In this document: positions 1-64,000 of the stretch, piece by piece
Layout of the letters: each line of letters opens with the position of its first letter
Numbering within the stretch: the stretch's first letter is position 1
NCBI GenBank assembly: GCA_902762785.1
Contig: CACWPL010000011.1
Coordinates: 1-64,000, forward strand
Origin: an uncultured Ruminococcus sp.
Lineage (GTDB): Bacteria; Bacillota; Clostridia; Oscillospirales; Ruminococcaceae
Direction: 5' to 3'
DNA: 64,000 nt
Notes under the pieces: model-generated
Database searches by the model: none
What the model was told of the DNA's origin: nothing
What the model saw: only the letters and a program-made list of their open reading frames with translations
Program-made: the position numbers and the translations under genes

Positions 1-162
1 GTGCGCGTCATTCCCGCCATCGGTGCTGCTGAAGGCGAAGAACTGGATTTTGGCGGTCTGCTGGGAACCGGCCCCGTCCTCCATGTCAACACAAAATCTC
101 CTGCCAAGATGATGCAGCGCGGCGGAAGAATTCCCGCTCCGGTGCAGAGCCTCAAGAACTAA
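1..162 (+). CDS. UPF0210 (DUF711, PFL-like) family protein, C-terminal end only
   Basis: An open frame runs from base 1 to a TAA at 160-162 and gives the last 53 residues of a protein. The ending, with [19 protein letters not shown] and a final [13 protein letters not shown], matches the conserved C terminus of the UPF0210/DUF711 family, usually about 450 residues. The family is conserved in Firmicutes and archaea; its function is unsettled. The N-terminal part lies outside the window. It prefers GAA and CTG codons, unlike the GAG/CTC style of the genes that follow. Confidence 0.8.
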
Positions 163-168
163 AGCAGC

Positions 169-193
169 AGGCAGCCTGTCTTTCAGGCTGCCT
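169..193 (+). terminator. Intrinsic terminator of the UPF0210 gene
   Basis: A perfect 10-bp stem (AGGCAGCCTG paired with CAGGCTGCCT) with a 5-nt loop starts seven bases after the stop codon and is followed by the T-rich tail GTTTCTC. It is well placed to end the upstream transcript. Confidence 0.8.
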
Positions 194-222
194 GTTTCTC
201 TGCACAAATCCATTGGTAAAAT

Positions 223-477
223 CTATAACTCGTAGAGCGCGCCATTGCCGAATGTCCAATGGCCGCGCTCTGCACCGGCCTCGAAATTCAGCTTGGCAAT
301 CCCAAGATCGATCAGATCGGTCTCCTCCTCCTGCTTTACGACCGCCGACACCAGACCATCCTCATAGATGAAACGCACCGGCTGGCGGTTCATGGCAGAA
401 GGCGCATGGGTCGCTGCCCGGACGCCGTAAACGACCCAGTTCTCAGGCCTGCCGTCGGCTACCAGCATGTCCCGCAC
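223..477 (-). pseudogene. Nitroreductase-family remnant (C-terminal part)
   Basis: An 84-residue frame begins at a GTG and is bounded upstream by a TAG at 493-495. The motif APSAMNRQP, followed by DLGIAKLNFEAGA, is characteristic of the C-terminal half of TM1586-type nitroreductases, which bind FMN and are usually 200-270 residues long. The N-terminal flavin-binding half is missing and was not found in the other upstream frames. No good ribosome binding site precedes the GTG. I infer a decayed gene, although a short expressed protein cannot be excluded. Confidence 0.55.
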
Positions 478-587
478 TTTTTTTCAATACCCTACGATCA
501 AATATGTAAAAAAATTTATCGGCGCCTCTCACCGCCGCTCTCCTTGCCTGCCGCGGACATGCGGGGACATTTTTTGAGACAGGGGGC

Positions 588-616
588 TTGCATTTTTTTC
601 GATAATTTTGTATAAT
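588..616 (+). promoter_or_regulatory. Promoter of pheA
   Basis: TTGCAT at 588-593 and TATAAT at 611-616 are separated by 17 nt. A compact inverted repeat (CCGTCCG/CGGACGG, 636-651) lies in the presumed leader. No T-box or peptide-type attenuator is visible between promoter and start codon. Confidence 0.75.
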
Positions 617-681
617 GTTAGTGAAGATGAGAGATCCGTCCGCACGGACGGTCATCCGAACGAACGATAAGGAGGATCGGC

Positions 682-1818
682 ATGGATCTGACCGAACTGC
701 GTCAGGGCATCAATGCCCTCGACGACACCATCCAAAATGCCTTCAACGAGCGCATGGCGCTCTGCAAGGAGGTCGCACGCTACAAGCAGGAGAACGGCCT
801 GCCCGTGTTCCAGAACGGGCGCGAGCGGGAGATCATCGACAAGATCCGCTCACGCGCGCCGGAGGGCCTCGAGGAGCCGTCCGCGCTGCTGTTCCAGACG
901 ATGATGGAGATCAGCAAGTACCTGCAATACCGCGAGCTCCACAAGGAGCCCAAGCCCTATGTGTTCGCCCCGCTCGTGCTCTCCCCTGACTCGGTCGCGT
1001 GCCAGGGCACGGCCGGTGCGAACGCGGAGACCGCCGCCAAGCAGATCTTCGGAGAGGCTTGTACGCCCGTGTTCCTGCCGACGTTCGAGGACGTGTTCGC
1101 GGCGGTGCAGGCGGGAGACGTCGAGTTCGGCATCGTGCCGGTGCAGAACTCCAACGCGGGCAGCGTCGTGCAGGCGTATGACCTCATGGGCGAACACGAT
1201 TTCTACATCGCTCGGACGACGGTCGTCGAGATCACGAACTGCCTCGCCGTCAAGCCCGGGACGCGCCTCGAGGACGTGCGGGACGTCTATTCCCACCCGC
1301 AGGCGCTCGCGCAGTGCTCGAAGTTCCTCTCCCGCCACGGCCTGACGCCCCATGCCTACAGCAACACCGCCACCGCCGCCGCGATGGTCGCCGCTGCGGA
1401 CGAGCCGCTCGGTGCTGTCTGCTCCGAGGGGTGCGCGGCGCTCCACGGGCTCACCATCCTGCGCGACCACATCTCCGACTATGTGCCCAATTACACGCGC
1501 TTTTTCTGCATCACCAAGGACCTGCGCGTCGCCGAGGACGCCGACCGGATCACCGTGATGCTGAGCCTGCCGCATGAGGAGGGCTCGCTGCACCGCCTGC
1601 TGAGCAAGTTCGTCATGGGCGGGATGAACCTCCTCAAGCTCGAGAGCCGTCCCATCCGCAACGGGAGCTTCGAGGTCATCTTCTATCTCGATTTCAGCGG
1701 GAACATCCACGATCCCTCCGTGAGCGCACTGCTCTCCGACCTCGCGGAGAACTTGGAGTATTTCAAGTTCCTCGGCAATTACGGCACGGACATGCTCGGC
1801 GGGGCGGCGCGGTCTTAA
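682..1818 (+). CDS. pheA: Bifunctional chorismate mutase / prephenate dehydratase (P-protein)
   Basis: 378 residues. Residues 1-85 form an AroQ-type chorismate mutase domain (MDLTELRQGINALDDTI). Residues about 100-280 are prephenate dehydratase, with GIVPVQNSNAGSV, the SHPQALAQC motif and the catalytic TRF triplet in NYTRFFCI. Residues about 290-370 are an ACT domain with ESRPIR, which binds phenylalanine for feedback inhibition in this family. The protein converts chorismate to phenylpyruvate. AAGGAGG at 669-675 sets the ATG start. It is monocistronic: an imperfect hairpin follows and the next gene has its own promoter. Confidence 0.95.
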   Translation: MDLTELRQGINALDDTIQNAFNERMALCKEVARYKQENGLPVFQNGREREIIDKIRSRAPEGLEEPSALLFQTMMEISKYLQYRELHKEPKPYVFAPLVLSPDSVACQGTAGANAETAAKQIFGEACTPVFLPTFEDVFAAVQAGDVEFGIVPVQNSNAGSVVQAYDLMGEHDFYIARTTVVEITNCLAVKPGTRLEDVRDVYSHPQALAQCSKFLSRHGLTPHAYSNTATAAAMVAAADEPLGAVCSEGCAALHGLTILRDHISDYVPNYTRFFCITKDLRVAEDADRITVMLSLPHEEGSLHRLLSKFVMGGMNLLKLESRPIRNGSFEVIFYLDFSGNIHDPSVSALLSDLAENLEYFKFLGNYGTDMLGGAARS

Positions 1819-1852
1819 AACGACGGCAGTCGAAAAACGACGCCTGTCGTTT
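1818..1852 (+). terminator. Imperfect terminator-like hairpin after pheA
   Basis: AAACGAC at 1818-1824 pairs with GTCGTTT at 1846-1852 across an interrupted inner stem, followed by CTC. The T-tract is part of the stem, so termination strength is uncertain. Confidence 0.45.
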
Positions 1853-1906
1853 CTCGGCGGGACGGTCTTGTCATGATTCTGTAAGAAACTTGCAAGAAGC
1901 TCGTTA

Positions 1907-1935
1907 TTGATTTTTGTGCTGCTTTATGGTATGAT
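1907..1935 (+). promoter_or_regulatory. Promoter of the PP2C phosphatase gene
   Basis: TTGATT at 1907-1912 and TATGAT at 1930-1935 with a 17-nt spacer; the -10 is preceded by TGG, giving the extended form. Confidence 0.65.
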
Positions 1936-2004
1936 GATGATAGACCAGTGTCGCCTTTCGGATGACGATACACGAAACGAACCTATCACACTTCGAGGTG
2001 GAAC

Positions 2005-2769
2005 ATGTACTTATGCTGCGCTATCACTGACCAGGGCACCCGTCCGCACAACGAGGACGCGCTGCTCATCCATAAGACCGTCCTGACCGAGGGCTTGACC
2101 GAGATCCGCCTGCAAGCGCCGTTCTTGGCCGGTGTGGCCGACGGTGTCTCCGGCGAGGCTGCCGGCGAGCTGGCCTCCTATACCTGCATGGAGATGCTGC
2201 GCGAGACCAATTTCTCGAGCCGTACCGACATGGACGAGGTCCTGAACAGCATCCACCAGACCCTCTGCCAGCGCGGTGCCGAGGACGGCGACAGCGAGAA
2301 CATGCAGACCACCCTCTGCGCGGTCGGCATCGACGAGGAGGAGCGGATCCACACGATCAATGTCGGTGATTCGCGGCTCTATCGCTATCGCAACGGCCTG
2401 CTCCAGCAGCTCTCCCGCGACCAGTCCCTCGTGCAGATGCTCTATGAGGAGGGCTCGATCACCAAGCTCGAGCGCGAGACCCACAAGCAGAAGAACATCA
2501 TCTTCCCTGTCCTCGGGAATCTGCGCTCCATGCCCATCTTCGACATCCAGGCGCATGACGAGACGGTCGCGTTCGGCGATGTGCTGCTCCTCTGCTCGGA
2601 CGGCCTCTCGGACTACGTCTCCACGCCCGAGATGGAGGAGATCCTCGCGATGCCTAAGCCCTTCGTCCGCCGGCTCCAGCTCCTGACCGACCTCGCCCTC
2701 GAGAACGGCAGCACCGATAACATCACCGTCCTCGGGATCACCAAGCTCCAGGACGAGAAACGCCGCTGA
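2005..2769 (+). CDS. PP2C-family protein serine/threonine phosphatase
   Basis: 254 residues, a single PP2C (PPM) domain with no membrane segment. Metal-binding and catalytic signatures appear in order: TDQGTRPHNEDA (about 8-19), AGVADGVSGEA, NVGDSRLYRYRNG, CSDGLSDYV and STDNITVL near the C terminus. Bacterial members of this size (PrpC/Stp-like) usually reverse Hanks-type kinase phosphorylation, but no kinase gene is adjacent, so its partner is unknown. AGGTGG lies upstream of the ATG. The gene has its own promoter and terminator. Confidence 0.9.
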   Translation: MYLCCAITDQGTRPHNEDALLIHKTVLTEGLTEIRLQAPFLAGVADGVSGEAAGELASYTCMEMLRETNFSSRTDMDEVLNSIHQTLCQRGAEDGDSENMQTTLCAVGIDEEERIHTINVGDSRLYRYRNGLLQQLSRDQSLVQMLYEEGSITKLERETHKQKNIIFPVLGNLRSMPIFDIQAHDETVAFGDVLLLCSDGLSDYVSTPEMEEILAMPKPFVRRLQLLTDLALENGSTDNITVLGITKLQDEKRR

Positions 2770-2794
2770 TACGCGCTTTTTTCAATGACGCGGC

Positions 2795-2822
2795 ACCGTC
2801 CCCTGCGGCCGCCGGGGGCGGT
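2795..2822 (+). terminator. Terminator after the PP2C gene
   Basis: A 9-bp stem (ACCGTCCCC with GGGGGCGGT, one G-T pair) with a 10-nt loop is followed by CTCTTC. Confidence 0.55.
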
Positions 2823-2870
2823 CTCTTCGGGGCGGCGGGGAGAAAAATGTCGTTTTTTGCGTGTCACCCC

Positions 2871-2899
2871 TTGACGATCGGCGAAGATCGTGGTATAAT
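2871..2899 (+). promoter_or_regulatory. Promoter of tRNA-Lys
   Basis: TTGACG at 2871-2876 and TATAAT at 2894-2899, 17-nt spacer, with TGG before the -10. It ends 10 bases before the tRNA, so the precursor should have a very short 5' leader. Confidence 0.85.
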
Positions 2900-2909
2900 A
2901 GTAAAAGTT

Positions 2910-2982
2910 GAGATATTAGCTCAGTCGGTAGAGCACACGCCTTTTAAGCGTGGGGTCGTGGGTTCAAGCCCCACATATCTCA
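2910..2982 (+). tRNA. tRNA-Lys (anticodon UUU)
   Basis: A 73-nt cloverleaf: acceptor stem GAGATAT/ATATCTC with discriminator A, D arm GCTC/GAGC, anticodon stem CACGC/GCGTG with loop CTTTTAA (anticodon TTT), variable loop GGGTC, and T arm GTGGG-TTCAAGC-CCCAC. CCA is not encoded; the next bases are CTG. It has its own promoter and a strong terminator, so it is a single-gene transcription unit. Confidence 0.97.
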
Positions 2983-2989
2983 CTGTATA

Positions 2990-3020
2990 CGCCCTCTCTG
3001 TGATCGGAGAGGGCGTTTTT
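2990..3020 (+). terminator. Intrinsic terminator of tRNA-Lys
   Basis: A perfect 9-bp stem (CGCCCTCTC/GAGAGGGCG) with an 8-nt loop followed directly by TTTTT. Confidence 0.9.
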
Positions 3021-3108
3021 ATCTGCATGATCGAACGCCGCCGCGCGGCCTCCCATCTCCTGCTGCAAGACCCAAAGACCACCCACACAGGACCATAGGA
3101 GGCATATT

Positions 3109-4236
3109 ATGAAACAGTATCACACTTTCGACGACATGATCTGGGACCGCATCGAGAACGGCGAGGCGCTCCCCACCGGATGCCGCTGCATCTACGACTT
3201 CGGCGCTGCCGGTGACGGCGTGACCGATGACACCCAGGCGCTCCAGGCAGCGGCGACCTGCGGCGAGACCGTCTGGTTCCCTGCCGGCATCTACCTTCTG
3301 CGCGGCGCGCTCGAGGGCGGCGCGGTGGTGCGCTGGATCGGCGTCCACGAGTCCAGCATCATCCGCCTCGAGCCGCACGAGGCGATGCGCCGCAAGGGGT
3401 ACGAGGGCGGCACCGTCTTCACGAACACCATGCTCACCATGCGGAGGGGCTCTGCGCTCTCCCTGCGCTCCCTGCGGTTTGATGCCAATAAAGAGGCGTT
3501 CGATGCGGATGCGGGCGGATATGGCACCACGCGCCATGACCATACGGTCTGTGTCGAGGTGTTCGGCGGCGCGCGCGTCACCCTCAAGGACTGCACCTTC
3601 ACCAACGCCTTGATCGAGGGCGTCTACATCGACCGCACGCCGGATGTCTTCATCACGGGATGCCGTTTCCATCACAACGGCTTCTGGCGCGAGGACGCCA
3701 GCGGCATCCAGATCTCGACGATGCGCGATCCTGACACGCACATCCGGCTCTATGACTGCGCCTTCGATGAGAACGGCTTCAACGGTCTGCTCCTCAACGA
3801 TGTCGAGCACGTCACGGCCTCGGACATCACCTGCCACGGCAACGGCTTTGACGGCATCGCCTTCTGGGGCGGGTCGTCCCGGTGCAGCCTCGAGCGGATC
3901 ACGCTGACGGAGGACCGAGGGGCGCTCTACTTCGGCCGCGGCTACACGCCGGTGCAGGACAATGCGAAATACTATGCCGGGATGCCTGTCTGCAAGGACA
4001 TCAGCATCCGCGGTCTCGTGACCGAGGGGAACGGCTTCGGCATCTGCTGGGGCTGTGCCGAGGACATCAAGATCGACGGCTGGTACGGCCGTGATGCGTA
4101 TGTCCACCGGCTCTACTACCTCGGTGCGGAGCGCCCCGTGACTGCCGTCATCTCCGGCGCCGACCTCGCACCGTCGGAGGGCTTTCTGCACGATGAGTGC
4201 GATGCGCCGGATCTCTTCCAGGTCTTCGTCTGCTGA
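3109..4236 (+). CDS. Right-handed parallel beta-helix protein (pectate lyase 3-like)
   Basis: 375 residues. DFGAAGDGVTDDTQAL near residue 30 is the hallmark opening of the Pectate_lyase_3 / glycosyl hydrolase 28-like beta-helix. Successive turns with N-G and D-C-x-F patterns follow (DCTFTNALIEGVY, GCRFHHNGFW, DCAFDENGFNG, ITCHGNGFDG), typical of stacked coils. No signal peptide, transmembrane segment or anchor is visible, so it appears cytoplasmic or is exported by an unknown route. The substrate cannot be assigned. An AGGAGG site precedes the ATG; no clear promoter lies between it and the tRNA terminator. Confidence 0.8.
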   Translation: MKQYHTFDDMIWDRIENGEALPTGCRCIYDFGAAGDGVTDDTQALQAAATCGETVWFPAGIYLLRGALEGGAVVRWIGVHESSIIRLEPHEAMRRKGYEGGTVFTNTMLTMRRGSALSLRSLRFDANKEAFDADAGGYGTTRHDHTVCVEVFGGARVTLKDCTFTNALIEGVYIDRTPDVFITGCRFHHNGFWREDASGIQISTMRDPDTHIRLYDCAFDENGFNGLLLNDVEHVTASDITCHGNGFDGIAFWGGSSRCSLERITLTEDRGALYFGRGYTPVQDNAKYYAGMPVCKDISIRGLVTEGNGFGICWGCAEDIKIDGWYGRDAYVHRLYYLGAERPVTAVISGADLAPSEGFLHDECDAPDLFQVFVC

Positions 4237-4239
4237 TGA

Positions 4240-4268
4240 GATGCCCCCGGGTCCGTCCCGGGGGCATC
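4240..4268 (+). terminator. Hairpin terminator after the beta-helix gene
   Basis: A perfect 12-bp GC-rich stem (GATGCCCCCGGG and its complement) with a 5-nt loop, followed by CTTGAATC. The T-tract is weak but the stem is strong and placed just after the stop codon. Confidence 0.7.
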
Positions 4269-4315
4269 CTTGAATCGGTACACAAGTCTGTCACCAAAAA
4301 AACGCACGCCATCCA

Positions 4316-4344
4316 TTGATTTTTTCCACACGGCGTGGTATAAT
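4316..4344 (+). promoter_or_regulatory. Promoter of the TVP38/lipid kinase operon
   Basis: TTGATT at 4316-4321 and TATAAT at 4339-4344 with a 17-nt spacer and an extended -10 (TGG before TATAAT). Confidence 0.8.
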
Positions 4345-4367
4345 GGAGACAGGAGGTGATAGAGGCG

Positions 4368-5057
4368 ATGAGAGCCGACAAGAAACGTATCATCCGCATC
4401 GCGCTGTATGTCCTATTGGGCGCAGCAGCGGTCTTTCTGACGATCCGCTATGTGATCCCCTATTCCCGCGCGCTCCTGACGGAGGCAGGGCGGGAGGCGC
4501 TGTGTGCGCGTGTCGAGCGCTTCGGGATATGGGCGCCGCTCGTGTTCACTGCATTGATGGCGCTCCAGATCGTGATCGCGATCATCCCCGGCGGGCCGCT
4601 CGAGCTCGTGGGCGGGATGCTGTTCGGCTCTGCGCTCGGCCTCGTCTGCACGGTGACGGGCGCGCTCGTGGGGTCGTTCGCGGTCTATTGGCTCGTCAAG
4701 CTCTTCGGGCGGCCGCTCGTGGAGATCATGGTGCCGGAGGACAAGCTCGACCGGCTCCATGCGCTTTTGGATGAGGACAAGCTCGAGCTATGGGTGTTCA
4801 TCCTCTTTTTGATCCCCGGCATCCCGAAGGATCTGCTCACCTATCTCGTGCCGCTCACCAGCATCCGCGGGAAGCAGTTCCTGCTTTTGTCGAACCTTGG
4901 GCGTTTTCCCTCGCTCGCTGCATCCGTCCTCATCGGGGATAGCCTGTCGGATGGGCGCTATTGGCTCACCATCGTGATCTGTGCCGTGGCAGCGGTCGCG
5001 GCGTTCATCGGCTATCGTGTCAAACATCATCTGACAAAGGAGCGTCATCCATCATGA
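4368..5057 (+). CDS. TVP38/TMEM64 (VTT-domain) membrane protein
   Basis: 229 residues with about five to six hydrophobic segments. The VTT/SNARE-associated signature is clear: IIPGGPLELVGGMLFG in the first re-entrant region and LFLIPGIPKDLLTYLVPLTS followed by NLGRFPS in the second. The family includes DedA/TMEM41-type lipid scramblases and transporters. An in-frame GTG at 4356 overlaps the AGGAGGTGAT site (4351-4360), so the ATG at 4368, seven bases after it, is the better start. Its stop overlaps the next gene (ATGA), so the two are translationally coupled; both act on membrane lipids. Confidence 0.85.
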   Translation: MRADKKRIIRIALYVLLGAAAVFLTIRYVIPYSRALLTEAGREALCARVERFGIWAPLVFTALMALQIVIAIIPGGPLELVGGMLFGSALGLVCTVTGALVGSFAVYWLVKLFGRPLVEIMVPEDKLDRLHALLDEDKLELWVFILFLIPGIPKDLLTYLVPLTSIRGKQFLLLSNLGRFPSLAASVLIGDSLSDGRYWLTIVICAVAAVAAFIGYRVKHHLTKERHPS

Positions 5058-5992
5058 AAAACCTGTATTATATCTGCAATCTACTCGCCGGGAAGGCCGA
5101 GATGGCGTCGCATCTGAGCCTTGTCATCGACAAGCTCACGAAGGCCGGATTCGAGGTCACCATCCATCCCACCCAGGCGCCGCAGGACGCGACCCGGATG
5201 GCCGCCCTTGCCGCCGATTCCGGCAAATACGACTACATGCTCTGCTCCGGCGGTGACGGCACCCTCAACGAGACGCTCACCGGCCTCATGCAGGCAAAGC
5301 GGCACATCCCGCTCGGCTACATCCCGTGCGGGTCGGTCAATGATTTTGCGCGCAGCATCGGCATCCCGCGCGACATCCCCGCAGCGGTCGACGCGGTACT
5401 CGACAGCCGTCCGCGGCGCTTTGACCTCGGGACGGTGAACGGCCGCGTCTTCAACTACATCGCCGCCTTCGGTGCCTTCACGGACGTCTCCTACGAGACG
5501 CCGCAGTCCGCCAAGAACGTGATCGGGCCGGTCGCGTATTTCCTCAATGCCGCGACCAAGCTGCCGAACATCCGCCCCTATCCCATGCGCGTGACCATCG
5601 ACGGGCAGGTGTTCGAGGACAGCTTCATCTTCGGCATGGTCACGAACGCCGCCTCAGTGGGGGGCGTGCTGGACATCAATGATTTCCAGTTCGATGACGG
5701 CTCCTTCGAGATCACCCTCATCAAGCAGCCGGACAGCGCCCTCGACCTGCGCAGTACCGTTCGATTCCTGCGCGACATCCACGAGATCGGCGAGAACGAG
5801 AACGTCATCTGCCTGCGCGGCTCGGACATCACCATCGAGGTCCTCGAGGACGTGCAGGTGCCGTGGACGGTCGACGGCGAATACCTCGAGAACAGCTCCG
5901 TCTTCCACATCATCGACCACCAGCAGGCCGTGTCCCTCCTCGTGCCGCACTCCTTCGTCGGGACGGCGTTCTTCCAGGAGCCGGAGGAGTGA
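5054..5992 (+). CDS. YegS/BmrU-family lipid (diacylglycerol) kinase
   Basis: 312 residues. The DAGK catalytic domain shows SGGDGTLNETLTGLM, the nucleotide-binding loop, followed by IPCGSVNDFARSIGIP; the usual GT of PxGTxNDFAR is GS here. The C-terminal beta-sandwich carries NAASVGG and PWTVDGEY. The family phosphorylates diacylglycerol or related lipids at the membrane, returning the diacylglycerol released by envelope polymer synthesis to phosphatidate. The ATG at 5054 overlaps the previous stop and is served by AAGGAG at 5037-5042. Confidence 0.9.
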   Translation: MKNLYYICNLLAGKAEMASHLSLVIDKLTKAGFEVTIHPTQAPQDATRMAALAADSGKYDYMLCSGGDGTLNETLTGLMQAKRHIPLGYIPCGSVNDFARSIGIPRDIPAAVDAVLDSRPRRFDLGTVNGRVFNYIAAFGAFTDVSYETPQSAKNVIGPVAYFLNAATKLPNIRPYPMRVTIDGQVFEDSFIFGMVTNAASVGGVLDINDFQFDDGSFEITLIKQPDSALDLRSTVRFLRDIHEIGENENVICLRGSDITIEVLEDVQVPWTVDGEYLENSSVFHIIDHQQAVSLLVPHSFVGTAFFQEPEE

Positions 5993-6013
5993 ACGCTCCA
6001 AAGACATGAGAAA

Positions 6014-6041
6014 CGAGCCCTTGCAGCGATGCAGGGGCTCG
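6014..6041. terminator. GCGA-tetraloop hairpin, copy 1 of a duplicated terminator
   Basis: A 12-bp stem with one G-T pair and a GCGA loop. Its T-rich side (GTTTCTC) faces leftward, so it may end the leftward CobW transcript. About 26 bases are nearly identical to the hairpin at 6180-6207. Confidence 0.65.
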
Positions 6042-6054
6042 TAGTCTGTCAAAA

Positions 6055-6175
6055 AGTCGTTTTTCTAGGCGACTTCTCCCCACCCCCCTGCCCCCCGCCC
6101 CCAGGGGCGGGGGGAGAAAATGGCGGCCCTGCGGGCCGCCGCCGCTTTTTCCGCCGCCTTACGGCGGCGGTACAA
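6055..6175. repeat. GC-rich multi-hairpin element between duplicated terminators
   Basis: About 120 bases with three consecutive inverted repeats: C-tract/G-tract (around 6074-6117), GGCGGCCC/GGGCCGCC (6122-6140) and CCGCCGCC/GGCGGCGG (6151-6170). No ORF or ribosome site fits. It resembles dispersed structured repeats common in GC-rich Clostridia. Flanking by two near-identical terminators suggests insertion or duplication in the gap between two convergent genes. Confidence 0.55.
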
Positions 6176-6179
6176 GCTG

Positions 6180-6211
6180 AGAGCCCTTGCAGCGATGCGG
6201 GGGCTCTTTTT
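6180..6211 (+). terminator. GCGA-tetraloop terminator, copy 2
   Basis: AGAGCCCTTGCA pairs fully with TGCGGGGGCTCT (two G-T pairs) around a GCGA loop, followed by TTTTT (6207-6211). It is oriented to end the rightward lipid kinase transcript. Confidence 0.8.
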
Positions 6212-6220
6212 GATACCGAT

Positions 6221-7189
6221 TCAGATGGAGACGTACTCCGGGTCGGTGTTGACCTGGCGGAAGGCGGCGTCGAGGCGGGGGAAGTCGAGGTCGTCACCGA
6301 TGACGATGAGGACGGCCTGCCCCTCGGGGATGGGGTCTAGCGCGACGGTCTCGCCCACGGCGTTGAGCTTGAGACGCCCGCCGTCTGCCGCGGGGAGACA
6401 CCCCTTGATCCGGTAGACGCGGCCATAGGCGGGATCATGCAGCATGTCCGTGACGAGGGGGACGATCTGCGCCTCCGGGATGGCGATGTGCATGAAGTAA
6501 TGCACCCCCGCACGCAGCGCGTCGATGCTGTAGCGCTTAACATAGCGGGCGCCGCGGTAGCTGGCGTGCGCGAGGGCGTCGAGGTCGGCGGCGGTCAGGG
6601 AGTCCCAGGGCTTGGCGAGGACGTCTCGCTCGGTGAACTGCCGGTCGCACGCGATGTCCGCGAGGGCGGCGTTCAGGCGCGTGAGCACGCGGTCCCGGTC
6701 GCCGTCGGGGTCGGTGCCGACCTTGCTGAGGATGAGCTTGCCGCTGCACGCGGCCTCGGAGGCGAAGAGATAGGCCATCTGCGGGGAGAGGTCGTCCTCC
6801 TGGGTCGCGTCCAAAATGGTCAGGATGCTGCCGATGGTGAACCAGCGGTCGAGGGGGGACGTGTAGAGCGTGTCGAAGAACTCGTCCATATCGAAGATGC
6901 CGGACGGCTCGACGATGACGCGGTCGAGGTGCTGCATCCCGAGGGCGATGAGCTGGGTCTTGAAGCGGCGCCGGTGGCAGTCGGAGTCGCCGCCGCCGGA
7001 GACCATCTCGATCTGGCAGCGGTCGCTCTTCAGTCCCCGCAGGAGCGCGACGTCCACATTGACGGCGCCGAAGTCGTTCTCCAGGATGGCGATGCGCTCG
7101 CCGCGGTCGAGGCAGGCCTGGGCGTAGCGCAGCAAAAAGGTCGTTTTCCCGGCGCCCAGGAGGCCGGTCACGAGGTCGATCTGGGTCAT
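6221..7189 (-). CDS. CobW/COG0523-family GTP-binding protein, atypical metal motif
   Basis: 322 residues. GLLGAGKTTFLLR at the N terminus is the P-loop, ENDFGAVNVD the switch region and VEPSGIFD the Walker-B-adjacent motif of COG0523 G3E GTPases. A CobW C-terminal domain follows. Two hallmarks differ: the CxCC metal site expected after the SGG segment reads GGGDSDCHRRRF, keeping one Cys plus a His, and the NKxD guanine motif reads SKVGTD. Members normally deliver zinc, cobalt or nickel to target proteins, so the metal or nucleotide preference may differ. It is cotranscribed with the 243-aa gene upstream. Confidence 0.8.
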   Translation of the reverse strand: MTQIDLVTGLLGAGKTTFLLRYAQACLDRGERIAILENDFGAVNVDVALLRGLKSDRCQIEMVSGGGDSDCHRRRFKTQLIALGMQHLDRVIVEPSGIFDMDEFFDTLYTSPLDRWFTIGSILTILDATQEDDLSPQMAYLFASEAACSGKLILSKVGTDPDGDRDRVLTRLNAALADIACDRQFTERDVLAKPWDSLTAADLDALAHASYRGARYVKRYSIDALRAGVHYFMHIAIPEAQIVPLVTDMLHDPAYGRVYRIKGCLPAADGGRLKLNAVGETVALDPIPEGQAVLIVIGDDLDFPRLDAAFRQVNTDPEYVSI

Positions 7190-7210
7190 GTGTCCCCTTC
7201 TTTCTATCAG

Positions 7211-7942
7211 TTACGGCAGGCGGAATCCCGTGCCGTCGGGCGTTTCTTCTCTGGCAAGACGCCGCCCCAGGCGGTCGAAGAGATGCAGCGTGAGCGGGAC
7301 GCTCGTCTCCACGAGGATGTGAGTCCCCTCGTCCTGCACCGTGACGGTCAGATCGTCCGTGGGCGCGTGGTGCTCGAGGTCGATGACGCGCGGTGGGACG
7401 TCCTCCGTGAAATACAGCGAACGGGAGGCGGGACCTGTCTCAAAAATGTCCGATGCTTGGCCATCTTTCATGGAGACGATGAGGCCGGTGAGGCGCGGGA
7501 GGCCGGTATGCTGGGTGGGGTCCCAGACTGCGATGAGCGCTGACCCGTCCTCTTGCAGACCGTCCGCCGGGATGTCCGTGGGAACGGTCCCGGCCCGCAG
7601 ATAGCGCCAGAGCAGCGCGGCGAGGGGGTCGTCCGTCTCCTCGGGCAGATGCATCGGCACGAGGGCGGCGGGAAGGAGGGCGGAGGCATCGAACGCCTCG
7701 AACGCACTGCGGAGCGTCCACAGGTCACAAAGGAGCCGCCGCTGTCCCAAACGGTACACGGAATTGCGCGTGCGCACGAGGCACTGCCCGTCCCGCTCAT
7801 AGATGCGGTACAGCGGCGAGGTGCGGACATGCTTGCCGTCCCGGAATCGCGGGCTCTCGTGGATATGGCCGTGCGCGAGGAACTGGCCGCTCGCGGGGTC
7901 CTCGGAGAGGTACCAGTCCTCGAGGATGGGATAGTCGTTCAT
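7211..7942 (-). CDS. Conserved hypothetical protein, 243 aa
   Basis: I do not recognise the family. The N-terminal third has GHIHESPRFRDGKHVRTSPL, which looks like a compact beta-rich domain; the rest alternates leucine-rich and acidic stretches. There is no signal peptide, membrane segment or obvious catalytic motif. The ATG at 7942 follows AAGGAGG, better than an upstream in-frame start at 8050 that would lie inside the promoter. It is the first gene of a two-gene leftward operon with the CobW-like GTPase. Confidence 0.6.
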   Translation of the reverse strand: MNDYPILEDWYLSEDPASGQFLAHGHIHESPRFRDGKHVRTSPLYRIYERDGQCLVRTRNSVYRLGQRRLLCDLWTLRSAFEAFDASALLPAALVPMHLPEETDDPLAALLWRYLRAGTVPTDIPADGLQEDGSALIAVWDPTQHTGLPRLTGLIVSMKDGQASDIFETGPASRSLYFTEDVPPRVIDLEHHAPTDDLTVTVQDEGTHILVETSVPLTLHLFDRLGRRLAREETPDGTGFRLP

Positions 7943-7988
7943 CAGGTCAGCCTCCTTCCGTCTCGGGGCGCGTGCCCCATCTACCCCT

Positions 7989-8017
7989 ATTATAGCACAC
8001 TTGTCACGAGATTGCAA
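7989..8017 (-). promoter_or_regulatory. Leftward promoter of the 243-aa/CobW operon
   Basis: On the reverse strand TTGCAA (8017-8012) and TATAAT (7994-7989) are 17 nt apart, with an extended TGC before the -10. It is back to back with the glycosyltransferase promoter. Confidence 0.8.
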
Positions 8018-8060
8018 GGGATGTTTCCATATCGTAACAAGATCGTTCACATGTCACCCC

Positions 8061-8089
8061 TTGCACATCGCCGGAAAAAGTGCTATAAT
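8061..8089 (+). promoter_or_regulatory. Promoter of the glycosyltransferase operon
   Basis: TTGCAC at 8061-8066 and TATAAT at 8084-8089, 17-nt spacer, extended TGC. Confidence 0.8.
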
Positions 8090-8120
8090 GAGGATACCAA
8101 CGAGAACGGAGGGACAGTTT

Positions 8121-8864
8121 ATGTCTATGGATACCCCGCTGATCACCGTTGTCATCCCTGCCCACAATGAGGAGGGGTACATCGGTGACTGTCTGGCCGC
8201 CGTCCGCAAGGCGGCCAGACGGCTGCCGCCGCGGTCGGTGCAGGTCATCGTCGTGGCGGACAAATGCACCGACCGCACGGCCGCCATCGCCCATGCCAAC
8301 GGCGCACAGGTCATCGCGTGCGCGGCGAGCTGCATCGCGGCCGTGCGCAACATCGGCGCCGCCCATGCCCTCGGGCGCATCCTCGTGACCATCGACGCCG
8401 ACAGCCGCATGACCGAGGGCGCGCTCGCCGAGGTCGTCGCGATGCTGCGGACGAGACGCTACATCGGCGGCGGCGCCGTCCCGCAGTTCGACCGCATGTC
8501 CCTTGGCATCGGCGTCACGAGCATGGTCATCGCCGCCCACCTTCTGCCGACCATGCTCCGCGAGGGCGCGGCGCTCTCGGGGGCGATGTTCTGGACGTAC
8601 AAGTCCTGCTTCGATGCGATCGGCGGCTTCGACGAGCATCTGTGCAGCATGGAGGACATGGACTTCGCCGTCCGCCTGAAGCGTCTCGGCGACCGGTATG
8701 GCCGGAGATACGGCATTTTGCGTGAGGCACGGTGCATCACGTCCTCCCGCAAGTTCGACCGATTCGGCGACTGGTATCTCCTCAAGAACTACGGCCAGAT
8801 GCGCGCCATCTTCACCGGCACCGACCGTGCGGCGGCAGATGCGTTCTATTATGATGTCCGCTGA
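8121..8864 (+). CDS. Family 2 glycosyltransferase
   Basis: 247 residues, GT-A fold. TVVIPAHNEEGYIGD opens the nucleotide-sugar domain, VVADKCTDRT follows, VTIDADSR supplies the DxD-like metal site, and GGFDEHLCSMEDMDFAVRLK contains the acceptor/base motif. No transmembrane helix is obvious beyond a mildly hydrophobic stretch near 140-160. The sugar donor and acceptor are not deducible. The ATG at 8121 sits eight bases after GGAGG; an upstream frame extension would start before the promoter. DUF445 follows 18 bases downstream in the same unit. Confidence 0.85.
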   Translation: MSMDTPLITVVIPAHNEEGYIGDCLAAVRKAARRLPPRSVQVIVVADKCTDRTAAIAHANGAQVIACAASCIAAVRNIGAAHALGRILVTIDADSRMTEGALAEVVAMLRTRRYIGGGAVPQFDRMSLGIGVTSMVIAAHLLPTMLREGAALSGAMFWTYKSCFDAIGGFDEHLCSMEDMDFAVRLKRLGDRYGRRYGILREARCITSSRKFDRFGDWYLLKNYGQMRAIFTGTDRAAADAFYYDVR

Positions 8865-8882
8865 CGCCAGAAAGGAAGGCAC

Positions 8883-9776
8883 ATGATCGAGATCCTAAAG
8901 CTCCTGGCCGGCCCCCTCATCGGAGCGGTGATCGGCTATTTCACGAACGACATCGCAGTCAAGATGCTGTTTTGGCCGCGGCATGAGGTCTATGTCTTCG
9001 GGCATCGCCTCCCCTTCACGCCCGGCGCGATCCCCAAGGGCAAGAAACGCCTTGCCAAGGCCGCCGGTGCGGTCGTCGGGCAGACGCTCCTGACCCGGGA
9101 GGACATCGAGCAGCAGCTCCTTTCCGGCACGCTCGAGGACGAGCTGGCGGACATGGTCCTTGCCAAGCTCGCCGTGCCGCTGCGCGAGGACATCCAGCAT
9201 CTCTCCCGCATGTCCGACGAGGCCTACGAGGAAAAGCGCGGCGCCCTTGCGGAGGCGCTGACCAATGAGATCATCAACGCGGCCGCGGACTCCACCATCG
9301 GCGACGTCCTCGTCGAGAAGAGCCGGGAATACATCCGCGAGCGCGTGCGCGGGACGATGGCGTCGATGTTCCTGCACGACGAGAAGATCGACAAGCTGAC
9401 CGAGCCGCTGTCCCTCGAGTTCACGACGCTGCTCCTCTCCGAGGGGCCTTCCACCGTTGGCCCCATCGTGAGCGAAAAGCTCGTCTCCCTCGAGCAGTCC
9501 ACGGGGACGGCGCTCCTGGAGAAGGCCGGGGCGGACGAGGCGGCCGTGCGTGCGGCGGTGATCGGGGCGTATCGGAACGCGGTCGAGCAATACACCGACC
9601 AGCTCTTGGCGCGTGTGAACATCGCCGGCGTCGTCGAGGAGAAGATCGACGGCATGAGCGTGGAGGAGCTGGAAAAGCTCGTCCTCGAGGTCATGAAGCA
9701 TGAGCTGAACACCATCGTCCGGCTCGGCGCAGTGATCGGGTTCGTGCTCGGCCTCTTCAACCTGCTGCTGCGCTGA
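8883..9776 (+). CDS. DUF445 (YheB-like) membrane protein
   Basis: 297 residues. The N terminus has a hydrophobic helix with IGYFTNDIAVKMLFWP, then PFTPGAIPKGKKRLAKAAG, both diagnostic of DUF445. A long alpha-helical middle (40-270) precedes a C-terminal membrane helix (IGFVLGLFNLLLR). In Bacillus, family members are membrane proteins of uncertain role. It follows the glycosyltransferase with AAAGGAAGG as ribosome site and ends at a strong bidirectional terminator. Confidence 0.85.
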   Translation: MIEILKLLAGPLIGAVIGYFTNDIAVKMLFWPRHEVYVFGHRLPFTPGAIPKGKKRLAKAAGAVVGQTLLTREDIEQQLLSGTLEDELADMVLAKLAVPLREDIQHLSRMSDEAYEEKRGALAEALTNEIINAAADSTIGDVLVEKSREYIRERVRGTMASMFLHDEKIDKLTEPLSLEFTTLLLSEGPSTVGPIVSEKLVSLEQSTGTALLEKAGADEAAVRAAVIGAYRNAVEQYTDQLLARVNIAGVVEEKIDGMSVEELEKLVLEVMKHELNTIVRLGAVIGFVLGLFNLLLR

Positions 9777-9814
9777 CGCGGCGCGTCAGTGCGACGTATC
9801 CAAACAAAAACGAT

Positions 9815-9852
9815 GCCCCGGAGCGGTCTTGGACGCTCCGGGGCGATTCTTT
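9815..9852. terminator. Bidirectional terminator between DUF445 and the metalloprotease gene
   Basis: An 11-bp stem (GCCCCGGAGCG/CGCTCCGGGGC) with an 8-nt loop, followed on the right by GATTCTTT. Confidence 0.8.
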
Positions 9853-9861
9853 ATCAAAAGA

Positions 9862-10623
9862 CTATTCTGGATCCGTCATCCCATACGCCGTCTCGAACGG
9901 CTCGCCGGATGCCAGGGCATCGAGCAGCGCCAGGAGGCCTGCCTGTCCGTGGGCGTCCATCCAACCTCTGACCTCGTGCTTGGCGCAAACGTAGCGGGAC
10001 CGCCGCTCGTCAGACGTGCCGGCATAGAACTCGTCGGGCGTGTCCATGTCCTCGAGCGCGATGGCGCGGGCGCCGTTCTCCGTCTGCTCCTGCCAGGCCG
10101 CCTCGCTGTAGCGGGGGCGGTAGTCGTTCTGGGTGGCGAGGCCCTCATCGAACCAGGTCGGGAGCGCACGGAGCACCTTCTCGTCAAGGCGCGTGTGCAG
10201 CTCGGCGTGGGTCAGCTCGTGGGCGAGGATGTCGAGCTCGAGGTATTCCTTCGAGACCGAGACGTAGTGCCGCTTCGAGGGGAAGAAGACCGTGCAGGTG
10301 TCATGGTCGCCGCCGAGCTTCGAGAGGAGCGCGGGGTCCTCCCAGAGGATGATATAGGTCGTCGCGGGACACTGGAGCTCGCCGTAGAAAGCCGTGACGC
10401 GCGCCTGTGCCTCCTTCGTGAGACGCAGGGCGTCCTCCTCCCGGATCAGCGAATCCTTTTGCACATAGACGTGATCGGCCGCCTCCACGAAGGTCGACCG
10501 ATACGGGACGGTCATCCGATACCCGGTGCTCGTGAACTCGAACACATACACGAGCGCCGCCAGCACCACCACGACCGCCGCGGCGATGATGCCGATGACG
10601 ATCCTACGCTTGCGTACCGTCAT
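9862..10623 (-). CDS. Membrane-anchored HExxH metalloprotease (peptidase MA-like)
   Basis: 253 residues. One N-terminal membrane helix (about 8-29) anchors an extracytoplasmic domain. HELTH at 135-139 is the zinc site; LPTWFDEGLAT about 20 residues later supplies the third ligand Glu in the gluzincin arrangement of peptidase MA-like proteins. The ATG at 10623 follows GAGGTGAT; the longer frame from 10695 would overlap the HAD gene extensively. It is last in a leftward operon with the HAD phosphatase and the CNNM-type transporter. The substrate is unknown. Confidence 0.8.
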   Translation of the reverse strand: MTVRKRRIVIGIIAAAVVVVLAALVYVFEFTSTGYRMTVPYRSTFVEAADHVYVQKDSLIREEDALRLTKEAQARVTAFYGELQCPATTYIILWEDPALLSKLGGDHDTCTVFFPSKRHYVSVSKEYLELDILAHELTHAELHTRLDEKVLRALPTWFDEGLATQNDYRPRYSEAAWQEQTENGARAIALEDMDTPDEFYAGTSDERRSRYVCAKHEVRGWMDAHGQAGLLALLDALASGEPFETAYGMTDPE

Positions 10624-10633
10624 GCCGATCACC

Positions 10634-11209
10634 TCACTTGTGCTTGGCCTTGGTGTCCCAGGTGCAGACGGTCTCATGCTTGATGAGATAGGCACTGTCA
10701 GCGAGCTTGGCGAGGGGCAGATCCGACCAGGAGTCGGAATAGAAGCCGTCGATGTGGCCGTCGGGATAGTGCTCGCGGAAGCGGCGCACCTTCTCCTCGC
10801 CCTTGCAGTTGACGCCCTGGTAGCGGCCCGTCACCGGATCGACCGGGGACGCGATCAGGCGCTCCCATCCCAGACGCTCCGCCGGGATCCGCAGCAGGAA
10901 CTCCGGGGACGCCGAGATGATGACATCGTCCGGGCGGCGCTGGAGGAGGTACCACGCCATGATGTTCTTCATGTGCGTCTGCCAGAACAGCGCGAGCTCG
11001 CCGTCCATGCTGCGCACACGCGGGATGAAGGTGTAGAACTGGTCCTTCATCTGCGTCAGGTCGATCTTGCCGAGCTTCTTCTTGACGGCCGCTGCTGCGA
11101 ACGCCGGGAGGCCGCTCATCAGGCCGGGATGGCGGCGAATCAGGAAGAGATAGAAGTCCGCCGTGCTGTCGCCCTTGTAGATGGTGCCGTCGAAATCATA
11201 AACGTTCAT
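10634..11209 (-). CDS. HAD-superfamily (subfamily IB, SerB-like) phosphatase
   Basis: 191 residues. All HAD motifs are present: YDFDGTIYKGDST (motif I, nucleophile Asp), ISASPE (motif II Ser), CKGEEKV (motif III Lys) and GFYSDSWSDLP (motif IV Asp pair). A helical IB cap lies between motifs I and II. The substrate is not clear; the family includes phosphoserine and phospholipid-related phosphatases. Its ATG overlaps the transporter stop (ATGA) and follows AAGGAG, so expression is coupled. Confidence 0.85.
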   Translation of the reverse strand: MNVYDFDGTIYKGDSTADFYLFLIRRHPGLMSGLPAFAAAAVKKKLGKIDLTQMKDQFYTFIPRVRSMDGELALFWQTHMKNIMAWYLLQRRPDDVIISASPEFLLRIPAERLGWERLIASPVDPVTGRYQGVNCKGEEKVRRFREHYPDGHIDGFYSDSWSDLPLAKLADSAYLIKHETVCTWDTKAKHK

Positions 11210-12495
11210 AGGTTCGCTCCTTTGCCGGTCTTTTCCTTGTCCTCGGCCGACTCCTCGGGGGGACATTGGATGATCTCCACCTGCTCGATGCGCTTGCCGT
11301 ACATCCGCACGACCCGCACGCGCAGACCGTCCTGCTCGAAATGGTCGCCCTCAGACGGGATCTTCTCGAGGATCTCCATGACCCATCCGGCCACGGTCAT
11401 CGCCTCGTAGCGGCAGTCGCGGCCGAGCGCCTCGAAGACCTTCTCGACGTTCGCCTTGCCGGAGACGATCCAGGTGTCGTCGGCAGTCTGCTGGATCTCG
11501 CGGACGATCTCATCGTGCTCGTCCCAGATCTCGCCGACCAGCTCCTCGAGGATGTCCTCGAGCGTCACCAGGCCGACCGTGCAGCCGAACTCATCCATGA
11601 CCACTGCGATGTGGAGCTGCTGCTCCTGGAGCTCCTTGCGCAGGTCGGCGATCTTCTTGCTCTTCGGCACGAAGATGACGGGCTTGACGATCTCGCCGAT
11701 CGAGGAGCGGCCGCTGAACGCGATGTTATAGAAATCCTTCAGGTAGATGATGCCGATGATGTTGTCGATGCTGCCCTCGTAGACGGGCAGGCGCGAATAC
11801 CCCGACTCGGAGAAGACCTTCGCCACGTCCTCCTTGGAGGCGTCCGCGGGGATGGCCTCGATGTCGATGCGCGGGGTGAAGATGTCGCGGACCTCGAGCT
11901 CGTTGAACTCGATCGCGGAGCGGATCAGCTCGACCTCGTCGGCGTCGATCTCGCCGCCCTGCTCGGCCTCGTCCATGATGGTCAGGAGCTCCTGCTCGGT
12001 GATGCCGCTCTCGCTGTTCGACTTGAAGATGACGCTCAGCAGCTTCTGCCACGCGCCGAAGATCAGGTTGAGCGGCGTGAACAGCACGATCAGCATCTGG
12101 AGGATGGGCGCGGTGAGCATCGCGAAGCGGTCGGCGTTCTCCTTGGCGATGGTCTTGGGCGAGATCTCGCCGAAGATCAAGAGGACGACCGTGACGACGA
12201 TCGTGGAGACGGTCGCGCCAAGGTCCTCGTTCTGGAGGAGCGCCACGAAGAGCAGCGTCGCGAGCGAGGTGCAGGCGATGTTGACGAGGTTATTGCCGAT
12301 GAGGATGGTCGAGAGCATCTCGTCATAGCGGTCGAGCAGGCGCAGGACGAGGGCGGCGCGCTTGTTGCCGTCGTTCTCCGCGCGGCTCTTCATGCGGATG
12401 CGGGACACGGCGTTGAAGGCCGTCTCCGTGGACGAGAAGAACATCGAGAGCGCCACGCAGAGCGCGATGATGCCGACCTGGACACCGTAGCTCAT
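11206..12495 (-). CDS. CNNM/HlyC-CorC family transporter-like protein
   Basis: 429 residues. Order: DUF21 membrane domain with about four helices (residues 1-175; FSSTETAFNAVSRIR and FGEISPKTIAKENADR are family signatures), a pair of CBS domains (about 200-330, including FTPRIDIEAIP and EFGCTVGLVTLEDILEELVG) and a C-terminal CorC/HlyC domain (about 345-415). Relatives take part in magnesium or other divalent cation efflux. A GTG at 12501 abuts the AGGAGG site, so the ATG at 12495 is preferred. It is the first gene of the three-gene operon. Confidence 0.88.
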   Translation of the reverse strand: MSYGVQVGIIALCVALSMFFSSTETAFNAVSRIRMKSRAENDGNKRAALVLRLLDRYDEMLSTILIGNNLVNIACTSLATLLFVALLQNEDLGATVSTIVVTVVLLIFGEISPKTIAKENADRFAMLTAPILQMLIVLFTPLNLIFGAWQKLLSVIFKSNSESGITEQELLTIMDEAEQGGEIDADEVELIRSAIEFNELEVRDIFTPRIDIEAIPADASKEDVAKVFSESGYSRLPVYEGSIDNIIGIIYLKDFYNIAFSGRSSIGEIVKPVIFVPKSKKIADLRKELQEQQLHIAVVMDEFGCTVGLVTLEDILEELVGEIWDEHDEIVREIQQTADDTWIVSGKANVEKVFEALGRDCRYEAMTVAGWVMEILEKIPSEGDHFEQDGLRVRVVRMYGKRIEQVEIIQCPPEESAEDKEKTGKGANL

Positions 12496-12663
12496 GCGCA
12501 CACCTCCTCATGCAGACAGCAGAAAAAGGCATCCACAGCCGCGCTGCGATACCTGCCGTCCTGTCGGGGACATCTCGTATGGATCATCGTACTGTGATAC
12601 GGGACGCCCGGATCATCAGATGTATTGTGTGTCATATGCGACTCCTTTCCGTAGTTATCCTCT

Positions 12664-12692
12664 ATTATAACACAAGTGCGATGGATCGTCAA
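12664..12692 (-). promoter_or_regulatory. Leftward promoter of the CNNM-HAD-protease operon
   Basis: TTGACG (12692-12687) and TATAAT (12669-12664) on the reverse strand, 17-nt spacer. It leaves a leader of about 160 bases in which I see no recognisable riboswitch. Confidence 0.8.
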
Positions 12693-12707
12693 GGGGGTAT
12701 GTGCCAC

Positions 12708-12736
12708 TTGCTTTTTTTGCATTATTATGGTATAAT
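12708..12736 (+). promoter_or_regulatory. Promoter of the helicase-nuclease gene
   Basis: TTGCTT at 12708-12713 and TATAAT at 12731-12736, 17-nt spacer, extended TGG. Divergent from the CNNM promoter. Confidence 0.75.
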
Positions 12737-12773
12737 AAGGTACATCATCTCCAAAAGAACAGGAGGAACGACG

Positions 12774-15641
12774 ATGTTCGACTTTGGTGACGCCAACAAG
12801 AAACAGCAGGAGGCCATCTCCACGGTAGACGGGCCTGTGCTCATCACAGCAGGTCCCGGCACCGGCAAGACCTATACCCTCGTCATGCGCACGCTCTACC
12901 TCATCCAGGAGCGCGGCGTGCGGCCGGAGCAGATCATGATCGCGACCTTCACCGAGAAGGCCGCCCGCGAGCTCGTGACCCGCATCACCGACGCGCTCGA
13001 CCGGCGCGAGATCGCCCTCGACCTGAGCGCCATGTACATCGGCACGATCCACTCCATCTGCCTGCGGATCCTCAAGGAGCACATCGCCTTCACGCGTCTG
13101 CGCCGGAATTTCCGCACGCTCGAGCCGTTCGACCAGCAGTATCTCGTCTTCCGCAAGCAGCGGCATTTCCTGGCGCTCCCGCACATCTCGGCGCTCGGGC
13201 TCCCGCCGGACATGTGGGCAGCGGCGCGGCAGATCTGCACCTATGTGAACAGGCTCGGCGAGGAGATGGTCGATCCTGCGGCGCTCATGGCCGACAATGA
13301 CGAGGGCGTCCGTGCGCTCGGCGAGGTGCTCGGGCTCTACCAGAAGCTCCTCGTCCACGAGAACATGCTCGACTTCTCCACCCTCCAGACCGAGACCTAT
13401 GCCCTGCTCACCTCCCACCCGGAGATCCTGCGGGAGCTCCAGGACCACATCCGCTATATCATGATCGACGAGTACCAGGACACGAACTACATCCAGGAAA
13501 AGCTCGTCTTCCTGCTCGGCGGGGCGCGGCAGGACATCTGCGTCGTCGGGGACGATGACCAGGGACTGTACCGATTCCGCGGGGCGACCATCCGCAACAT
13601 CCTCGAATTCCCGCAAAAGTTCCCCCGCGGCGTCTGCAAGCAGATCGCGCTCGTGGAGAACTACCGCTCTGACCCGCGCATCATCGACTTTTATACCCGC
13701 TGGATGCAGGCGCCGCAGAGCCTCTTCCAGTGGGGGCAGTTCCGGTTCCCCAAGCGGATCGTGCCGCATACGTCCGGCGTCGCGGCATGTCCCGCCGTCA
13801 TCCGCATCGGCGCGAACGGGATCGAGGCATGGCAGGCGCGCATCCTCACCTTCCTGCGCCGTCTGCGCCAGAGCGGCGCGCTCACGGACTATGACCAGGT
13901 CGCGTTCCTCTTCCATTCCGTCCGCGGAAAGGCTGCCGTCTCGCTCGCGGCATACCTCGAGGCGAACGGCATCAGCGTCTATTCCCCGCGCTCGCGGATG
14001 TTCTTCAAGCGTGACGAGATCCGCCTTGCGGTCGGCCTCCTCGCGCTCCTCTTCCCGTACACGGAGAGGGCCATCCGCGAAAGGGCTGCCCAGGCCGTCG
14101 GCACGGAGGACGATCAGGTGCTCCTCTATCTGGTCTCCTGTCTCGACCAGGCACGCGGCCTCGTCAAGTCCCCCGGGAACGAGGCGCTCCTGGCGTTCGT
14201 CAACCAGACACGGCGGGAGATCGGCCGGATCCAGGCGCCTCTCCCCTACAATTACACCGCCCTCCTCTATCGTCTCTATCGCTTCGCGCCCTTCTCCGAC
14301 ATCCTCGGGACGGATCTTGGCGCGGACATCACCGTGCAGCGTCCCATCCGCAATCTGGCGCGGTTCACGGGCATCATCAGCAAGTTCGAGATGCTCAACA
14401 GCATCGACGCCATCACGCCCGAGCAGGTCCAGCGCTACACGGACGGCCTCTTCACGCAGTTCCTCGAGCATCTGTTCATGGACGGTGTGGATGAGTATGA
14501 GGACGATTCCGACTATGCCCCGTCCGGCTGTGTCTCGTTCCTGACGTATCATCAGGCGAAGGGACTGGAGTTCCCCGTCGTCATCACGGACTCGCTCTGG
14601 ATGTCCCCCAAGGCCTACAGCGACCCGCCCATGCAGCGCACGGAGCAGGAGCATTTCCACCGCGCCCCCTTCGAGCCGCACGACCAGATCCGCTTCTTCG
14701 ACTTCTGGCGCCTGTTCTACACGGGCTTTTCCCGCGCCAAGCAGCTCCTCGTCCTCACGTCGGAGAACGACCGGCCGTCCACGCCCTTCAAGCCCTTCTA
14801 CGACAGCATCCCGGACATGGACGACCCGCAGTTCACGCCCGCGCGGCTCAGGCTCGCGCCGGTGCGCAGCGTCGACCTTAAGAGCAGCTTTTCGTTCACG
14901 TCGCACATCACGCTCTATGAGGGGTGTCCGCGGCAGTACAAGTTCTATCGTGCGCTCGGATTCCCCGCCCACCGCGCCGGCTCGATGCTCTACGGTACCC
15001 TCGTCCACCAAACGATCGAGGACATCCACAAGGCCGTGCTCCGTGGAGAGACCGACCTCGTCACCACCGAGCACATCAACGGCTGGTTCTCCGCGAATTA
15101 CGCGACCCTCGCCAAGAGCGAGAACCTCCTCCTCCCCGCCGTCCAGCAGGAGCGGGCCCGCGATGAGGTGCTGCGGTATGTCGCGGCACAGCACGGCGAC
15201 TGGAGCCGCATCCGGGAGGCGGAGGTGGACGTCAGTCTCGTCCGCAAGGATCACATCATCAAGGGACAGATCGACCTCGTCCGCGGCGAGGGCGATACGG
15301 TCGAGATCGTCGACTTCAAGACCGGCGAGAAGCCCCACGCCGTCGACCCCTACCACCGGCTCGAGAAATACGAGCGGCAGCTCCGTGTCTACGCGTACCT
15401 CGTCGAGCAGCGCACGGGACTGCACGTGAGCGGGATGCATCTCTACTACACCGGCGACCGCACGGGCGAGCCGCAGATCTCCTTCCCCTACTCCCTCGAC
15501 GCGCTCGAGCAGACGATCGGCGAGTTCGACGAGACCGTCCGCCGCATCCTGCAAAACGACTTCTCCGCCCCCTCCCCCGACCCCGCCCGCTGTGACGGGT
15601 GCGACTTCCGATTCTACTGCCATCCCGACCGCGAGATGTGA
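12774..15641 (+). CDS. UvrD/Rep-family DNA helicase fused to a Cas4/AddB-like Fe-S nuclease domain
   Basis: 955 residues. Residues 1-650 are an SF1A helicase: TAGPGTGKTYTL (motif I, 25-36), ATFTEKAARELVTRI (Ia), MIDEYQDTN (II), GDDDQGLYRFRGA (III), ENYRSD (IV) and QAKGLEFPVV (V). From about 700 a PD-(D/E)xK nuclease follows: ITLYEGCPRQYKFY with the first cluster Cys, GQIDLVRG and VDFKTGEK with catalytic residues, and a C-terminal CDGCDFRFYC giving three more Cys for a 4Fe-4S cluster, as in AddB and Cas4. It probably processes DNA ends or repair intermediates. The ATG at 12774 follows AGGAGG by seven bases. Confidence 0.88.
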   Translation: MFDFGDANKKQQEAISTVDGPVLITAGPGTGKTYTLVMRTLYLIQERGVRPEQIMIATFTEKAARELVTRITDALDRREIALDLSAMYIGTIHSICLRILKEHIAFTRLRRNFRTLEPFDQQYLVFRKQRHFLALPHISALGLPPDMWAAARQICTYVNRLGEEMVDPAALMADNDEGVRALGEVLGLYQKLLVHENMLDFSTLQTETYALLTSHPEILRELQDHIRYIMIDEYQDTNYIQEKLVFLLGGARQDICVVGDDDQGLYRFRGATIRNILEFPQKFPRGVCKQIALVENYRSDPRIIDFYTRWMQAPQSLFQWGQFRFPKRIVPHTSGVAACPAVIRIGANGIEAWQARILTFLRRLRQSGALTDYDQVAFLFHSVRGKAAVSLAAYLEANGISVYSPRSRMFFKRDEIRLAVGLLALLFPYTERAIRERAAQAVGTEDDQVLLYLVSCLDQARGLVKSPGNEALLAFVNQTRREIGRIQAPLPYNYTALLYRLYRFAPFSDILGTDLGADITVQRPIRNLARFTGIISKFEMLNSIDAITPEQVQRYTDGLFTQFLEHLFMDGVDEYEDDSDYAPSGCVSFLTYHQAKGLEFPVVITDSLWMSPKAYSDPPMQRTEQEHFHRAPFEPHDQIRFFDFWRLFYTGFSRAKQLLVLTSENDRPSTPFKPFYDSIPDMDDPQFTPARLRLAPVRSVDLKSSFSFTSHITLYEGCPRQYKFYRALGFPAHRAGSMLYGTLVHQTIEDIHKAVLRGETDLVTTEHINGWFSANYATLAKSENLLLPAVQQERARDEVLRYVAAQHGDWSRIREAEVDVSLVRKDHIIKGQIDLVRGEGDTVEIVDFKTGEKPHAVDPYHRLEKYERQLRVYAYLVEQRTGLHVSGMHLYYTGDRTGEPQISFPYSLDALEQTIGEFDETVRRILQNDFSAPSPDPARCDGCDFRFYCHPDREM

Positions 15642-15653
15642 TACGATAGCAGC

Positions 15654-15691
15654 GACCGCCCCGGCGCGATGGGTACGCCGGGGCGGTCTTT
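15654..15691. terminator. Bidirectional terminator between helicase and LRR genes
   Basis: A perfect 13-bp stem (GACCGCCCCGGCG and complement) with a 9-nt loop, followed by TTTCTC on the right. Confidence 0.85.
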
Positions 15692-15715
15692 CTCATGAGA
15701 TGTGACGATGACCAG

Positions 15716-18700
15716 TCAGAGCGTCATGCGGCCTTGACCGCTGCTGTCGCGCTCATGCTTGATCTGGAGGAGGAGGGCGCTCAGCGCGGTCTTGTTCGCG
15801 GAGACGGCGTCCGCGAGGAGGACGTCCAGGTCCTCCGTGGACAGCGTGCGCAGAAGGTCGGCATGGTCGAGCCAGAGGTCGAGGGTCGCACGCCGCGCGG
15901 TCTCCTCCCCGATGACGGCGGGCAGATGGGCGGGGTCCTGCTCGAAATAGCGCCACCAGTCCGCCGCGGCCTGCACGGACTTGTCGCCGTTCGCTGCCGC
16001 TTCTGCGGCCTCGGCGGCGTGGGCGGCCACCTGATGCAGCATCGTCTCACAGACGCGCCGCTCGTCAAGGCCATGGAGCTTGGCGATGATGTGCGCGACC
16101 TCGAAGCGCAGGCCGAGCAGCGCATGATGATACACGCCGTCGATGCCGCCATACGTCACCGAGCCGGTCATGCGCAGCGTGGTCATCCGATCGGGGACGT
16201 CGCCGGTCACGATCGCGTGGATCACGTCGCTCACGAAGCCCTTGACCGCGTTCTTGTGCGGGAAGGCGCCCTCGAACTCACCGGGCTGGTACATAAAGCT
16301 GTCCTTCCACGGGGCGAGGTCGAGGGTCAGCTCGTCGGTGTCCGTGCGGACGGTGACGGCGGCCACGGAGCGATGGTGGAACGTGAGGGACTTGGCCTGC
16401 TTTGCGAACGCCGCGGCAGATGTCCCGCGCAGGTCGAACACGACGGACGTGATCCGCTGCATCTTCTGGAAGACCGTCGACGGAACGGACTTCACGGTCG
16501 GCGGGAGCACGAGCTCGCCGCGTGCATACGGGATGAAGACGGGCTTCGTGCGCTCCCTGTCGAAGACCGTCCCCTCGTAGGACGCAAAGCGCTTGCCGCC
16601 CGGTGCGATGAGGATGCGCTCGAGCTTGTGGCAGCCGTCGAAGGCCCTCCAGTCGACCGTGGTCAGGCCGGCGCCGAGCGTCACCTCCGTGAGCTTCGCG
16701 CAGACCCAGAAGCTGTTCGGCGCGAGGGTCGTCAGGGCGTCACCGAACGTGACGGACTTCAGATTCTTGCACTCGCAGAAGGCCCGCTCCCCGACCGTCA
16801 CGACGCCCATCGCCTCGATCTCCCCGATCCCGGCGGCGCCGCGGAAGGCATCGTCCGGGAGCTGCGTGACCGTCTCCGGCAGGACGAGCCGCCCGATCTT
16901 CGCGGTCTGGAAGGCGCCCGGGGCGATCGCCGTGATCGTGTCCGGGAGGACGAGGGCCGCGACCTTTTTGGGCGGCGTACAGCGCACGAGCGTGCTCCCC
17001 TCGATGACGGCGCCATACCCTGCCGTGAGCGTCTCGGCCGGGACGGGCTCGGCGGCCTTGGCGGCCTTTTTCACCGTCTCCTTGACGGCCTTGACCGTCT
17101 CCGCGCTGCCGTGTGCTTCGAGCAGGAGCTTGGCGATACTTGGCGCTTTCTTGCTCGCGTAGGCGATCAGCTCCGGGGCGTTCTTGTCCGTGACGAAGCC
17201 CAGCGGCAGGAGGCGGGCGATGCTGTCCGCATCGTCGAGGTCGATGAGGAACGGGACGATCTTTTTGATGTTCTTCTTGACGAACGCCTGGAAGACGGCG
17301 CTCCCCTTGATCGCATCGTACACGGCCAGCGGGTACTTGTAGGCCGCCGCCTTCAAGTGGACGAACGCGCTCTCGCGCGAGGCGTCGTCCGCATCGAACA
17401 GCAGATGCTCGAGCAGTACCTCGTCACGGTTCGCACGCCAGTCCGCCTGCATGTCGAATCGCATCGCCAGACCGTCCGCATCGCGCAGGATAAGGCGCGT
17501 CCCCTTGTGGACGATCGTCCGGATCGGCTCGTCCGCAGGCGCCTCGACCTCCGGGAGCTTGGCAGGGGCATCGAACAGATGACGGCCGACATAGAGCGCC
17601 GTCCTGCGCTTGTTCTTCGCGGCGTAATACAGGACGGTGCGGTCCTCCGTGGACGCCTTCTCGTCGCGCAGATAGTCCTTCGACATGCCGAAGAAGGGCA
17701 GCGGGCCCATCCCGTGCGGGAAGGAGATGCGCTCGAAGTAGAACATCTCGTCATCCTCGATCGTGCGCAGACTGTCGGGCAGGATGATCTCGGCCTCCTC
17801 GCACTTGTCGAGGACATGCGCGGAGATGACCTCCACGCCATCCGGGACGCGGATCCTCTTGGCGCCGCACGGCACGAGCAGAAGCCGCTTGCCGTCACGG
17901 GTAGTGAGGCAGTCGTCCACGGCGAGATAGTGCGGATTCTCCGGGGAGACGGTGATCTTCTGGAGCGCCGAGAAGGGCACATCGCTGCCGGGGTGAGAGA
18001 GGAAGGTGTCATCATGGAAGGACGCGCCGATGTGCAGCATCTTGACCTCGTCATAGTCGCCGTCCATGCCGAACCCCCTTGAGAAGCGGACAACGTCATC
18101 GGGGATGACAGCGCTGCGGACATTCGGCATCCAGAGCAAGGTCCCGTTCACGACGATGGGGCGCTCGTCCTCACGATACGCGTCCTCCCACTCCGACTCG
18201 TCCGGGAGGGCGTCGAGCGTGAGATCTGCCAGCGTGGGCGGGAAGACGATGTCTGCGAGGCAGTGCGGCAGATGACTGAGCGCGTTCTCGCAGAGATACC
18301 GCACACCGTCCGGGAGCACGAGCTTCGTGACCTCCTTGAAGTGGAACGATGCCCTGTCCTCGTCGGTCTCGCCGACGTAGAGGGACGCGACACAGTGTGT
18401 CTCCTCCGGGAGCGTGAGGGTCTTGGTGCCGGGGGCGGCCTTGTATTTGAGGAGCGTATGCGCGACGAGGATGGTGGACTGTGTCTCGTCGAGATGGGCG
18501 AGCCACGGGGTCTTGAGGAACGTCTCCCGCTCGATGACCGCGTCCGCCTCCTCCGGGATCACGACCTCCTCGAGCGCCTCGCAGAACGAGAAAGCATAGT
18601 CCCCGATGAACGTGACGCTCTTCGGCAGGACGACCCGGCGCAGCGCCGTACACTCCTTGCACGCGCCCCATTCGATGCGCGTCACGCCCTCCGGGACGAT

Positions 18701-18835
18701 CAGCGTCTCGATCGTCTTGTTCCCCTCGAAGACGCGATCGCAGATGGTATGGACGCCCGCCGGGATCGTGACGGTCGTCTCGCCCTTCTCGGGATAGTAG
18801 GCATGCAGGATGCCGTTTTTGATGATAAATGCCAT
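15716..18835 (-). CDS. Large leucine-rich-repeat (BspA-like, LRR_5) protein without signal peptide
   Basis: 1039 residues. Two LRR_5 regions are visible: one over about 20-330, with repeats such as VTIPAGVHTICDRVFEG, LIVPEGVTRIE and VVLPKSVTFIGDYAF, and one over about 605-785 (LVLPDTITAIAPGAF, SVTFGDALTTLAPNSF). Between them (about 490-595) lies an Ala/Lys-rich helical stretch that may be HEAT- or ankyrin-like. The C-terminal 230 residues are unrecognised. BspA-type proteins are normally secreted; here the N terminus MAFIIKNGILHAYYPEK is not a signal peptide and no anchor is visible. Function unknown. AGGGG precedes the ATG. Confidence 0.75.
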   Translation of the reverse strand: MAFIIKNGILHAYYPEKGETTVTIPAGVHTICDRVFEGNKTIETLIVPEGVTRIEWGACKECTALRRVVLPKSVTFIGDYAFSFCEALEEVVIPEEADAVIERETFLKTPWLAHLDETQSTILVAHTLLKYKAAPGTKTLTLPEETHCVASLYVGETDEDRASFHFKEVTKLVLPDGVRYLCENALSHLPHCLADIVFPPTLADLTLDALPDESEWEDAYREDERPIVVNGTLLWMPNVRSAVIPDDVVRFSRGFGMDGDYDEVKMLHIGASFHDDTFLSHPGSDVPFSALQKITVSPENPHYLAVDDCLTTRDGKRLLLVPCGAKRIRVPDGVEVISAHVLDKCEEAEIILPDSLRTIEDDEMFYFERISFPHGMGPLPFFGMSKDYLRDEKASTEDRTVLYYAAKNKRRTALYVGRHLFDAPAKLPEVEAPADEPIRTIVHKGTRLILRDADGLAMRFDMQADWRANRDEVLLEHLLFDADDASRESAFVHLKAAAYKYPLAVYDAIKGSAVFQAFVKKNIKKIVPFLIDLDDADSIARLLPLGFVTDKNAPELIAYASKKAPSIAKLLLEAHGSAETVKAVKETVKKAAKAAEPVPAETLTAGYGAVIEGSTLVRCTPPKKVAALVLPDTITAIAPGAFQTAKIGRLVLPETVTQLPDDAFRGAAGIGEIEAMGVVTVGERAFCECKNLKSVTFGDALTTLAPNSFWVCAKLTEVTLGAGLTTVDWRAFDGCHKLERILIAPGGKRFASYEGTVFDRERTKPVFIPYARGELVLPPTVKSVPSTVFQKMQRITSVVFDLRGTSAAAFAKQAKSLTFHHRSVAAVTVRTDTDELTLDLAPWKDSFMYQPGEFEGAFPHKNAVKGFVSDVIHAIVTGDVPDRMTTLRMTGSVTYGGIDGVYHHALLGLRFEVAHIIAKLHGLDERRVCETMLHQVAAHAAEAAEAAANGDKSVQAAADWWRYFEQDPAHLPAVIGEETARRATLDLWLDHADLLRTLSTEDLDVLLADAVSANKTALSALLLQIKHERDSSGQGRMTL

Positions 18836-18872
18836 ATCTTCCCCTCGCTATCATGAAAAAATTTGTAGATAT

Positions 18873-18901
18873 ATTATAGCACATCTGGATCCCGATGTCA
18901 A
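18873..18901 (-). promoter_or_regulatory. Leftward promoter of the LRR gene
   Basis: Consensus TTGACA (18901-18896) and TATAAT (18878-18873) with 17-nt spacer and extended TGC. It is one of the two full TTGACA promoters in the window, suggesting high expression. Confidence 0.85.
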
Positions 18902-18929
18902 TGGGATCGCCATATCCTGACGAAACACA

Positions 18930-18953
18930 CGCCCCGGGAGCACTCCCGGGGCG
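18930..18953 (-). terminator. Terminator-like hairpin after ABC permease A
   Basis: A perfect 11-bp GC stem (CGCCCCGGGAG with CTCCCGGGGCG) with a minimal loop, reading leftward into GTGTTTCG. It lies between the permease stop and the LRR promoter. Confidence 0.65.
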
Positions 18954-18981
18954 CGCGTGAGGGGCGTCTTTTGTACTACGG

Positions 18982-21657
18982 TCAGATGTTCTCGCTCCGA
19001 AGGGCCTCCATGGGGTCCTCGCGGGAGAGGCGGCGCATCGCGTAGATCATCGAGGCGAAGATCACCGCGAACACCGACCCGACCGCCGTCACCATCGCCG
19101 CGATCGGCAGATGGAACCCCGAATCGAAGCCGTCCCGCAGTGCGATCCAGATCAGCACCGTCGCGCCCACGCTCGCGGGCAGGCCGAAGAGCAGCGCGCG
19201 CGAGCCGCACAGCAGGCACTCGAAGCGCACCATGCCGTTGACCTGCCGTGTGCTCATCCCGACGGAGCGGAGCGTCGCGAGGGAGCGCCGACGCAGGGCG
19301 ATGTTCGTGGAGACGGAGTTGAACACGTTCGCCGCCGCGATCAGCGAGATCAGCACGATGAAGCCCGCGCTGAACACCTTCACGACCGTAATGATGCTCT
19401 GCTCGTTCTCCCGATTCGCCGTGAGGTCGTTGAGGTGGGAGGACGGGAGATGCTGCTCCTCGAGCAGCTTGCGGAGGGACTGCGCGGCCGCGGCGTGGTC
19501 TTCGGCGTAGATGTGGCACTCGGTCATGGCCGAGACACCTGCGGCGGACAGCACCTGCGGCATCGCGCTCGCCGGATAGAGGAACTGCAGCGTCATGCCG
19601 TCGAGCAGATAGTCCGGCCGCGTGTGGAGGACGGTGTCCCCATGCAGCGTGCGCTGGACGAAGGAGGCCTCCTCGGAGAGGTGGATCTCCTTGGCGTCCG
19701 GGTCGCTGCCGTCCGGCTCCCAGATCAGGTAGCCGTGCTCGTCCTCTCCGCCCAGGGTATAGCCGTCCATGCGCCGCAGGATCTGGGCGTGGAAGGTCAC
19801 GCTGTCGGCGTCGATCAGGTGTATCAGGCGGCGGGTGCTCGTCTTTTCGTCGATAGAGAGCACCTCATCGAGGACGAGCGCGGAGGGGGTATCGGTGTCG
19901 AAGAAGGGCCCCGGCAGGATGCCGTTCTCGTCGAGGAGCGAGCGGAAGACGCCGTCCTCGAGGAACGTGACGTACAGCAGATGCCCCTCCTCCTTGCCCT
20001 TGTCGTATTCGGCGATCCGCGGGACGACAGCGTCCGTCGCCTCCTTGGAGAACACGGCAGGGTCCATGCTCCCGCGCATGCTCATCGACATAGTGATGAC
20101 GGCGCGGTCGACGTTCGGGTCGGACTCGAAGAGCGCGCGGAGCCCGGTGGCATCGAGATCCGTGTCCTTCTCATCGAGATAATAGGAGATGTCCCACGCG
20201 CCCTCGTTGAACACCCCGCCCACGGCCTCCTGCAGGTAGCTCGTGAACGCCGATGCCGAGATGAAGAGCACCACGCTCATGAACAGGCTCAGCACGGTCG
20301 CACGGTACTGCTTGCGCGAGCGCTTGTACCAGCGATGGCCGAGCAGGCCGGGAAGGCCGAAGAGCTTGGAGATCCATTTGGGCGTGCGGGCGGCGCGCTT
20401 CTCGGCGCGGATGTCCTTGCTCTGGCGGATGGCCTCGATGGCGGTCACACGGGTGGCGCGGCGCGAGGGGATCCACGCGGAGAGCAGGACGGTCACGACG
20501 GCCACGGCCAGTGCGATCGCGAGGGCGATCCAGGAGACGTGCATCCGCATGGGGATGCCGCTCTCGGAGAGCGCCTTGAACCGCTCGCCGACGGCAAGGA
20601 ACGTCACGCCGATGCCCGCGAGGCCCAAGAGGATGCCGAGCGGGATGCCGATGACGCTCACGCAGAACGCCTCGAATCCGACCATATAGCGGATCTGCCG
20701 CCGCGTGGCGCCGACGGAGGACAGCAGTCCGAATTGCCGCGTGCGCTCGGAGACGGAGATCGCGAAGGCGTTGTAGATCAGTGAGACGGAGCCGAAGACG
20801 ATCATCCCGATCAGGATCGCTGCCATCCCCCAGACGACCTGGAGGAACGTCTCGTTCTTCGAGACGCCCATGAGATACAGCAGATGGTCGTGGGGCTTGG
20901 CGGACTCCTTCAAATGCAGCTCGTCGATGAGGTCATAGACCTTGCTGGGGCGCTTGAGGGTCGCCCAGACGGTCAACTCCGCGTCCTCCGGGGCGTCGCC
21001 CGCCGTCAGGCAGGTGTAGCCCGCGGCGGAGTAAGGCTCGATCCCGGGACGGTCCATGATGCCGCAGATGGTGTAGGTGCGCGTCTCGCGGGGGACGAAG
21101 GTCTCATCCGGGTCACCGGGCTCGCGCTCGTCCTTGGGATAATACGGGAACGACTGCCCGAGCGGGCGATCGCCGTCCATGCGGTCGCCGATCGTGAGCT
21201 CGACCGTGTCGCCGACCTGGTAATAGAGGCCGCCGTTCTCGGCCAGATGTGCGGGGATCACGAGCTCCGTGCCGTCCTTCGGCAGCGCGCCGGAGACAAG
21301 GCGGATGCCCGTCATCTCGGCCATCCCCTCCCCTGCCTCGAGGATGTAGAGATAGGGCTTGTACTCGTTGGTCGTCTCGACGTCCGCATAGCCGACCGTG
21401 CGGGCGGATACCGTCTGCGTGATGCGGCTGTCCTGCTCCAGCTTGTCGACGTCGGACGGGAGCGCGTTCGTAAGGGACAGATGCCAGCTCCCGCTGCGCC
21501 AGACCTCATCGTCGATCAGGTACTGCTGGAGCGTAGTGACCGAGGTCGTCACCGCCGTGGTCAGCGCGACCGAGAGCATGATGCCTACGATCGTGACCGC
21601 CGTGCGGACGCGGTTCTTTTTCAGCGAGGCCAGCGTGACCTTTTGGAAGACGTTCAT
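18982..21657 (-). CDS. ABC transporter permease A, double FtsX/MacB type
   Basis: 891 residues. An N-terminal helix (about 17-40, VTIVGIMLSVALTTAVTTSV) is followed by a MacB-like extracytoplasmic domain, a first FtsX domain of three helices (about 275-395, with GLLSSVGATRRQIRYMV), a fifth helix near 455-475, a second extracytoplasmic domain and a C-terminal FtsX domain (about 765-885, with LATLRSVGMSTRQVNGMV). This is the mechanotransmission class that transports, removes or senses substrates at the outer membrane face, such as cell-wall-active peptides. Its ATG overlaps the ATPase stop (ATGA). Confidence 0.9.
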   Translation of the reverse strand: MNVFQKVTLASLKKNRVRTAVTIVGIMLSVALTTAVTTSVTTLQQYLIDDEVWRSGSWHLSLTNALPSDVDKLEQDSRITQTVSARTVGYADVETTNEYKPYLYILEAGEGMAEMTGIRLVSGALPKDGTELVIPAHLAENGGLYYQVGDTVELTIGDRMDGDRPLGQSFPYYPKDEREPGDPDETFVPRETRTYTICGIMDRPGIEPYSAAGYTCLTAGDAPEDAELTVWATLKRPSKVYDLIDELHLKESAKPHDHLLYLMGVSKNETFLQVVWGMAAILIGMIVFGSVSLIYNAFAISVSERTRQFGLLSSVGATRRQIRYMVGFEAFCVSVIGIPLGILLGLAGIGVTFLAVGERFKALSESGIPMRMHVSWIALAIALAVAVVTVLLSAWIPSRRATRVTAIEAIRQSKDIRAEKRAARTPKWISKLFGLPGLLGHRWYKRSRKQYRATVLSLFMSVVLFISASAFTSYLQEAVGGVFNEGAWDISYYLDEKDTDLDATGLRALFESDPNVDRAVITMSMSMRGSMDPAVFSKEATDAVVPRIAEYDKGKEEGHLLYVTFLEDGVFRSLLDENGILPGPFFDTDTPSALVLDEVLSIDEKTSTRRLIHLIDADSVTFHAQILRRMDGYTLGGEDEHGYLIWEPDGSDPDAKEIHLSEEASFVQRTLHGDTVLHTRPDYLLDGMTLQFLYPASAMPQVLSAAGVSAMTECHIYAEDHAAAAQSLRKLLEEQHLPSSHLNDLTANRENEQSIITVVKVFSAGFIVLISLIAAANVFNSVSTNIALRRRSLATLRSVGMSTRQVNGMVRFECLLCGSRALLFGLPASVGATVLIWIALRDGFDSGFHLPIAAMVTAVGSVFAVIFASMIYAMRRLSREDPMEALRSENI

Positions 21658-22337
21658 TTGCGCAGCACCTCGTCTCTCGTGATGTGCCCGTCCTCGATGG
21701 CGATGATGCGGTCGGCCTGGAGGGCGATCTGCTCATCATGGGTGATGACGAGGAGGGTCTGGCCGTACTTCTTGTTCGAGAGACGGAGCAGATCGACGAT
21801 CTCCTGCGAATTGCGGCTGTCGAGGTTGCCGGTCGGCTCGTCCGCGAGGAGGACGGCGGGGGCGTTCATCAGGGCACGCCCGATCGACACGCGCTGCTGC
21901 TGGCCGCCGGAGAGCTGGTTCGGGAGATGGCGCTCGCGTCCCTCCAGTCCCAGCAGGCGGATCAGCTCGGCGACGCGCTCCTGGTTCACGGTCTGGCCGT
22001 CCATGAGGACGGGGAGGGTGATGTTCTCCGTGACATCGAGCACGGGGATGAGGTTATAGAACTGGTAGATCAGGCCGACCTGCCGGCGCCGGAACACGGC
22101 GAGGGCATCGTCATCCTGCTCATAGACATCGCAGCCGTCCATGAGGACGCGGCCGGACGAGGGCCGGTCGACGCCGCCGAGGATGTGCAGGAGGGTCGAT
22201 TTGCCCGAGCCGGACGGGCCGATGATGGAGACGAACTCGCCCTTCTCCACGGAAAAGCTGATGTCGTCGAGCGCGTGGACGGCGTTCTCGCCGGTGCCGT
22301 AGGTCTTGCTGAGGTGTTCGGTCTGTAGGATGGTCAT
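21654..22337 (-). CDS. ABC transporter ATPase A (LolD/MacB/BceA-like)
   Basis: 227 residues. Walker A GPSGSGKSTLLH, Q-loop YQFYNLIPVL, signature LSGGQQQRVSIGRAL, Walker B VLLADEPTGNLD and H-loop VITHDE are all intact. It powers the coupled permease. The ATG at 22337 follows AAAGGAG by nine bases; a longer frame from 22415 would begin upstream of the -10 and is unlikely. About 75% of its motif regions match ATPase B at 30605-31315, so the two transporters are paralogous. Confidence 0.92.
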   Translation of the reverse strand: MTILQTEHLSKTYGTGENAVHALDDISFSVEKGEFVSIIGPSGSGKSTLLHILGGVDRPSSGRVLMDGCDVYEQDDDALAVFRRRQVGLIYQFYNLIPVLDVTENITLPVLMDGQTVNQERVAELIRLLGLEGRERHLPNQLSGGQQQRVSIGRALMNAPAVLLADEPTGNLDSRNSQEIVDLLRLSNKKYGQTLLVITHDEQIALQADRIIAIEDGHITRDEVLRK

Positions 22338-22361
22338 GGGTATCGCTCCTTTCATGATCCC

Positions 22362-22415
22362 ATTATAGCATAGTTCGATGACATTTGCGTGACTTGAAAA
22401 TAAGACATCCGTCAC
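22362..22415 (-). promoter_or_regulatory. Regulated promoter of ABC transporter A
   Basis: Reverse-strand TATAAT (22367-22362) with extended TGC but no -35 consensus at the 17-nt position (ACGCAA). Upstream, GTGAC (22415-22411) and GTCATC (22382-22377) occur at exactly the same distances from the -10 as in the promoter of ABC transporter B. I infer binding sites for an activating OmpR-family response regulator. Confidence 0.6.
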
Positions 22416-22422
22416 ATTCAGA

Positions 22423-22450
22423 CGGCATCCCCCGCGTGCGAGGGATGCCG
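22423..22450 (-). terminator. Terminator of the two-component operon A
   Basis: A 9-bp stem CGGCATCCC/GGGATGCCG with a 10-nt loop directly after the histidine kinase stop, reading leftward into TCTGAATG. It separates the regulator operon from the ABC operon. Confidence 0.65.
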
Positions 22451-22451
22451 G

Positions 22452-23444
22452 TCAGACTGCGGTCTTATAAAAATGGATCGTGAAGCGTGCGCCGCCGGGG
22501 ACGTTCTCGGCCTTGATCGTGCCGCCCTGCCGGACGATGACGGTGTGCGCGAGGGAGAGGCCGATGCCGTAGCCCGCCGACCGTGTCCCGCGGTAGAAGC
22601 GCTCGAAGAGGTGCGGGAGGTCGGCCGGGGCGATGCCGCCGCCGGTGTCCGTGATGACGATCTCGCTGTAGAGCGGGTTTTCCGCCGCCGTGACCGTCAC
22701 TGTCCCGCCCGGGGAGACATGCTCGATGCTGTTCTTGAGGATGTTGCCGATCGCCTCGGCCGTCCAGTCCTTGTCGCAGAGGACGCTCCCCGTCGCCTCG
22801 ACCGTCACGGCGATGTCCCGCAGCTCGGCGCTGATCGCAAGGGGCGAGAGCGCGGCAGCCATCAGGTCCTCGAGCGTGACGGGAGACGGCTCCAGGAGCA
22901 CCGTCCCGGCGTCGAGCTTCGAGAGCTTCAGGAGCGTCTCGATGAGCCAGTCCATGCGGTCGAGAAGGCCGCGGAGCTCCCCCAGGAGCGCACGGCGGCG
23001 CCGCTCGTCCGTGTCCGGGCGGGACAGGGTCGCAAGGAGCAGATGGATCGACGTCAGCGGCGTGCGGAGCTGGTGGGAGATGTCCGCGAGATGGTCGGAG
23101 AGGAAGGCCTTGTCCGCGGTGAGCGCCTGCTCCTTTTCCTGCAAACGACCAAGGAGCTTGCGGATCTCCGTGCCGAGGACGGCCAGCTCCCCCTCCTGCT
23201 CGTCCGCGACCGCGAGCGCGCCGCCGTGGAGGATCCGGTCGAGATCGGCGGCCATCTGCGCGAGCCGCCGGTAGCGCTGATACGTCACCACGAGCCAGAC
23301 CGCCGTGAGCAAGACGCCCGTCCCCAGGACGTAGAGCGCCGCCGCCGTCCCTAGGAACAGCGCCCCGCCCGCCGCCGCGAGCGTCACTAGACCTGAGATC
23401 CCGAGCGCACGGCGCACCTCGGGATTTCGCCAAAAGCCCGTCAT
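22452..23444 (-). CDS. Sensor histidine kinase A, intramembrane-sensing type
   Basis: 330 residues. Two helices (about 14-36 and 38-55) are separated by almost no loop, as in BceS/LiaS-type kinases that sense through a membrane partner. DISHQLRTPLTS holds the phosphorylated His124; the ATPase domain has the N box IGNILKNSIEH, G1 ITDTGGGIA and G2 GYGIGLSLA. Its ATG overlaps the response regulator stop. The next transcription unit is ABC transporter A, the likely sensory partner and target. Confidence 0.9.
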   Translation of the reverse strand: MTGFWRNPEVRRALGISGLVTLAAAGGALFLGTAAALYVLGTGVLLTAVWLVVTYQRYRRLAQMAADLDRILHGGALAVADEQEGELAVLGTEIRKLLGRLQEKEQALTADKAFLSDHLADISHQLRTPLTSIHLLLATLSRPDTDERRRRALLGELRGLLDRMDWLIETLLKLSKLDAGTVLLEPSPVTLEDLMAAALSPLAISAELRDIAVTVEATGSVLCDKDWTAEAIGNILKNSIEHVSPGGTVTVTAAENPLYSEIVITDTGGGIAPADLPHLFERFYRGTRSAGYGIGLSLAHTVIVRQGGTIKAENVPGGARFTIHFYKTAV

Positions 23445-24109
23445 TCGACGCGGTACCCCACACCGCGGACGGTGCGGATCAGGGTCGGCTGCTGCGGGTC
23501 ATCCTCGATCTTGTCGCGCAGGCGCTTGATGTAGACGGTGAGGGTGTTGTCGGAGACGTACTCCCCTGCTGCGTCCCAGAGCTGGTCAAGCAGGACGGCG
23601 CGTGAAAGGACCGCCCCGCGGTTCGTCAAAAGGAGCAGGAGCAGACGGTATTCGAGCGCGGAGAGATAGAGATCGCGGCCGTCCTTGGTCGCCGTCCCCT
23701 TGACCGTGTCCACGGTGACGCGCCCAAGATGCAGCACGCTGCGCCCCGCGCCCGTGAGCCGCAGGACATTGCGGATCCGCGACACGAGCTCGCGCGGGCG
23801 GAAGGGCTTGGCGATGTAGTCCTCCGCGCCGAGGTCGAAGCCGGCGACGGTGCTGTATTCGTCCCCCGAGGCGGTCAGGAAGATGACCGGGAGGCCGTAT
23901 TCCTTTTTGAGCGCCGCGCAGACCGTGAAGCCGCTGCCGTCCGTCAGGGAGATGTCGAGCAGGGCGAGGTCGAAGCGCGTCTGCGCCGCCGCCGCGAGCG
24001 CGGCCGCCTGTCCTGGGACGGCCGTGACAGAAAAGCCCTCGTCTTGTAAAAATGTCGAGAGCGAGGAGACGATCGCGGGGTCGTCCTCCACGAGCAGGAT
24101 CGTTGTCAT
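23441..24109 (-). CDS. OmpR-family response regulator A
   Basis: 222 residues. Receiver domain 1-115 with ED pair VEDD (7-10), phospho-acceptor Asp52 in LLDISLTDG, and Lys in YIAKPFRPREL. Winged-helix DNA-binding domain from about 125, ending IRTVRGVGYRVE. The ATG at 24109 overlaps the TGA of a 31-codon ORF, and GGAGG lies ten bases upstream within it; an ATG at 24118 is too close to GGAGG. It probably activates ABC transporter A. Confidence 0.9.
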   Translation of the reverse strand: MTTILLVEDDPAIVSSLSTFLQDEGFSVTAVPGQAAALAAAAQTRFDLALLDISLTDGSGFTVCAALKKEYGLPVIFLTASGDEYSTVAGFDLGAEDYIAKPFRPRELVSRIRNVLRLTGAGRSVLHLGRVTVDTVKGTATKDGRDLYLSALEYRLLLLLLTNRGAVLSRAVLLDQLWDAAGEYVSDNTLTVYIKRLRDKIEDDPQQPTLIRTVRGVGYRVE

Positions 24110-24201
24110 AGCCACCATGCCTCCAGTCCTCTTGCCGCCTCGAGACGGCGTGTGAGCGCGGGGATGTTGGGATAGAACATGTCGGGAACTTGTACCGTCA
24201 T
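24106..24201 (-). CDS. Small 31-residue ORF coupled to response regulator A
   Basis: ATG at 24201 is preceded by AAAGGAG with a 6-nt spacer, one of the better ribosome sites in the window. The frame encodes 31 residues (starting MTVQVPDMFYPNIPAL, ending EAWWL) and its TGA overlaps the regulator ATG. It is the first ORF after the promoter. It is not hydrophobic and I recognise no family. It may be a leader for translational coupling or a small protein acting on the two-component system. Confidence 0.6.
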   Translation of the reverse strand: MTVQVPDMFYPNIPALTRRLEAARGLEAWWL

Positions 24202-24231
24202 GGGATGCTCCTTTCGGGGATGTTTTTATTC

Positions 24232-24260
24232 ATTATAGCACATGGCGGGAGGATCGTCAA
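24232..24260 (-). promoter_or_regulatory. Leftward promoter of the two-component operon A
   Basis: TTGACG (24260-24255) and TATAAT (24237-24232) on the reverse strand with a 17-nt spacer and extended TGC; looks constitutive. Confidence 0.8.
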
Positions 24261-24304
24261 ATCGGATGCAACACATGGCGCGTCCGGCTTGTTTATATAG
24301 ATGA
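24258..24304 (+). promoter_or_regulatory. Candidate ECF-type promoter for the first sigma operon
   Basis: CAAATC (24258-24263), 17 nt, CGTCC (24281-24285), then TATATAGATGA. A very similar series (CAAAAC, 18 nt, CGTCC, TATGTTAGATGA) precedes the second ECF operon at 26729-26775. No vegetative promoter is visible for this operon. CGTC is typical of ECF -10 elements, so autoregulation is plausible but unproven. Confidence 0.35.
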
Positions 24305-24330
24305 GACCGGTCAAAAAGGAGGGATGCCGC

Positions 24331-24894
24331 ATGAAGGAGGACGCGATCCGTCAGCTCCTCGCCCAGGCGCCGACGCGCGGCGAGCGCGCGCTGTTCGAGG
24401 CGTATTACAATTATGTCTATGCGATCGTGTTCGCACGGCTGCATGGGACAGGCACGCGTGAGGATGTGGAGGAGTGCGTCGTGGATACGTTTTATGACGT
24501 GCTCGCGCACTTTGAGGACATCCGTCCCGGGTCGCTGCGGGCGTACATCGGGACGGTGGCACGCAACAAGGCCGTGAATGCTGCGCTCACTGCTGCAAGG
24601 CGGAGGGGACGTCAGCTCCCGCTCGACGAGACGCTCGTCACCGAGACGATGGCCGACACCGACCCCGCGTCCGATGTCGCCGCCCGCACAGAGGACGCCG
24701 AGACGGCCGCGCGCATCGTCGACGCCATCCTCTCGCTCGGCGAGCCGGATGCTGCGATATTGCTGCAAAAATTCTACTACGGCCGGAACGCTGCCGAGAT
24801 CGCGCGTGTGCTCAAGATGAAGCCCGCGACCGTCCGCAGCCGCTGTGCGCGTGCGCTCAAAAAGCTCCGGCCGCTGCTCGAGGATCTTCGCTGA
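24331..24894 (+). CDS. ECF-family RNA polymerase sigma factor 1
   Basis: 187 residues. Region 2 (about 20-90): FEAYYNYVYAIVFARL, EDVEECVVDTFYDVLAHF and YIGTVARNKAVNAAL. Region 4 (about 130-185): LGEPDAAILLQKFYYGRNAAEIA followed by the helix-turn-helix KPATVRSRCARALKKLRPLL. AAGGAGGG with eight bases before the ATG at 24331 makes it preferable to the ATG at 24301. The adjacent membrane protein is the probable anti-sigma factor. About half the length shows clear similarity to ECF 2. Confidence 0.88.
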   Translation: MKEDAIRQLLAQAPTRGERALFEAYYNYVYAIVFARLHGTGTREDVEECVVDTFYDVLAHFEDIRPGSLRAYIGTVARNKAVNAALTAARRRGRQLPLDETLVTETMADTDPASDVAARTEDAETAARIVDAILSLGEPDAAILLQKFYYGRNAAEIARVLKMKPATVRSRCARALKKLRPLLEDLR

Positions 24895-24915
24895 CACAAG
24901 GAAGGAGGTCTACCT

Positions 24916-26646
24916 ATGAAAGACAAAGAGATCATGGCGCATCTGCACCATGCGGATGACGCGACCCTGCGCCGCATCGCCCACGCTGCCCCCGCGACCG
25001 GCAAGGCAACGCGCAGCCGACTCTATCGCACGCTCCACGCCAGACGCAGCGGCGAGGACGACGCCGTCACCGAGACGTTCCGTGTGGAGACGGCGCCGCG
25101 GATGACGTTCGGACGCTATGTCGCCATCGCGGCGGCGCTTGCGCTCGCGGTGGGATGTGCCGCGCTCGGGACGTCGCTCCTGCGGCGGCCCGCGCTCCTG
25201 CCCGGCGGGGACATCGCCGTGGAGACGCCCGCGCCCACGACCGAGACGCAGGAGACGGCCGCCTCGGAGGGCGTTAGGGAGGACGAGCAACCGTCCATTT
25301 TGGTCGAGCTCGCCCGCCGCAATGCCGCGGATATGCCATGGCAGGGGCATGTGATCCTCGCGGCGGGGATCGGCGGTCTGGAATTCACCCATGTCGAGGA
25401 GATGGAGCACGTCAGTCCCGATGACGATGCGACCTATCCCGCCATCCAGATCTGGTACCAGGAGGGAGCGGAGCGATTCGAGGACGTGCGTTCCATCGCC
25501 GTCACCTATTCTGCGCTGCCGCGCGACACGGACGGCGCCCTCACGCCCGAGAACATCCCGGATGACCCCGCGGACGTGCGGCTCGGGGACGGGCAGCTCG
25601 ACTTCGTGATCGCGTGCGGGACGTTCTCCGTCGAGGTCTACAGCGAGAACGCCACCGAGGAGGAGCAGCGGATCGTGCTCGCGATGCTCCGCAATGCGTT
25701 CACCGATACGGACATCCAGGACGCGACCGACCCGCTCGCGCTCGACGCGCAGATCCTGCCAGGCATGTACACCGAGAGCGTGACCTATGCGGAGGCGGCA
25801 CAGCGCTATGGTGCGTTCCTGCCGGACGAGGATCTCGGCGCGATGCATTTCGTGACCGGCTTGCGCGACACGCTCATCGAGGAGGATGGCGGGTCCTACA
25901 CCTGCGACCGCCTCACCTACGCGAGCGCAGACGGCGAGCGGGCGCTCACGCTGACCCTGATGCCGCCCGGGACGATGGAGGACGGCGTCCTCCTGACGAT
26001 GTACGGCGACGATCATACCGCGAACGATCCCGCGATGCCGCAGATGGCGTGGGACGCATGGTCGATGAAGACGATCACGGCCGCGCCGTATGCAGAAACG
26101 GTCGACGACCGCTTGCAGAAGTATGCCTTCTGGGTCGACATGGACGGGTGCGAGGCGGCGTTCCTCGGGACGGTCACGATCGACGAGATCGGCGTCTTTG
26201 CGAACAGCTATTCGCTCGTGAACTACCGGCAGAGGCTCGAGGTCCCGGAGCGTTACGCCACGCCTGCCGAGCTCGATCAAGAGGACTATCCGTGGCAGGG
26301 GCAGCTCGTGACTGCGGACGAGATCGCCGGTCTCCCGCTCACGCAGAGCCTGCGGATGTCGCTCTCACCGAAGATGGGAGAACTGTATCCGTCCGTCGTG
26401 CTGCAATACGGCGGCGAGACCGTGCAGTTCCTCACGCTCATCTACACCACCGCGCCGCTCGACGCGCTGGACACGGAGGGACGCACCATCGCCCCGGAGG
26501 CGCTCAGTGCCGAGACGCTGCTCTCCGATCCTGCCTACCGCACAGGCGATTCGCTCGACTTCTTCGTGGACTATGGGACATACCGTCTGCACGTCAAGAT
26601 GGATGCCGACAACGCTGTGCTCGAGACGCTGCTCGCGATGCTGTGA
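24916..26646 (+). CDS. Single-pass membrane protein, putative anti-sigma factor with duplicated outer domain
   Basis: 576 residues. A cytoplasmic N-terminal 65 residues begins MKDKEIMAHLHHADDATLRR, the same opening pattern as the 238-aa protein next to ECF 2. One membrane helix (about 68-90) follows, then a Thr/Glu-rich linker and a large outer region. Residues about 139-262 and 456-576 are diverged copies of one module (PWQGHVILAAGIGGL/PWQGQLVTADEIAGL; GDGQLDFVIACGTF/GDSLDFFVDYGTY). Topology and position argue for an anti-sigma or sigma-linked sensor. No zinc anti-sigma motif is seen. Confidence 0.7.
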   Translation: MKDKEIMAHLHHADDATLRRIAHAAPATGKATRSRLYRTLHARRSGEDDAVTETFRVETAPRMTFGRYVAIAAALALAVGCAALGTSLLRRPALLPGGDIAVETPAPTTETQETAASEGVREDEQPSILVELARRNAADMPWQGHVILAAGIGGLEFTHVEEMEHVSPDDDATYPAIQIWYQEGAERFEDVRSIAVTYSALPRDTDGALTPENIPDDPADVRLGDGQLDFVIACGTFSVEVYSENATEEEQRIVLAMLRNAFTDTDIQDATDPLALDAQILPGMYTESVTYAEAAQRYGAFLPDEDLGAMHFVTGLRDTLIEEDGGSYTCDRLTYASADGERALTLTLMPPGTMEDGVLLTMYGDDHTANDPAMPQMAWDAWSMKTITAAPYAETVDDRLQKYAFWVDMDGCEAAFLGTVTIDEIGVFANSYSLVNYRQRLEVPERYATPAELDQEDYPWQGQLVTADEIAGLPLTQSLRMSLSPKMGELYPSVVLQYGGETVQFLTLIYTTAPLDALDTEGRTIAPEALSAETLLSDPAYRTGDSLDFFVDYGTYRLHVKMDADNAVLETLLAML

Positions 26647-26652
26647 CGCTTG

Positions 26653-26690
26653 GCGCCCCTTCCTAGTGGGAGGGGCGCTTGCATTTTTCT
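26653..26690 (+). terminator. Terminator of the first ECF operon
   Basis: GCGCCCCTTCC pairs with GGGAGGGGCGC (one G-T pair), loop TAGT, followed by TTGCATTTTTCT. The tail doubles as the -35 of the next promoter. Confidence 0.8.
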
Positions 26691-26707
26691 GTGAGATATG
26701 GTATCAT
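26679..26707 (+). promoter_or_regulatory. Promoter of the second ECF operon
   Basis: TTGCAT at 26679-26684, inside the preceding terminator tail, and TATCAT at 26702-26707 with a 17-nt spacer and extended TGG. The leader of about 110 bases contains the CAAAAC/CGTCC series shared with the first ECF operon. Confidence 0.65.
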
Positions 26708-26821
26708 AGCCATAGAAAAAATATTTTTCAAAACATGTGTAAGATTCCCGCGCGTCCCCCGTCTATGTTAGATGAAGGCGGGAGGACCGCCTGGAATGGC
26801 CATTTTGAGAGGAGGTGCCGC

Positions 26822-27358
26822 ATGACGGACGAAGCGCTGCGGACGCTGCTGCGGGAGGATCCCCCGCGCGGGCAGGCCGCACTTTACGACGAATACGCCA
26901 ACTACGCCTACGCCGTGATCGCGCGGCACATCGCGGACGGCGCCACGCAGGAGGACATCGAGGACTGCTTCGTGGAGACGTTCACCGACATCCTGCCCCG
27001 CGCTGCCGGGATCATCGGGTCGATCAAGGCCTATGTCGGCACGGCCGCACGCCACCACGCCATCGACCACGGCATCGCCATCCGCAAGCGCATCGCCCGG
27101 ACGGTGCCGCTCGAGGACGCCGCGGAGCCGTCCTTCTCCCATGTCGAGGAGGAGGTCGAGGCGCGCGCACGCAACACCGCGCTCATGGAGGCCGTCGATG
27201 CCCTCGGCGAGCCGGACGCGACCATCCTCATCCAGAAGTATTTCTATCGCCGAAAAATGGCGGACATCGGCCGCATGGTCGGGCTGACCGCCAATGCCGC
27301 GCAGGTGCGCTGCAGCCGTGCGCTGAAGCGTCTGCGGAGGATGCTAGAGGAGGTGTAG
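26822..27358 (+). CDS. ECF-family RNA polymerase sigma factor 2
   Basis: 178 residues. Region 2 (YDEYANYAYAVIARHI, EDIEDCFVETFTDILPRA, YVGTAARHHAIDHGI) and region 4 (LGEPDATILIQKYFYRRKMADIG, then AQVRCSRALKRLRRMLEEV) are intact and line up with ECF 1, indicating a duplicated sigma module. The ATG follows GAGGAGG by seven bases. The next gene starts one base after the stop; its ribosome site lies in the end of this gene. Confidence 0.88.
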   Translation: MTDEALRTLLREDPPRGQAALYDEYANYAYAVIARHIADGATQEDIEDCFVETFTDILPRAAGIIGSIKAYVGTAARHHAIDHGIAIRKRIARTVPLEDAAEPSFSHVEEEVEARARNTALMEAVDALGEPDATILIQKYFYRRKMADIGRMVGLTANAAQVRCSRALKRLRRMLEEV

Positions 27359-27359
27359 C

Positions 27360-28076
27360 ATGAACGAGAAGGAGATCGAGCGGATGCTGCGCCATCCCGA
27401 TGACGAGACCGCGCGCCGTCTCACCGAGGGCCGTCCCCCGCTGGACGATGCCGCCAAGGCGCGCCTCTGGGCAAGGATCCAGGACGAGATGACGTCTGCC
27501 GACACGGTACACGGAGAGGCGCCTGTCGTGAAGCGCCGCATCTGGCCGTCGCTCGCGGTCGCGGCCGCATGCGTGGTCGTGTTTGGCGGGACGTTCGCGG
27601 GACTGTTCTCGATGTCGCGTCCTGTGGTCAGCCCAGAGCCGACCGTCCCCACCGCCCCTGCCGACATCGCCGATACGCTGCCTTTCGCAGTCGGGGAAAG
27701 GTTCGCAGCGGACGGTCTGACCGAGAGCGGGACGCTCTGGATCACGGTGACGTCCGCGTCGCCCGTGGACGGTGATCTGTCCGCATGGACGGTACACGTC
27801 ACGGCCGCGAGCGAGGACGCTGTCCCGCGCGGCGGGGCGACGCAGTTCTGTGCCGACAACTTCCTCGCGGTCAAGGACGAGACGATCGTCTCCCCGTATC
27901 AGTGCGACACCGATCGTCCCGGTGACGCGCACTGCACGTTCGTCCTCAAAAACGGCCAAACGGCCTCGCTCACGCTGTATTATCGCTTTTTGGAGGACAC
28001 GCCGTCCTTCCGCCTCGCGACCGGGACGGATCCGGCCTGCCCCAGCGTGGAGATCAAAATGGAGGGTAACACATGA
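27360..28076 (+). CDS. Single-pass membrane protein, putative anti-sigma factor of ECF 2
   Basis: 238 residues. The N terminus MNEKEIERMLRHPDDETARRL matches the style of the 576-aa protein beside ECF 1. One membrane helix (about 64-86, LAVAAACVVVFGGTFAGLF) separates a cytoplasmic segment of about 60 residues from a 150-residue outer domain of beta character with two Cys residues that could form a disulfide. It probably holds the sigma factor until a signal arrives. ATGA overlap couples it to the following lipoprotein gene. Confidence 0.65.
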   Translation: MNEKEIERMLRHPDDETARRLTEGRPPLDDAAKARLWARIQDEMTSADTVHGEAPVVKRRIWPSLAVAAACVVVFGGTFAGLFSMSRPVVSPEPTVPTAPADIADTLPFAVGERFAADGLTESGTLWITVTSASPVDGDLSAWTVHVTAASEDAVPRGGATQFCADNFLAVKDETIVSPYQCDTDRPGDAHCTFVLKNGQTASLTLYYRFLEDTPSFRLATGTDPACPSVEIKMEGNT

Positions 28077-30451
28077 GATATATCAGACTTTTCGCTGCAC
28101 TGACCGCCGCGGTCCTGCTCTGCGGCTGCAGCCCGGTCCCCGCGGAGGACCCGTCCGCGAACGCACCCGACCTCACCGCCGCGACCGAGGCGGCACCGCT
28201 GGAACATGCCGCGCTCACGAACATCGCGCGCGTCGAGGACGTCCCGCTCCCCGAGGGGTGCTTTTATTGGGAGGCAAAGCGCATGGGCGACGGCGTCGCT
28301 TTCGCGGACGAGACCGGCGTCACGGTCTTCTCGCCGTCGCTCGAGACGCGGCGCATCGAACTCGTGCCGCTCGCGCTGCGGGAGGGGCAGATGCTCGAGG
28401 GCGTGTTGTATGCCTACGAGGGCGACGTCATCTACACGCTGACGATCCTCGCCGATCACGGCGGCCTCGACCCCGAGCATCCCGATGAGAATGACCCGAG
28501 CTTCTGGGAAAAATACGAGGATCAGCGCGTCGCCGAGTATTATCTTTGCACCTACGCTGCGGACGGGACGCTCGTCGACAAGGTCCTGCTGACCGGCATG
28601 TCGGCGTTCGAGAACGCGTCTCACGAGATCGAGCCTGCGTCGCTGACCGTGGTCGGCGGGACGGCGCTCCTGGTCTTCCAGACCGGGCGCGTGTGCCGCC
28701 TCGACAAAGACGGCTCCGTCACCGAGATCACGCCGCCTGTGGAGGACGCCGCTCACTGCGCCTTCACCGAGATCCTTCTCGACCGGGACGGCGCGCCGCT
28801 CTACTACTCGCTCTGGGAGGACGACCGCGGCGAGGGCATCGTCGGCACCCACAGGCTCAACGCCTACGACCCCGCGACCGGCGCGGTCGGGGACGAGGTC
28901 GCGTCTGTCGATGCCGGCTTCAGCGACATCGGGTATCTCCGTGCGTCGGACGGCGGCGCGGGCGACTACCGGCTCTTCCTCACCGCGGAGGAAGGCGTCC
29001 TCGGTCTGCGCGACGACGGCACGCTCGAGACGGTCGTGGACTGGAAGGCCTCCGACCTCCAGGCCATGCGTGTCGTCCCCTTCGCGGACGGCACCTTCCT
29101 CGGCATGAACGGCGACATGACCGCCATGCACCTGACCCGCAAGCGTGCCGACGAGATCGTCGAGGACACCGTCCTGCGGATCGCCGTTCCTGGGAACGAC
29201 TACGACATCCGCGACTTCGTGCAGAAGTATAATCGTACCCATGACGGCGTCCGCATCGAGACCTCCGTCTACGAGACCGCGGCCGACGATCCGAATGCCG
29301 TGGACGATGCCCTCGAGAAGATCAAGACCGACATCCTCCTCAAGAACGGCGAGAGCCCCGACCTCGTCTGGATGGACGGGCAGCACGAGCAATTCCTCAG
29401 GATGGGGAGCCGCGGGGTGTTCCTCGACCTCTCCGAGCGGCTCGACGGGGACGCACAGATGCCCGCGCTCGTGGACAACGTGATCGACGCGATGCGCCAC
29501 CCGAACGGCGCCCTCTACACGCTCACGCCCGGATGGCGGGTCGAGACGCTGGCGGTCAAGGAGAAGTACGGCGTGCCCGACAACTGGACGATGGACGACA
29601 TGCTCGCTCTCTACGACGGCGCCCCCGACATCACTTATTATTGGTCGACCAAGGACGACATGCTCCGCACCCTCCTGACCGGCACGCGCTTCACGGACGA
29701 GCTCGCCGGGACGTGCAGCTTCGATTCGCCGGCGTTCGTGCAGATGCTCGAATTCTGCGACCGCTGGCCGTCCGAGAGCACCTGCCCCGCCAAGGACTAC
29801 GAGGATGAGACGAGGATGCACGAGTTCGAGAACTGGCACCTCGAGGCGTTCCTGCGCTTCCGCCGGGACGAGGACTTCCTCTACCCGCTCACGATCGGGC
29901 GAATCGGGCAGAACAGCATGGCGTCCCCGTTCTGCTACGCGAAGGCCGAGCTGGGCGGTGCGCTCACCTGCCCCGGCTATCCCTCCGAGGACGGACAGGG
30001 CGGCAAGGTCACGGCATGGGGCGAGATGGGCATCGTGTCGACCTGTACGGAGCAGGATCTGGCGTGGGACTTTCTGAAGTCGTATGTGCTGGAGAGCGAG
30101 GTCTACGCCGAGCCGGAGCCCTATCCGATCGTGGACGCGGAGTTCGAGACCGCGCTCGACGACGAGATGTACATCTTTGGCTACAACGAGGAGAGCGGCG
30201 GCTTTGGCCGCACGGATACGCCGTTCTATGACGATGATGTGGACGTCTATCCCCTCTCGCAGGAGGAGCGTGACGCGCTAGAGGCCTACCTGCGCGGGTG
30301 CAGGACGTACCAGATGCTCGACCGCGACGTGGAGACGATCGTCCTCGAGGAGGCCGAGGTCTTCTTCGCCGGCGACCGCTCCGCCGAGGACACCGCCAAG
30401 GCCATCCAGCGCCGCGCCGAGCTGATGCTCAGCGAACAGAGCGCGTCCTGA
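28073..30451 (+). CDS. Large lipoprotein with C-terminal extracellular solute-binding domain
   Basis: 792 residues. MRYIRLFAALTAAVLLCGCS is a lipoprotein signal with lipobox LCGC (Cys19). Residues about 50-365 contain repeating beta-rich segments with internal WE/YD motifs and may form a propeller-like domain. From about 368 a type-1 solute-binding fold starts (VLRIAVPGNDYDIRDFVQKY, ILLKNGESPDLVWMDG, PGWRVETLAV, WGEMGIVSTC), as in ABC sugar- or peptide-binding proteins. No permease for uptake is adjacent, so within the ECF operon it may act as a ligand sensor. Ends before a terminator. Confidence 0.75.
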   Translation: MRYIRLFAALTAAVLLCGCSPVPAEDPSANAPDLTAATEAAPLEHAALTNIARVEDVPLPEGCFYWEAKRMGDGVAFADETGVTVFSPSLETRRIELVPLALREGQMLEGVLYAYEGDVIYTLTILADHGGLDPEHPDENDPSFWEKYEDQRVAEYYLCTYAADGTLVDKVLLTGMSAFENASHEIEPASLTVVGGTALLVFQTGRVCRLDKDGSVTEITPPVEDAAHCAFTEILLDRDGAPLYYSLWEDDRGEGIVGTHRLNAYDPATGAVGDEVASVDAGFSDIGYLRASDGGAGDYRLFLTAEEGVLGLRDDGTLETVVDWKASDLQAMRVVPFADGTFLGMNGDMTAMHLTRKRADEIVEDTVLRIAVPGNDYDIRDFVQKYNRTHDGVRIETSVYETAADDPNAVDDALEKIKTDILLKNGESPDLVWMDGQHEQFLRMGSRGVFLDLSERLDGDAQMPALVDNVIDAMRHPNGALYTLTPGWRVETLAVKEKYGVPDNWTMDDMLALYDGAPDITYYWSTKDDMLRTLLTGTRFTDELAGTCSFDSPAFVQMLEFCDRWPSESTCPAKDYEDETRMHEFENWHLEAFLRFRRDEDFLYPLTIGRIGQNSMASPFCYAKAELGGALTCPGYPSEDGQGGKVTAWGEMGIVSTCTEQDLAWDFLKSYVLESEVYAEPEPYPIVDAEFETALDDEMYIFGYNEESGGFGRTDTPFYDDDVDVYPLSQEERDALEAYLRGCRTYQMLDRDVETIVLEEAEVFFAGDRSAEDTAKAIQRRAELMLSEQSAS

Positions 30452-30477
30452 CGGCATGTCATAGATCAAACAGAACG

Positions 30478-30508
30478 CCGCTGCTCTCTCCCGAGGGCAG
30501 CGGTCTTC
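30478..30508 (+). terminator. Terminator of the second ECF operon
   Basis: CCGCTGC(30478-30484) pairs with GCAGCGG (30497-30503), with an inner CTC/GAG extension, followed by TCTTC. Confidence 0.7.
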
Positions 30509-30523
30509 GCAGTAATTGGGAAA

Positions 30524-30577
30524 GTGACAAAAATGTAATATTGCGATAATGTGATCGTCATCCTGATGTGGTATCAT
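30524..30577 (+). promoter_or_regulatory. Regulated promoter of ABC transporter B
   Basis: TATCAT at 30572-30577 with extended TGG, no -35 consensus at 17 nt. GTGAC (30524-30528) and GTCATC (30557-30562) lie at the same distances from the -10 as in ABC promoter A. A near direct repeat AATGTAAT/AATGTGAT lies between them. Likely response-regulator sites. Confidence 0.6.
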
Positions 30578-30604
30578 GAGAGTACCAAGACAGGAGGTGT
30601 CGCT

Positions 30605-31315
30605 ATGGAGATCTTAAAAGTGGAGGACCTTTGCAAGGTCTATGGGAAAGGCGAGAACGAGGTCCGGGCCGTGGACGGGGTGTCGTTCCGCGTGCCGAAG
30701 GGACAGATGGTCGCGGTCGTCGGAGCGAGCGGCTCCGGCAAGTCCACGCTGCTGCACATGATCGGCGCGGTCGACCGCCCGACGTCGGGGAAGATCTGGC
30801 TCGACGGGCAGGACGTGTTCGAGCGGAACAACAGAGAGCTGGCCATCTTCCGCAGGCGGCAGGTCGGGCTGATCTATCAGTTCTACAACCTGATCCCCGT
30901 CCTGACGGCGGAGGAGAACATCACGCTCCCGCTCCTGATGGACGGCCGAAAGCCTGACAAGGCGCATCTCGAGCGGGTCCTCGACCTGCTCGGATTGAAG
31001 GAGCGCCGGGACCATCTCCCCTCGCAGCTCTCGGGCGGACAGCAGCAGCGCGTGTCCATCGGCAGGGCGATCATCACGTCCCCGCAGGTCATCCTCGCGG
31101 ATGAGCCGACCGGCAACCTCGACAGCAAAAATAGTGCCGAGATCATGGCACTGTTCCGCCGCTCGAACCGGGAGCTGAAGCAGACCATCCTCATCATCAC
31201 GCATGATGAGAGCATCGCGGAGCAGTGCGACCGCATCATCGTCCTGCGTGACGGCAGGATCGTCTCGGACGACGGCGCGCAGACGCAGGAGGAGGCGGAT
31301 GGGCATGCGCTATGA
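30605..31315 (+). CDS. ABC transporter ATPase B
   Basis: 236 residues with Walker A GASGSGKSTLLH, YQFYNLIPVL, signature LSGGQQQRVSIGRAI, Walker B VILADEPTGNLD and H-loop ITHDE. Close paralog of ATPase A. The ATG at 30605 follows AGGAGGTG; the longer frame from 30551 would start upstream of the -10. The last 17 bases overlap the start of the permease-hydrolase gene. Confidence 0.92.
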   Translation: MEILKVEDLCKVYGKGENEVRAVDGVSFRVPKGQMVAVVGASGSGKSTLLHMIGAVDRPTSGKIWLDGQDVFERNNRELAIFRRRQVGLIYQFYNLIPVLTAEENITLPLLMDGRKPDKAHLERVLDLLGLKERRDHLPSQLSGGQQQRVSIGRAIITSPQVILADEPTGNLDSKNSAEIMALFRRSNRELKQTILIITHDESIAEQCDRIIVLRDGRIVSDDGAQTQEEADGHAL

Positions 31316-34300
31316 ATCCCTCCTCGCCGCCCGCTACATCAAGGCGCAGAGGCGGCAGTCCGTCTTCACGGTCATCAGCATCGCGGTCGCAGTCGCGGTC
31401 ATGACGACGGTGTTTTTGCTCTACAGCGTCTTCATGGACTGCTTCAAGGAGATCACCTACAGCGCGGCGCCCTATCACCTGGCCGTCGACGCACTGACCG
31501 AGGAGCAGGCGGCGGCGCTCCAGGAGGAGCCGCACGTCGGCGCCGTCAAGGTCTCGCGCGTCGAGGACGGGACAGTGACTGCCTACCTTCGGTTCGACGG
31601 CGACATCGGCGACCGGGACCGTTGGCTCCAGACGGCCACCGATCACATCGGCGCCGCGCAGGTCTTCCAGAAGAACCGATACCAATGGAATAATGCGCTG
31701 ATGGATCTCGACGCCATCGGGGACGGGGCGCACCTGTTCCGCCTGCGGATCTTCGCGATCTTCTTCATCTTCGCGATCATCATGGAGCTGTCGCTGCGCC
31801 TGATCGTGGACACGGCCTTCGAGGTCTCGTCCAAGGAGCGCGAGCGGCACTATGGCGTGCTCCAGTCCATCGGCGCCACGCCCGAGCAGATCGTGCGGAT
31901 CATCACCTTCGAGGGACTGCGCCTCTGCGTGGTCGCCGTGCCGCTCGGCCTGCTGGTGGGCATCGGCTTTGCCTATGCCATGTACTATGCCACGCTGGCA
32001 TCGGGACTGGACGACCTCTTCCACGGGATGACCGACGCGACACTGTACCTGCCGTTCTCGATCGACCCGAGGATGCTGCTGATCGCGGCGGTCTTCGGCA
32101 TCGTGTGGGTCTTCCTCTCCGCCTATGGCGTGGGCATGCGTATCATCAAGAAGTCGCCCATGGAGGCCATCCTCGGCCGTGCCGCCCAGGTCAAGAAGGT
32201 GAAGCGCCGCACGCTCTCCGGCCTGCTCTTCGGCATCTCCGGCAGCCTCGCCGCGCGCAATGCCAAGCGGCAGAAGAAGCGCTTCGTCATCACCGTTTTG
32301 ACGATGACCGTCTCGATCACGATGTTCGCGCTCTTCTCGACGGTGACGCAGTCGCTCGAGCGGAGCGTCACCGGCCTGATGACGACCATCATCGACGATT
32401 CGGATCTGCTGGTCTATCTCCCGGAGGACCTGAGCCGGGGGATCACCTATGAGGATGGCATCCGGGACATCGAGGAGAGCGGCCTGTTCTGCGACATCGG
32501 CATCGAGGTCACGCAGACCGTCAAGCTGGAGGGGGACGCCCATGTATACTATGTGAACTACCTGAACAAGGAGATGTTCGAGAAGCGCTTTGGCGACAGC
32601 GCGCCGGTCAGCTATGAGACGCTCGTGCGCACGGGCGGCTACCTCCTCAACAGCGCGAGCAATGAGTATCCGTCCGTCTCCGAGGCGGTCAGCGGCGACA
32701 CGCTGGCGCTGCGCTCGGTGCATCTCACGTTCGCAAGGGACACGCTCCAGGAGGGCATGACGATCCGGGAATACCTCAAGTCCACCGAGAAGACCGAGAT
32801 CCCGCAGACCGTCACGATCCTCGGCACGGCGAAGGAGCAGAGCATCATGATCACCACAGGCTGCTGCCTGGTCGGCGCACTGGAGACGTACCAGAGCATC
32901 CATGAGGAATGGTACGGCGAGGTCACGTCCATGGCGGACGCCGCCTTCTCCTATGCTTCGGAGAACGACTATAATGCGGCCGATCACGCCAAGATCACCG
33001 ACTGGCTCGATGCCCACCCGGACACGATCTCGCTCGACTTCGACAACTACGGCACCAGATGGCGCATCCACAGCGTGATGTCCTCGGTGCGCACGGGTCT
33101 CTTCATCCTCAACGTGATGATCGCTCTGGCGGCGCTGATCGATCTGGTGAACATCATCTCCACCGGCCTTGCGGACCGCCGCAGCGAGCTGGCGTCCCTG
33201 CAATGCGTCGGCATGACCGACCGGCAGCTCGACCGCATGGCGATGCTCGAGGTGCTGCAATTCGCGGGGGCGGGCGCGTTCTTCTCGGCAGTCATCTGTG
33301 CGGCCGTGATCATCGGGTGTGAGGCGCTCATGACGGCATGGATCCGCGCGACCTTCACCACCGAGACCCAAGCGATGCAGGACATGCTGCTCGGCCTCGT
33401 TCAGATGGATCATGTCACGCCCTTCCTTCGGGTCGCGGGCGCGTCCGTGATCGCGTTCGCGGCGGGATGTGTCACCTCGCTCGTCATGCTGCGCACGCAG
33501 TCCGCCGAGAGCCTGACCGACCAGATCCGCGGCACGGAGATGCAGCTCGACACCAAGCGCACGCACATCCTCCGCAATACCGTGATCGCCGTGCTGGGGG
33601 CCGTCGTCCTCACGATCGCAGGCCTGCGGATCTATGCGGTCGCCTCCTTCCAGAATGACCGTAAGGAATATGAAAAAGCGGGCTATCTCCATCTCGTCGA
33701 CGGCACGGACGGCAAGCGCAACATCTACCGCACCGGCGCCGAGGACGGGAGGCACACGATCGTCGGGCTCGCGGGGATCGGCGTCAACTGCTTCCCTGTC
33801 CTGACCGAGGCGCTCAACGAACGCCTCGGCGCGGAGAACACGCTCGTCTATCCCGACCGCGCCGGCTATGGCCTCAGCGATGATTCGTCCAAGCCCCAGA
33901 CGCTCGAGCAGGTCGTGGAGGACTACCGCGCCGCGCTGCGCAATGACGGCTTGGCCCCGCCCTATGTGCTGATGGGGCACTCCTACGGCGGCTATTATGC
34001 GCTCTGGTGGGAGCTGCACTATCCCGACGAGGTGGAGGCGATCGTCTTCCTGGACGGCACGGAGCTGCCGAAGAGCGCGCTCTGGTTCGCCGGCCTGCTC
34101 GAGGAATATCCCTCCGAGGCGGATGCCAGGGCGGACATGCGGCGACAGACGATGCGGACATGGCTCGGCCTCGACCGTCTCTTCCCGCAGCACATGGGCG
34201 ATCCCGAGACCGGGGCGCACATCTACGGCGCATCGGTGCTGACGCCGGAGCAGATCCGCCTCTGGGACATCTCCGACCACCGCACCGCCACTGCCGCGAG

Positions 34301-34679
34301 CGCGTCCGAGATGCTGCTGACAGAGCCGTCCTACCGGGAGCTCGCCGAGACGGTCGTGCCGACGAGCACCCCGAAGCTGTACCTCTCGACGACGCCCTCC
34401 TGTGAGGCGGACATCTGCGAGGCGGAGCAGTTCGTCAAGGCCGACCGGGAGGCCGCCGGGCTCACCTACGCCTCCGATCCCGCGACCGTGGCGCATACCA
34501 CCTGGCAGGCGATCGCAAGGGTGGTCAAGGCGTACCACGCCGACTACTTCGACCCCTTCTTCGCGCAGATCGGCAGCACGCAGTATGTCACGATCGGCGG
34601 CGACCACGGCCTCTTCTACGCACAAAAGCCGCAGGAGACCGCGGACGCGATCCTCGCCTTCCTCGCGGAGATGGGATGA
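31299..34679 (+). CDS. ABC permease B (double FtsX) fused to an extracytoplasmic alpha/beta-hydrolase
   Basis: 1126 residues in one open frame. The permease part (1-755) has a first helix (about 22-42), an outer domain, an FtsX domain of three helices (about 145-280, GVLQSIGATPEQIVRII), a fifth helix, a second outer domain and a second FtsX domain (about 605-740, ELASLQCVGMTDRQLDRM). A ninth helix (about 760-783) follows, placing the C terminus outside the cell. Residues about 790-1126 are an alpha/beta-hydrolase: YPDRAGYGLSD, nucleophile elbow GHSYGGYYAL (Ser895), VFLDGTELP (candidate acid Asp919) and GGDHGLFY (His1103). ATGs at 31299 or 31305 both have AGGAGG sites. Confidence 0.9.
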   Translation: MGMRYESLLAARYIKAQRRQSVFTVISIAVAVAVMTTVFLLYSVFMDCFKEITYSAAPYHLAVDALTEEQAAALQEEPHVGAVKVSRVEDGTVTAYLRFDGDIGDRDRWLQTATDHIGAAQVFQKNRYQWNNALMDLDAIGDGAHLFRLRIFAIFFIFAIIMELSLRLIVDTAFEVSSKERERHYGVLQSIGATPEQIVRIITFEGLRLCVVAVPLGLLVGIGFAYAMYYATLASGLDDLFHGMTDATLYLPFSIDPRMLLIAAVFGIVWVFLSAYGVGMRIIKKSPMEAILGRAAQVKKVKRRTLSGLLFGISGSLAARNAKRQKKRFVITVLTMTVSITMFALFSTVTQSLERSVTGLMTTIIDDSDLLVYLPEDLSRGITYEDGIRDIEESGLFCDIGIEVTQTVKLEGDAHVYYVNYLNKEMFEKRFGDSAPVSYETLVRTGGYLLNSASNEYPSVSEAVSGDTLALRSVHLTFARDTLQEGMTIREYLKSTEKTEIPQTVTILGTAKEQSIMITTGCCLVGALETYQSIHEEWYGEVTSMADAAFSYASENDYNAADHAKITDWLDAHPDTISLDFDNYGTRWRIHSVMSSVRTGLFILNVMIALAALIDLVNIISTGLADRRSELASLQCVGMTDRQLDRMAMLEVLQFAGAGAFFSAVICAAVIIGCEALMTAWIRATFTTETQAMQDMLLGLVQMDHVTPFLRVAGASVIAFAAGCVTSLVMLRTQSAESLTDQIRGTEMQLDTKRTHILRNTVIAVLGAVVLTIAGLRIYAVASFQNDRKEYEKAGYLHLVDGTDGKRNIYRTGAEDGRHTIVGLAGIGVNCFPVLTEALNERLGAENTLVYPDRAGYGLSDDSSKPQTLEQVVEDYRAALRNDGLAPPYVLMGHSYGGYYALWWELHYPDEVEAIVFLDGTELPKSALWFAGLLEEYPSEADARADMRRQTMRTWLGLDRLFPQHMGDPETGAHIYGASVLTPEQIRLWDISDHRTATAASASEMLLTEPSYRELAETVVPTSTPKLYLSTTPSCEADICEAEQFVKADREAAGLTYASDPATVAHTTWQAIARVVKAYHADYFDPFFAQIGSTQYVTIGGDHGLFYAQKPQETADAILAFLAEMG

Positions 34680-34689
34680 TACAGAGCGA

Positions 34690-34713
34690 GCGGACGGTAT
34701 CTTCGCCGTCCGC
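34690..34713 (+). terminator. Terminator after the permease-hydrolase gene
   Basis: An 8-bp stem GCGGACGG/CCGTCCGC with an 8-nt loop followed by TTGCATCTGTCT; the tail again supplies the -35 of the next promoter. The T-tract is poor. Confidence 0.6.
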
Positions 34714-34742
34714 TTGCATCTGTCTGCGATATGTGCTATAAT
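34714..34742 (+). promoter_or_regulatory. Promoter of the two-component operon B
   Basis: TTGCAT at 34714-34719 and TATAAT at 34737-34742, 17-nt spacer, extended TGC. Confidence 0.8.
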
Positions 34743-34763
34743 GAAAGACAGGAGGTGACGGCC

Positions 34764-35438
34764 ATGCCAAAGGTATTACTCGTCGAGGACGACGAACAGC
34801 TCGCGCGGCTGCTGATGCGCTCCCTCAATGCCGAGGGCTATTCGACCGACTATGCGAGCGGACAACGGGACGCGCTGCGCCTGTTCGAGGAGAACGTCTA
34901 TGACTGCGTCCTGCTCGATATATCGCTGAAGGATGGCAATGGATACTCGGTCTGCGCAGCGATCAAGGCGCAGGACGATACGCCGGTCATCTTCATCACT
35001 GCATCGGCGGACGAGGCCTGCACGGTCGCCGCCTTCGAGATCGGGGCGGACGATCACATCGGCAAGCCCTTCGGCACCCGTGAGCTGCTCGCCCGCATGA
35101 AGAACGTGATGCGGCGCCATCGGCGGTCCTCGCCGATCCTGCGCTGCCGGAACGTCACGATCGACCCGATCCGCGGCATCGTCTCGAAGGACGGCCGTGA
35201 GCTGACGCTGTCGGCGCTGGAATACCGTCTGCTCCTGATCTTCTTCTCGAACAAGGAGCAGCTTCTCTCCCGTGACCGCCTCGCGGAGGAGCTCTGGTCA
35301 CTGACGAAGGAGTTCGTCTCGGACAATACGCTGAACGTCTACATCCGCCGTCTGCGCGAGAAGATCGAGGACGACCCGCAGTCGCCCCAGATCATCGTCA
35401 CGGTCCGAGGCCTCGGCTATAAGGCGGTGGACACATGA
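34764..35438 (+). CDS. OmpR-family response regulator B
   Basis: 224 residues. Receiver domain with VEDDEQ, phospho-acceptor Asp52 in LLDISLKDG and Lys in HIGKPFGTREL; winged-helix domain from about 125 ending IIVTVRGLGYKAVDT. Closely parallels regulator A, for example in the shared LSALEYRLLL segment. The ATG at 34764 follows AGGAGGTGAC; the frame upstream would start within the promoter. Its stop overlaps the kinase start. It likely controls ABC transporter B and perhaps A. Confidence 0.9.
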   Translation: MPKVLLVEDDEQLARLLMRSLNAEGYSTDYASGQRDALRLFEENVYDCVLLDISLKDGNGYSVCAAIKAQDDTPVIFITASADEACTVAAFEIGADDHIGKPFGTRELLARMKNVMRRHRRSSPILRCRNVTIDPIRGIVSKDGRELTLSALEYRLLLIFFSNKEQLLSRDRLAEELWSLTKEFVSDNTLNVYIRRLREKIEDDPQSPQIIVTVRGLGYKAVDT

Positions 35439-36424
35439 CCGACAAAAAGCGCAGGCTCGTCCACCTTCTTTTGACGGCGGCTCTGGCGGTCCCCTGCCTG
35501 TTTTTCAGCATCCGGTGTGCGGCCGTGACGGTCCTGACGTCGGCGGTGTTCCTCGTGTTTTATGAATGGTCGCTCGCACGGCGGCGGAACGATGTCATCG
35601 CGCTTTGCGATGACATCGACCGTATCCTGCGCGGGGACGATCGGATCGCCTTCGATGCCTACAAGGAGGGCGAGCTGAGCGTCCTATCTGCGGAGATCCA
35701 TAAAATGACCATCCGCCTGCGGGAGCAAAACGGCGAGCTGGCGCGGGAAAAGCAGTTCGCGAAGGAAGCCTTGGAGGACATCTCCCATCAGCTCCGCACG
35801 CCGCTGACCTCGGTCATGATGATCCTTGATCTGATGCGCGCCCCCGATCTGACAGACGAGGAAAGACAGGCGTACCTGCGGGACTTATATGAGCTCCTTG
35901 CCCGCATGAAATGGCTCATCGAGACGATGCTGAGCCTGTCCCGGATCGAGGCAGATGCGGTGCGGTTCGCAAGGGATCCCGTTTCCTGCCGCGACCTGAT
36001 CCGGCGGTCTGTCGAGACCGTCTCTGTGACGGCCGAGCTCAAGGGCGTCGAGATCGTGACAGACATCGACGGCGAGCCGACGTTCATCGGGGATCTGCAT
36101 TACACCTCCGAGGCGGTCGTCAACCTGCTGAAAAACGCGATCGAGCACACGCCCGCAGGCGGCACGGTCACGGTCACGGCCAAGGAGAGCAGCCTCTCCA
36201 CGGAGATCACGATCGCGGACACCGGCGCGGGCATCCCCGAGGAGGAGCTGCCGCACATCTTCGAGCGCTTCTACCGCGCCTCCTCCTACACGAAGAACGG
36301 CTTCGGCATCGGACTTGCCTTTGCCAAAAAGGTCATCAGTGCCCAGAACGGCAGTCTGCGGGCATCGGACTGCGTGCCGCACGGGGCGGTCTTCGAGATC
36401 CGCTTTTACAAAACGGTCGTATAG
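35435..36424 (+). CDS. Sensor histidine kinase B, intramembrane-sensing type
   Basis: 329 residues. Two N-terminal helices (about 9-27 and 29-46) with virtually no outer loop. DISHQLRTPLTS holds His118; N box VVNLLKNAIEH, G1 IADTGAGIP and G2 GFGIGLAFAKK are intact. A kinase this short outside the membrane cannot easily bind a ligand itself, which fits a transporter-sensing role with the permease-hydrolase just upstream. ATGA overlap with regulator B. Confidence 0.9.
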   Translation: MTDKKRRLVHLLLTAALAVPCLFFSIRCAAVTVLTSAVFLVFYEWSLARRRNDVIALCDDIDRILRGDDRIAFDAYKEGELSVLSAEIHKMTIRLREQNGELAREKQFAKEALEDISHQLRTPLTSVMMILDLMRAPDLTDEERQAYLRDLYELLARMKWLIETMLSLSRIEADAVRFARDPVSCRDLIRRSVETVSVTAELKGVEIVTDIDGEPTFIGDLHYTSEAVVNLLKNAIEHTPAGGTVTVTAKESSLSTEITIADTGAGIPEEELPHIFERFYRASSYTKNGFGIGLAFAKKVISAQNGSLRASDCVPHGAVFEIRFYKTVV

Positions 36425-36455
36425 CGCAGGCAGATCTGGCGATACTGCCTGCAAA

Positions 36456-36490
36456 AACGCCGCTGCTCTCGCATGGAGGGCAGCGGCGTT
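36456..36490. terminator. Bidirectional terminator between kinase B and the Cys-rich gene
   Basis: A perfect 11-bp stem AACGCCGCTGC/GCAGCGGCGTT with a 13-nt loop, followed by CTGTC on the right and TTTTGC on the left. Confidence 0.75.
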
Positions 36491-36493
36491 CTG

Positions 36494-37270
36494 TCAGCTC
36501 CCGCAGGTATCGCAGCCGGGGAGCGTGTCAGAGTCGGTGAGGGAGCGGGGAGAGAATTCCTCGGTCGGGAAGCGCATCTTGTCGAAGACGGCGCAGGGCG
36601 CCTCCGTGCCGGCGGTGCATTCCTTCGTGGGGATCGTGTAGTCGTAGGTCGGCACGAGCATCGTCACGGGACGCGTCAGCTCGATCACCGAGAAGAGGCC
36701 GAGCGTCATCACGACCGTGCGGACGGTGGTCTGGAGATCCGGGTCGGGGCAGATCGCCGGGTCGCCCGGGCACGCCACGGACGCGATCCGCGTCTCCAGT
36801 GCCAGCGGCGGCACCACCTGGACATGGCAGGTCGGCAGGTTCGTCACGCCGCAGCACTCGTTCGGCTCGCCGAGCGAGGTGCCGTCGCTCGAGAACGTCA
36901 GCGCGTTCGATTCGCTGCCGTAGAGGATGGCGTTCTTGCTCGCGTAGACGGTGCCGGTCATGACCTCGGGGGTCTCGCAGGCGCGCGTGTAGGCCAAAAG
37001 CTCCACGCGGAAGGTGAAGGTGATGTCGATGTTGTAGAAGCCGCGGTTGAACGGCACCGCGTCGAGCCGCATGCAGACATCGTCGATGCTCACGCAGCGG
37101 CACTTGACGAGCTGGATGTTCGCCGGGAGCTCCCCGTCATCGAGCACGACCGGCACGTTCGTCAGGCAGTCGCGGTCGCTGCAGCTATCGAACACGCGCT
37201 CGACCTTGACCGGCACGGAGTCGCCGAGCTGGCGGCCGACATCGTCCGCGAATCTCATATCATGATCCAT
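36494..37270 (-). CDS. Cysteine-rich conserved protein of unknown function
   Basis: 258 residues with about 20 Cys. Motifs VFDSCSDRDCLTNVPVVLDD, LVKCRCVSIDDVC and VPFNRGFYNIDITF recall a conserved but uncharacterised clostridial family; the C terminus is GCDTCGS. No signal peptide is visible. Cys pairs suggest metal binding or a cross-linked structural protein; a spore-coat role is possible but not shown by the sequence. The ATG at 37270 follows AGGAGGG; the longer frame from 37309 lacks such a site. No convincing sigma-A promoter is seen upstream. Confidence 0.6.
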   Translation of the reverse strand: MDHDMRFADDVGRQLGDSVPVKVERVFDSCSDRDCLTNVPVVLDDGELPANIQLVKCRCVSIDDVCMRLDAVPFNRGFYNIDITFTFRVELLAYTRACETPEVMTGTVYASKNAILYGSESNALTFSSDGTSLGEPNECCGVTNLPTCHVQVVPPLALETRIASVACPGDPAICPDPDLQTTVRTVVMTLGLFSVIELTRPVTMLVPTYDYTIPTKECTAGTEAPCAVFDKMRFPTEEFSPRSLTDSDTLPGCDTCGS

Positions 37271-37352
37271 AATAGCCCTCCTGTTCTGAAATGCAGGGTG
37301 CCGAGGCATCCCATGCTACAGGATATTCAGGAGCGCCCTCAGATGTGACAGA

Positions 37353-37381
37353 ACGCGCCGCCCCTCACCGGGACGGCGCGT
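37353..37381 (-). terminator. Terminator of the histidine operon
   Basis: ACGCGCCG/CGGCGCGT stem (8 bp, extended inside the loop) ten bases beyond the hisI stop, reading leftward into TTCTGTC. Confidence 0.7.
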
Positions 37382-37390
37382 CTTCGTCAT

Positions 37391-37744
37391 TTATCGTACC
37401 TCCGGCTCACCGTAGATCTGCTTGAAGAAGCAGGAGTAGCTCCCGGTGTGACAGGCGGCGCCGGTCTGCTCGACGTTCACGAGGAGCGTGTCGTCGTCGC
37501 AGTCCGCGAAGATGGACACGACCTTTTGCAGATGGCCGGACGTCGCGCCCTTGTTCCAGAGCTCCTGCCGCGACCGCGACCAGTACCAGGTGTACCCGGT
37601 CTCGAGCGTCCTTTGCAGACTCTCCTTGTTCATGTACGCCAGCATCAGCACGGCCTTCGTCTTGACGTCCACCGCGATCGCGGGGATCAGGTCGGCCTTG
37701 ACGAAATACTTGTCCAGTGCGGCGGGGTCGATGGGTGTTCGCAT
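37391..37744 (-). CDS. hisI: Phosphoribosyl-AMP cyclohydrolase
   Basis: 117 residues. [33 protein letters not shown], the metal-binding CDDDTLLV and [10 protein letters not shown] (zinc Cys) are all conserved. It opens the adenine ring of PR-AMP in the third step of histidine synthesis. This is a monofunctional cyclohydrolase: no HisE pyrophosphohydrolase domain follows and the operon ends here. The ATG at 37744 follows AGAGG, 14 bases after the 249-aa gene. Confidence 0.95.
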
Positions 37745-37758
37745 AGCTTGCCTCTTTT

Positions 37759-38508
37759 CTATAGGATATGGGTCAAAAGTGCCGTTTTCCACGATGTATA
37801 GGCGAGAACGTCCGCATCGTCCGGCGTCTCCCCTGCCGTCAGTGCAGCAAAGACGCGCCTGCCGGCCGCAGCGCCGTCCTTTGGGAGCGGGAGCGGGTCG
37901 CTTTGGAGACGCGGCATCGTCCCGGGCTCCGCGATGACACAGCGCACGGGCGGGTCGCCGTTCGCGTCCGTGATCGCCAGCTCCGCGGGCGAGGGCGGGT
38001 CGTCCCGAAACGTCAGCGGCAGGTAGGGCGGGAGCAGGATCTCGTCCTCATCCGCCTTGGCATAGTGCGGCAGGACGTCCGCCATGGGGATGCAGGGCGT
38101 CTCCGCCGTCAGCATAAAACGCATCAGCACCACGCCCACACGGTCGCCGTACTGCGGCAGGAACCCGCTTTGGCATGTGGACGTGAAGGACACCGTGCGT
38201 CCCGCCGTCTCCATCTGTAGGAAGTCCCGGTGGCGCTCCACGCGGCAGACCTCGCGCGCGATGCCGCTCGGCCGGAATGCCGACATAAGGTCGCGCAGGA
38301 GCCCGATCAGACGCGCCTCGTCCGCGAGGATCTCCGGGTCGAGGCGCTTGCCCTCCGCGGCACGGGCGCGCTCGGTCTCGATGCCGGGGAAAAACAGCGA
38401 ATTGAGGACGACATACGCCTTGCCGTTGCTCCAGAAGGGTGCGTCCCCCTCGACATCGCCGATATAATACCGGACGGCGCGGCGCTGCGCGTCCGTGAGC
38501 GCGTTCAT
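37759..38508 (-). CDS. Putative ADP-ribosyltransferase-like protein inside the his operon
   Basis: 249 residues, unrecognised as a named family. The N terminus [15 protein letters not shown] followed by [10 protein letters not shown] resembles the opening helices of ARTC/exoenzyme-type ADP-ribosyltransferases. A candidate R-S-E triad is present: Arg in [10 protein letters not shown] (about 89-94), SFTSTC (107-112) as STS-like strand, and [13 protein letters not shown] (153-165), which matches the ExE turn preceding the E-x-L-x-PP strand of that superfamily. Homology is inferred from motif order only. Its ATG overlaps the hisF stop, so it is cotranslated with histidine enzymes. No signal peptide. 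Confidence 0.6.
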
Positions 38509-39260
38509 CGCACGATGATGCCGCGGCTGCGGCAGTCGGCCTTGACATCGGCGACGGTCAGCTCGCGGAAATGGAAGAGCGAGGCGGCGAGCGCGGCAGA
38601 GCAGTCCGTCTGCTCGAAGGCGTCGCCGAAGTCCGTCAGCTTGCCCGCGCCGCCGCTGGCGATCACGGGGATGTTCACCGCATCGACCACGGCCTTGAGC
38701 ATCGGGAGGTCGAAGCCGCCGCGCACGCCGTCCGTGTCGATGGAGTTCAGGCAGATCTCACCGGCGCCGAGCTGCTCGATCTGGCGGACCCAGTCGAGGA
38801 GGTCGAGGTGCATGTCCACGCGGCCGCCGTTGATGTAGACCGTCCAGTTCCCTGCCGGGGTCTTCTTCGCGTCGATGCCGACGCAGATGCACTGGCTGCC
38901 GAAGATGTCCGCGCCCTCCTTGATGAGCTGGGGATTCTTGACGGCCTGCGAATTGACGCTGACCTTGTCCGCACCGGCGCGGAGGGTGTCGCGGATGTCG
39001 TCGACGGTGCTGATGCCGCCGCCCACAGTGAGCGGGACGAACACGCGCCGCGCCGTCTCGCGCACCACGTCGAGGATGACGCCGCGTCCCTCATGGGAGG
39101 CGGTGATGTCGTAGAAGACGATCTCGTCGGCGCCCTGGCGGTCGTACTCAGCCGCGAATGCGACCGGGTCGCCGACCTCGCGGATGCCCTCGAAGTTCAC
39201 GCCCTTGACGACACGTCCGTCACGCACGTCCAGACAAGGGATGATCCGTTTTGCTAGCAT
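38505..39260 (-). CDS. hisF: Imidazole glycerol phosphate synthase, cyclase subunit
   Basis: 251 residues, a (beta/alpha)8 barrel. [15 protein letters not shown] holds the first catalytic Asp, [10 protein letters not shown] the second, and phosphate sites are formed by TVGGGIST and [15 protein letters not shown] is conserved. It closes the imidazole ring using ammonia from HisH. AAGGAGG precedes the ATG. It follows hisA by 17 bases. Confidence 0.97.
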
Positions 39261-39277
39261 AGTTCCTCCTTGCTGGG

Positions 39278-40000
39278 TCAGGCGTTCGACCGGGTGTAGG
39301 CCACGGCCTCGGCCAGGTCGAGAGTCCCCTGATAGAGCGACTTGCCCGCGATGGTGCCGTAGAGCCCCATCTTTTGGCAGATTCGGATGTCCTCCATGGT
39401 ATGCACGCCGCCGCTCGCGATGACGTTCATCGAGACGGCGTCATGCAGCGCGGAGAGCTGTGCCGCGTTCACGCCGGAGAGCGTGCCGTCCTTGGAGATG
39501 TCCGTGAAGATGACCGTGCGCACGCCGATCTTCTCCATCTCGCGTGCGAGCGCGATATAGTCGACGGTCGACGAATCGAGCCATCCCTCCACGGCCACGA
39601 AGCCGTCCTTCGCGTCGATGCCGACGGCGATGCGCTCGCCGTACTCCTTGACGGCCGCCTCCACGAGCGCGGGATCCTTCAGGGCGATGCTGCCCAGGAT
39701 CACGCGGGAGACGCCGCCGGAGAGGTACATCTCCATGGTCTCCATCGTGCGGATGCCGCCGCCGACCTCCACACGCAGGGGCGTGTTCTTGGCGACGTCG
39801 AGGAAGATGTCCGTGTTGACGGGCTTGGCGTCCTTGGCGCCGTCGAGATCGACCATGTGGATCCACTCCGCGCCCGCTGCGACGAAGCTCTGTGCCGTTT
39901 TCATATAGTCCTCGGCGACCTTGTGCGCCGTACCATAGTCACCGCGCACGAGACGCACGCAGGTGCCGTCCTTGATGTCGATCGCTGGTAAGATGATCAT
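39278..40000 (-). CDS. hisA: ProFAR isomerase
   Basis: 240 residues, barrel fold related to HisF. ILPAIDIKDGTCVRLVRGDY carries the catalytic Asp8; EVGGGIRTMETM and ASGGVHTMEDI form the phosphate sites; FTDISKDGTLSG holds the second Asp. It converts ProFAR to PRFAR. Its ATG overlaps the hisH stop (ATGA). Confidence 0.97.
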   Translation of the reverse strand: MIILPAIDIKDGTCVRLVRGDYGTAHKVAEDYMKTAQSFVAAGAEWIHMVDLDGAKDAKPVNTDIFLDVAKNTPLRVEVGGGIRTMETMEMYLSGGVSRVILGSIALKDPALVEAAVKEYGERIAVGIDAKDGFVAVEGWLDSSTVDYIALAREMEKIGVRTVIFTDISKDGTLSGVNAAQLSALHDAVSMNVIASGGVHTMEDIRICQKMGLYGTIAGKSLYQGTLDLAEAVAYTRSNA

Positions 40001-40599
40001 ACGAGTCCTCCAAAATTACGCAAGATCTGCAATCCCACGGCGCCGGACTTCTCCGGGTGGAACTGCGCGCCGTACACATAGCCGCCGTCATAGACCATCG
40101 CCGGGACGCGCCCGCCGTAGCCGACCCATGCGGCCAGCACCTCGTCCGGGCACTTGGCGGCATACGAATGGACGAAGTACACGAAAGCCTCCTCCGGCAG
40201 TCCCTCGAGGAGCGGGCATGCCACGCCGCGCTCGAGGCGGTTCCATCCCATGTGCGGGATGATGAGGCCGGGCGCGTCGATGCGCTCGACCGTGCCGGGG
40301 ATCAGGCCGAGGCCGTCACATTCCTCGAATTCATAGCTCTTCTCCAGGAGCATCTGCATGCCGAGGCAGATGCCGAGGAGCGGCTTGCGCTTGGCCTCTG
40401 CTTTAAGGACGCCGGTCAGGCCTTTTTGCGTCAGCATCCGCATGGCGCTCGGGAACGCCCCCACGCCCGGGAGGATCACCGCGTCCGCGGCCTCGATGCG
40501 CTTGGCATCGTCCGTCAGCTCGCTGGCGAGCCCGAGGTGGTCGAGCGCGTTCTTCACACTGAAGATGTTCCCCGCGCCGTAATCTACGATCGCGATCAT
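39997..40599 (-). CDS. hisH: Imidazole glycerol phosphate synthase, glutaminase subunit
   Basis: 200 residues, class I glutamine amidotransferase. VDYGAGNIFSVKNAL, PGVGAFPSAM (oxyanion region), the nucleophile in LLGICLGMQMLLE, and the His-Glu pair in QFHPEKSG are intact. It supplies ammonia to HisF. ATGA overlap with hisB. Confidence 0.97.
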   Translation of the reverse strand: MIAIVDYGAGNIFSVKNALDHLGLASELTDDAKRIEAADAVILPGVGAFPSAMRMLTQKGLTGVLKAEAKRKPLLGICLGMQMLLEKSYEFEECDGLGLIPGTVERIDAPGLIIPHMGWNRLERGVACPLLEGLPEEAFVYFVHSYAAKCPDEVLAAWVGYGGRVPAMVYDGGYVYGAQFHPEKSGAVGLQILRNFGGLV

Positions 40600-41177
40600 C
40601 CGATCATTCCTTTCGTCGAGAAGGCCGTGCCGTCCCCCGTCGGTGCGGACGCGATGCGGAGCGCATGCGCGAGCGCCTTAAAGGCGGCCTCGGTCTTGTG
40701 GTGGTCGTTCTTGCCGTAGAGGATGTTCAGGTGCAGCGTCAGGCCGGCATTGAAGGCCAGCGCACGCAGGAACTCCTCGGTCAGGCAGGTGTCATAGGCA
40801 CCGATCATGTCGTTCGTGAACTCGCCGTTGAAGACGAGGAACGGGCGGTCGCAGATGTCCACGCAGCAGAAGGCCAGGCTCTCGTCCATGGGGATGTAGG
40901 CCGAGCCGTAGCGGACGATGCCCGTCTTGTCGCCGAGCGCCTTGTTCAGCGCACGGCCGAGGACGATGCCCGTGTCCTCGACGGTGTGGTGCGCGTCGAC
41001 ATGCAGGTCGCCGACCGCCTCGATCACCATCGGGATCCTGCTGTGGACGGAGAGCGCCGTCAGCATGTGGTCGAAAAAGCCGATGCCCGTCGAGATCTTC
41101 ATCTGCCCGTCCTCCGGGAGGATGGTGACGGTGATGTTCGTCTCCTTGGAATGGCGCGATTCGGTCGCTGTCGTCAT
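40596..41177 (-). CDS. hisB: Imidazoleglycerol-phosphate dehydratase
   Basis: 193 residues, monofunctional. Manganese-binding signatures FFDHMLTALSVHS, DAHHTVEDTGIVLG and NDHHKTEAAFKALAHALR are complete. There is no N-terminal histidinol phosphatase domain. The ATG overlaps the hisC stop. Confidence 0.97.
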   Translation of the reverse strand: MTTATESRHSKETNITVTILPEDGQMKISTGIGFFDHMLTALSVHSRIPMVIEAVGDLHVDAHHTVEDTGIVLGRALNKALGDKTGIVRYGSAYIPMDESLAFCCVDICDRPFLVFNGEFTNDMIGAYDTCLTEEFLRALAFNAGLTLHLNILYGKNDHHKTEAAFKALAHALRIASAPTGDGTAFSTKGMIG

Positions 41178-42241
41178 TTGCCCGCCTCCTCTCTGAGGAT
41201 GTCCTCGAGGGCGGCGTAGAGCTTGGCCATCTCCTCATCCGTGCCGATCGTGATGCGCAGATACGGCGCGATGCGGGGCTTGTCCCAGTGGCGGACGAAG
41301 ATGCTGCGCTGTTTCAGTGCCTCGAAGATGCGCCCTGCGTCGACGGTCTCATGCGTCGCGAAGAGGAAGTTCGCCTTGCTGTCCGGGAAGGAAAAGCCCA
41401 TGGAGGCGAGCTTTTCCTTGGCGGCCTCGCGCGTCTTGACGATGCGGCCGCAGCAGTCGCGGAAATACGGCTCGTCCGCGAGGGACGCCGCACCGCACTG
41501 GATCGTGAGGTGGTTCATCGTGTAGGAGTTCACGGAGAACTTCACGTCGTTCATGTAGCCGATCAGCTTCTCCGACCCGATCGCGAAGCCGATGCGGATG
41601 CCCGCCATGCTGCGCGATTTCGAGAAGGTCTGGACGACGAGCAGGTTGTCGTATTTGTCCAGCAGCGGCAGCGCGGAGACGCCGCCGAAGTCGATGTAGG
41701 CCTCGTCCACGATGACGATGCTGTCGGGATTCGCCTGGAGGATCTGCTCGATCGTGTCGAGGGACTCGAGGACGCCGGTGGGGGCGTTCGGGTTCGGGAA
41801 GACGATGCCGCCGTTCGGGCGGGCATAGTCGTTCGGACGGATCCGCCAGTCGGCATCGAGCGGGACGGTCTCATATGGGATGCGGTAAACGTCCGCCCAG
41901 ACGTCATAGAAAGAATAGGTCACGTCCGGGAAGAGGATGGGCTTCTCGGAATTGAAGAAGGTCATGAACGCCATGGACAGCACATCGTCCGACCCCACGC
42001 CCACGAACACCTGCCCGGGGCGCACGCCGTAGGTCTTGGCGATGGCATCGACGAGCATCTGCGCGTTCGGGTCGGGGTACTTGCGCAGGAGGGCGGTGTC
42101 GAAGCCCGCGAGGACCTCGGCCGCGCCCGGTGCGGGCGGATAGGGGTTCTCGTTGGTGTTGAGCTTGACGATGTTCTGCTGCTTCGGCTGCTCGCCGGGG
42201 GTGTAGGGCACCACGCGGCGGATGTTATTTTCCCAGCTCAT
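41174..42241 (-). CDS. hisC: Histidinol-phosphate aminotransferase
   Basis: 355 residues, fold-type I PLP enzyme. LNTNENPYPPAPG at the N terminus, VDEAYIDFGG with the cofactor-binding Asp, and QTFSKSRSMAGIRIGFA with the Schiff-base Lys are typical. AAAAAGGAG precedes the ATG. It transaminates imidazole acetol phosphate. Confidence 0.96.
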   Translation of the reverse strand: MSWENNIRRVVPYTPGEQPKQQNIVKLNTNENPYPPAPGAAEVLAGFDTALLRKYPDPNAQMLVDAIAKTYGVRPGQVFVGVGSDDVLSMAFMTFFNSEKPILFPDVTYSFYDVWADVYRIPYETVPLDADWRIRPNDYARPNGGIVFPNPNAPTGVLESLDTIEQILQANPDSIVIVDEAYIDFGGVSALPLLDKYDNLLVVQTFSKSRSMAGIRIGFAIGSEKLIGYMNDVKFSVNSYTMNHLTIQCGAASLADEPYFRDCCGRIVKTREAAKEKLASMGFSFPDSKANFLFATHETVDAGRIFEALKQRSIFVRHWDKPRIAPYLRITIGTDEEMAKLYAALEDILREEAGK

Positions 42242-42270
42242 GGGGCTTTTCTCCTTTTTGGATGGATGTA

Positions 42271-42615
42271 TCAGTGCTTGCGCCCGACCGCGAGGATCGT
42301 GAAGCGCCGGACGGTGACGGTGTACGTCCGTCCCTTTTTGAGTTGCTGGAAGAGGGCGCCGGTGCAGTCGAGGGTATGGATCTGGTCAGATTCGGGATAG
42401 GTGCAGTCGACCGTGTAATGCGTCGTAGCATTGCGGACGTTCGCGGTCTGCCTTTTGTGGACGACCGTGATCGTCTGCACCCGCGGCCGCGCGATCAGCG
42501 CCCATATCCCCATCGCGATGAGGAACAGGACGAAGCCCACGACCGCGATGACCGCGGCGATGGTCCAGATGCGCCCCGCAGTCTCCGCGGCGGCGTCTTC
42601 CAGCATCAGAGGCAT
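42271..42615 (-). CDS. Small membrane protein between hisD and hisC
   Basis: 114 residues. One helix (about 15-39, IWTIAAVIAVVGFVLFLIAM) with a short N terminus and a 75-residue beta-type C-terminal domain (HYTVDCTYPESDQ, TYTVTVRRFTIL) that looks like DUF3592-type domains. ATG lies one base after the hisD stop with GAGGA in the end of hisD, so it is part of the his operon. No link to histidine chemistry is evident. Confidence 0.6.
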   Translation of the reverse strand: MPLMLEDAAAETAGRIWTIAAVIAVVGFVLFLIAMGIWALIARPRVQTITVVHKRQTANVRNATTHYTVDCTYPESDQIHTLDCTGALFQQLKKGRTYTVTVRRFTILAVGRKH

Positions 42616-42616
42616 A

Positions 42617-43906
42617 TCAGTCCTCGAACCGCACCTTGATGGCGTTCGCGTGTGCGGTCAGGCCCTCGCGCTCGGCGATCAGGACGATGTCGTCCTTGGC
42701 CTCACGCAGCGCCTCCTCGGTGTAATAGATGTAGCTCGAGCGCTTCAGGAAGCTGTTGACGCCCAGCGGCGAGAAGAAGCGCGCCGTGCCGGAGGTCGGG
42801 AGGACGTGGTTCGGGCCGGCGTAGTAGTCACCGAGCGGCTCGGAGGCATACGTCCCGAGGAACACGGAGCCGGCATTGTCCAGGCGGCCGATGTACTCGA
42901 GCGGGTCGCGCATGAGCACCTCGAGGTGCTCCGGGGCGATGGCGTTCGCGAGGGCGACGGCCTCGTCCGTGTCGCGGGCGATCAGCATGGCGCCGTAGTT
43001 CTCCATGGAATACGCGATGATCTCGCTGCGGGAGAGGTACTGCATCTGGCGCTGTACCTCGGCCTCGACGCGGTCCGGGAGGGTCGGGTCGGTGGTCACG
43101 AGGATGGCGGAGGCGAGACGGTCGTGCTCGGCCTGGCTCATCAGGTCGGCGGCGACGAGCTTGGCGTCTGCCGTGTCGTCCGCCATGACGAGGATCTCGC
43201 TGGGACCGGCGATCATGTCGATGTCCACCACGCCGAAGAGCAGCTTCTTGGCGGTCGCCACGAAGATATTGCCGGGGCCGACGATCTTGTCGACCTTCGG
43301 GATCTGCTCAGTGCCGTAGGCGAGCGCGGCGATGGCCTGTGCGCCGCCGGAGAGGAACACGCGGTCGACCCCGCAGAGCGCAGCGGCCACGAGGATGTCC
43401 TTATTGGGAGTGCCGTCCTTGCAGGGGGGCGTCACCATGATGATCTCCTCGACGCCCGCGATCTTCGCCGGGATGGCGTTCATCAGCACGCTCGACGGAT
43501 AGGCCGCCGTGCCGCCCGGGACATACAGGCCGACACGCGCGAGCCCGCGCACGCGCTGGCCGAGGATCACGCCGTTCTCCTTGGCGTTCGTGAAGCCCTG
43601 CGGGAGCTGGCGCTTGTGGAAATCGGCGATGTTCTCCTGCGCGTTCAGCAGCGCCTCCACGAAGGCGGGGTCTGCCTCGGTGAGCGCGTCGTTGATGACC
43701 TCGCGGGGGACCTCGTAATACTGCGGCAGGTTGCCGTCGAACTTCTTCGTATAGGCCTTGACGGCCTCATCGCCGCCCTCACGGACGGTGTCGATGATCT
43801 CGGTGACGACCTCCGTCACCTTGCGGTCGGTCTCGCCGCTGCGGCGGGAGAGCTCCTTCAGGAACGCGAATTCCGTTTTTCCATCACACTTGATCTGCTG
43901 GATCAT
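42617..43906 (-). CDS. hisD: Histidinol dehydrogenase
   Basis: 429 residues, the usual length. GLYVPGGTAAYPSSVLMNA, VDMIAGPSEILVMAD, SQAEHDRLASAILVT, and NHVLPTSGTARFFSPLG hold the conserved zinc and catalytic residues. It performs the last two oxidations to histidine using NAD. The start overlaps the end of hisG by 23 bases. Confidence 0.97.
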   Translation of the reverse strand: MIQQIKCDGKTEFAFLKELSRRSGETDRKVTEVVTEIIDTVREGGDEAVKAYTKKFDGNLPQYYEVPREVINDALTEADPAFVEALLNAQENIADFHKRQLPQGFTNAKENGVILGQRVRGLARVGLYVPGGTAAYPSSVLMNAIPAKIAGVEEIIMVTPPCKDGTPNKDILVAAALCGVDRVFLSGGAQAIAALAYGTEQIPKVDKIVGPGNIFVATAKKLLFGVVDIDMIAGPSEILVMADDTADAKLVAADLMSQAEHDRLASAILVTTDPTLPDRVEAEVQRQMQYLSRSEIIAYSMENYGAMLIARDTDEAVALANAIAPEHLEVLMRDPLEYIGRLDNAGSVFLGTYASEPLGDYYAGPNHVLPTSGTARFFSPLGVNSFLKRSSYIYYTEEALREAKDDIVLIAEREGLTAHANAIKVRFED

Positions 43907-44534
43907 TGATCTTCTCCTCCACTTTCCGCACCAGCGCTTCGATCTCCTGCTGGCGCATTTTCAGGCTCACGGTGTTCACGATGAGCCGTGCCGAGATCTT
44001 GGCCACGTCTTCCACGACCGCAAGGCCGTTCTCCTTGAGGGTGGTGCCCGTCTCGACGATGTCGACGATGCCGTCGGCCAGGCCCAGCAGCGGGGCGAGC
44101 TCGACGGAGCCCTCGATCTTCACGATGTCGACGTCCATGCCCTTGCGCTCGAAGAACGCGCGGGTCACGTTCGGGTACTTGGTCGCGATCGTCTTGACGC
44201 CGAAGCCGTCATAAAAAGGATGGTCCTTCTTGGTCGCGAGCGCGAACTTGCAGCGGCCGAAGCCCAGGTCGACCAGTTCGAAGAGCTTGCCGTTCATCTC
44301 CATGAGCGTGTCCTTGCCGACGACGCCCATGTCACACACGCCGTGCTCCACATAGGTGATGACGTCGGCGGCCTTCGCGAGGACGACCTCCATGTTCCCG
44401 TCCGGGATCGGGAGGATGAGACGTCTCCCCTTCTCATGGACGGCGGTGCAGTCATAGCCCAGACTCTCGAGGAGCCGGACGGTATCTTTCTCGAGACGCC
44501 CCTTCGTCAGGGCGATGCGGATCGGTCTATCCAT
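43884..44534 (-). CDS. hisG: ATP phosphoribosyltransferase, short form
   Basis: 216 residues: the short HisG lacking the C-terminal regulatory domain, which needs HisZ. RIALTKGRLEKDTVRLLE, DMGVVGKDTLME and the PRPP-binding DGIVDIVETGTTLKENGL are conserved. The ATG at 44534 overlaps the hisZ TGA; a GTG one codon upstream is also possible given AGGAGG seven bases before it. Confidence 0.96.
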   Translation of the reverse strand: MDRPIRIALTKGRLEKDTVRLLESLGYDCTAVHEKGRRLILPIPDGNMEVVLAKAADVITYVEHGVCDMGVVGKDTLMEMNGKLFELVDLGFGRCKFALATKKDHPFYDGFGVKTIATKYPNVTRAFFERKGMDVDIVKIEGSVELAPLLGLADGIVDIVETGTTLKENGLAVVEDVAKISARLIVNTVSLKMRQQEIEALVRKVEEKINDPADQV

Positions 44535-45745
44535 CACAGTACGACCTCCTTTTCTCCCTCGGCGCCGATGCGGATGAGCCGTGCGATGCCGCGGGTGCGG
44601 GCATGCTCCTCGGCGCTCTCGGCATCGAGCGCGTATTCCACGCAGAGCCCGGTCTCCCGCAGCTTGTCCGCGCAGAGGACGGCGGCTGCCTCATAGCCCG
44701 CCTCTGCGGCGACCAGCACATCGGCCGGGACGGCGCGGGGGGCATACTTCTTACCGATGACGTTCGCCACGGCGTCCACGTTCACGGCCATGCCGACAGC
44801 GGGGACATCGTAGCCGAAATCGGCGAGCAGCTTGTCATAGCGGCCGCCGGAGATGACCTCCTCGCCGTAGCCCTCCATGTAGCCCTTGATGACAAGGCCG
44901 GTGTAATAGTCCGTCTTGTTGACGAGGCCTAGGTCGACGATGACGTTCGTCTCACCTGCGAGGCTGCGGATGGTGCGGTAGAGCGCCTGCATGCTGTCGA
45001 GGATGGCCTGGATGCGTTCATCCTGGAACACCTCTGCGGCACGGGCGAAGACCTCCTCCCCGCCGAAGAGCGTCGGCAGCTTGCGGAGCGCGCGTGTGAT
45101 GCGGTCATCGCCGAGCTTGTCGAGCATGTCGTTCAAAGCGGGATAGTTCTTGGCCTCGATGAGGTCGCGGATCTCCTCCTTCTGTGCGGGGGTGGCCGTC
45201 AGGCGGTGCATCAGCTCGCGGAAGATGCGGACATCGCCCAGCTCGAGCGAGCAGTTCATCCCGAGCTTGACCGGCACGTCCTTGCCCACGGTCGAGAGGA
45301 CGGAGAGCGCTGCGGAGATGACCTCCACGTCGGCCATGCGGGACTCCGAGCCGATCAGCTCGATGCCCGTCTGGTGGACCTCCGTACTGCGCCCCTTGAG
45401 GGAGGGCGCGAAATTGTAGACCGGCTGCGTGTAGTAGAGACGCAGCGGCAGAGGGGCGTCCTTCAAACGGGTGGCCGCCACGCGGGCGATGGGCATGGTC
45501 GAGTCCGGCCGGACGACCATGAGCCTTCCCTTCTGGTCGGTCAGCTTGCACAGCTCCTCCTGCGGGAAATAGCGGGAGTTGAGACTGAACACGTCATAGA
45601 ACTCGAGCCCCGGGGTGATGAGCCGGGAATAGCCCATCGACTTGAAGATCTCGCGGGTGCGATTCTCGACGATGCGCTTGAGGGCGCACTCCTCGAACAG
45701 ATAGTCCCGCGTCCCCTCCGGGGTGATCAGATCATATCGGCGCAT
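44534..45745 (-). CDS. hisZ: ATP phosphoribosyltransferase regulatory subunit
   Basis: 403 residues, a class II histidyl-tRNA synthetase paralog: TPEGTRDYLFEECALKR, VVRPDSTMPIARVAA (motif 2 region), GRSTEVHQTGIELIG and VISGGRYDKLLADFG. It carries allosteric histidine control for the short HisG. The ATG at 45745 follows GAGG; the frame extends to 45826 without a better site. First gene of the operon, leader about 115 bases. Confidence 0.94.
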   Translation of the reverse strand: MRRYDLITPEGTRDYLFEECALKRIVENRTREIFKSMGYSRLITPGLEFYDVFSLNSRYFPQEELCKLTDQKGRLMVVRPDSTMPIARVAATRLKDAPLPLRLYYTQPVYNFAPSLKGRSTEVHQTGIELIGSESRMADVEVISAALSVLSTVGKDVPVKLGMNCSLELGDVRIFRELMHRLTATPAQKEEIRDLIEAKNYPALNDMLDKLGDDRITRALRKLPTLFGGEEVFARAAEVFQDERIQAILDSMQALYRTIRSLAGETNVIVDLGLVNKTDYYTGLVIKGYMEGYGEEVISGGRYDKLLADFGYDVPAVGMAVNVDAVANVIGKKYAPRAVPADVLVAAEAGYEAAAVLCADKLRETGLCVEYALDAESAEEHARTRGIARLIRIGAEGEKEVVL

Positions 45746-45836
45746 AGGTGTTACCTCTTCTTTCTGCTTGCAGACGCGCGGGCGGGGCATCGGCCATTTC
45801 GTTCGGCCACGAATGATGCTGTCCACTTTAGCGTGC

Positions 45837-45893
45837 TACTATATTACCGTATTATCATATTACTATAATACCATATCGCTGTTATTTTGTCAA
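45837..45893 (-). promoter_or_regulatory. Promoter and candidate operator of the his operon
   Basis: Reverse-strand TTGACA (45893-45888) and TATTAT (45870-45865), 17-nt spacer. Two near-identical 12-bp boxes, TACTATATTACC (45837-45848) and TACTATAATACC (45861-45872) on the plus strand, start 24 bp apart; the second covers the -10. A palindrome GTATTAT/ATAATAC overlaps them. No T-box is seen in the leader, so repression by a DNA-binding regulator, for example HisR of the TrpR-like family, is a plausible inference. Confidence 0.65.
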
Positions 45894-45983
45894 TATGGGC
45901 GGCCAGACTTTAGCGAGAGCATGCAGGGATCTCACATTTTCGGGAGAACGGGAGGCATGTCGCACAATGGGAGCCCTCAGTCC

Positions 45984-48900
45984 TCAAAAAAACGACATCT
46001 GCGTGGACTTGGGCAGGTCGCCGAACGCGCCGCGGACCTCGAGCATCTCGATGACCGTCTTAGATGCGCCGCTCTGCTCCTGGAACTCCTCGATGGACAT
46101 GAAGCCGCCCTTCTGTACGGCGTCATAGACCGCCTTCGCGGCGTTCTCACCGACGCCCGGGAGCGCGGCGAACGGGATGCGAATCCCCTCCTCCTCGATC
46201 AGATACTTATAGGCATGGGACTTGCGCAGATCCAGCGGCAGGAACTTGTAGCCGCGCGACAGCATCTCATTGATGATGTACAGGATGTCGAGCAGGTCGT
46301 TCTCTTTCTTGGCGCGGTCGTTGCCCTTGGCGCGCAGCTCATTGATCTTGCCGCGCACCGCTTCCAGTCCCTCCACCGCGAGGTCGACATCGAGGTCGTC
46401 GCCGCGGACGGTGAAATAGGTCGCGTAGTATTCGAGCGGCATGTAGAGCTTGAACCACCCCAGCTTCATCGCCGCGATGACGTAGGCCGCCGCGTGCGCC
46501 TTCGGGAACATGTACTTGATCTTCAGACAGCTCTCGATGTACCAATCCGGGACATCGTGCTCCTTCAGCATCGCGATGATCTCCGGGGTGAACTCCTTGG
46601 GCGCCTTGCCCTTACGCGTCCACTCCATGATCTTGAACGCCATCTTCGGCTCGACGCCCTTGTACAGCAGGTAGGTCATGATGCTGTCACGGGTGCCGAT
46701 CACCTGCGAGATGGTGCAGATGTTGTTGGCGATGAGGTCCTTGGCGTTGCCGAGCCAAACGTCCGTGCCGTGCGACAGGCCGGAGATCTGGAGGAAGTCC
46801 GAGAACTTCGTCGGCTTCGCGTCGAGCAGCATCCCGATGGTGAAGCCCGTGCCCATCTCGGGGATGCCGAGGGAGCCGGTCTCGCAGTAGATGTCCTCCG
46901 CCGTGACGCCCAGGACGGTGCAGTCCGTACACATGCGGATGACCTCGGGGTCGTAGCCGGGGATGTCCTTGATGAGCTTGCCGGTCATGTCCTCGAGGTG
47001 CTTGTAAAGGGTCGGGACAACGTGGCCGAGCTCGTCGAGCTTGAGGATGGTGTCGTGGATGGAATGGAAGTCGAAGTGGGTCGTGATGACGTCCGAGTCG
47101 GTCGAGTCCGCGGGATGCTGGACGGGCGTGAAGTCGTAGACCTCATAATCCGACGGCACGACGACCATGCCGCCCGGATGCTGGCCGGTGGTGCGCTTGA
47201 TGCCCGTGCAGCCGATCGAGAGGCGGTTCTCCTCCGCGGCATTCAGCACGACGCCCTGCTCCTCGAGGTATTTTTTGACAAAGCCATACGCGGTCTTGTC
47301 CGCGATGGTGCCGATGGTACCGGCCTTGAACACGTTGTCGCGGCCGAAGAGCTCCTCCGTGTAGCGATGGGCGCTCGACTGGTACTCGCCGGAGAAGTTC
47401 AGGTCGATATCCGGCGCTTTATCGCCGTCGAAGCCGAGGAAGGTCTCGAAGGGGATGTCATGGCCGTCCTGCAAAAGGCGCGTGCCGCATTTGGGGCAGT
47501 CCTTCGCGGGCATGTCGTAGCCGGAGCCGTATTCGCCGGTGGTGATGAATTCGCTGTATTTGCACTTCGGGCAGACGTAGTGCGGCACGAGCGGGTTGAC
47601 CTCCGAGATACCGGCCATGGACGCCACGAACGACGACCCGACCGACCCTCGCGAGCCGACGTGATAGCCGTGCTCCTCGGAGTTGTACACGAGCTTCTGC
47701 GCGATCATATACAGCACGGAGAAGCCGTGCTTGATGATGGAAGAAAGCTCGCGGTCAAGGCGCTTCTCGACGATCTCCGGCAGCGGCGTGCCGTAGATCT
47801 CCTCGGCGCGCGCGTGGGTGATGCGGACGAGGTCCTCCTCCGCACCGGGGATGTTCGGGGTGAACGTCCCCTTCGGGATCGGGAAGACATGCTCGCACCA
47901 GTCCGCGATGCGGCAGGGGTCCGTGACCACGATCTGCTCCGCCTTCTCCTCGCCCAGGTACGAGAACTCCTCGAGCATCTCGTCCGTGGTGCGCAGGTAG
48001 AGGGGCGGCTGCTCGCCCGCGTCGGTGAAGCCCTGGCCGGAGGTCAGGATCTTGCGGTAGATGCCGTCCTTCGGGTCGAGGAAGTGGACATCGCACGTCG
48101 CCACGCACGGCATCCCGAGCTTGTCGGCGAGCGCGACGATGCGGCGGTTATAGTCCCGCAGCGCCTCCTCGTTCGCGGCGATGCCCTTGCGGATCATGAA
48201 GGCGTTGTTGGCGATCGGCTGGACCTCGAGATAGTCGTAAAAACGCGCCAGCTCCTCGAGCTGCTCGTCAGACTTGCCCTCGACCATGGCGGTGAACAGC
48301 TCGCCCGCCTCGCAGGCCGACCCGAAGATCAGGCCGTCCCTGTGCTCGAGCAGCACCGACTTCGGCAGGAGCGGATGGCGATGGTAATAGTCCAGATGGC
48401 CATAGCTGACGAGACGATAGAGGTTCTTCAATCCCACCTGGTTGCGCACGAGGATGATCTGATGATAGCTTTTCAGACGGCGCACGTCGATGGGGTCGGT
48501 CTTGGTGTTGAGCTCGTCGACGGTCTGGATGCCCTTCTCGGTCTCCAGACGCTCGACCAGATTCGTGTAGACCTTGGCCAGGATCGCGGCGTCCTCATTG
48601 GCACGGTGATGGCCGAACTTACCGAGCTTCAGGTGCTTGACCACGAGATCGAGCTTGTGACGCTTGAGCTCGGGCAGGCAGGACTGGCAGAGGATCAGCG
48701 TGTCGATCCAGCTATACGGGAACTCGATGGCGTGGCGCCGTTTGATGGCCTCCAAAAAGCTCGTATCGAAGCTGGCGTTGTGCGCGGCAAGGACGGGCGT
48801 GTCCCCGCAAAACTCCATGAACTGCCTTAGCGCCTCGGCCTCCTTGGGGGCACCGGCGACCATCTCGTCCGTGATGCGGGTCAGCTCGGTGATCTCTTCG

Positions 48901-50315
48901 GGGATGTGGCGCTCGGGGTCGACGAAGATGTCGAAGCTGTCGACGATCTGGAGATTCTTCATCTTGACCGCGCCGATCTCCGTCAGGCGGTCGTGCTCCG
49001 GGCTCAGGCCGGTGGTCTCGACGTCGAAGATGATGATCTCGTCGCGGATGCTGCGCGTGTCCGGCCCATTGATGATGAGCTCGCGTTTAAGGTCGTTGAC
49101 GACATAGGCCTCGCAGCCGTAGATGACCTTGAAATTCGGGTCTTTGAGGGACTTCTCGGCGTTCATCGCGTCCGGGAAGCCCTGCACGACGCCGTGGTCC
49201 GTGATGGCGATGGCCGGGAATCCCCAGTCATGCGCGCGGCGGATCAGGTCGCCCGCGGGGGTGACGGCGTCGAGCGCGGACATGTTCGTGTGACAGTGCA
49301 GCTCGACACGCTTGCGCGCGGCCTTGTCCTGGCGCTTCTTGCGCTTGCGGACGACGATCGCGTCCGGCTTCAGGACGGGCTCGCGGGCGAAGGGGTCGTC
49401 CTCGATCTTGCCGGCCACGAGGATGCTGACGCCCTTTTTCAGCTCGCCGAGCGGCATCTGGTCGAGCTTCTTGATCTGCTCGAAGAGCTTGACGGTGATC
49501 GAGCCGGAAAAGTCCGTGATCTGGTAGGTCACGACCCGGCGCTCGCCGCGGATGTCGCGCGTCTCGGTCGCGAAGATGTCGCCATAGACGACCACGCGCT
49601 GACCGCGGGTCTGTAGCGCCTCCGGGATCGGGATGGCCTCATCGCGGATGGGACGGCCCTTGATGAGCTTGTCCTCGCCCTTGACCTGCTCCATCTGGAC
49701 GGCGTCGCCCGATACCGACTGCGGCACGTCCGGGATGGGCGGCGGCGCATACGCGAAACGGTCCGGCGGCGGAGGCGGCGGCTCCGGGATGTCCTCCGGC
49801 GGGGCGGCCTCGATCACCTGATCGAGCGCCTCCGCCGTGAAGCGGTCAGGCCCATGGAACGTCACCTTCATGTCCCGGTCGAAATGCTGCTGGAGGAACT
49901 CCCGCAGGACCTTCGCGAACTGGAACCGCTCTAAAATGGGATAGCCGCCGTTCTGGAGCTCGATGTGCAAAGTGTCCGTCCCCCACTGCCAATCCGCATG
50001 GTCGAGGAAGCCGTTGACCACGGGGAGCTGGCGTTTGAGCATCTGGATGATGACCGGGACGGCCTCGGGCTTTAGGAGCGAGGCGTCGTAGCGGCAGTCC
50101 AGCCGCAGACAGTCGGCTTGGATCGCGTGACCGACGCTCTGCTCGAAATGCAGCACATCGTCATACGGCACGATCGCCCCGAAGCGCACGACGAACGTCA
50201 GATTCCCGCGCATGTTCTGGCCGTACCGGATCTCCTCGATCACGCCCTGCTGGACGGACGGGGGGATGTCCTCCGTGTACTTCCGCAAAAATTCCATCAA
50301 AGTGGCATTTGCCAT
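45984..50315 (-). CDS. polC: DNA polymerase III alpha subunit, PolC type
   Basis: 1443 residues. N-terminal domain 1-170, a proline-rich linker (172-200), OB fold about 238-320, PHP domain from 336 (VELHCHTNMSALDAV) split by a DEDD 3'-5' exonuclease (about 425-590: IIFDVETTGLSPEHDRLTEI, AAHNASFDTSF, HHRANEDA). The polymerase part has SRGSVGSSFVASM, a zinc motif CPKCKYSEF with CPKC, and the dNTP/metal site APDIDLNFSGEYQ. PolC is the replicative polymerase of Firmicutes. GAGGTGAG precedes the ATG. Last gene of the pyrH operon. Confidence 0.97.
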   Translation of the reverse strand: MANATLMEFLRKYTEDIPPSVQQGVIEEIRYGQNMRGNLTFVVRFGAIVPYDDVLHFEQSVGHAIQADCLRLDCRYDASLLKPEAVPVIIQMLKRQLPVVNGFLDHADWQWGTDTLHIELQNGGYPILERFQFAKVLREFLQQHFDRDMKVTFHGPDRFTAEALDQVIEAAPPEDIPEPPPPPPDRFAYAPPPIPDVPQSVSGDAVQMEQVKGEDKLIKGRPIRDEAIPIPEALQTRGQRVVVYGDIFATETRDIRGERRVVTYQITDFSGSITVKLFEQIKKLDQMPLGELKKGVSILVAGKIEDDPFAREPVLKPDAIVVRKRKKRQDKAARKRVELHCHTNMSALDAVTPAGDLIRRAHDWGFPAIAITDHGVVQGFPDAMNAEKSLKDPNFKVIYGCEAYVVNDLKRELIINGPDTRSIRDEIIIFDVETTGLSPEHDRLTEIGAVKMKNLQIVDSFDIFVDPERHIPEEITELTRITDEMVAGAPKEAEALRQFMEFCGDTPVLAAHNASFDTSFLEAIKRRHAIEFPYSWIDTLILCQSCLPELKRHKLDLVVKHLKLGKFGHHRANEDAAILAKVYTNLVERLETEKGIQTVDELNTKTDPIDVRRLKSYHQIILVRNQVGLKNLYRLVSYGHLDYYHRHPLLPKSVLLEHRDGLIFGSACEAGELFTAMVEGKSDEQLEELARFYDYLEVQPIANNAFMIRKGIAANEEALRDYNRRIVALADKLGMPCVATCDVHFLDPKDGIYRKILTSGQGFTDAGEQPPLYLRTTDEMLEEFSYLGEEKAEQIVVTDPCRIADWCEHVFPIPKGTFTPNIPGAEEDLVRITHARAEEIYGTPLPEIVEKRLDRELSSIIKHGFSVLYMIAQKLVYNSEEHGYHVGSRGSVGSSFVASMAGISEVNPLVPHYVCPKCKYSEFITTGEYGSGYDMPAKDCPKCGTRLLQDGHDIPFETFLGFDGDKAPDIDLNFSGEYQSSAHRYTEELFGRDNVFKAGTIGTIADKTAYGFVKKYLEEQGVVLNAAEENRLSIGCTGIKRTTGQHPGGMVVVPSDYEVYDFTPVQHPADSTDSDVITTHFDFHSIHDTILKLDELGHVVPTLYKHLEDMTGKLIKDIPGYDPEVIRMCTDCTVLGVTAEDIYCETGSLGIPEMGTGFTIGMLLDAKPTKFSDFLQISGLSHGTDVWLGNAKDLIANNICTISQVIGTRDSIMTYLLYKGVEPKMAFKIMEWTRKGKAPKEFTPEIIAMLKEHDVPDWYIESCLKIKYMFPKAHAAAYVIAAMKLGWFKLYMPLEYYATYFTVRGDDLDVDLAVEGLEAVRGKINELRAKGNDRAKKENDLLDILYIINEMLSRGYKFLPLDLRKSHAYKYLIEEEGIRIPFAALPGVGENAAKAVYDAVQKGGFMSIEEFQEQSGASKTVIEMLEVRGAFGDLPKSTQMSFF

Positions 50316-50349
50316 CGTCTCACCTCATGAGATAGGGTCAAGGGATGTA

Positions 50350-51387
50350 TCAGAGCTTGGCCAGCTCCTCGAGCAGCGCGGGGACGATCTGGTCCTCCGG
50401 GACGCGTTTGAGCGTTTCGCCGTGCTTGAAGATCAGGCCGATGCCGTCGCCGCCGGCCACGCCGATGTCGGCCTCACGCGCCTCGCCGGGGCCGTTCACC
50501 ACGCACCCCATCACGGCGATCTTCACGTCCTTGTCGATGTCCGCGACGGCCGCCTCGACCTGCTTGGCGAGGCCGACCAGGTCGATCTTCGTGCGGCCGC
50601 AGGTCGGGCAGGACACGATCTGCACGCCGCCGCGCTTGCCGATGCTCTTCAGGATGTCCTTCGCGGCGGCGATCTCGCGGGCAGGGTCGTCCGTCAGGGA
50701 GACGCGGATGGTCTCGCCGATGCCGTCATGCAGCAGCGCGCCGATGCCGATCGCGGACTTGATCAGTCCCATGCGCTCCGTGCCTGCCTCGGTCACGCCG
50801 AGGTGGAGCGGGTAGGGACATTTCTGCGCCGCGAGGCGGTAGCTGTCGATCATCCTGTTGACGTCCGAGGACTTGATCGAGATGACGATGTCCTCAAAGC
50901 CGAACTGCTCGAGCATGGCCGCGTGGCCGAGCGCGCTCTCGACGAGTGCCTCGGGGGTCGGGGAGCCGTACTTTTGCAGGATCTCGCGCTCGAGGGAGCC
51001 GGAGTTCACGCCGATGCGGATCGGGATCCCGCGCTTCTGGCACGCCTCGACCACAGCCTGGACGCGCTTCATATCGCCGATGTTGCCCGGGTTGATGCGG
51101 ATCTTATCGACCCCGGCCTCCGCGGCCGCGAGGGCGATGCGGTAGTCGAAATGGATGTCCGCGACGAGCGGGATGTTGATCTTCTCCTTGATCGCCGGGA
51201 TCAGGCGCACGTCCTCGAGCGTGGGGACGGCCGTGCGGATGATCTCGCACCCGGCCTTCTCGAGCGCCACGGCCTGCGCCACGTTCCCCGCCACGTCCGC
51301 CGCCGGGACGTTCAGCATGGACTGGATGTAGATGTGCTCGCCGTTGAGCACGCAGTTTCCGACTTTGACAGGTCTCACGTTTCGCAT
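50350..51387 (-). CDS. ispG: 4-hydroxy-3-methylbut-2-enyl-diphosphate synthase (flavodoxin/ferredoxin)
   Basis: 345 residues. PVKVGNCVLNGEHIYIQSM, LVADIHFDYRIALAA and KIRINPGNIGD form the barrel; the Fe-S domain has SCPTCGRTKIDL and MGCVVNGPGEA giving three Cys ligands. Penultimate step of the MEP isoprenoid pathway. AAGGAG precedes the ATG. Confidence 0.96.
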   Translation of the reverse strand: MRNVRPVKVGNCVLNGEHIYIQSMLNVPAADVAGNVAQAVALEKAGCEIIRTAVPTLEDVRLIPAIKEKINIPLVADIHFDYRIALAAAEAGVDKIRINPGNIGDMKRVQAVVEACQKRGIPIRIGVNSGSLEREILQKYGSPTPEALVESALGHAAMLEQFGFEDIVISIKSSDVNRMIDSYRLAAQKCPYPLHLGVTEAGTERMGLIKSAIGIGALLHDGIGETIRVSLTDDPAREIAAAKDILKSIGKRGGVQIVSCPTCGRTKIDLVGLAKQVEAAVADIDKDVKIAVMGCVVNGPGEAREADIGVAGGDGIGLIFKHGETLKRVPEDQIVPALLEELAKL

Positions 51388-51424
51388 AAGATCGCTCCTT
51401 TTTAGAATAGATACACGGAAAGCC

Positions 51425-51772
51425 TCAGCCGTCCACCGTCATGTCCAAAAATCGCTCCAGCATCCCCTCATACTCGACGACGAGGATGCTGTCGTCATCG
51501 AGACGATGGTCTGCAAAGGTCACGGTCTGCCGGTCGAGCGAGACGATCGGGTCCCCCAGCAGAAAGCGCAGGCGGGATGGATCGAGCCCGGGGAACTCCT
51601 CCCCGATGCCCGCCTCGATCAGATAGTCACAAAGCGCCGCATAGCCGCCATTCTGGTAGCGCGCCGCGAACGCCTCGACCGTCGCCTCCGCGTCCGGCGG
51701 CAGCTCGTCACACACGAACCGGATGCCGCCGACGCGTGCCTCGTATTCGCCTAGGTCATTTTTCTGGAACAT
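51425..51772 (-). CDS. Small hypothetical protein between rseP and ispG
   Basis: 115 residues, acidic, soluble, unrecognised. Starts MFQKNDLGEYEARVGGIRF and ends ILVVEYEGMLERFLDMTVDG. The ATG at 51772 follows GAGGTG and its 5' end overlaps the rseP stop; an ATG at 51784 has no site. Overlap and short gaps place it firmly in the operon. No motif suggests a function. Confidence 0.6.
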   Translation of the reverse strand: MFQKNDLGEYEARVGGIRFVCDELPPDAEATVEAFAARYQNGGYAALCDYLIEAGIGEEFPGLDPSRLRFLLGDPIVSLDRQTVTFADHRLDDDSILVVEYEGMLERFLDMTVDG

Positions 51773-51780
51773 CCCGCACC

Positions 51781-52836
51781 TCATTTCCGGATCAGGTTCG
51801 CGATGTCCTGGAACGTCACCGCGACCATCAGCAGCATGAGCAGCGCCATGCCGATCATGTGGACGAGCCCCTCACGCTCCGGCGGGATGGGCTTGCGGCG
51901 GATGCCCTCGATCACGAGGAACACGAGCCTTGCGCCGTCGAGCGCCGGGATGGGCAGGAGGTTGAAGACGCCGACGTTCACCGTGATGAACGACGCCAGC
52001 GAGAGCACGCTCGTCAGGTGCTGCCGGAACGTCTCACCGTAGGACGCCGCCTCCCCGATGGTCGTCACGATGCCGACCGGGCCGGAGAGGTCATGGAACC
52101 CGTACTTGCCCGAGAGGAGGTCGCGCAGGGACGACCAGATGAGCCGCCCGGTCGAGATCGTCTCAAGGAAGCTATAGCGGATGACGCGCCAAACGGACAG
52201 GCGCTGCGCGTAGACATAGAAGTCCAGGCGGCCGTCGTTGTAGGTGTTGCGGAAGGTCACGGCCGGGAGCGTGACCTTCTTGCCGTCACGCAGTACCACG
52301 ACCTCCATCGTGTCGCTCTCGCAGGTCTGGAGCTTGTAGGTGAGATCGGTGTCCGTGAGGATCCGCATGCCGTCGATCCGCAGGATCTCGTCATCGACCT
52401 GGAGGCCGGTCTGCTCGCTGCTCGCGACCGATTCGCCGGTGTCCGGGTGCGTGCGGAAATCCGCCACGCGCAGGGTCGCGATGTCCCCATAAAGAAGGGT
52501 CGTGCAGATGACGAGGAGGAATCCGAGGATCAGGTTCATCACAGGCCCCGCCAGCACGACGAGGATCCGCTGCCACACCGGCTTTGCCCGGAAAGCACGC
52601 GAATCTGCGCTCGAATCGTCCTCGCCCTCCATGGCGCAGTAGCCGCCGATCGGGAACAGGCGGAGGGAGTATTCCGTCTCCTTCCCCTGCTTTTTCAGGA
52701 GCACCGGCCCCATGCCGATGGCGAATTGGTTGACCTTGACCCCGCAGAGCTTCGCCACGATGAAGTGGCCGAACTCATGCAGCACCACGATCACGAAGAA
52801 CACCAGCACCGCGATCAGGATCGACACGATACTCAT
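51781..52836 (-). CDS. rseP: Site-2 protease (M50), RseP-like
   Basis: 351 residues. HEFGH at 20-24 in the first helix, a PDZ domain (about 120-200), and NLLPIPALDGARL supplying the third zinc ligand; about four membrane helices. Cleaves membrane-embedded substrates such as anti-sigma factors or signal-peptide remnants, which is notable given the two ECF systems in this window. The ATG at 52836 has AAAGGA at eight bases; the ATG at 52845 abuts it. Confidence 0.93.
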   Translation of the reverse strand: MSIVSILIAVLVFFVIVVLHEFGHFIVAKLCGVKVNQFAIGMGPVLLKKQGKETEYSLRLFPIGGYCAMEGEDDSSADSRAFRAKPVWQRILVVLAGPVMNLILGFLLVICTTLLYGDIATLRVADFRTHPDTGESVASSEQTGLQVDDEILRIDGMRILTDTDLTYKLQTCESDTMEVVVLRDGKKVTLPAVTFRNTYNDGRLDFYVYAQRLSVWRVIRYSFLETISTGRLIWSSLRDLLSGKYGFHDLSGPVGIVTTIGEAASYGETFRQHLTSVLSLASFITVNVGVFNLLPIPALDGARLVFLVIEGIRRKPIPPEREGLVHMIGMALLMLLMVAVTFQDIANLIRK

Positions 52837-52881
52837 AGGCCTCATCCTTTCTAACTAGTGAGATGCGCTTTTCCTCTATAT

Positions 52882-54042
52882 TCAGCGCTTTTCGATTCGC
52901 TCGCGGACATAGGCACGGGCGGCCTGGTCGGCGGCGAGCACCTCGTCATAGGTATGGACGGCGCCGCCCTCGACATGCGTCATCGCCTCGCGGACGAGCT
53001 GCCCGATCTCTAGGAATCCGATCTCGTCACGCAGGAAATGCGCCACGGCCTCCTCGTTCGCACCATTGACGATCGCGGGACGCAGGCCGCCCTCCGTGAT
53101 CGCGTCGATGGCGGCGCGCAGGCAGTCGAAGGTCTCGAGGTCGGGCTTCTCGAAGGTCAGGCTGCCGTAGTCCGTCAGTGAGAGGTGGCGGGTCGGGCAG
53201 TCGACGCGGTGCGGGTAGAGCAGCGCGTACTGGATCGGGATCTTCATGTCCGGCACGCCCATCTGCCCGATGACGGCGTAGTCCTCGAACTCGACCGCCG
53301 AATGGAGCACGCTCTGGCGATGCACCACGATCTCGATCTGCGAGGGGTCGAGATCGAAGAGCCACTTCGCCTCGATGAACTCGAGGCCCTTATTCATGAG
53401 CGTCGAGGAGTCGATGGTGATCTTGGCGCCCATGTCCCAGTTGGGGTGCTTGAGGGCGTCGGCCGCGCGGACGTGCGTGAGGTCGGCCTTTTTCTTGCCG
53501 AAGAACGGTCCGCCGGACGCCGTCAGGATGATCTGGCGGATCTTGTTGCCGGCGTTCCCCTGGAGGCTCTGGAAGATGGCGGAATGCTCGCTGTCCACGG
53601 GGTAGATGGTCACGCCGCGCGCCGCAGCCGCCTGCATGACGAGCGCACCGCCCGCCACGAGGGTCTCCTTGTTGGCGAGGGCGATGTCCGTCCCGGCGTC
53701 GATGGCCGTCAGCGTGGGCTTGAGTCCGACCATGCCGACCACGGAGTTCAGCACGATGTCCTGCCTCCCGGACCCGGCGATCTGGCAGAGACCGTCCATC
53801 CCGGTCAGGATCTCGATGCCCTCCCCTGCCAGCAGCTTGCGCAGATCATCGGCCTTTTCTTCATTGAAGATGCAGACGGTCTGCGGGTGGAACTGCTTCG
53901 CCTGCTCCGCGAGCAGCGTGATATTGCTGTGGGCGGCGAGCGCCGTGACCTGGAGGCCGTGCTTCTCGATGACCTCGAGCGCCTGTGTGCCGATCGAGCC
54001 GGTCGAGCCCAGAACGGCGACCTTTTTATCCACGAATGACAT
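52882..54042 (-). CDS. dxr: 1-deoxy-D-xylulose-5-phosphate reductoisomerase
   Basis: 386 residues. NADPH-binding AVLGSTGSIGTQALEVI, IALANKETLVAGG, metal site PVDSEHSAIFQ, and SSTLMNKGLEFIEAKWLFD are canonical. First committed step of the MEP pathway. ATG at 54042 follows AAAGGAG by seven bases. Confidence 0.97.
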   Translation of the reverse strand: MSFVDKKVAVLGSTGSIGTQALEVIEKHGLQVTALAAHSNITLLAEQAKQFHPQTVCIFNEEKADDLRKLLAGEGIEILTGMDGLCQIAGSGRQDIVLNSVVGMVGLKPTLTAIDAGTDIALANKETLVAGGALVMQAAAARGVTIYPVDSEHSAIFQSLQGNAGNKIRQIILTASGGPFFGKKKADLTHVRAADALKHPNWDMGAKITIDSSTLMNKGLEFIEAKWLFDLDPSQIEIVVHRQSVLHSAVEFEDYAVIGQMGVPDMKIPIQYALLYPHRVDCPTRHLSLTDYGSLTFEKPDLETFDCLRAAIDAITEGGLRPAIVNGANEEAVAHFLRDEIGFLEIGQLVREAMTHVEGGAVHTYDEVLAADQAARAYVRERIEKR

Positions 54043-54080
54043 GTATTTGCTCCTTTCTGTGAGGACGCACAAGACTGCGT

Positions 54081-54104
54081 GAGCCCATCTGAAAAGATGG
54101 GCTC
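54081..54104. other. GAAA-tetraloop hairpin between cdsA and dxr
   Basis: A perfect 10-bp stem (GAGCCCATCT/AGATGGGCTC); on the plus strand the loop is GAAA, on the transcribed strand TTTC. No T-run follows in the leftward direction. It may set mRNA processing or stability within the operon rather than termination. Confidence 0.55.
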
Positions 54105-54108
54105 CGGG

Positions 54109-54966
54109 TCAAAAGATCGAAAGAGTCATACCGACATAATAGAAGATCGGCACCACGAACAGCACGCTGTCGAAGCGGTCGGTGAGCCCGCCGTGACCGG
54201 GCATGATCTTGCCATAGTCCTTGATGCCCTTCTCGCGCTTGATGACGGAGAACGTCAGGTCGCCGACGACGCTCACGCCCGCGCAGAACACGCCCAGCAG
54301 CGCCGCTTTCACGATGTCGAGCGGCATGACCGTCCCCCCGCCCGTCTTCTCGAAGACCGCGATGAGGACCGCGAACACGACCGCATTGCTGGCGAGCCCG
54401 CCGATGAAGCCCTCGACCGTTTTCTTCGGTGAGATCTTCGGGCAGAGCTTCGTCTTGCCGATGGCCACGCCGGTGAAATAGGCGCCCGAATCCGCGATCC
54501 ACGCGCCGCAAAGAGCGAGGATCAGGTAGAACAGGCCGTTCCTCGGCAGGTCATTGAGCGCCTGGAGCTTCGTCAGTGACCACGGGACGAGGTACATCGC
54601 GCCGCCCATGAAGGCGAGCTGCTCGACCTTATAGTCCCCGTGGTGCCAGAGGAACTCCAGGAAGAGCGCCAGCAGGCACAGCGGGAGCCAGATCATCTCC
54701 ATGACGGACATCGGCGCCTCGAGGGCTCGCGCGCCATCCTCGACCGCCGCTGCCCCGAAATGGAGGAGCGGCGCGGAGATGCCGTAGGCCAGTACGGCCG
54801 TCGCGGCCAGGCGGAATCGCAGACCGTCCACCACACGGCAGAGCTCGAAGAGGATGATCCCGATGACGGCCGCCAGGATCAGCGGCAGCACGATCGTGTC
54901 GTGCAGGAAGAACACCGCGACCAGGATCACGATCCCGACTGCCGAGGAGATCAGACGTGTCGCCAT
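54109..54966 (-). CDS. cdsA: Phosphatidate cytidylyltransferase
   Basis: 285 residues, about seven to eight membrane helices. The CDP-diglyceride synthase signature SVIKREKGIKDYGKIMPGHG followed by GLTDRFDS is at the C terminus; DSGAYFTGVAIGK and SPKKTVEGFIGG are also conserved. Makes CDP-diacylglycerol for phospholipids. Its ATG directly follows the uppS stop. Confidence 0.95.
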   Translation of the reverse strand: MATRLISSAVGIVILVAVFFLHDTIVLPLILAAVIGIILFELCRVVDGLRFRLAATAVLAYGISAPLLHFGAAAVEDGARALEAPMSVMEMIWLPLCLLALFLEFLWHHGDYKVEQLAFMGGAMYLVPWSLTKLQALNDLPRNGLFYLILALCGAWIADSGAYFTGVAIGKTKLCPKISPKKTVEGFIGGLASNAVVFAVLIAVFEKTGGGTVMPLDIVKAALLGVFCAGVSVVGDLTFSVIKREKGIKDYGKIMPGHGGLTDRFDSVLFVVPIFYYVGMTLSIF

Positions 54967-55707
54967 TCAGACACCTCCGAAGCGTCTGCCGCGGCCGGCG
55001 TAGTCGATCAGTGCCTTATCCAGCTCCTCGGGGCCGAAGTCCGGCCAGAGGACGTCGGTGAAATAATACTCCGCATATGCGCACTGCCAGATCAGATAGT
55101 TCGACAGGCGCAGCTCGCCGCTCGGACGGATCACGAGATCCACGTCCGGGAGACCCGCCGTGTAGAGATGGTCGGCGATGGTCTGCTCGGTGATGGACGC
55201 GGGGTCGAGCTTGCCCTCTTGGATGAGCGCGCCGATCTCGCGTGCGGCGTGGGCGATCTCGTCGCGGCCGCCGTAATTGCAGGCCAGCATGACGGTCAGG
55301 CGCGTGTGGTGCGCCGTGTCCTTCTCCAGCTTGATCATACGCTCCCGGATGTCGTCCGGATAGGCCGATTTATCGCCCAAAAAGATGGCTCGTACCCCGT
55401 CTCCGAGGTGCATCTGCACCTCGTCGAGGTATTCGCGCATGATGGCAAGGATGCCGTCGATCTCGTTCTGCGGACGCTTCCAGTTCTCCGTCGAGAAGAC
55501 ATAGAACGACGCATACGGGATGCCGATGTCCTTGCAATACTGCATGATCTTCTTGAAGGTCTTGCCGCCCTCGACATGACCGAGGGATCGCGGCAGACCA
55601 CGCTTTTTCGCCCAGCGTCCATTGCCGTCCATGATGAAGCCGACGTGGGTCGGGAGCTTCTCGGGCAGCGCGGCAGCAGGGGCGTCCTTCTTACCAAATA
55701 ACGCCAT
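54967..55707 (-). CDS. uppS: Isoprenyl transferase (undecaprenyl diphosphate synthase)
   Basis: 246 residues. HVGFIMDGNGRWAKKRGLPR, with the catalytic Asp, FYVFSTENWKRP, and LVIRPSGELRLSNYLIWQ are all present. Produces the C55 lipid carrier for cell-wall synthesis by cis-condensation. AAAAGGAG precedes the ATG. Confidence 0.96.
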   Translation of the reverse strand: MALFGKKDAPAAALPEKLPTHVGFIMDGNGRWAKKRGLPRSLGHVEGGKTFKKIMQYCKDIGIPYASFYVFSTENWKRPQNEIDGILAIMREYLDEVQMHLGDGVRAIFLGDKSAYPDDIRERMIKLEKDTAHHTRLTVMLACNYGGRDEIAHAAREIGALIQEGKLDPASITEQTIADHLYTAGLPDVDLVIRPSGELRLSNYLIWQCAYAEYYFTDVLWPDFGPEELDKALIDYAGRGRRFGGV

Positions 55708-55736
55708 ATATGGCTCCTTTTCCTATATTTAGGAGG

Positions 55737-56291
55737 TCAGATGCTCATGATCTCCTTCTCCTTGGTAGCGACGACCTTGTCGACCTCGTCGCAATACTTA
55801 TCGGTGAGCTTCTGTACCTTCTTCTCGGCGTCCTTCTGATCGTCCTCGGTCAGCTCGCCGTTCTTCTTGAGCTGCTTGAACTTCTCAAGGGCGTCACGGC
55901 GGACATTGCGGACGGCCACCTTGGCCTCCTCGCCGTACTTCTTCACGCTCTTGCAGAGCTCCTTGCGGCGCTCCTCGGTCGGCTGCGGGAACGCGAGGCG
56001 TACCACATTGCCGTCATTGGTGGGGGTGATGCCGAGGTCGGAGGCGAGGATCGCCTTCTCGATGGCCTTCAGCGTGGACTTGTCATAGGGCGAGATGACC
56101 AGCGTGCGGGCGTCGGCCTTCGAGATGGAGGCAAGGCCCTGCATCGGCGTGGGGGCGCCATAGTAGTCGACGGTGATCTTGTCGAGGACGGAGGCGTTCG
56201 CGCTGCCGGCGCGGATGGAGCCGAGGTTGCTCTCCAGGCTCTCGACGCTCTTCTTCATCTTCTCCTCTGCTGCTTTCAGTGTGTCTTTCAT
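55737..56291 (-). CDS. frr: Ribosome recycling factor
   Basis: 184 residues with the N terminus MKDTLKAAEEKMKKSVESL, SIRAGSANASVLDKITVDYYG and KKNGELTEDDQKDAEKKVQKL. Dissociates post-termination ribosomes with EF-G. Unusually, no Shine-Dalgarno lies at normal distance: AAAGGAG is 31 bases upstream, with an 18-nt hairpin in between. Confidence 0.95.
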   Translation of the reverse strand: MKDTLKAAEEKMKKSVESLESNLGSIRAGSANASVLDKITVDYYGAPTPMQGLASISKADARTLVISPYDKSTLKAIEKAILASDLGITPTNDGNVVRLAFPQPTEERRKELCKSVKKYGEEAKVAVRNVRRDALEKFKQLKKNGELTEDDQKDAEKKVQKLTDKYCDEVDKVVATKEKEIMSI

Positions 56292-56302
56292 GGGTGATAT
56301 GC

Positions 56303-56329
56303 CGTCCGCGCGTGCGGACGTACTCCTTT
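56303..56329 (-). promoter_or_regulatory. Ribosome site of frr separated from the start by a hairpin
   Basis: Reverse strand: AAAGGAG (56329-56323), then hairpin CGTCCGC/GCGGACG with a 4-nt loop (56320-56303), then 11 bases to the ATG. Folding the hairpin reduces the spacing from 31 to about 13 bases. Confidence 0.5.
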
Positions 56330-56344
56330 CGTTGTTGATATGTT

Positions 56345-56365
56345 CCCGGCAAGACGCGTGCCGGG
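56345..56365. other. Intercistronic hairpin between pyrH and frr
   Basis: CCCGGCA/TGCCGGG, 7-bp stem with 7-nt loop, ten bases after the pyrH stop. No T-run, so attenuation or mRNA stabilisation is more likely than termination. Confidence 0.45.
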
Positions 56366-56375
56366 TGGATGTCTG

Positions 56376-57083
56376 TTAGTCGGAAATGACGGTGCCGACC
56401 TTCTTGCCCATGACGGCATCGAGGATGTTGTCCGGACGGCTCAGGTCGAAGACGAGCATGGGCAGATGGTTGTCACGGCAGAGCGTGGCCGCGGTCATGT
56501 CCATGACGCCGAGCTCATTGTTCAGCACCTCGCTGAAGGTGAGCGTGTCGTAGCGAACGGCATCGGGATACTTGTGGGGATCCTTGTCGTAGACACCGTC
56601 CACGAGGGTCGCCTTCATCAGGATCTCTGCCTCGATCTCGACACCGCGGAGCGCGGCTGCCGTATCGGTCGAGAAGAACGGGTTGCCCGTGCCGCATCCG
56701 AAGATGACCACTCTCCCCTTCTTCAGGTGGGTGATGGCCTTGTTGCGGATGTAGGGCTCTGCGACCTGCTGCATGGTGATGGCGGTCTGCACGCGGACCT
56801 CCACGCCCAGCGACTCGAGCACATCGGCGATGGCGAGGGCGTTGATGGTGGTGGCGAGCATGCCCATGTGGTCGGCGCGGGTACGGTCGAGGCCGCCGCT
56901 CTCACGGCCGCGCAGGAAGTTGCCGCCGCCGACGACGATGCCGACCTCCGTCCCGATGTCGACGCATTTCTTGACGCTCTCGCAGATGCTGCCGATCACG
57001 GTGTAGTCCAGGCCGAACTTCTTTTCTCCCGCCAGCGCCTCACCGCTGAGCTTGAGAAGGATGCGTTTGTATTTGAGTTCCAT
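56376..57083 (-). CDS. pyrH: Uridylate kinase
   Basis: 235 residues, amino-acid-kinase fold. [49 protein letters not shown] and [16 protein letters not shown] are typical. Phosphorylates UMP. A GTG at 57092 overlaps the GAGGTG ribosome site, so the ATG at 57083 is preferred. First gene of a nine-gene leftward operon; the usual rpsB-tsf genes are not upstream here. Confidence 0.96.
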
Positions 57084-57114
57084 TTTGAACACCTCACAAA
57101 GATATACTATATTT

Positions 57115-57143
57115 ATTTTACACTAAAAAATGAATTCTGTAAA
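57115..57143 (-). promoter_or_regulatory. Promoter of the pyrH-polC operon
   Basis: TTTACA (57143-57138) and TAAAAT (57120-57115) on the reverse strand, 17-nt spacer, within a strongly AT-rich 70-base island. Confidence 0.65.
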
Positions 57144-57252
57144 GGCTATTTTTAAAAATTTTTTCAATTTTTCAAAAAAACTCCCCGAAAACGGCCGCAG
57201 CGGCATCCTTCCGCGGCACCGCGCATATACCTTTCGCGAAGGAGGGATGGGT

Positions 57253-57813
57253 ATGGACATCATTCTTTGGCACCGCCGCCGTGGCATCGGCGAGGGGGAC
57301 ATCCTCTCACGGGCGGCCGCGCGCGGTCGGATGCGGCGCAAGGCCGTCTGGTGGGACATCGCGTTCGTGCTGCTGCTGGCGGTGATCCCGGTCATGTGGG
57401 CGATGCTGCCGTGGCTGCGGGGGATGCCGATCCTCGCGTGCCTGCTCCCCGTCCGCGTGAGCGTCTGGGAGCTCGAAAAGCTCCTATTCTGGCCGACGGC
57501 GCTCATCGCGATGCTGCGCTGGATCTTCACGGGCGAGCTCGTCCGCGGCATCGTGACGCGCTATGCTGCCGCGCTCCTCCCGGCGATGGCCTTGCTCCTC
57601 GCGGGGACATATACGGCCGTCGGGATGGCGGGGACCTCCCTTCCGTCGCTCGCGGCGGCCTATGTCCCGGCGGCTGTCCTTCTCGTGTGGCGGTCGGTCA
57701 GGGGGACACAGCGGAGCAATGTCCCGGGGACTCTCGTGCTGCTGCTGCTGGCGGCATGCTTCGTCTGGATGACGGGACATGCGCCGGATATGGCCATATT
57801 TCGCGCCCTATGA
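57253..57813 (+). CDS. Hypothetical membrane protein
   Basis: 186 residues with four or five membrane helices (about 35-55, 60-80, 110-130, 135-150, 160-178). A basic N terminus (WHRRRGIGEGDILSRAAARG) lies in the cytoplasm. I recognise no family. GGAGG with a 7-nt gap supports the ATG at 57253 over earlier in-frame starts in the AT-rich promoter island. Alone in its unit, convergent with ridA. Confidence 0.65.
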   Translation: MDIILWHRRRGIGEGDILSRAAARGRMRRKAVWWDIAFVLLLAVIPVMWAMLPWLRGMPILACLLPVRVSVWELEKLLFWPTALIAMLRWIFTGELVRGIVTRYAAALLPAMALLLAGTYTAVGMAGTSLPSLAAAYVPAAVLLVWRSVRGTQRSNVPGTLVLLLLAACFVWMTGHAPDMAIFRAL

Positions 57814-57819
57814 CAGAAA

Positions 57820-57849
57820 AAGGCATCCCGCAAAGTCGCAGGATGCCTT
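57820..57849. terminator. Bidirectional terminator between the membrane protein and ridA
   Basis: AAGGCATCC/GGATGCCTT stem with a 12-nt loop. Leftward it is followed by TTTCTGTC, forming a good terminator for ridA. Confidence 0.8.
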
Positions 57850-57855
57850 GCACTG

Positions 57856-58233
57856 TCAGTCTACGACGGCGATGACCTCGACCTCAACAAGGGCGCCCTT
57901 GGGCAGGTCCTTGACAGCCACGCAGCTCCGTGCGGGCTTCTCGGTGATGTACTTGCCGTATACCTCATTGAATGCACCAAAATCGGCGATATTCGCGAGG
58001 AAGCAGGTCGTCTTGACGACGGCGCCGAAATCGGTGCCAGCCGCCGCGAGGACGTTCTTCAGGTTCTCCATGACCTGCGTGGTCTGGCCCTGGATGTCCG
58101 TGGCCTCGATGTTGCCGGTCGCCGGTACGATGGCGATCTGGCCGGACGTGTAGATCACGTTGCCTGCCTTGATGGCCTGCGAATACGGGCCGATCGCGGC
58201 CGGTGCGTTCTCCGTGTAGATCTTCTCTGCCAT
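57856..58233 (-). CDS. ridA: RidA-family enamine/imine deaminase
   Basis: 125 residues. APAAIGPYSQAIKAGNVIYTSGQI and a C-terminal RSCVAVKDLPKGALVEVEVIAVVD are characteristic, with the catalytic Arg in ARSCVAV. RidA hydrolyses reactive enamines made by threonine dehydratase; ilvA lies one gene upstream, giving functional sense to the neighbourhood. AAAGGA precedes the ATG by nine bases. Confidence 0.95.
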   Translation of the reverse strand: MAEKIYTENAPAAIGPYSQAIKAGNVIYTSGQIAIVPATGNIEATDIQGQTTQVMENLKNVLAAAGTDFGAVVKTTCFLANIADFGAFNEVYGKYITEKPARSCVAVKDLPKGALVEVEVIAVVD

Positions 58234-58263
58234 GATGGTCAGTCCTTTCTTGTGCGTAAGTAT

Positions 58264-58361
58264 TTCGCCGCCTGCGGGCGGCGACCAGGGGCGCTGCCCC
58301 TGGACCCTGCAAACTTTTTGAAAAAAGTTTGATCAAAAACTTTTAGATCCGCCTGCGGCGG
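58264..58361. repeat. Structured intergenic repeat element
   Basis: About 100 bases made of hairpins: CGCCGCC/GGCGGCG (58266-58283), CCAGGGGC/GCCCCTGG (58285-58303), AAACTTTTT/AAAAAGTTT (58311-58330), an overlapping AAAAGTTT/AAACTTTT pair (58324-58343), and CCGCC/GGCGG (58349-58361). The middle arm can pair with either neighbour. Leftward, AAACTTTT followed by TTC could end the ilv transcript. It looks like a dispersed repeat; no coding potential. Confidence 0.6.
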
Positions 58362-58378
58362 GGTATCTATTTCGCGTA

Positions 58379-58861
58379 TCAAGGCTCCTCCGGAACATCA
58401 TATTCCTTCGGGATACGATAGCCATAGGCCTTGAGCTTGCGGACATAGGCGGGGTCGCGGAGCCGCTGGATGGACTGCTCCATGAAAGGTGCCTGCCGCT
58501 TGGCGACTATGCCCGTCTTGATGCCGACGATCATGACAAGACACAGCACCACGCCCAGCACGCCCAGACCGCATACCATCGCCATCTTCATGGAATAGTA
58601 CCCCTTGAAATGGATGGTGTACCAGGTGTACGCCCCTGCCAGGACTGCGAACGCTATGAAGACGAGCAGTCCCTTGCTGTAAAAGCCGGCATTCACCGTG
58701 CGCGGGTCGAAGCCCTCGACGGCCGGCTCGCGCCAGCGCCGCTCCAGGTGCTCCTCGCCGCACTTCGCGCAGGTACGGATCGGCGAGCCGTAGCACCATG
58801 TATTCGCGTTCTCGTGATTACGATGCGCGCACGCGGGGCAGACCCATTCCAGACGATTCAT
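58379..58861 (-). CDS. Zinc-ribbon membrane protein
   Basis: 160 residues. WVCPACAHRNHENANTW with CAKCGEEH forms a four-Cys zinc ribbon (residues about 8-38). Two helices follow (about 65-82 and 92-112), then a basic C-terminal tail. Function unknown. The ATG at 58861 has AAGG at nine bases; 58867 is too near it. Starts 11 bases after the ilvA stop, so it ends the branched-chain operon. Confidence 0.65.
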   Translation of the reverse strand: MNRLEWVCPACAHRNHENANTWCYGSPIRTCAKCGEEHLERRWREPAVEGFDPRTVNAGFYSKGLLVFIAFAVLAGAYTWYTIHFKGYYSMKMAMVCGLGVLGVVLCLVMIVGIKTGIVAKRQAPFMEQSIQRLRDPAYVRKLKAYGYRIPKEYDVPEEP

Positions 58862-58872
58862 GCCCATATGCC

Positions 58873-60075
58873 TTACTTATTGACGATCTTGAAGCCCGCG
58901 TCCGTCAGCGCCTGGTGGATCTGGCGGATGTGCTCATGGTCGCGCGTCTCGAGGCCGATGCGGAGGATGGTGTCGGTGATGTCGCTGTCCTCGCTCGCAC
59001 GCTCATGGTGGATCGAGACGACGTTGCCGCCCAGATCTGCCAGGATCGCCGAAACGCCCTTGAGCTGGCCGGGCTTGTCCTCGAGCTGGATGGCGAGCGT
59101 GTCTATGCATCCCATCTTGAGCTGGCCGCGCTTGATGACGCGGGACAGGATCGTCACGTCGATGTTGCCGCCCGAGACGAGGCAGACCACGTTCTTGCCC
59201 TCGATGTCCGGGATCTTGTCGAACATGACGGCCGCGACGGAGACCGCACCGGCACCCTCGGCGATGAGCTTCTGCTGCTCGATCAGCGTCAGGATCGCGG
59301 TGGAGACCTCGTCGTCCGTGACGGTCACGACGCCGTCGACGTACTGACGGACATATTTAAAGGTATTCTCGCCCGGCTCCTTGACCTTGATGCCGTCGGC
59401 AACGGTGCTGACCTTGTCGAGGCAGACGATCTCGTCCATCTCGAGCGACTGCACCATGGACGGTGCGCCGCTGGCCTGTACGCCGTAGACGCGGATCCGG
59501 GGGTCGAGGCTCTTGAGCGCGAACGCCACGCCGGAGATCAGGCCGCCGCCGCCGACCGGCACGACCACGACATCGACGTCGCGGAGCTGCTGGAGGATCT
59601 CCAGACCGATCGTCCCCTGCCCTGCGATGACGTCCTCATCATCGAAGGGATGGACGAAGGTATAGCCCTTCTCCTTCTCGAGCTCGCGTGCCTTCTGGTA
59701 GGCATCGTCATAGACGCCCGGCACGAGGCAGACCTCCGCACCGTAGCCCTTGGTGGCCTCGACCTTGGAGATCGGGGCGCCGTCCGGCAGGCAGATCAGC
59801 GACTTGATTCCGTTCTTGGTCGCGGCGAGCGCCACGCCCTGGGCATGGTTGCCGGCCGAGCACGCGATAACGCCCTTGGCCTTCTCCTCGTCGTTCAGCT
59901 GCGAGATCTTGTAATACGCGCCGCGCACCTTGAAAGAGCCGGTGATCTGGAGATTCTCGGTCTTGAGGTAAACGTTCGCGTCCTTGCGGATCTTCGGGGC
60001 ATGGATGATGTCCGTCTTCCGGATGACGCTTTGCAGCACATAGCTGGCATGATAGATCTTGTCCAGCGTCAGCAT
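58873..60075 (-). CDS. ilvA: Threonine ammonia-lyase with C-terminal ACT domain
   Basis: 400 residues. PLP enzyme fold-type II with Lys49 in ITGSFKVRGAYYK, ACSAGNHAQGVA, VPVGGGGLISGVA and a C-terminal SGGNIDV followed by an ACT domain (about 325-400). Deaminates threonine to 2-oxobutyrate for isoleucine. AAGGAG precedes the ATG. Confidence 0.93.
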   Translation of the reverse strand: MLTLDKIYHASYVLQSVIRKTDIIHAPKIRKDANVYLKTENLQITGSFKVRGAYYKISQLNDEEKAKGVIACSAGNHAQGVALAATKNGIKSLICLPDGAPISKVEATKGYGAEVCLVPGVYDDAYQKARELEKEKGYTFVHPFDDEDVIAGQGTIGLEILQQLRDVDVVVVPVGGGGLISGVAFALKSLDPRIRVYGVQASGAPSMVQSLEMDEIVCLDKVSTVADGIKVKEPGENTFKYVRQYVDGVVTVTDDEVSTAILTLIEQQKLIAEGAGAVSVAAVMFDKIPDIEGKNVVCLVSGGNIDVTILSRVIKRGQLKMGCIDTLAIQLEDKPGQLKGVSAILADLGGNVVSIHHERASEDSDITDTILRIGLETRDHEHIRQIHQALTDAGFKIVNK

Positions 60076-60079
60076 ATTA

Positions 60080-61351
60080 TCACTCCTTATGATTGGTTGA
60101 TCCGACGCTCTGTGCGGCTGCGAGCTGTTCTACGAGCTGGCGTGCTGCGCGGGCGGAGCGGCCGCTCTTGCGAAGAGCGAAGCGTTCGGCCTCCTGGTCG
60201 AGCTGGGCGGTGTCCATCGTGATGCCATACTGCTCGGCGAGCGTATGGACGATCTCGAGGTAGAGCGCCTTGTTCGGCTTATCGAAGAGGATCTGGAGTC
60301 CGAAGCGGTCGGAGAGCGAGATGGTCTCCTGCATGGTATCGTTGCGGTGGACGTCGTCACCGGCACGCTGCGAGAAGGTCTCGCGGACGATGTGCCGCCT
60401 GTTCGACGTCGCATAGATGACGACGTTCCGGGAACGCGCCGAGATGCTGCCCTCGAGGACGGCTTTCAGTGCGCTGAAATCGTCGTCATTGTCCTGGAAG
60501 CTCAGGTCGTCGATGAAGAGGATGAACTTCAGCGGGTCCTCACTGAGACGCTCGAGGAGCTTGGGCAGGTAGCGCAGCTCGTTCTTCGTCATCTCGATGA
60601 GGCGCACGCCCTGGTCGGCGAAGGCATTGGCCACGGCCTTGACGGTCGCAGATTTGCCCGTGCCGGCGTCTCCGTAAAGCAAAATGTTCGAGGCGATATG
60701 CCCCTCGGCGAGGGCGCGGGTGTTCGCGATGACCTGCTCGCGCTGGCGCGTGTAGCCGGTCAGGTCGGAGAGCTGCACCTTATCGGGATGGGTCACGGCC
60801 TTTAGGCGATAGCCGTAGTCGTCCTCATCATAGGATCGTTCCATGTGAAACATTCGGTGCCTTGCGAACTCGCCGACGCCGTAGCGGTGGATCTCATTGA
60901 GCCGCTCCATGAAGAGCGGGAGGAAGTTGACCTCGTGCGCCTTCCACTCCGGCTGCAGGCCCTGGCGTCCCGTGAATTCGCCCACGCCCATGATGACATG
61001 GCGCTCCTTGAGCATGAAGGACGTGATCGACGCTGCCCACGAGAGATAGCGCAGCTCGCGCTTGGCCGATTCGACCATGGTCGGCGGGATGGGGAGCCCC
61101 TGTGCGGCGTACCAACTGCACGGGGTCTCCGCGGTAAGGATGAGGTCCTTCATGTAGGCCGTCCAGTCATCCGTGTGGGCAGCGTAGAGGGCGCGGACGA
61201 AGCCGTAATACTCCCTCTTGACGACCCACCAGTCGATCATCCCCTCCCCGACGCTGCCGAGGAGCCGCCGGAATGCCGAGAACACGCGGTCATAGGTCAG
61301 GCTATGGAAGACGACGAGCTCATCGAGCCGGTCATGCAGATCATGGAACAT
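60080..61351 (-). CDS. DUF815-family AAA+ ATPase
   Basis: 423 residues. An all-helical N-terminal half (1-190) precedes the ATPase: Walker A LLYGDAGTGKSATVKA, Walker B FILFIDDLSFQDNDDDF, sensor 1 VVIYATSNRRHIV and a C-terminal arginine-rich lid (KSGRSARAARQLVEQ). This is the DUF815 (PF05673) pattern; the cellular role is unknown. ATG overlaps the leuD stop by one base, so it is cotranslated with amino-acid genes. Confidence 0.85.
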   Translation of the reverse strand: MFHDLHDRLDELVVFHSLTYDRVFSAFRRLLGSVGEGMIDWWVVKREYYGFVRALYAAHTDDWTAYMKDLILTAETPCSWYAAQGLPIPPTMVESAKRELRYLSWAASITSFMLKERHVIMGVGEFTGRQGLQPEWKAHEVNFLPLFMERLNEIHRYGVGEFARHRMFHMERSYDEDDYGYRLKAVTHPDKVQLSDLTGYTRQREQVIANTRALAEGHIASNILLYGDAGTGKSATVKAVANAFADQGVRLIEMTKNELRYLPKLLERLSEDPLKFILFIDDLSFQDNDDDFSALKAVLEGSISARSRNVVIYATSNRRHIVRETFSQRAGDDVHRNDTMQETISLSDRFGLQILFDKPNKALYLEIVHTLAEQYGITMDTAQLDQEAERFALRKSGRSARAARQLVEQLAAAQSVGSTNHKE

Positions 61352-61845
61352 CAGCGGATGCTCCCGTTCTTGATGGACTCGACGAGGCCGCCGTTCTCGA
61401 TGATGGTCTGGATGAACGCCGGGAAGGGCTCGATGGTGTAGTCCTTGCCGGTGGTCTCGTCGTGGAGGATGCCGTTGTCGAGGTCGGCGGTGACGGTGTC
61501 GCCCTCAGCGATGGCGTCCGCAGCCTCCGGCGACTCGACGATCGCGAGACCGATGTTGATGGCGTTGCGGTAGAAGATGCGCGCGAAGCTCTTGGCCACG
61601 ACGAGCGAGATGCCGCTGGCCTTGATGGCGATCGGCGCATGCTCACGGGACGAGCCGCAGCCGAAGTTCCAGCCGCCGACCATGATGTCGCCGTCCTTCA
61701 CGCGGGAGGTGAAGGTCGTGTCGATGTCCTCCATGCAGTGGGACGCCAGCTCCTTGTGGTCGCTGGTGTTCAGGTAGCGGGCGGGGATGATGACGTCCGT
61801 GTCGATGTTGTCACCGTACTTGATGACGGAACCGGTCATTTTCAT
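61351..61845 (-). CDS. leuD: 3-isopropylmalate dehydratase small subunit
   Basis: 164 residues, LeuD2-type. [39 protein letters not shown] and [15 protein letters not shown] form the swivel-domain substrate site. Works with LeuC. Begins directly after the leuC stop. Confidence 0.96.
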
Positions 61846-63108
61846 TTACAGCACCTCCTCGGGGGCAGCGATCCGACCCATGACGGCGCTCGCCGCAGCG
61901 ACCTCGGGGCTCGCAAGGTAGATCTCAGAGGTCGTATGTCCCATACGGCCGATGAAATTGCGGTTGGTGGTGGCCACGGCACGCTCGTTCTCGGCGAGGA
62001 TGCCCATGTGACCGCCCAGGCACGGGCCGCAGGTCGGCGTGGATACGACCGCACCGCACTCGATGAACGTCCGCAGATAACCGGCCTCCATCGCGTCCAG
62101 ATAGATCTGCTGGGTCGCCGGGATGACGATGCAGCGCACGCCCTTAGCGACCTTCTTGCCCGCCATGATCTCTGCGGCGGCCTTCAGGTCCTCGAGACGG
62201 CCGTTCGTGCAGGAGCCGATCACGACCTGCTGGATCGGGATGTCGCCGATCTCGTCGGTGGTCTTGGTGTTCTCCGGCAGATGCGGGAAGGCGACCGTGT
62301 GACGGATCTCGGAGAGGTCGATGACGTAGGTCTTCTCGTACTCTGCATCGGCGTCTGCCTCATAAACGACCGGCTCACGGTCGGAATGTGCCTTGACATA
62401 GGCCTTCGTGATGTCGTCCACCGCGAAGATGCCGTTCTTGGCGCCCGCCTCGATGGCCATGTTCGCCATGCACAGACGGTCGGCCATGGACAGGGACGCG
62501 AGGCCCTCGCCCACGAACTCCATGGACTTGTAGAGCGCGCCGTCCACACCGATCATGCCGATGATGTGCAGGATGACGTCCTTGCCGGAGATGTACTTGC
62601 CCAGCTTGCCCTTGAGCTCGAACTTGAGCGCCGGGGGCACCTTGAACCAGGCCTTGCCGATCGCCATGCCGCAGGCCATATCCGTCGAGCCGACGCCCGT
62701 GGAGAAGGCGCCCAGTGCGCCGTAGGTGCAGGTGTGGGAGTCCGCGCCGATCACGGCGTCACCCGAAACGACCAGTCCCTTTTCCGGCAGCAGGGCGTGC
62801 TCGATGCCCATCTGCCCGACGTCGTAGAAATGTGTGATGTCCTGATCGCCGCAGAAATCGCGGCACATCATGCACTGCTGTGCGGCCTTGATGTCCTTGT
62901 TCGGAGCGAAGTGATCCATGACCATGGTCACCTTCTCCTTGTCGAACACGCTCTCCTTGCCCATCTGCTTGAAAGCCTTGATGGCCACAGGAGACGTGAT
63001 GTCATTGCCCAGCACCAGATCCAGATCGACCAGCACGAGCTGCCCCGCCTCGACCTTGTCGAGACCGGCATGTGCCGCCAGGATCTTCTGTGTCATGGTC
63101 ATACCCAT
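61846..63108 (-). CDS. leuC: 3-isopropylmalate dehydratase large subunit
   Basis: 420 residues, aconitase superfamily. [37 protein letters not shown], and the 4Fe-4S ligands in IGSCTNGR and CGPCLGGH are intact. Isomerises isopropylmalate in leucine synthesis. Four Met codons cluster at the start; the ATG at 63108 lies nine bases after AAAGGA and is preferred. Confidence 0.95.
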
Positions 63109-63187
63109 GTGCATCCGTCCTTTCGTATCGCGGGGCGGCAGGAGTCGGCATACGCCGACCCGACCGTCCTGCGCTCGCTGTTTTATA

Positions 63188-63391
63188 TCAGTCCTCTTCG
63201 ACCGGGGTCACGATCGGCTTGCCGTCGGCGTCGACCATCACGGTCAGGCCGCCCGAATAGCCGGAATGATAATAGAGATAGTTCACACCCGTCTCACGGT
63301 CGACCAAGATGAGCCGCTGTCCAGTTTCTGCCAGCGTGCTCCCCTCGACCAGCTTAGTGATGAAGCGTTCCTGCTTATCCTTCTTACCCAT
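63188..63391 (-). CDS. Small DUF6440-like protein
   Basis: 67 residues. [20 protein letters not shown] and a VDADGKPIV ending match the short DUF6440 pattern as I recall it; function unknown. It sits between ilvD and leuC in the same orientation, 9 bases after ilvD, and so is part of the operon. Confidence 0.65.
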
Positions 63392-63400
63392 GGCCGCACC

Positions 63401-64000
63401 TCAATCGAGATAGTTGATGATCGCGCCCTTGTCGGCGGAGGAGACCATCTTCGCATAGCGCTTGAGATAGCCCTTGACGTCGGTCTTGACCTTGATCTGG
63501 GTGGTCTCCTTGCGCTTGGCGATCTCCTCGTCGGAGACCTTGAGCTCGATCTTGTACTCGGGGATGTTGATGGAGATGATGTCGCCGTCCTGTACATAGG
63601 CGATCAGGCCGCCGCGCACCGCCTCGGGCGATACATGGCCGATGGCCGCACCGCGGGTCGCGCCGGAGAACCGGCCGTCCGTGATGAGGGCGACGTCCTT
63701 GTCCAGACCCATGCCGGCGATGGCAGAGGTCGGGGACAGCATCTCGCGCATACCCGGGCCGCCGGACGGTCCCTCGTAGCGGATGACGACCACGTCACCG
63801 GCCACGATCTTGCCCGCGTAGATGGCCGCGATGCACTCCTCCTCGGAGTCGAACACCTTGGCCGGGCCCTCATGGACGAGCATCTCCTTGGCCACGGCGC
63901 TGCGCTTGACGACGCAGCCGTCCGGGGCGAGGTTGCCGCGCAGCACGGCGATGCCGCCGGTGGTGCTGAACGGATCGTCGATCGGGCGGATGACCTCGGG
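63401..64000 (-). CDS. ilvD: Dihydroxy-acid dehydratase, C-terminal part
   Basis: The last 199 residues are present; the gene continues past the window edge. [58 protein letters not shown] and [16 protein letters not shown] are the conserved C-terminal elements, with substrate-binding Ser in DGRFSG. Common step in valine, leucine and isoleucine synthesis. First known gene of the operon within view. Confidence 0.95.

Follow-up and report, generated by a model that had tools for sequence, protein, structure and literature searches.

Closest described systems

The closest described enzyme-partnered transporter is the Type VII ABC machine YbbAP-TesA of E. coli. Its permease is built of two FtsX-type halves and has two extracytoplasmic domains (ECDs), and the transporter is proposed to present substrates to TesA, an outer-side hydrolytic enzyme annotated as a lysophospholipase (PMC12646458). 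Substrate hand-over from a Type VII machine to an enzyme was proposed recently, for this one complex. YbbP has 10 helices and two large periplasmic domains, TesA is a separate GDSL-family protein, and the available portion of the report describes no two-component system for the complex (PMC12646458).

A second branch is formed by BceAB-RS and GraSR/VraFG, in which an ABC transporter, whose permease carries an ECD of roughly 200 residues, is accompanied by an OmpR-type regulator, a kinase almost without an extracytoplasmic part and an operator of the form TGACA-N4-TGT (PMC12484072, PMC3128592). In BceB, which has 10 helices, the only ECD lies between TM7 and TM8 (PMC12484072). MacB and LolCDE have the FtsX fold in paired 4-helix permeases; they work with an adaptor and channel or with a chaperone, not with an enzyme (PMC12646458).

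The locus and its operon

The window is a stretch of 64,000 nucleotides from an uncultured Ruminococcus sp. (contig CACWPL010000011.1, positions 1 to 64,000). It contains an operon in which a permease is fused to a hydrolase and which connects the branch of YbbAP, with its hydrolase partner, to that of BceAB, with its kinase partner. The features are as follows.

30521-30549, forward strand: putative operator AAAGTGACA-N4-TGTAATATT..GATAA, 56-84 bases before the ATPase ATG (cross-locus comparison)
30605-31315, forward strand: ABC ATPase, LolD/MacB/BceA/YbbA-like (Pfam ABC_tran 3e-35 on a longer frame from 30551)
31299-34679, forward strand: fusion, 1126 aa (ORF, Pfam, relatives, structure model)
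31299-33539, forward strand: permease part, residues 1-747, eight TM helices (hydropathy, model, unfused relatives)
32391-33068, forward strand: large ECD, residues 365-590, between TM5 and TM6 (predicted secondary structure)
33540-33680, forward strand: linker and ninth helix (TM9), residues 748-794, hydrophobic core 762-780 (hydropathy, model, alignment)
33681-34676, forward strand: alpha/beta-hydrolase domain, residues 795-1126 (Pfam, triad invariance, fold matches)
34764-35438, forward strand: OmpR-family response regulator (Pfam Response_reg and Trans_reg_C on a longer frame from 34731)
35435-36424, forward strand: sensor kinase, hydrophobic at the N-terminus, no ECD (Pfam HisKA and HATPase_c; hydropathy)

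The first-pass annotation had described a single uninterrupted frame from a two-FtsX permease through a ninth helix into a full hydrolase, and this description holds. The translation of 31299-34679 is free of stops and lies within a listed ORF of 31203-34679. Since three aligned relatives begin MRYE/MKYE, the true start of the gene may be 31305. Pfam finds two FtsX stretches and an Abhydrolase_6 match at 837-1117, above the gathering score. Hydropathy gives eight strong permease segments (at 22, 151, 209, 260, 329, 602, 660 and 712) and a ninth segment at 762-780, so the odd helix count also stands. The eight strong segments recur in the ten relatives scanned, some of which have an extra weak one. 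A weaker segment at 821-839 lies inside the hydrolase, where a strand is predicted in the structure model. The second ECD is small in this model, with about 80 residues between TM1 and TM2, and the linker at 737-762 is modelled at low confidence.

The ATPase ATG is preceded by AGGAGG, and the end of the gene overlaps the fusion frame by 17 bases. Solved relatives of the ATPase include LolD, DppD, MacB, PsdA, BceA, YtrE and YbbA. The regulator and kinase orthologs beside fused permeases are 82-87% and 72-78% identical, respectively. The kinase has one hydrophobic region (best at 8-26), which we interpret as a pair of adjoining helices reaching to about residue 45. The operon therefore has the composition first proposed, including a kinase without room for an outer domain. 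The annotation had also called the system self-contained; in the sense of a system that needs its hydrolase, this is not supported by the relatives. Since the unfused orthologs L101, L102 and L107 retain the same regulator and kinase genes, the hydrolase is an add-on to the operon, and the fused copy L090 has no orthologous regulator/kinase pair within its 6-kb flank. In a split copy (L066, genome G021), the hydrolase end is not followed by a regulator and kinase. No conserved neighbours beyond the four genes were found among the largest clusters listed for 21 of 28 loci, many of these clusters being antisense frames.

Of the 21 loci compared, 20 have a TGACA-N4-TGTAA element ahead of the ATPase, and L107 does not (L082, L087, L092, L095, L100, L103 and L104 were not among the 21). 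The 15-base core is identical in 18 of the 21, and varies in the window and L102. One operator-like site (<=3 mismatches) occurs in 8/9 fused genomes. The inverted repeat linked to GraR is AAGTGACA-N4-TGTCATTT (PMC3128592). The window has AAGTGACA-N4-TGTAATAT, with 8/8 and 6/8 bases identical, and the candidate operator thus resembles GraR/BceR sites as a matter of sequence likeness only.

Comparison with known systems

The FtsX domains, the ECDs between TM1-2 and TM5-6 and the MacB/LolD-type ATPase place the fusion among the Type VII ABC machines. Among solved folds, the complete model is matched best by YbbP (9ge6), a loose match (TM-score 0.32 by query, rmsd 16) made with a moderate model (pLDDT 76, pTM 0.59) whose domain arrangement is not reliable; BceABS is at rank 7. 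The fusion shares with YbbAP-TesA the two FtsX-type halves, the two ECDs and a hydrolytic enzyme, here predicted to lie on the outer side. However, its permease has 8 helices and a small first ECD, a two-component system is present, and its hydrolase belongs to another family and is covalently attached with its own helix, in a placement that the model (pTM 0.59) does not give reliably.

The kinase with a minimal extracytoplasmic part, the OmpR-type regulator and the ECD size are those of BceAB-RS and GraSR/VraFG, and the putative operator resembles theirs in form. The permease is not of the BceB type implied by the BceAB/MacB class of the first-pass annotation, since it has eight helices and two ECDs, the extra small one between TM1 and TM2, and carries a hydrolase. 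LolD and MacB are among the best solved relatives of the ATPase, but the permease architecture and the enzyme set the fusion apart from MacB and LolCDE. The first-pass annotation also knew of no precedent, which needs to be qualified. No description of such a fusion was found in the open-licence literature (titles and abstracts), but the pairing of a Type VII machine with an extracytoplasmic hydrolase is known from YbbAP-TesA, with a separate protein of another family (PMC12646458).

Recurrence and origin of the fusion

A scan of named genomes gave 27 loci. The fusion is intact in 18 of these, 50-66% identical. This recurrence of the junction argues against an assembly accident or frameshift artefact, and that explanation was rejected. 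In the remaining nine, L095 is in frame up to a contig end within the hydrolase, L099 (the same record as G080) has its frame broken directly after TM9, the contig ends before the junction in L100, L103, L105 and L106, and L101, L102 and L107 are unfused permease orthologs. The breaks in L099 and G080 had raised the idea of programmed frameshifting at the junction, which was dropped because the two are one record and hence a single case.

In the permease tree, the fused permeases form one clade among unfused orthologs (support 92/96, of which 92 is below the program's mark of 95). No unfused copy falls within this clade, with contig-cut loci left out and the frame-broken L099 as a member. The permease alignment excluded L100, L105 and L106 and did not include the partial loci L019 and L027; the tree additionally excluded L022, L033, L035 and L117, left L103 uncounted, labelled L099 as fused and did not contain unfused copies without assigned loci. 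The fused hydrolases also form one clade (100/100), separate from 33 free ones. L122, labelled as standing alone within this clade, is the frame-broken fused copy.

A membrane-anchored hydrolase is widespread as a separate protein in Bacillota. Like the fusion, these free proteins have an N-terminal helix followed by a hydrolase over about 756-1123 (roughly 27-34% identical in long matches), and the triad is kept in the five aligned. Unlike the fusion they have no permease, and they are mostly frames of about 315-390 aa. The linker and TM9 (748-794) align with their N-terminal anchor, and unfused permease relatives stop at a SLxDQIR-like motif matching the end of the permease part (residue 747). 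The free form coexists with fusion-type genes in several genomes (G000, G005, G021 and G023). The sequences thus indicate that the fusion arose once, at the normal C-terminus of the permease, from a membrane-anchored hydrolase that is otherwise separate.

The hydrolase domain and its orientation

The triad residues were correctly located by the first-pass annotation: Ser895 (33981-33983), Asp919 (34053-34055) and His1103 (34605-34607). They sit in loops after the predicted strands 889-894, 912-918 and 1094-1098. The nearest folds are haloalkane dehalogenase-like enzymes, in which the acid follows strand 6. Ser895 and Asp919 are invariant in 20/20 copies and His1103 in all 19 with sequence there, so that elbow, acid and histidine are conserved in the canonical loops of the alpha/beta-hydrolase superfamily. 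Residue 893 of the elbow varies (G/P/A/V), as does residue 897 (G/A). This variation would fit a non-catalytic, ligand-binding or regulatory fold, but the invariant triad in canonical loops makes such a role very improbable. The dN/dS of the hydrolase is 0.19-0.46 in six hand-picked pairs (two ratios are rough, with pair dS of 0.02 and 1.3), indicating purifying selection on the domain.

The hydrolase is predicted to be outside the cell, as first proposed, because each of the five free relatives examined carries one N-terminal hydrophobic segment. The net charge flanking TM9 is similar on both sides (-2 to +3 vs -1 to +2), and the positive-inside rule therefore leaves the orientation undecided.

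Divergence of the outward modules

The ECD (365-590) is the least conserved part, with 28-55% identity to the window copy compared to 62-74% for residues 1-350. Within the hydrolase, the lid is 34-67% identical to the window copy, whereas the core is 59-73% identical. The L088 and L108 operons are near-identical and diverge strongly only in the ECD and the TM9-hydrolase (dS of 0.09 in TMD1, 0.12 in TM6-8, 0.70 in the ECD and 1.28 in the hydrolase), which suggests that these outward modules are exchanged between operons. The L088/L108 and L093 groups were chosen after the trees had been seen, and their AU p-values are therefore not those of prior hypotheses. No special co-evolution of ECD and hydrolase was detected over 171 pairs once the membrane part was allowed for (partial correlation 0.16-0.17; L095 and L099 excluded, individual values listed for 22 of the 171 pairs).

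Proposed function

We infer a system of extraction, hydrolysis and signalling. In the preferred reading (probability roughly 0.55), a Type VII machine extracts an envelope-associated compound and presents it to its own outside hydrolase, and is wired to a two-component system. An FtsX-type permease of the mechanotransmission class would have permanently acquired an extracytoplasmic partner enzyme. ATP binding would move the permease and lift the compound, probably ester-bearing, toward the tethered hydrolase, which would cut it outside the cell. The kinase would be informed of the state of the transporter, and the regulator, once phosphorylated, would raise expression of the operon. Most likely the system would defend the cell against envelope-active compounds that neighbours make and that change over time. 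A more specific form, which we hold tentatively, is a one-piece capture-and-destroy sensor in which only the ECD and the hydrolase move, as cassettes, from operon to operon. Ruminococcus-like lineages could in this way follow a changing set of antimicrobials with ester or lactone groups, with the motor, kinase, regulator and operator kept constant.

Lipid housekeeping would use the same parts: the machine would extract lysophospholipids or other membrane lipids, the tethered hydrolase would cleave them and the two-component system would sense membrane damage instead of a foreign compound. In its favor are the best solved fold match, YbbP, and TesA, which is annotated as a lysophospholipase and for which such a role is proposed (PMC12646458). 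However, a constant substrate needs neither replacement of the ECD and hydrolase between near-identical operons nor a variable lid, the putative operator is similar to the one in antimicrobial-peptide systems (PMC3128592), and a kinase without an outer domain is also found in those systems (PMC12484072). Lipid housekeeping is therefore considered rather unlikely.

It is less probable still that TM9 only anchors the hydrolase and the fusion only ensures co-expression, with no substrate transfer from the permease. The free relatives already own the anchor helix, the linker is of low confidence in the model, and the divergence of the ECD shows no special link to that of the hydrolase, all of which suit simple localisation; however, the fused-permease clade is without unfused copies even though free forms occur in several of the same genomes.

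That such a covalent fusion occurs naturally in a phylum distant from E. coli, is maintained by selection and lies next to a kinase of the transporter-sensing type is independent support for the hand-over proposal. The fusion also offers a single polypeptide for testing substrate hand-over. If the compound that is cut were found, the system would be a defence linking detection of the compound with its destruction at the membrane.

Distribution

With the hydrolase profile, the window's own frame was the sole one of >700 aa in the listed rows of 398 genomes from the phylum and 394 from the order. These scans took E up to 1e-25 and scored <=5 candidates per genome, so weaker or unrelated fusions could escape them. 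The broken G080 copy appears in the order scan as a 383-aa frame. The fusion was absent from the viral scan and from the first genome scan, no plasmid match spanned 80% of the query, and no anti-phage system model matched it. Within the genus the fusion occurs in 4/38 genomes, and three of the four duplicate the records of L082, L086 and L098. All carriers among the named genomes are recorded as Ruminococcus or Oscillospiraceae MAGs. Some of the fusion-carrying Ruminococcus relatives come from the rumen.

Architecture and constraint

The operon in the window comprises:
30521..30549, operator-like element
30605..31315, ATPase
31299-34679 (+), permease-hydrolase fusion
34764..35438, OmpR-family response regulator
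35435..36424, sensor kinase

The frame 31299-34679 translates to 1126 residues without a stop, as expected from the single permease-hydrolase frame described in the first-pass annotation. The true start may be 31305, since three first-aligned relatives begin with MRYE or MKYE. Pfam detects two FtsX stretches and an alpha/beta-hydrolase (837-1117) above the gathering score. The ninth helix that had been proposed corresponds to a hydropathy segment at 762-780, which follows eight strong segments of the permease. The AlphaFold2 model, built from 27 sequences, has a pTM of 0.59 and a mean pLDDT of 75.9; values are mostly 80-96 in the hydrolase (minimum 57 at 961-970) and below 50 at residues 737-762. 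The proposed triad residues Ser895, Asp919 and His1103 are in loops following modelled strands 889-894, 912-918 and 1094-1098, respectively. Neither Ser895 nor Asp919 varies in any of the 20 copies, and all 19 that extend far enough have His1103. The hydrolase dN/dS is 0.19-0.46 versus 0.20-0.44 for the permease (six pairs). Identity to the window is 62-74% over residues 1-350 and 59-73% in the hydrolase core, 34-67% in the hydrolase lid and 28-55% in the large extracytoplasmic domain (ECD).

Recurrence and origin

The junction recurs, which had been proposed as a check: a scan of named genomes gave 27 loci, of which 18 are intact fusions, three are unfused, four are cut before the junction, one (L095) is in frame up to a contig end inside the hydrolase and one is frame-broken. 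All 18 intact records are titled Ruminococcus or Oscillospiraceae, and seven of the titles further specify rumen or omasum as the sample. Within the genus, 4 of 38 genomes have an intact fusion (G000, G005, G023, G027); G021 has the two ends on separate contigs, with no regulator or kinase after the hydrolase end. In the family sample (396 genomes), a second genus has three intact copies (G393, G352, G429) and a third genus has a frame-broken copy in G080. Eight of the 27 loci are records that also occur among the sampled genomes. The G080 copy (L099:8232-8430, same record as G080:C18) is the sole one with a broken fusion frame, just past transmembrane helix 9 (TM9), and the break may be real or an assembly error.

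Unfused permeases end at an SLxDQIR-like motif, and the fused ones continue from that point. In the permease-part tree (43 rows) the 21 fused copies form one clade (support 92/96; 90% of 200 bootstrap trees) and unfused orthologs branch before it; therefore, a single gain of the fusion suffices on this tree. In the TM9-hydrolase tree (53 rows) the fused hydrolases are also one clade (100/100), and the lone row labelled 'alone' inside that clade, L122, is the frame-broken copy. One unfused locus (L107:444-8298) has one ATPase amid three permease frames, two before and one after, then a regulator and kinase.

Free membrane-anchored relatives of the hydrolase are frequent in the genus; in a 398-genome phylum sample, 29 further genomes have them (E up to 1e-25). 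Since the single N-terminal helix in each of the five examined aligns with TM9, TM9 is most simply the anchor of the former free enzyme. This kinship, together with an even permease helix count and thus an expected cytoplasmic end, places the hydrolase outside the cell, as first predicted; the charges flanking TM9 do not decide the orientation. Free hydrolases also occur as a tandem pair (L074:8218-10424) and directly after a regulator that reads as MerR-like in sequence (L078:6540-8338).

Divergence of the outward modules

Divergence between loci L088 and L108 is confined to the outward modules. Their DNA is 91-99% identical (150-column windows) over the ATPase, TM1-5, TM6-8 and 900 downstream bases (regulator and start of kinase), and drops to 55-85% across the ECD and again across TM9-hydrolase. 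The dS values are 0.09 (TMD1), 0.70 (ECD), 0.12 (TM6-8), 0.97 (TM9) and 1.28 (hydrolase). The AU test rejects a hydrolase tree constrained to join L088 and L108 (p 3e-62), and it also rejects the group that these form with L093 in the permease tree; both groups were picked after the trees were seen. L088 and L108 stay together in the ECD tree (79/81); the ECD block may therefore stem from exchange between closely related lineages or from rapid change. No special link between ECD and hydrolase divergence was seen over all 171 pairs.

Regulation

The regulator and kinase are immediately downstream in 15 of the 18 intact fusions. They are upstream and divergent in L094, the contig of L092 stops before their position, and the flank of L090 has no orthologous pair. 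The kinase lacks an outer domain.

TGACA-N4-TGTAA occurs upstream of the ATPase in 20 of 21 loci compared, and the core TGACAAAACTGTAAG is identical in 18. Three of the 21 are unfused, among them L107, the locus without the motif. A longer pattern (up to 3 mismatches) has one site each in 8 of 9 fused genomes searched; the ninth, G005, whose contig begins within the ATPase coding sequence, has no site. In 13 genomes the reversed control pattern had no site. In unfused G034, two sites with 3 mismatches lie on other contigs. The window element, AAGTGACA-AAAA-TGTAATAT, is a putative operator by its likeness to AAGTGACA-N4-TGTCATTT, cited in excerpts of PMC3128592 upstream of the GraR-controlled vraFG operon; BceR is said there to bind inverted repeats too.

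L090:5295-9456 is the second fused copy of MAG CAMKMD, which also holds the complete operon L083:1320-7158. It retains the element of L083 with no orthologous regulator or kinase nearby, which suggests control in trans from the other copy.

Related systems and possible role

When Foldseek matches to the whole model are ranked by E-value, E. coli YbbP comes first (9ge6; E 6e-13, TM-score 0.32) and BceABS seventh; the hydrolase fold resembles haloalkane dehalogenase-like enzymes. Excerpts of PMC12646458 propose that YbbAP extracts hydrophobic compounds and presents them to the hydrolase TesA. The fusion realises such a transporter-hydrolase pairing in one chain, with a hydrolase of another family than TesA. 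Titles and abstracts of open-licence papers gave no description of an FtsX-hydrolase fusion; the words fused and fusion are absent from the main text of PMC12646458 and from the main-text portions of PMC12654888 covered.

The architecture, origin, constraint, operator-like element and divergence of the outward modules are read from the sequences; beyond these, the machine would probably extract a presumed substrate, hydrolyse it and signal. A defensive role is favoured over its main rival, lipid housekeeping, on two grounds: the variation of the outward parts, and the likeness of the operator-like element and kinase to their counterparts in antimicrobial-peptide systems.

Other features of the window are:
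20170-21603 (-), second FtsX/MacB-type permease, 916-aa frame
24916-30451 (within), two frames (576 and 238 aa) that flank the sigma region-4 gene and have no Pfam match
26801-27358, gene with weak sigma region-4 Pfam match, below cut-off
28073-30451, 792-aa protein directly upstream of the operon, weak solute-binding Pfam match below cut-off
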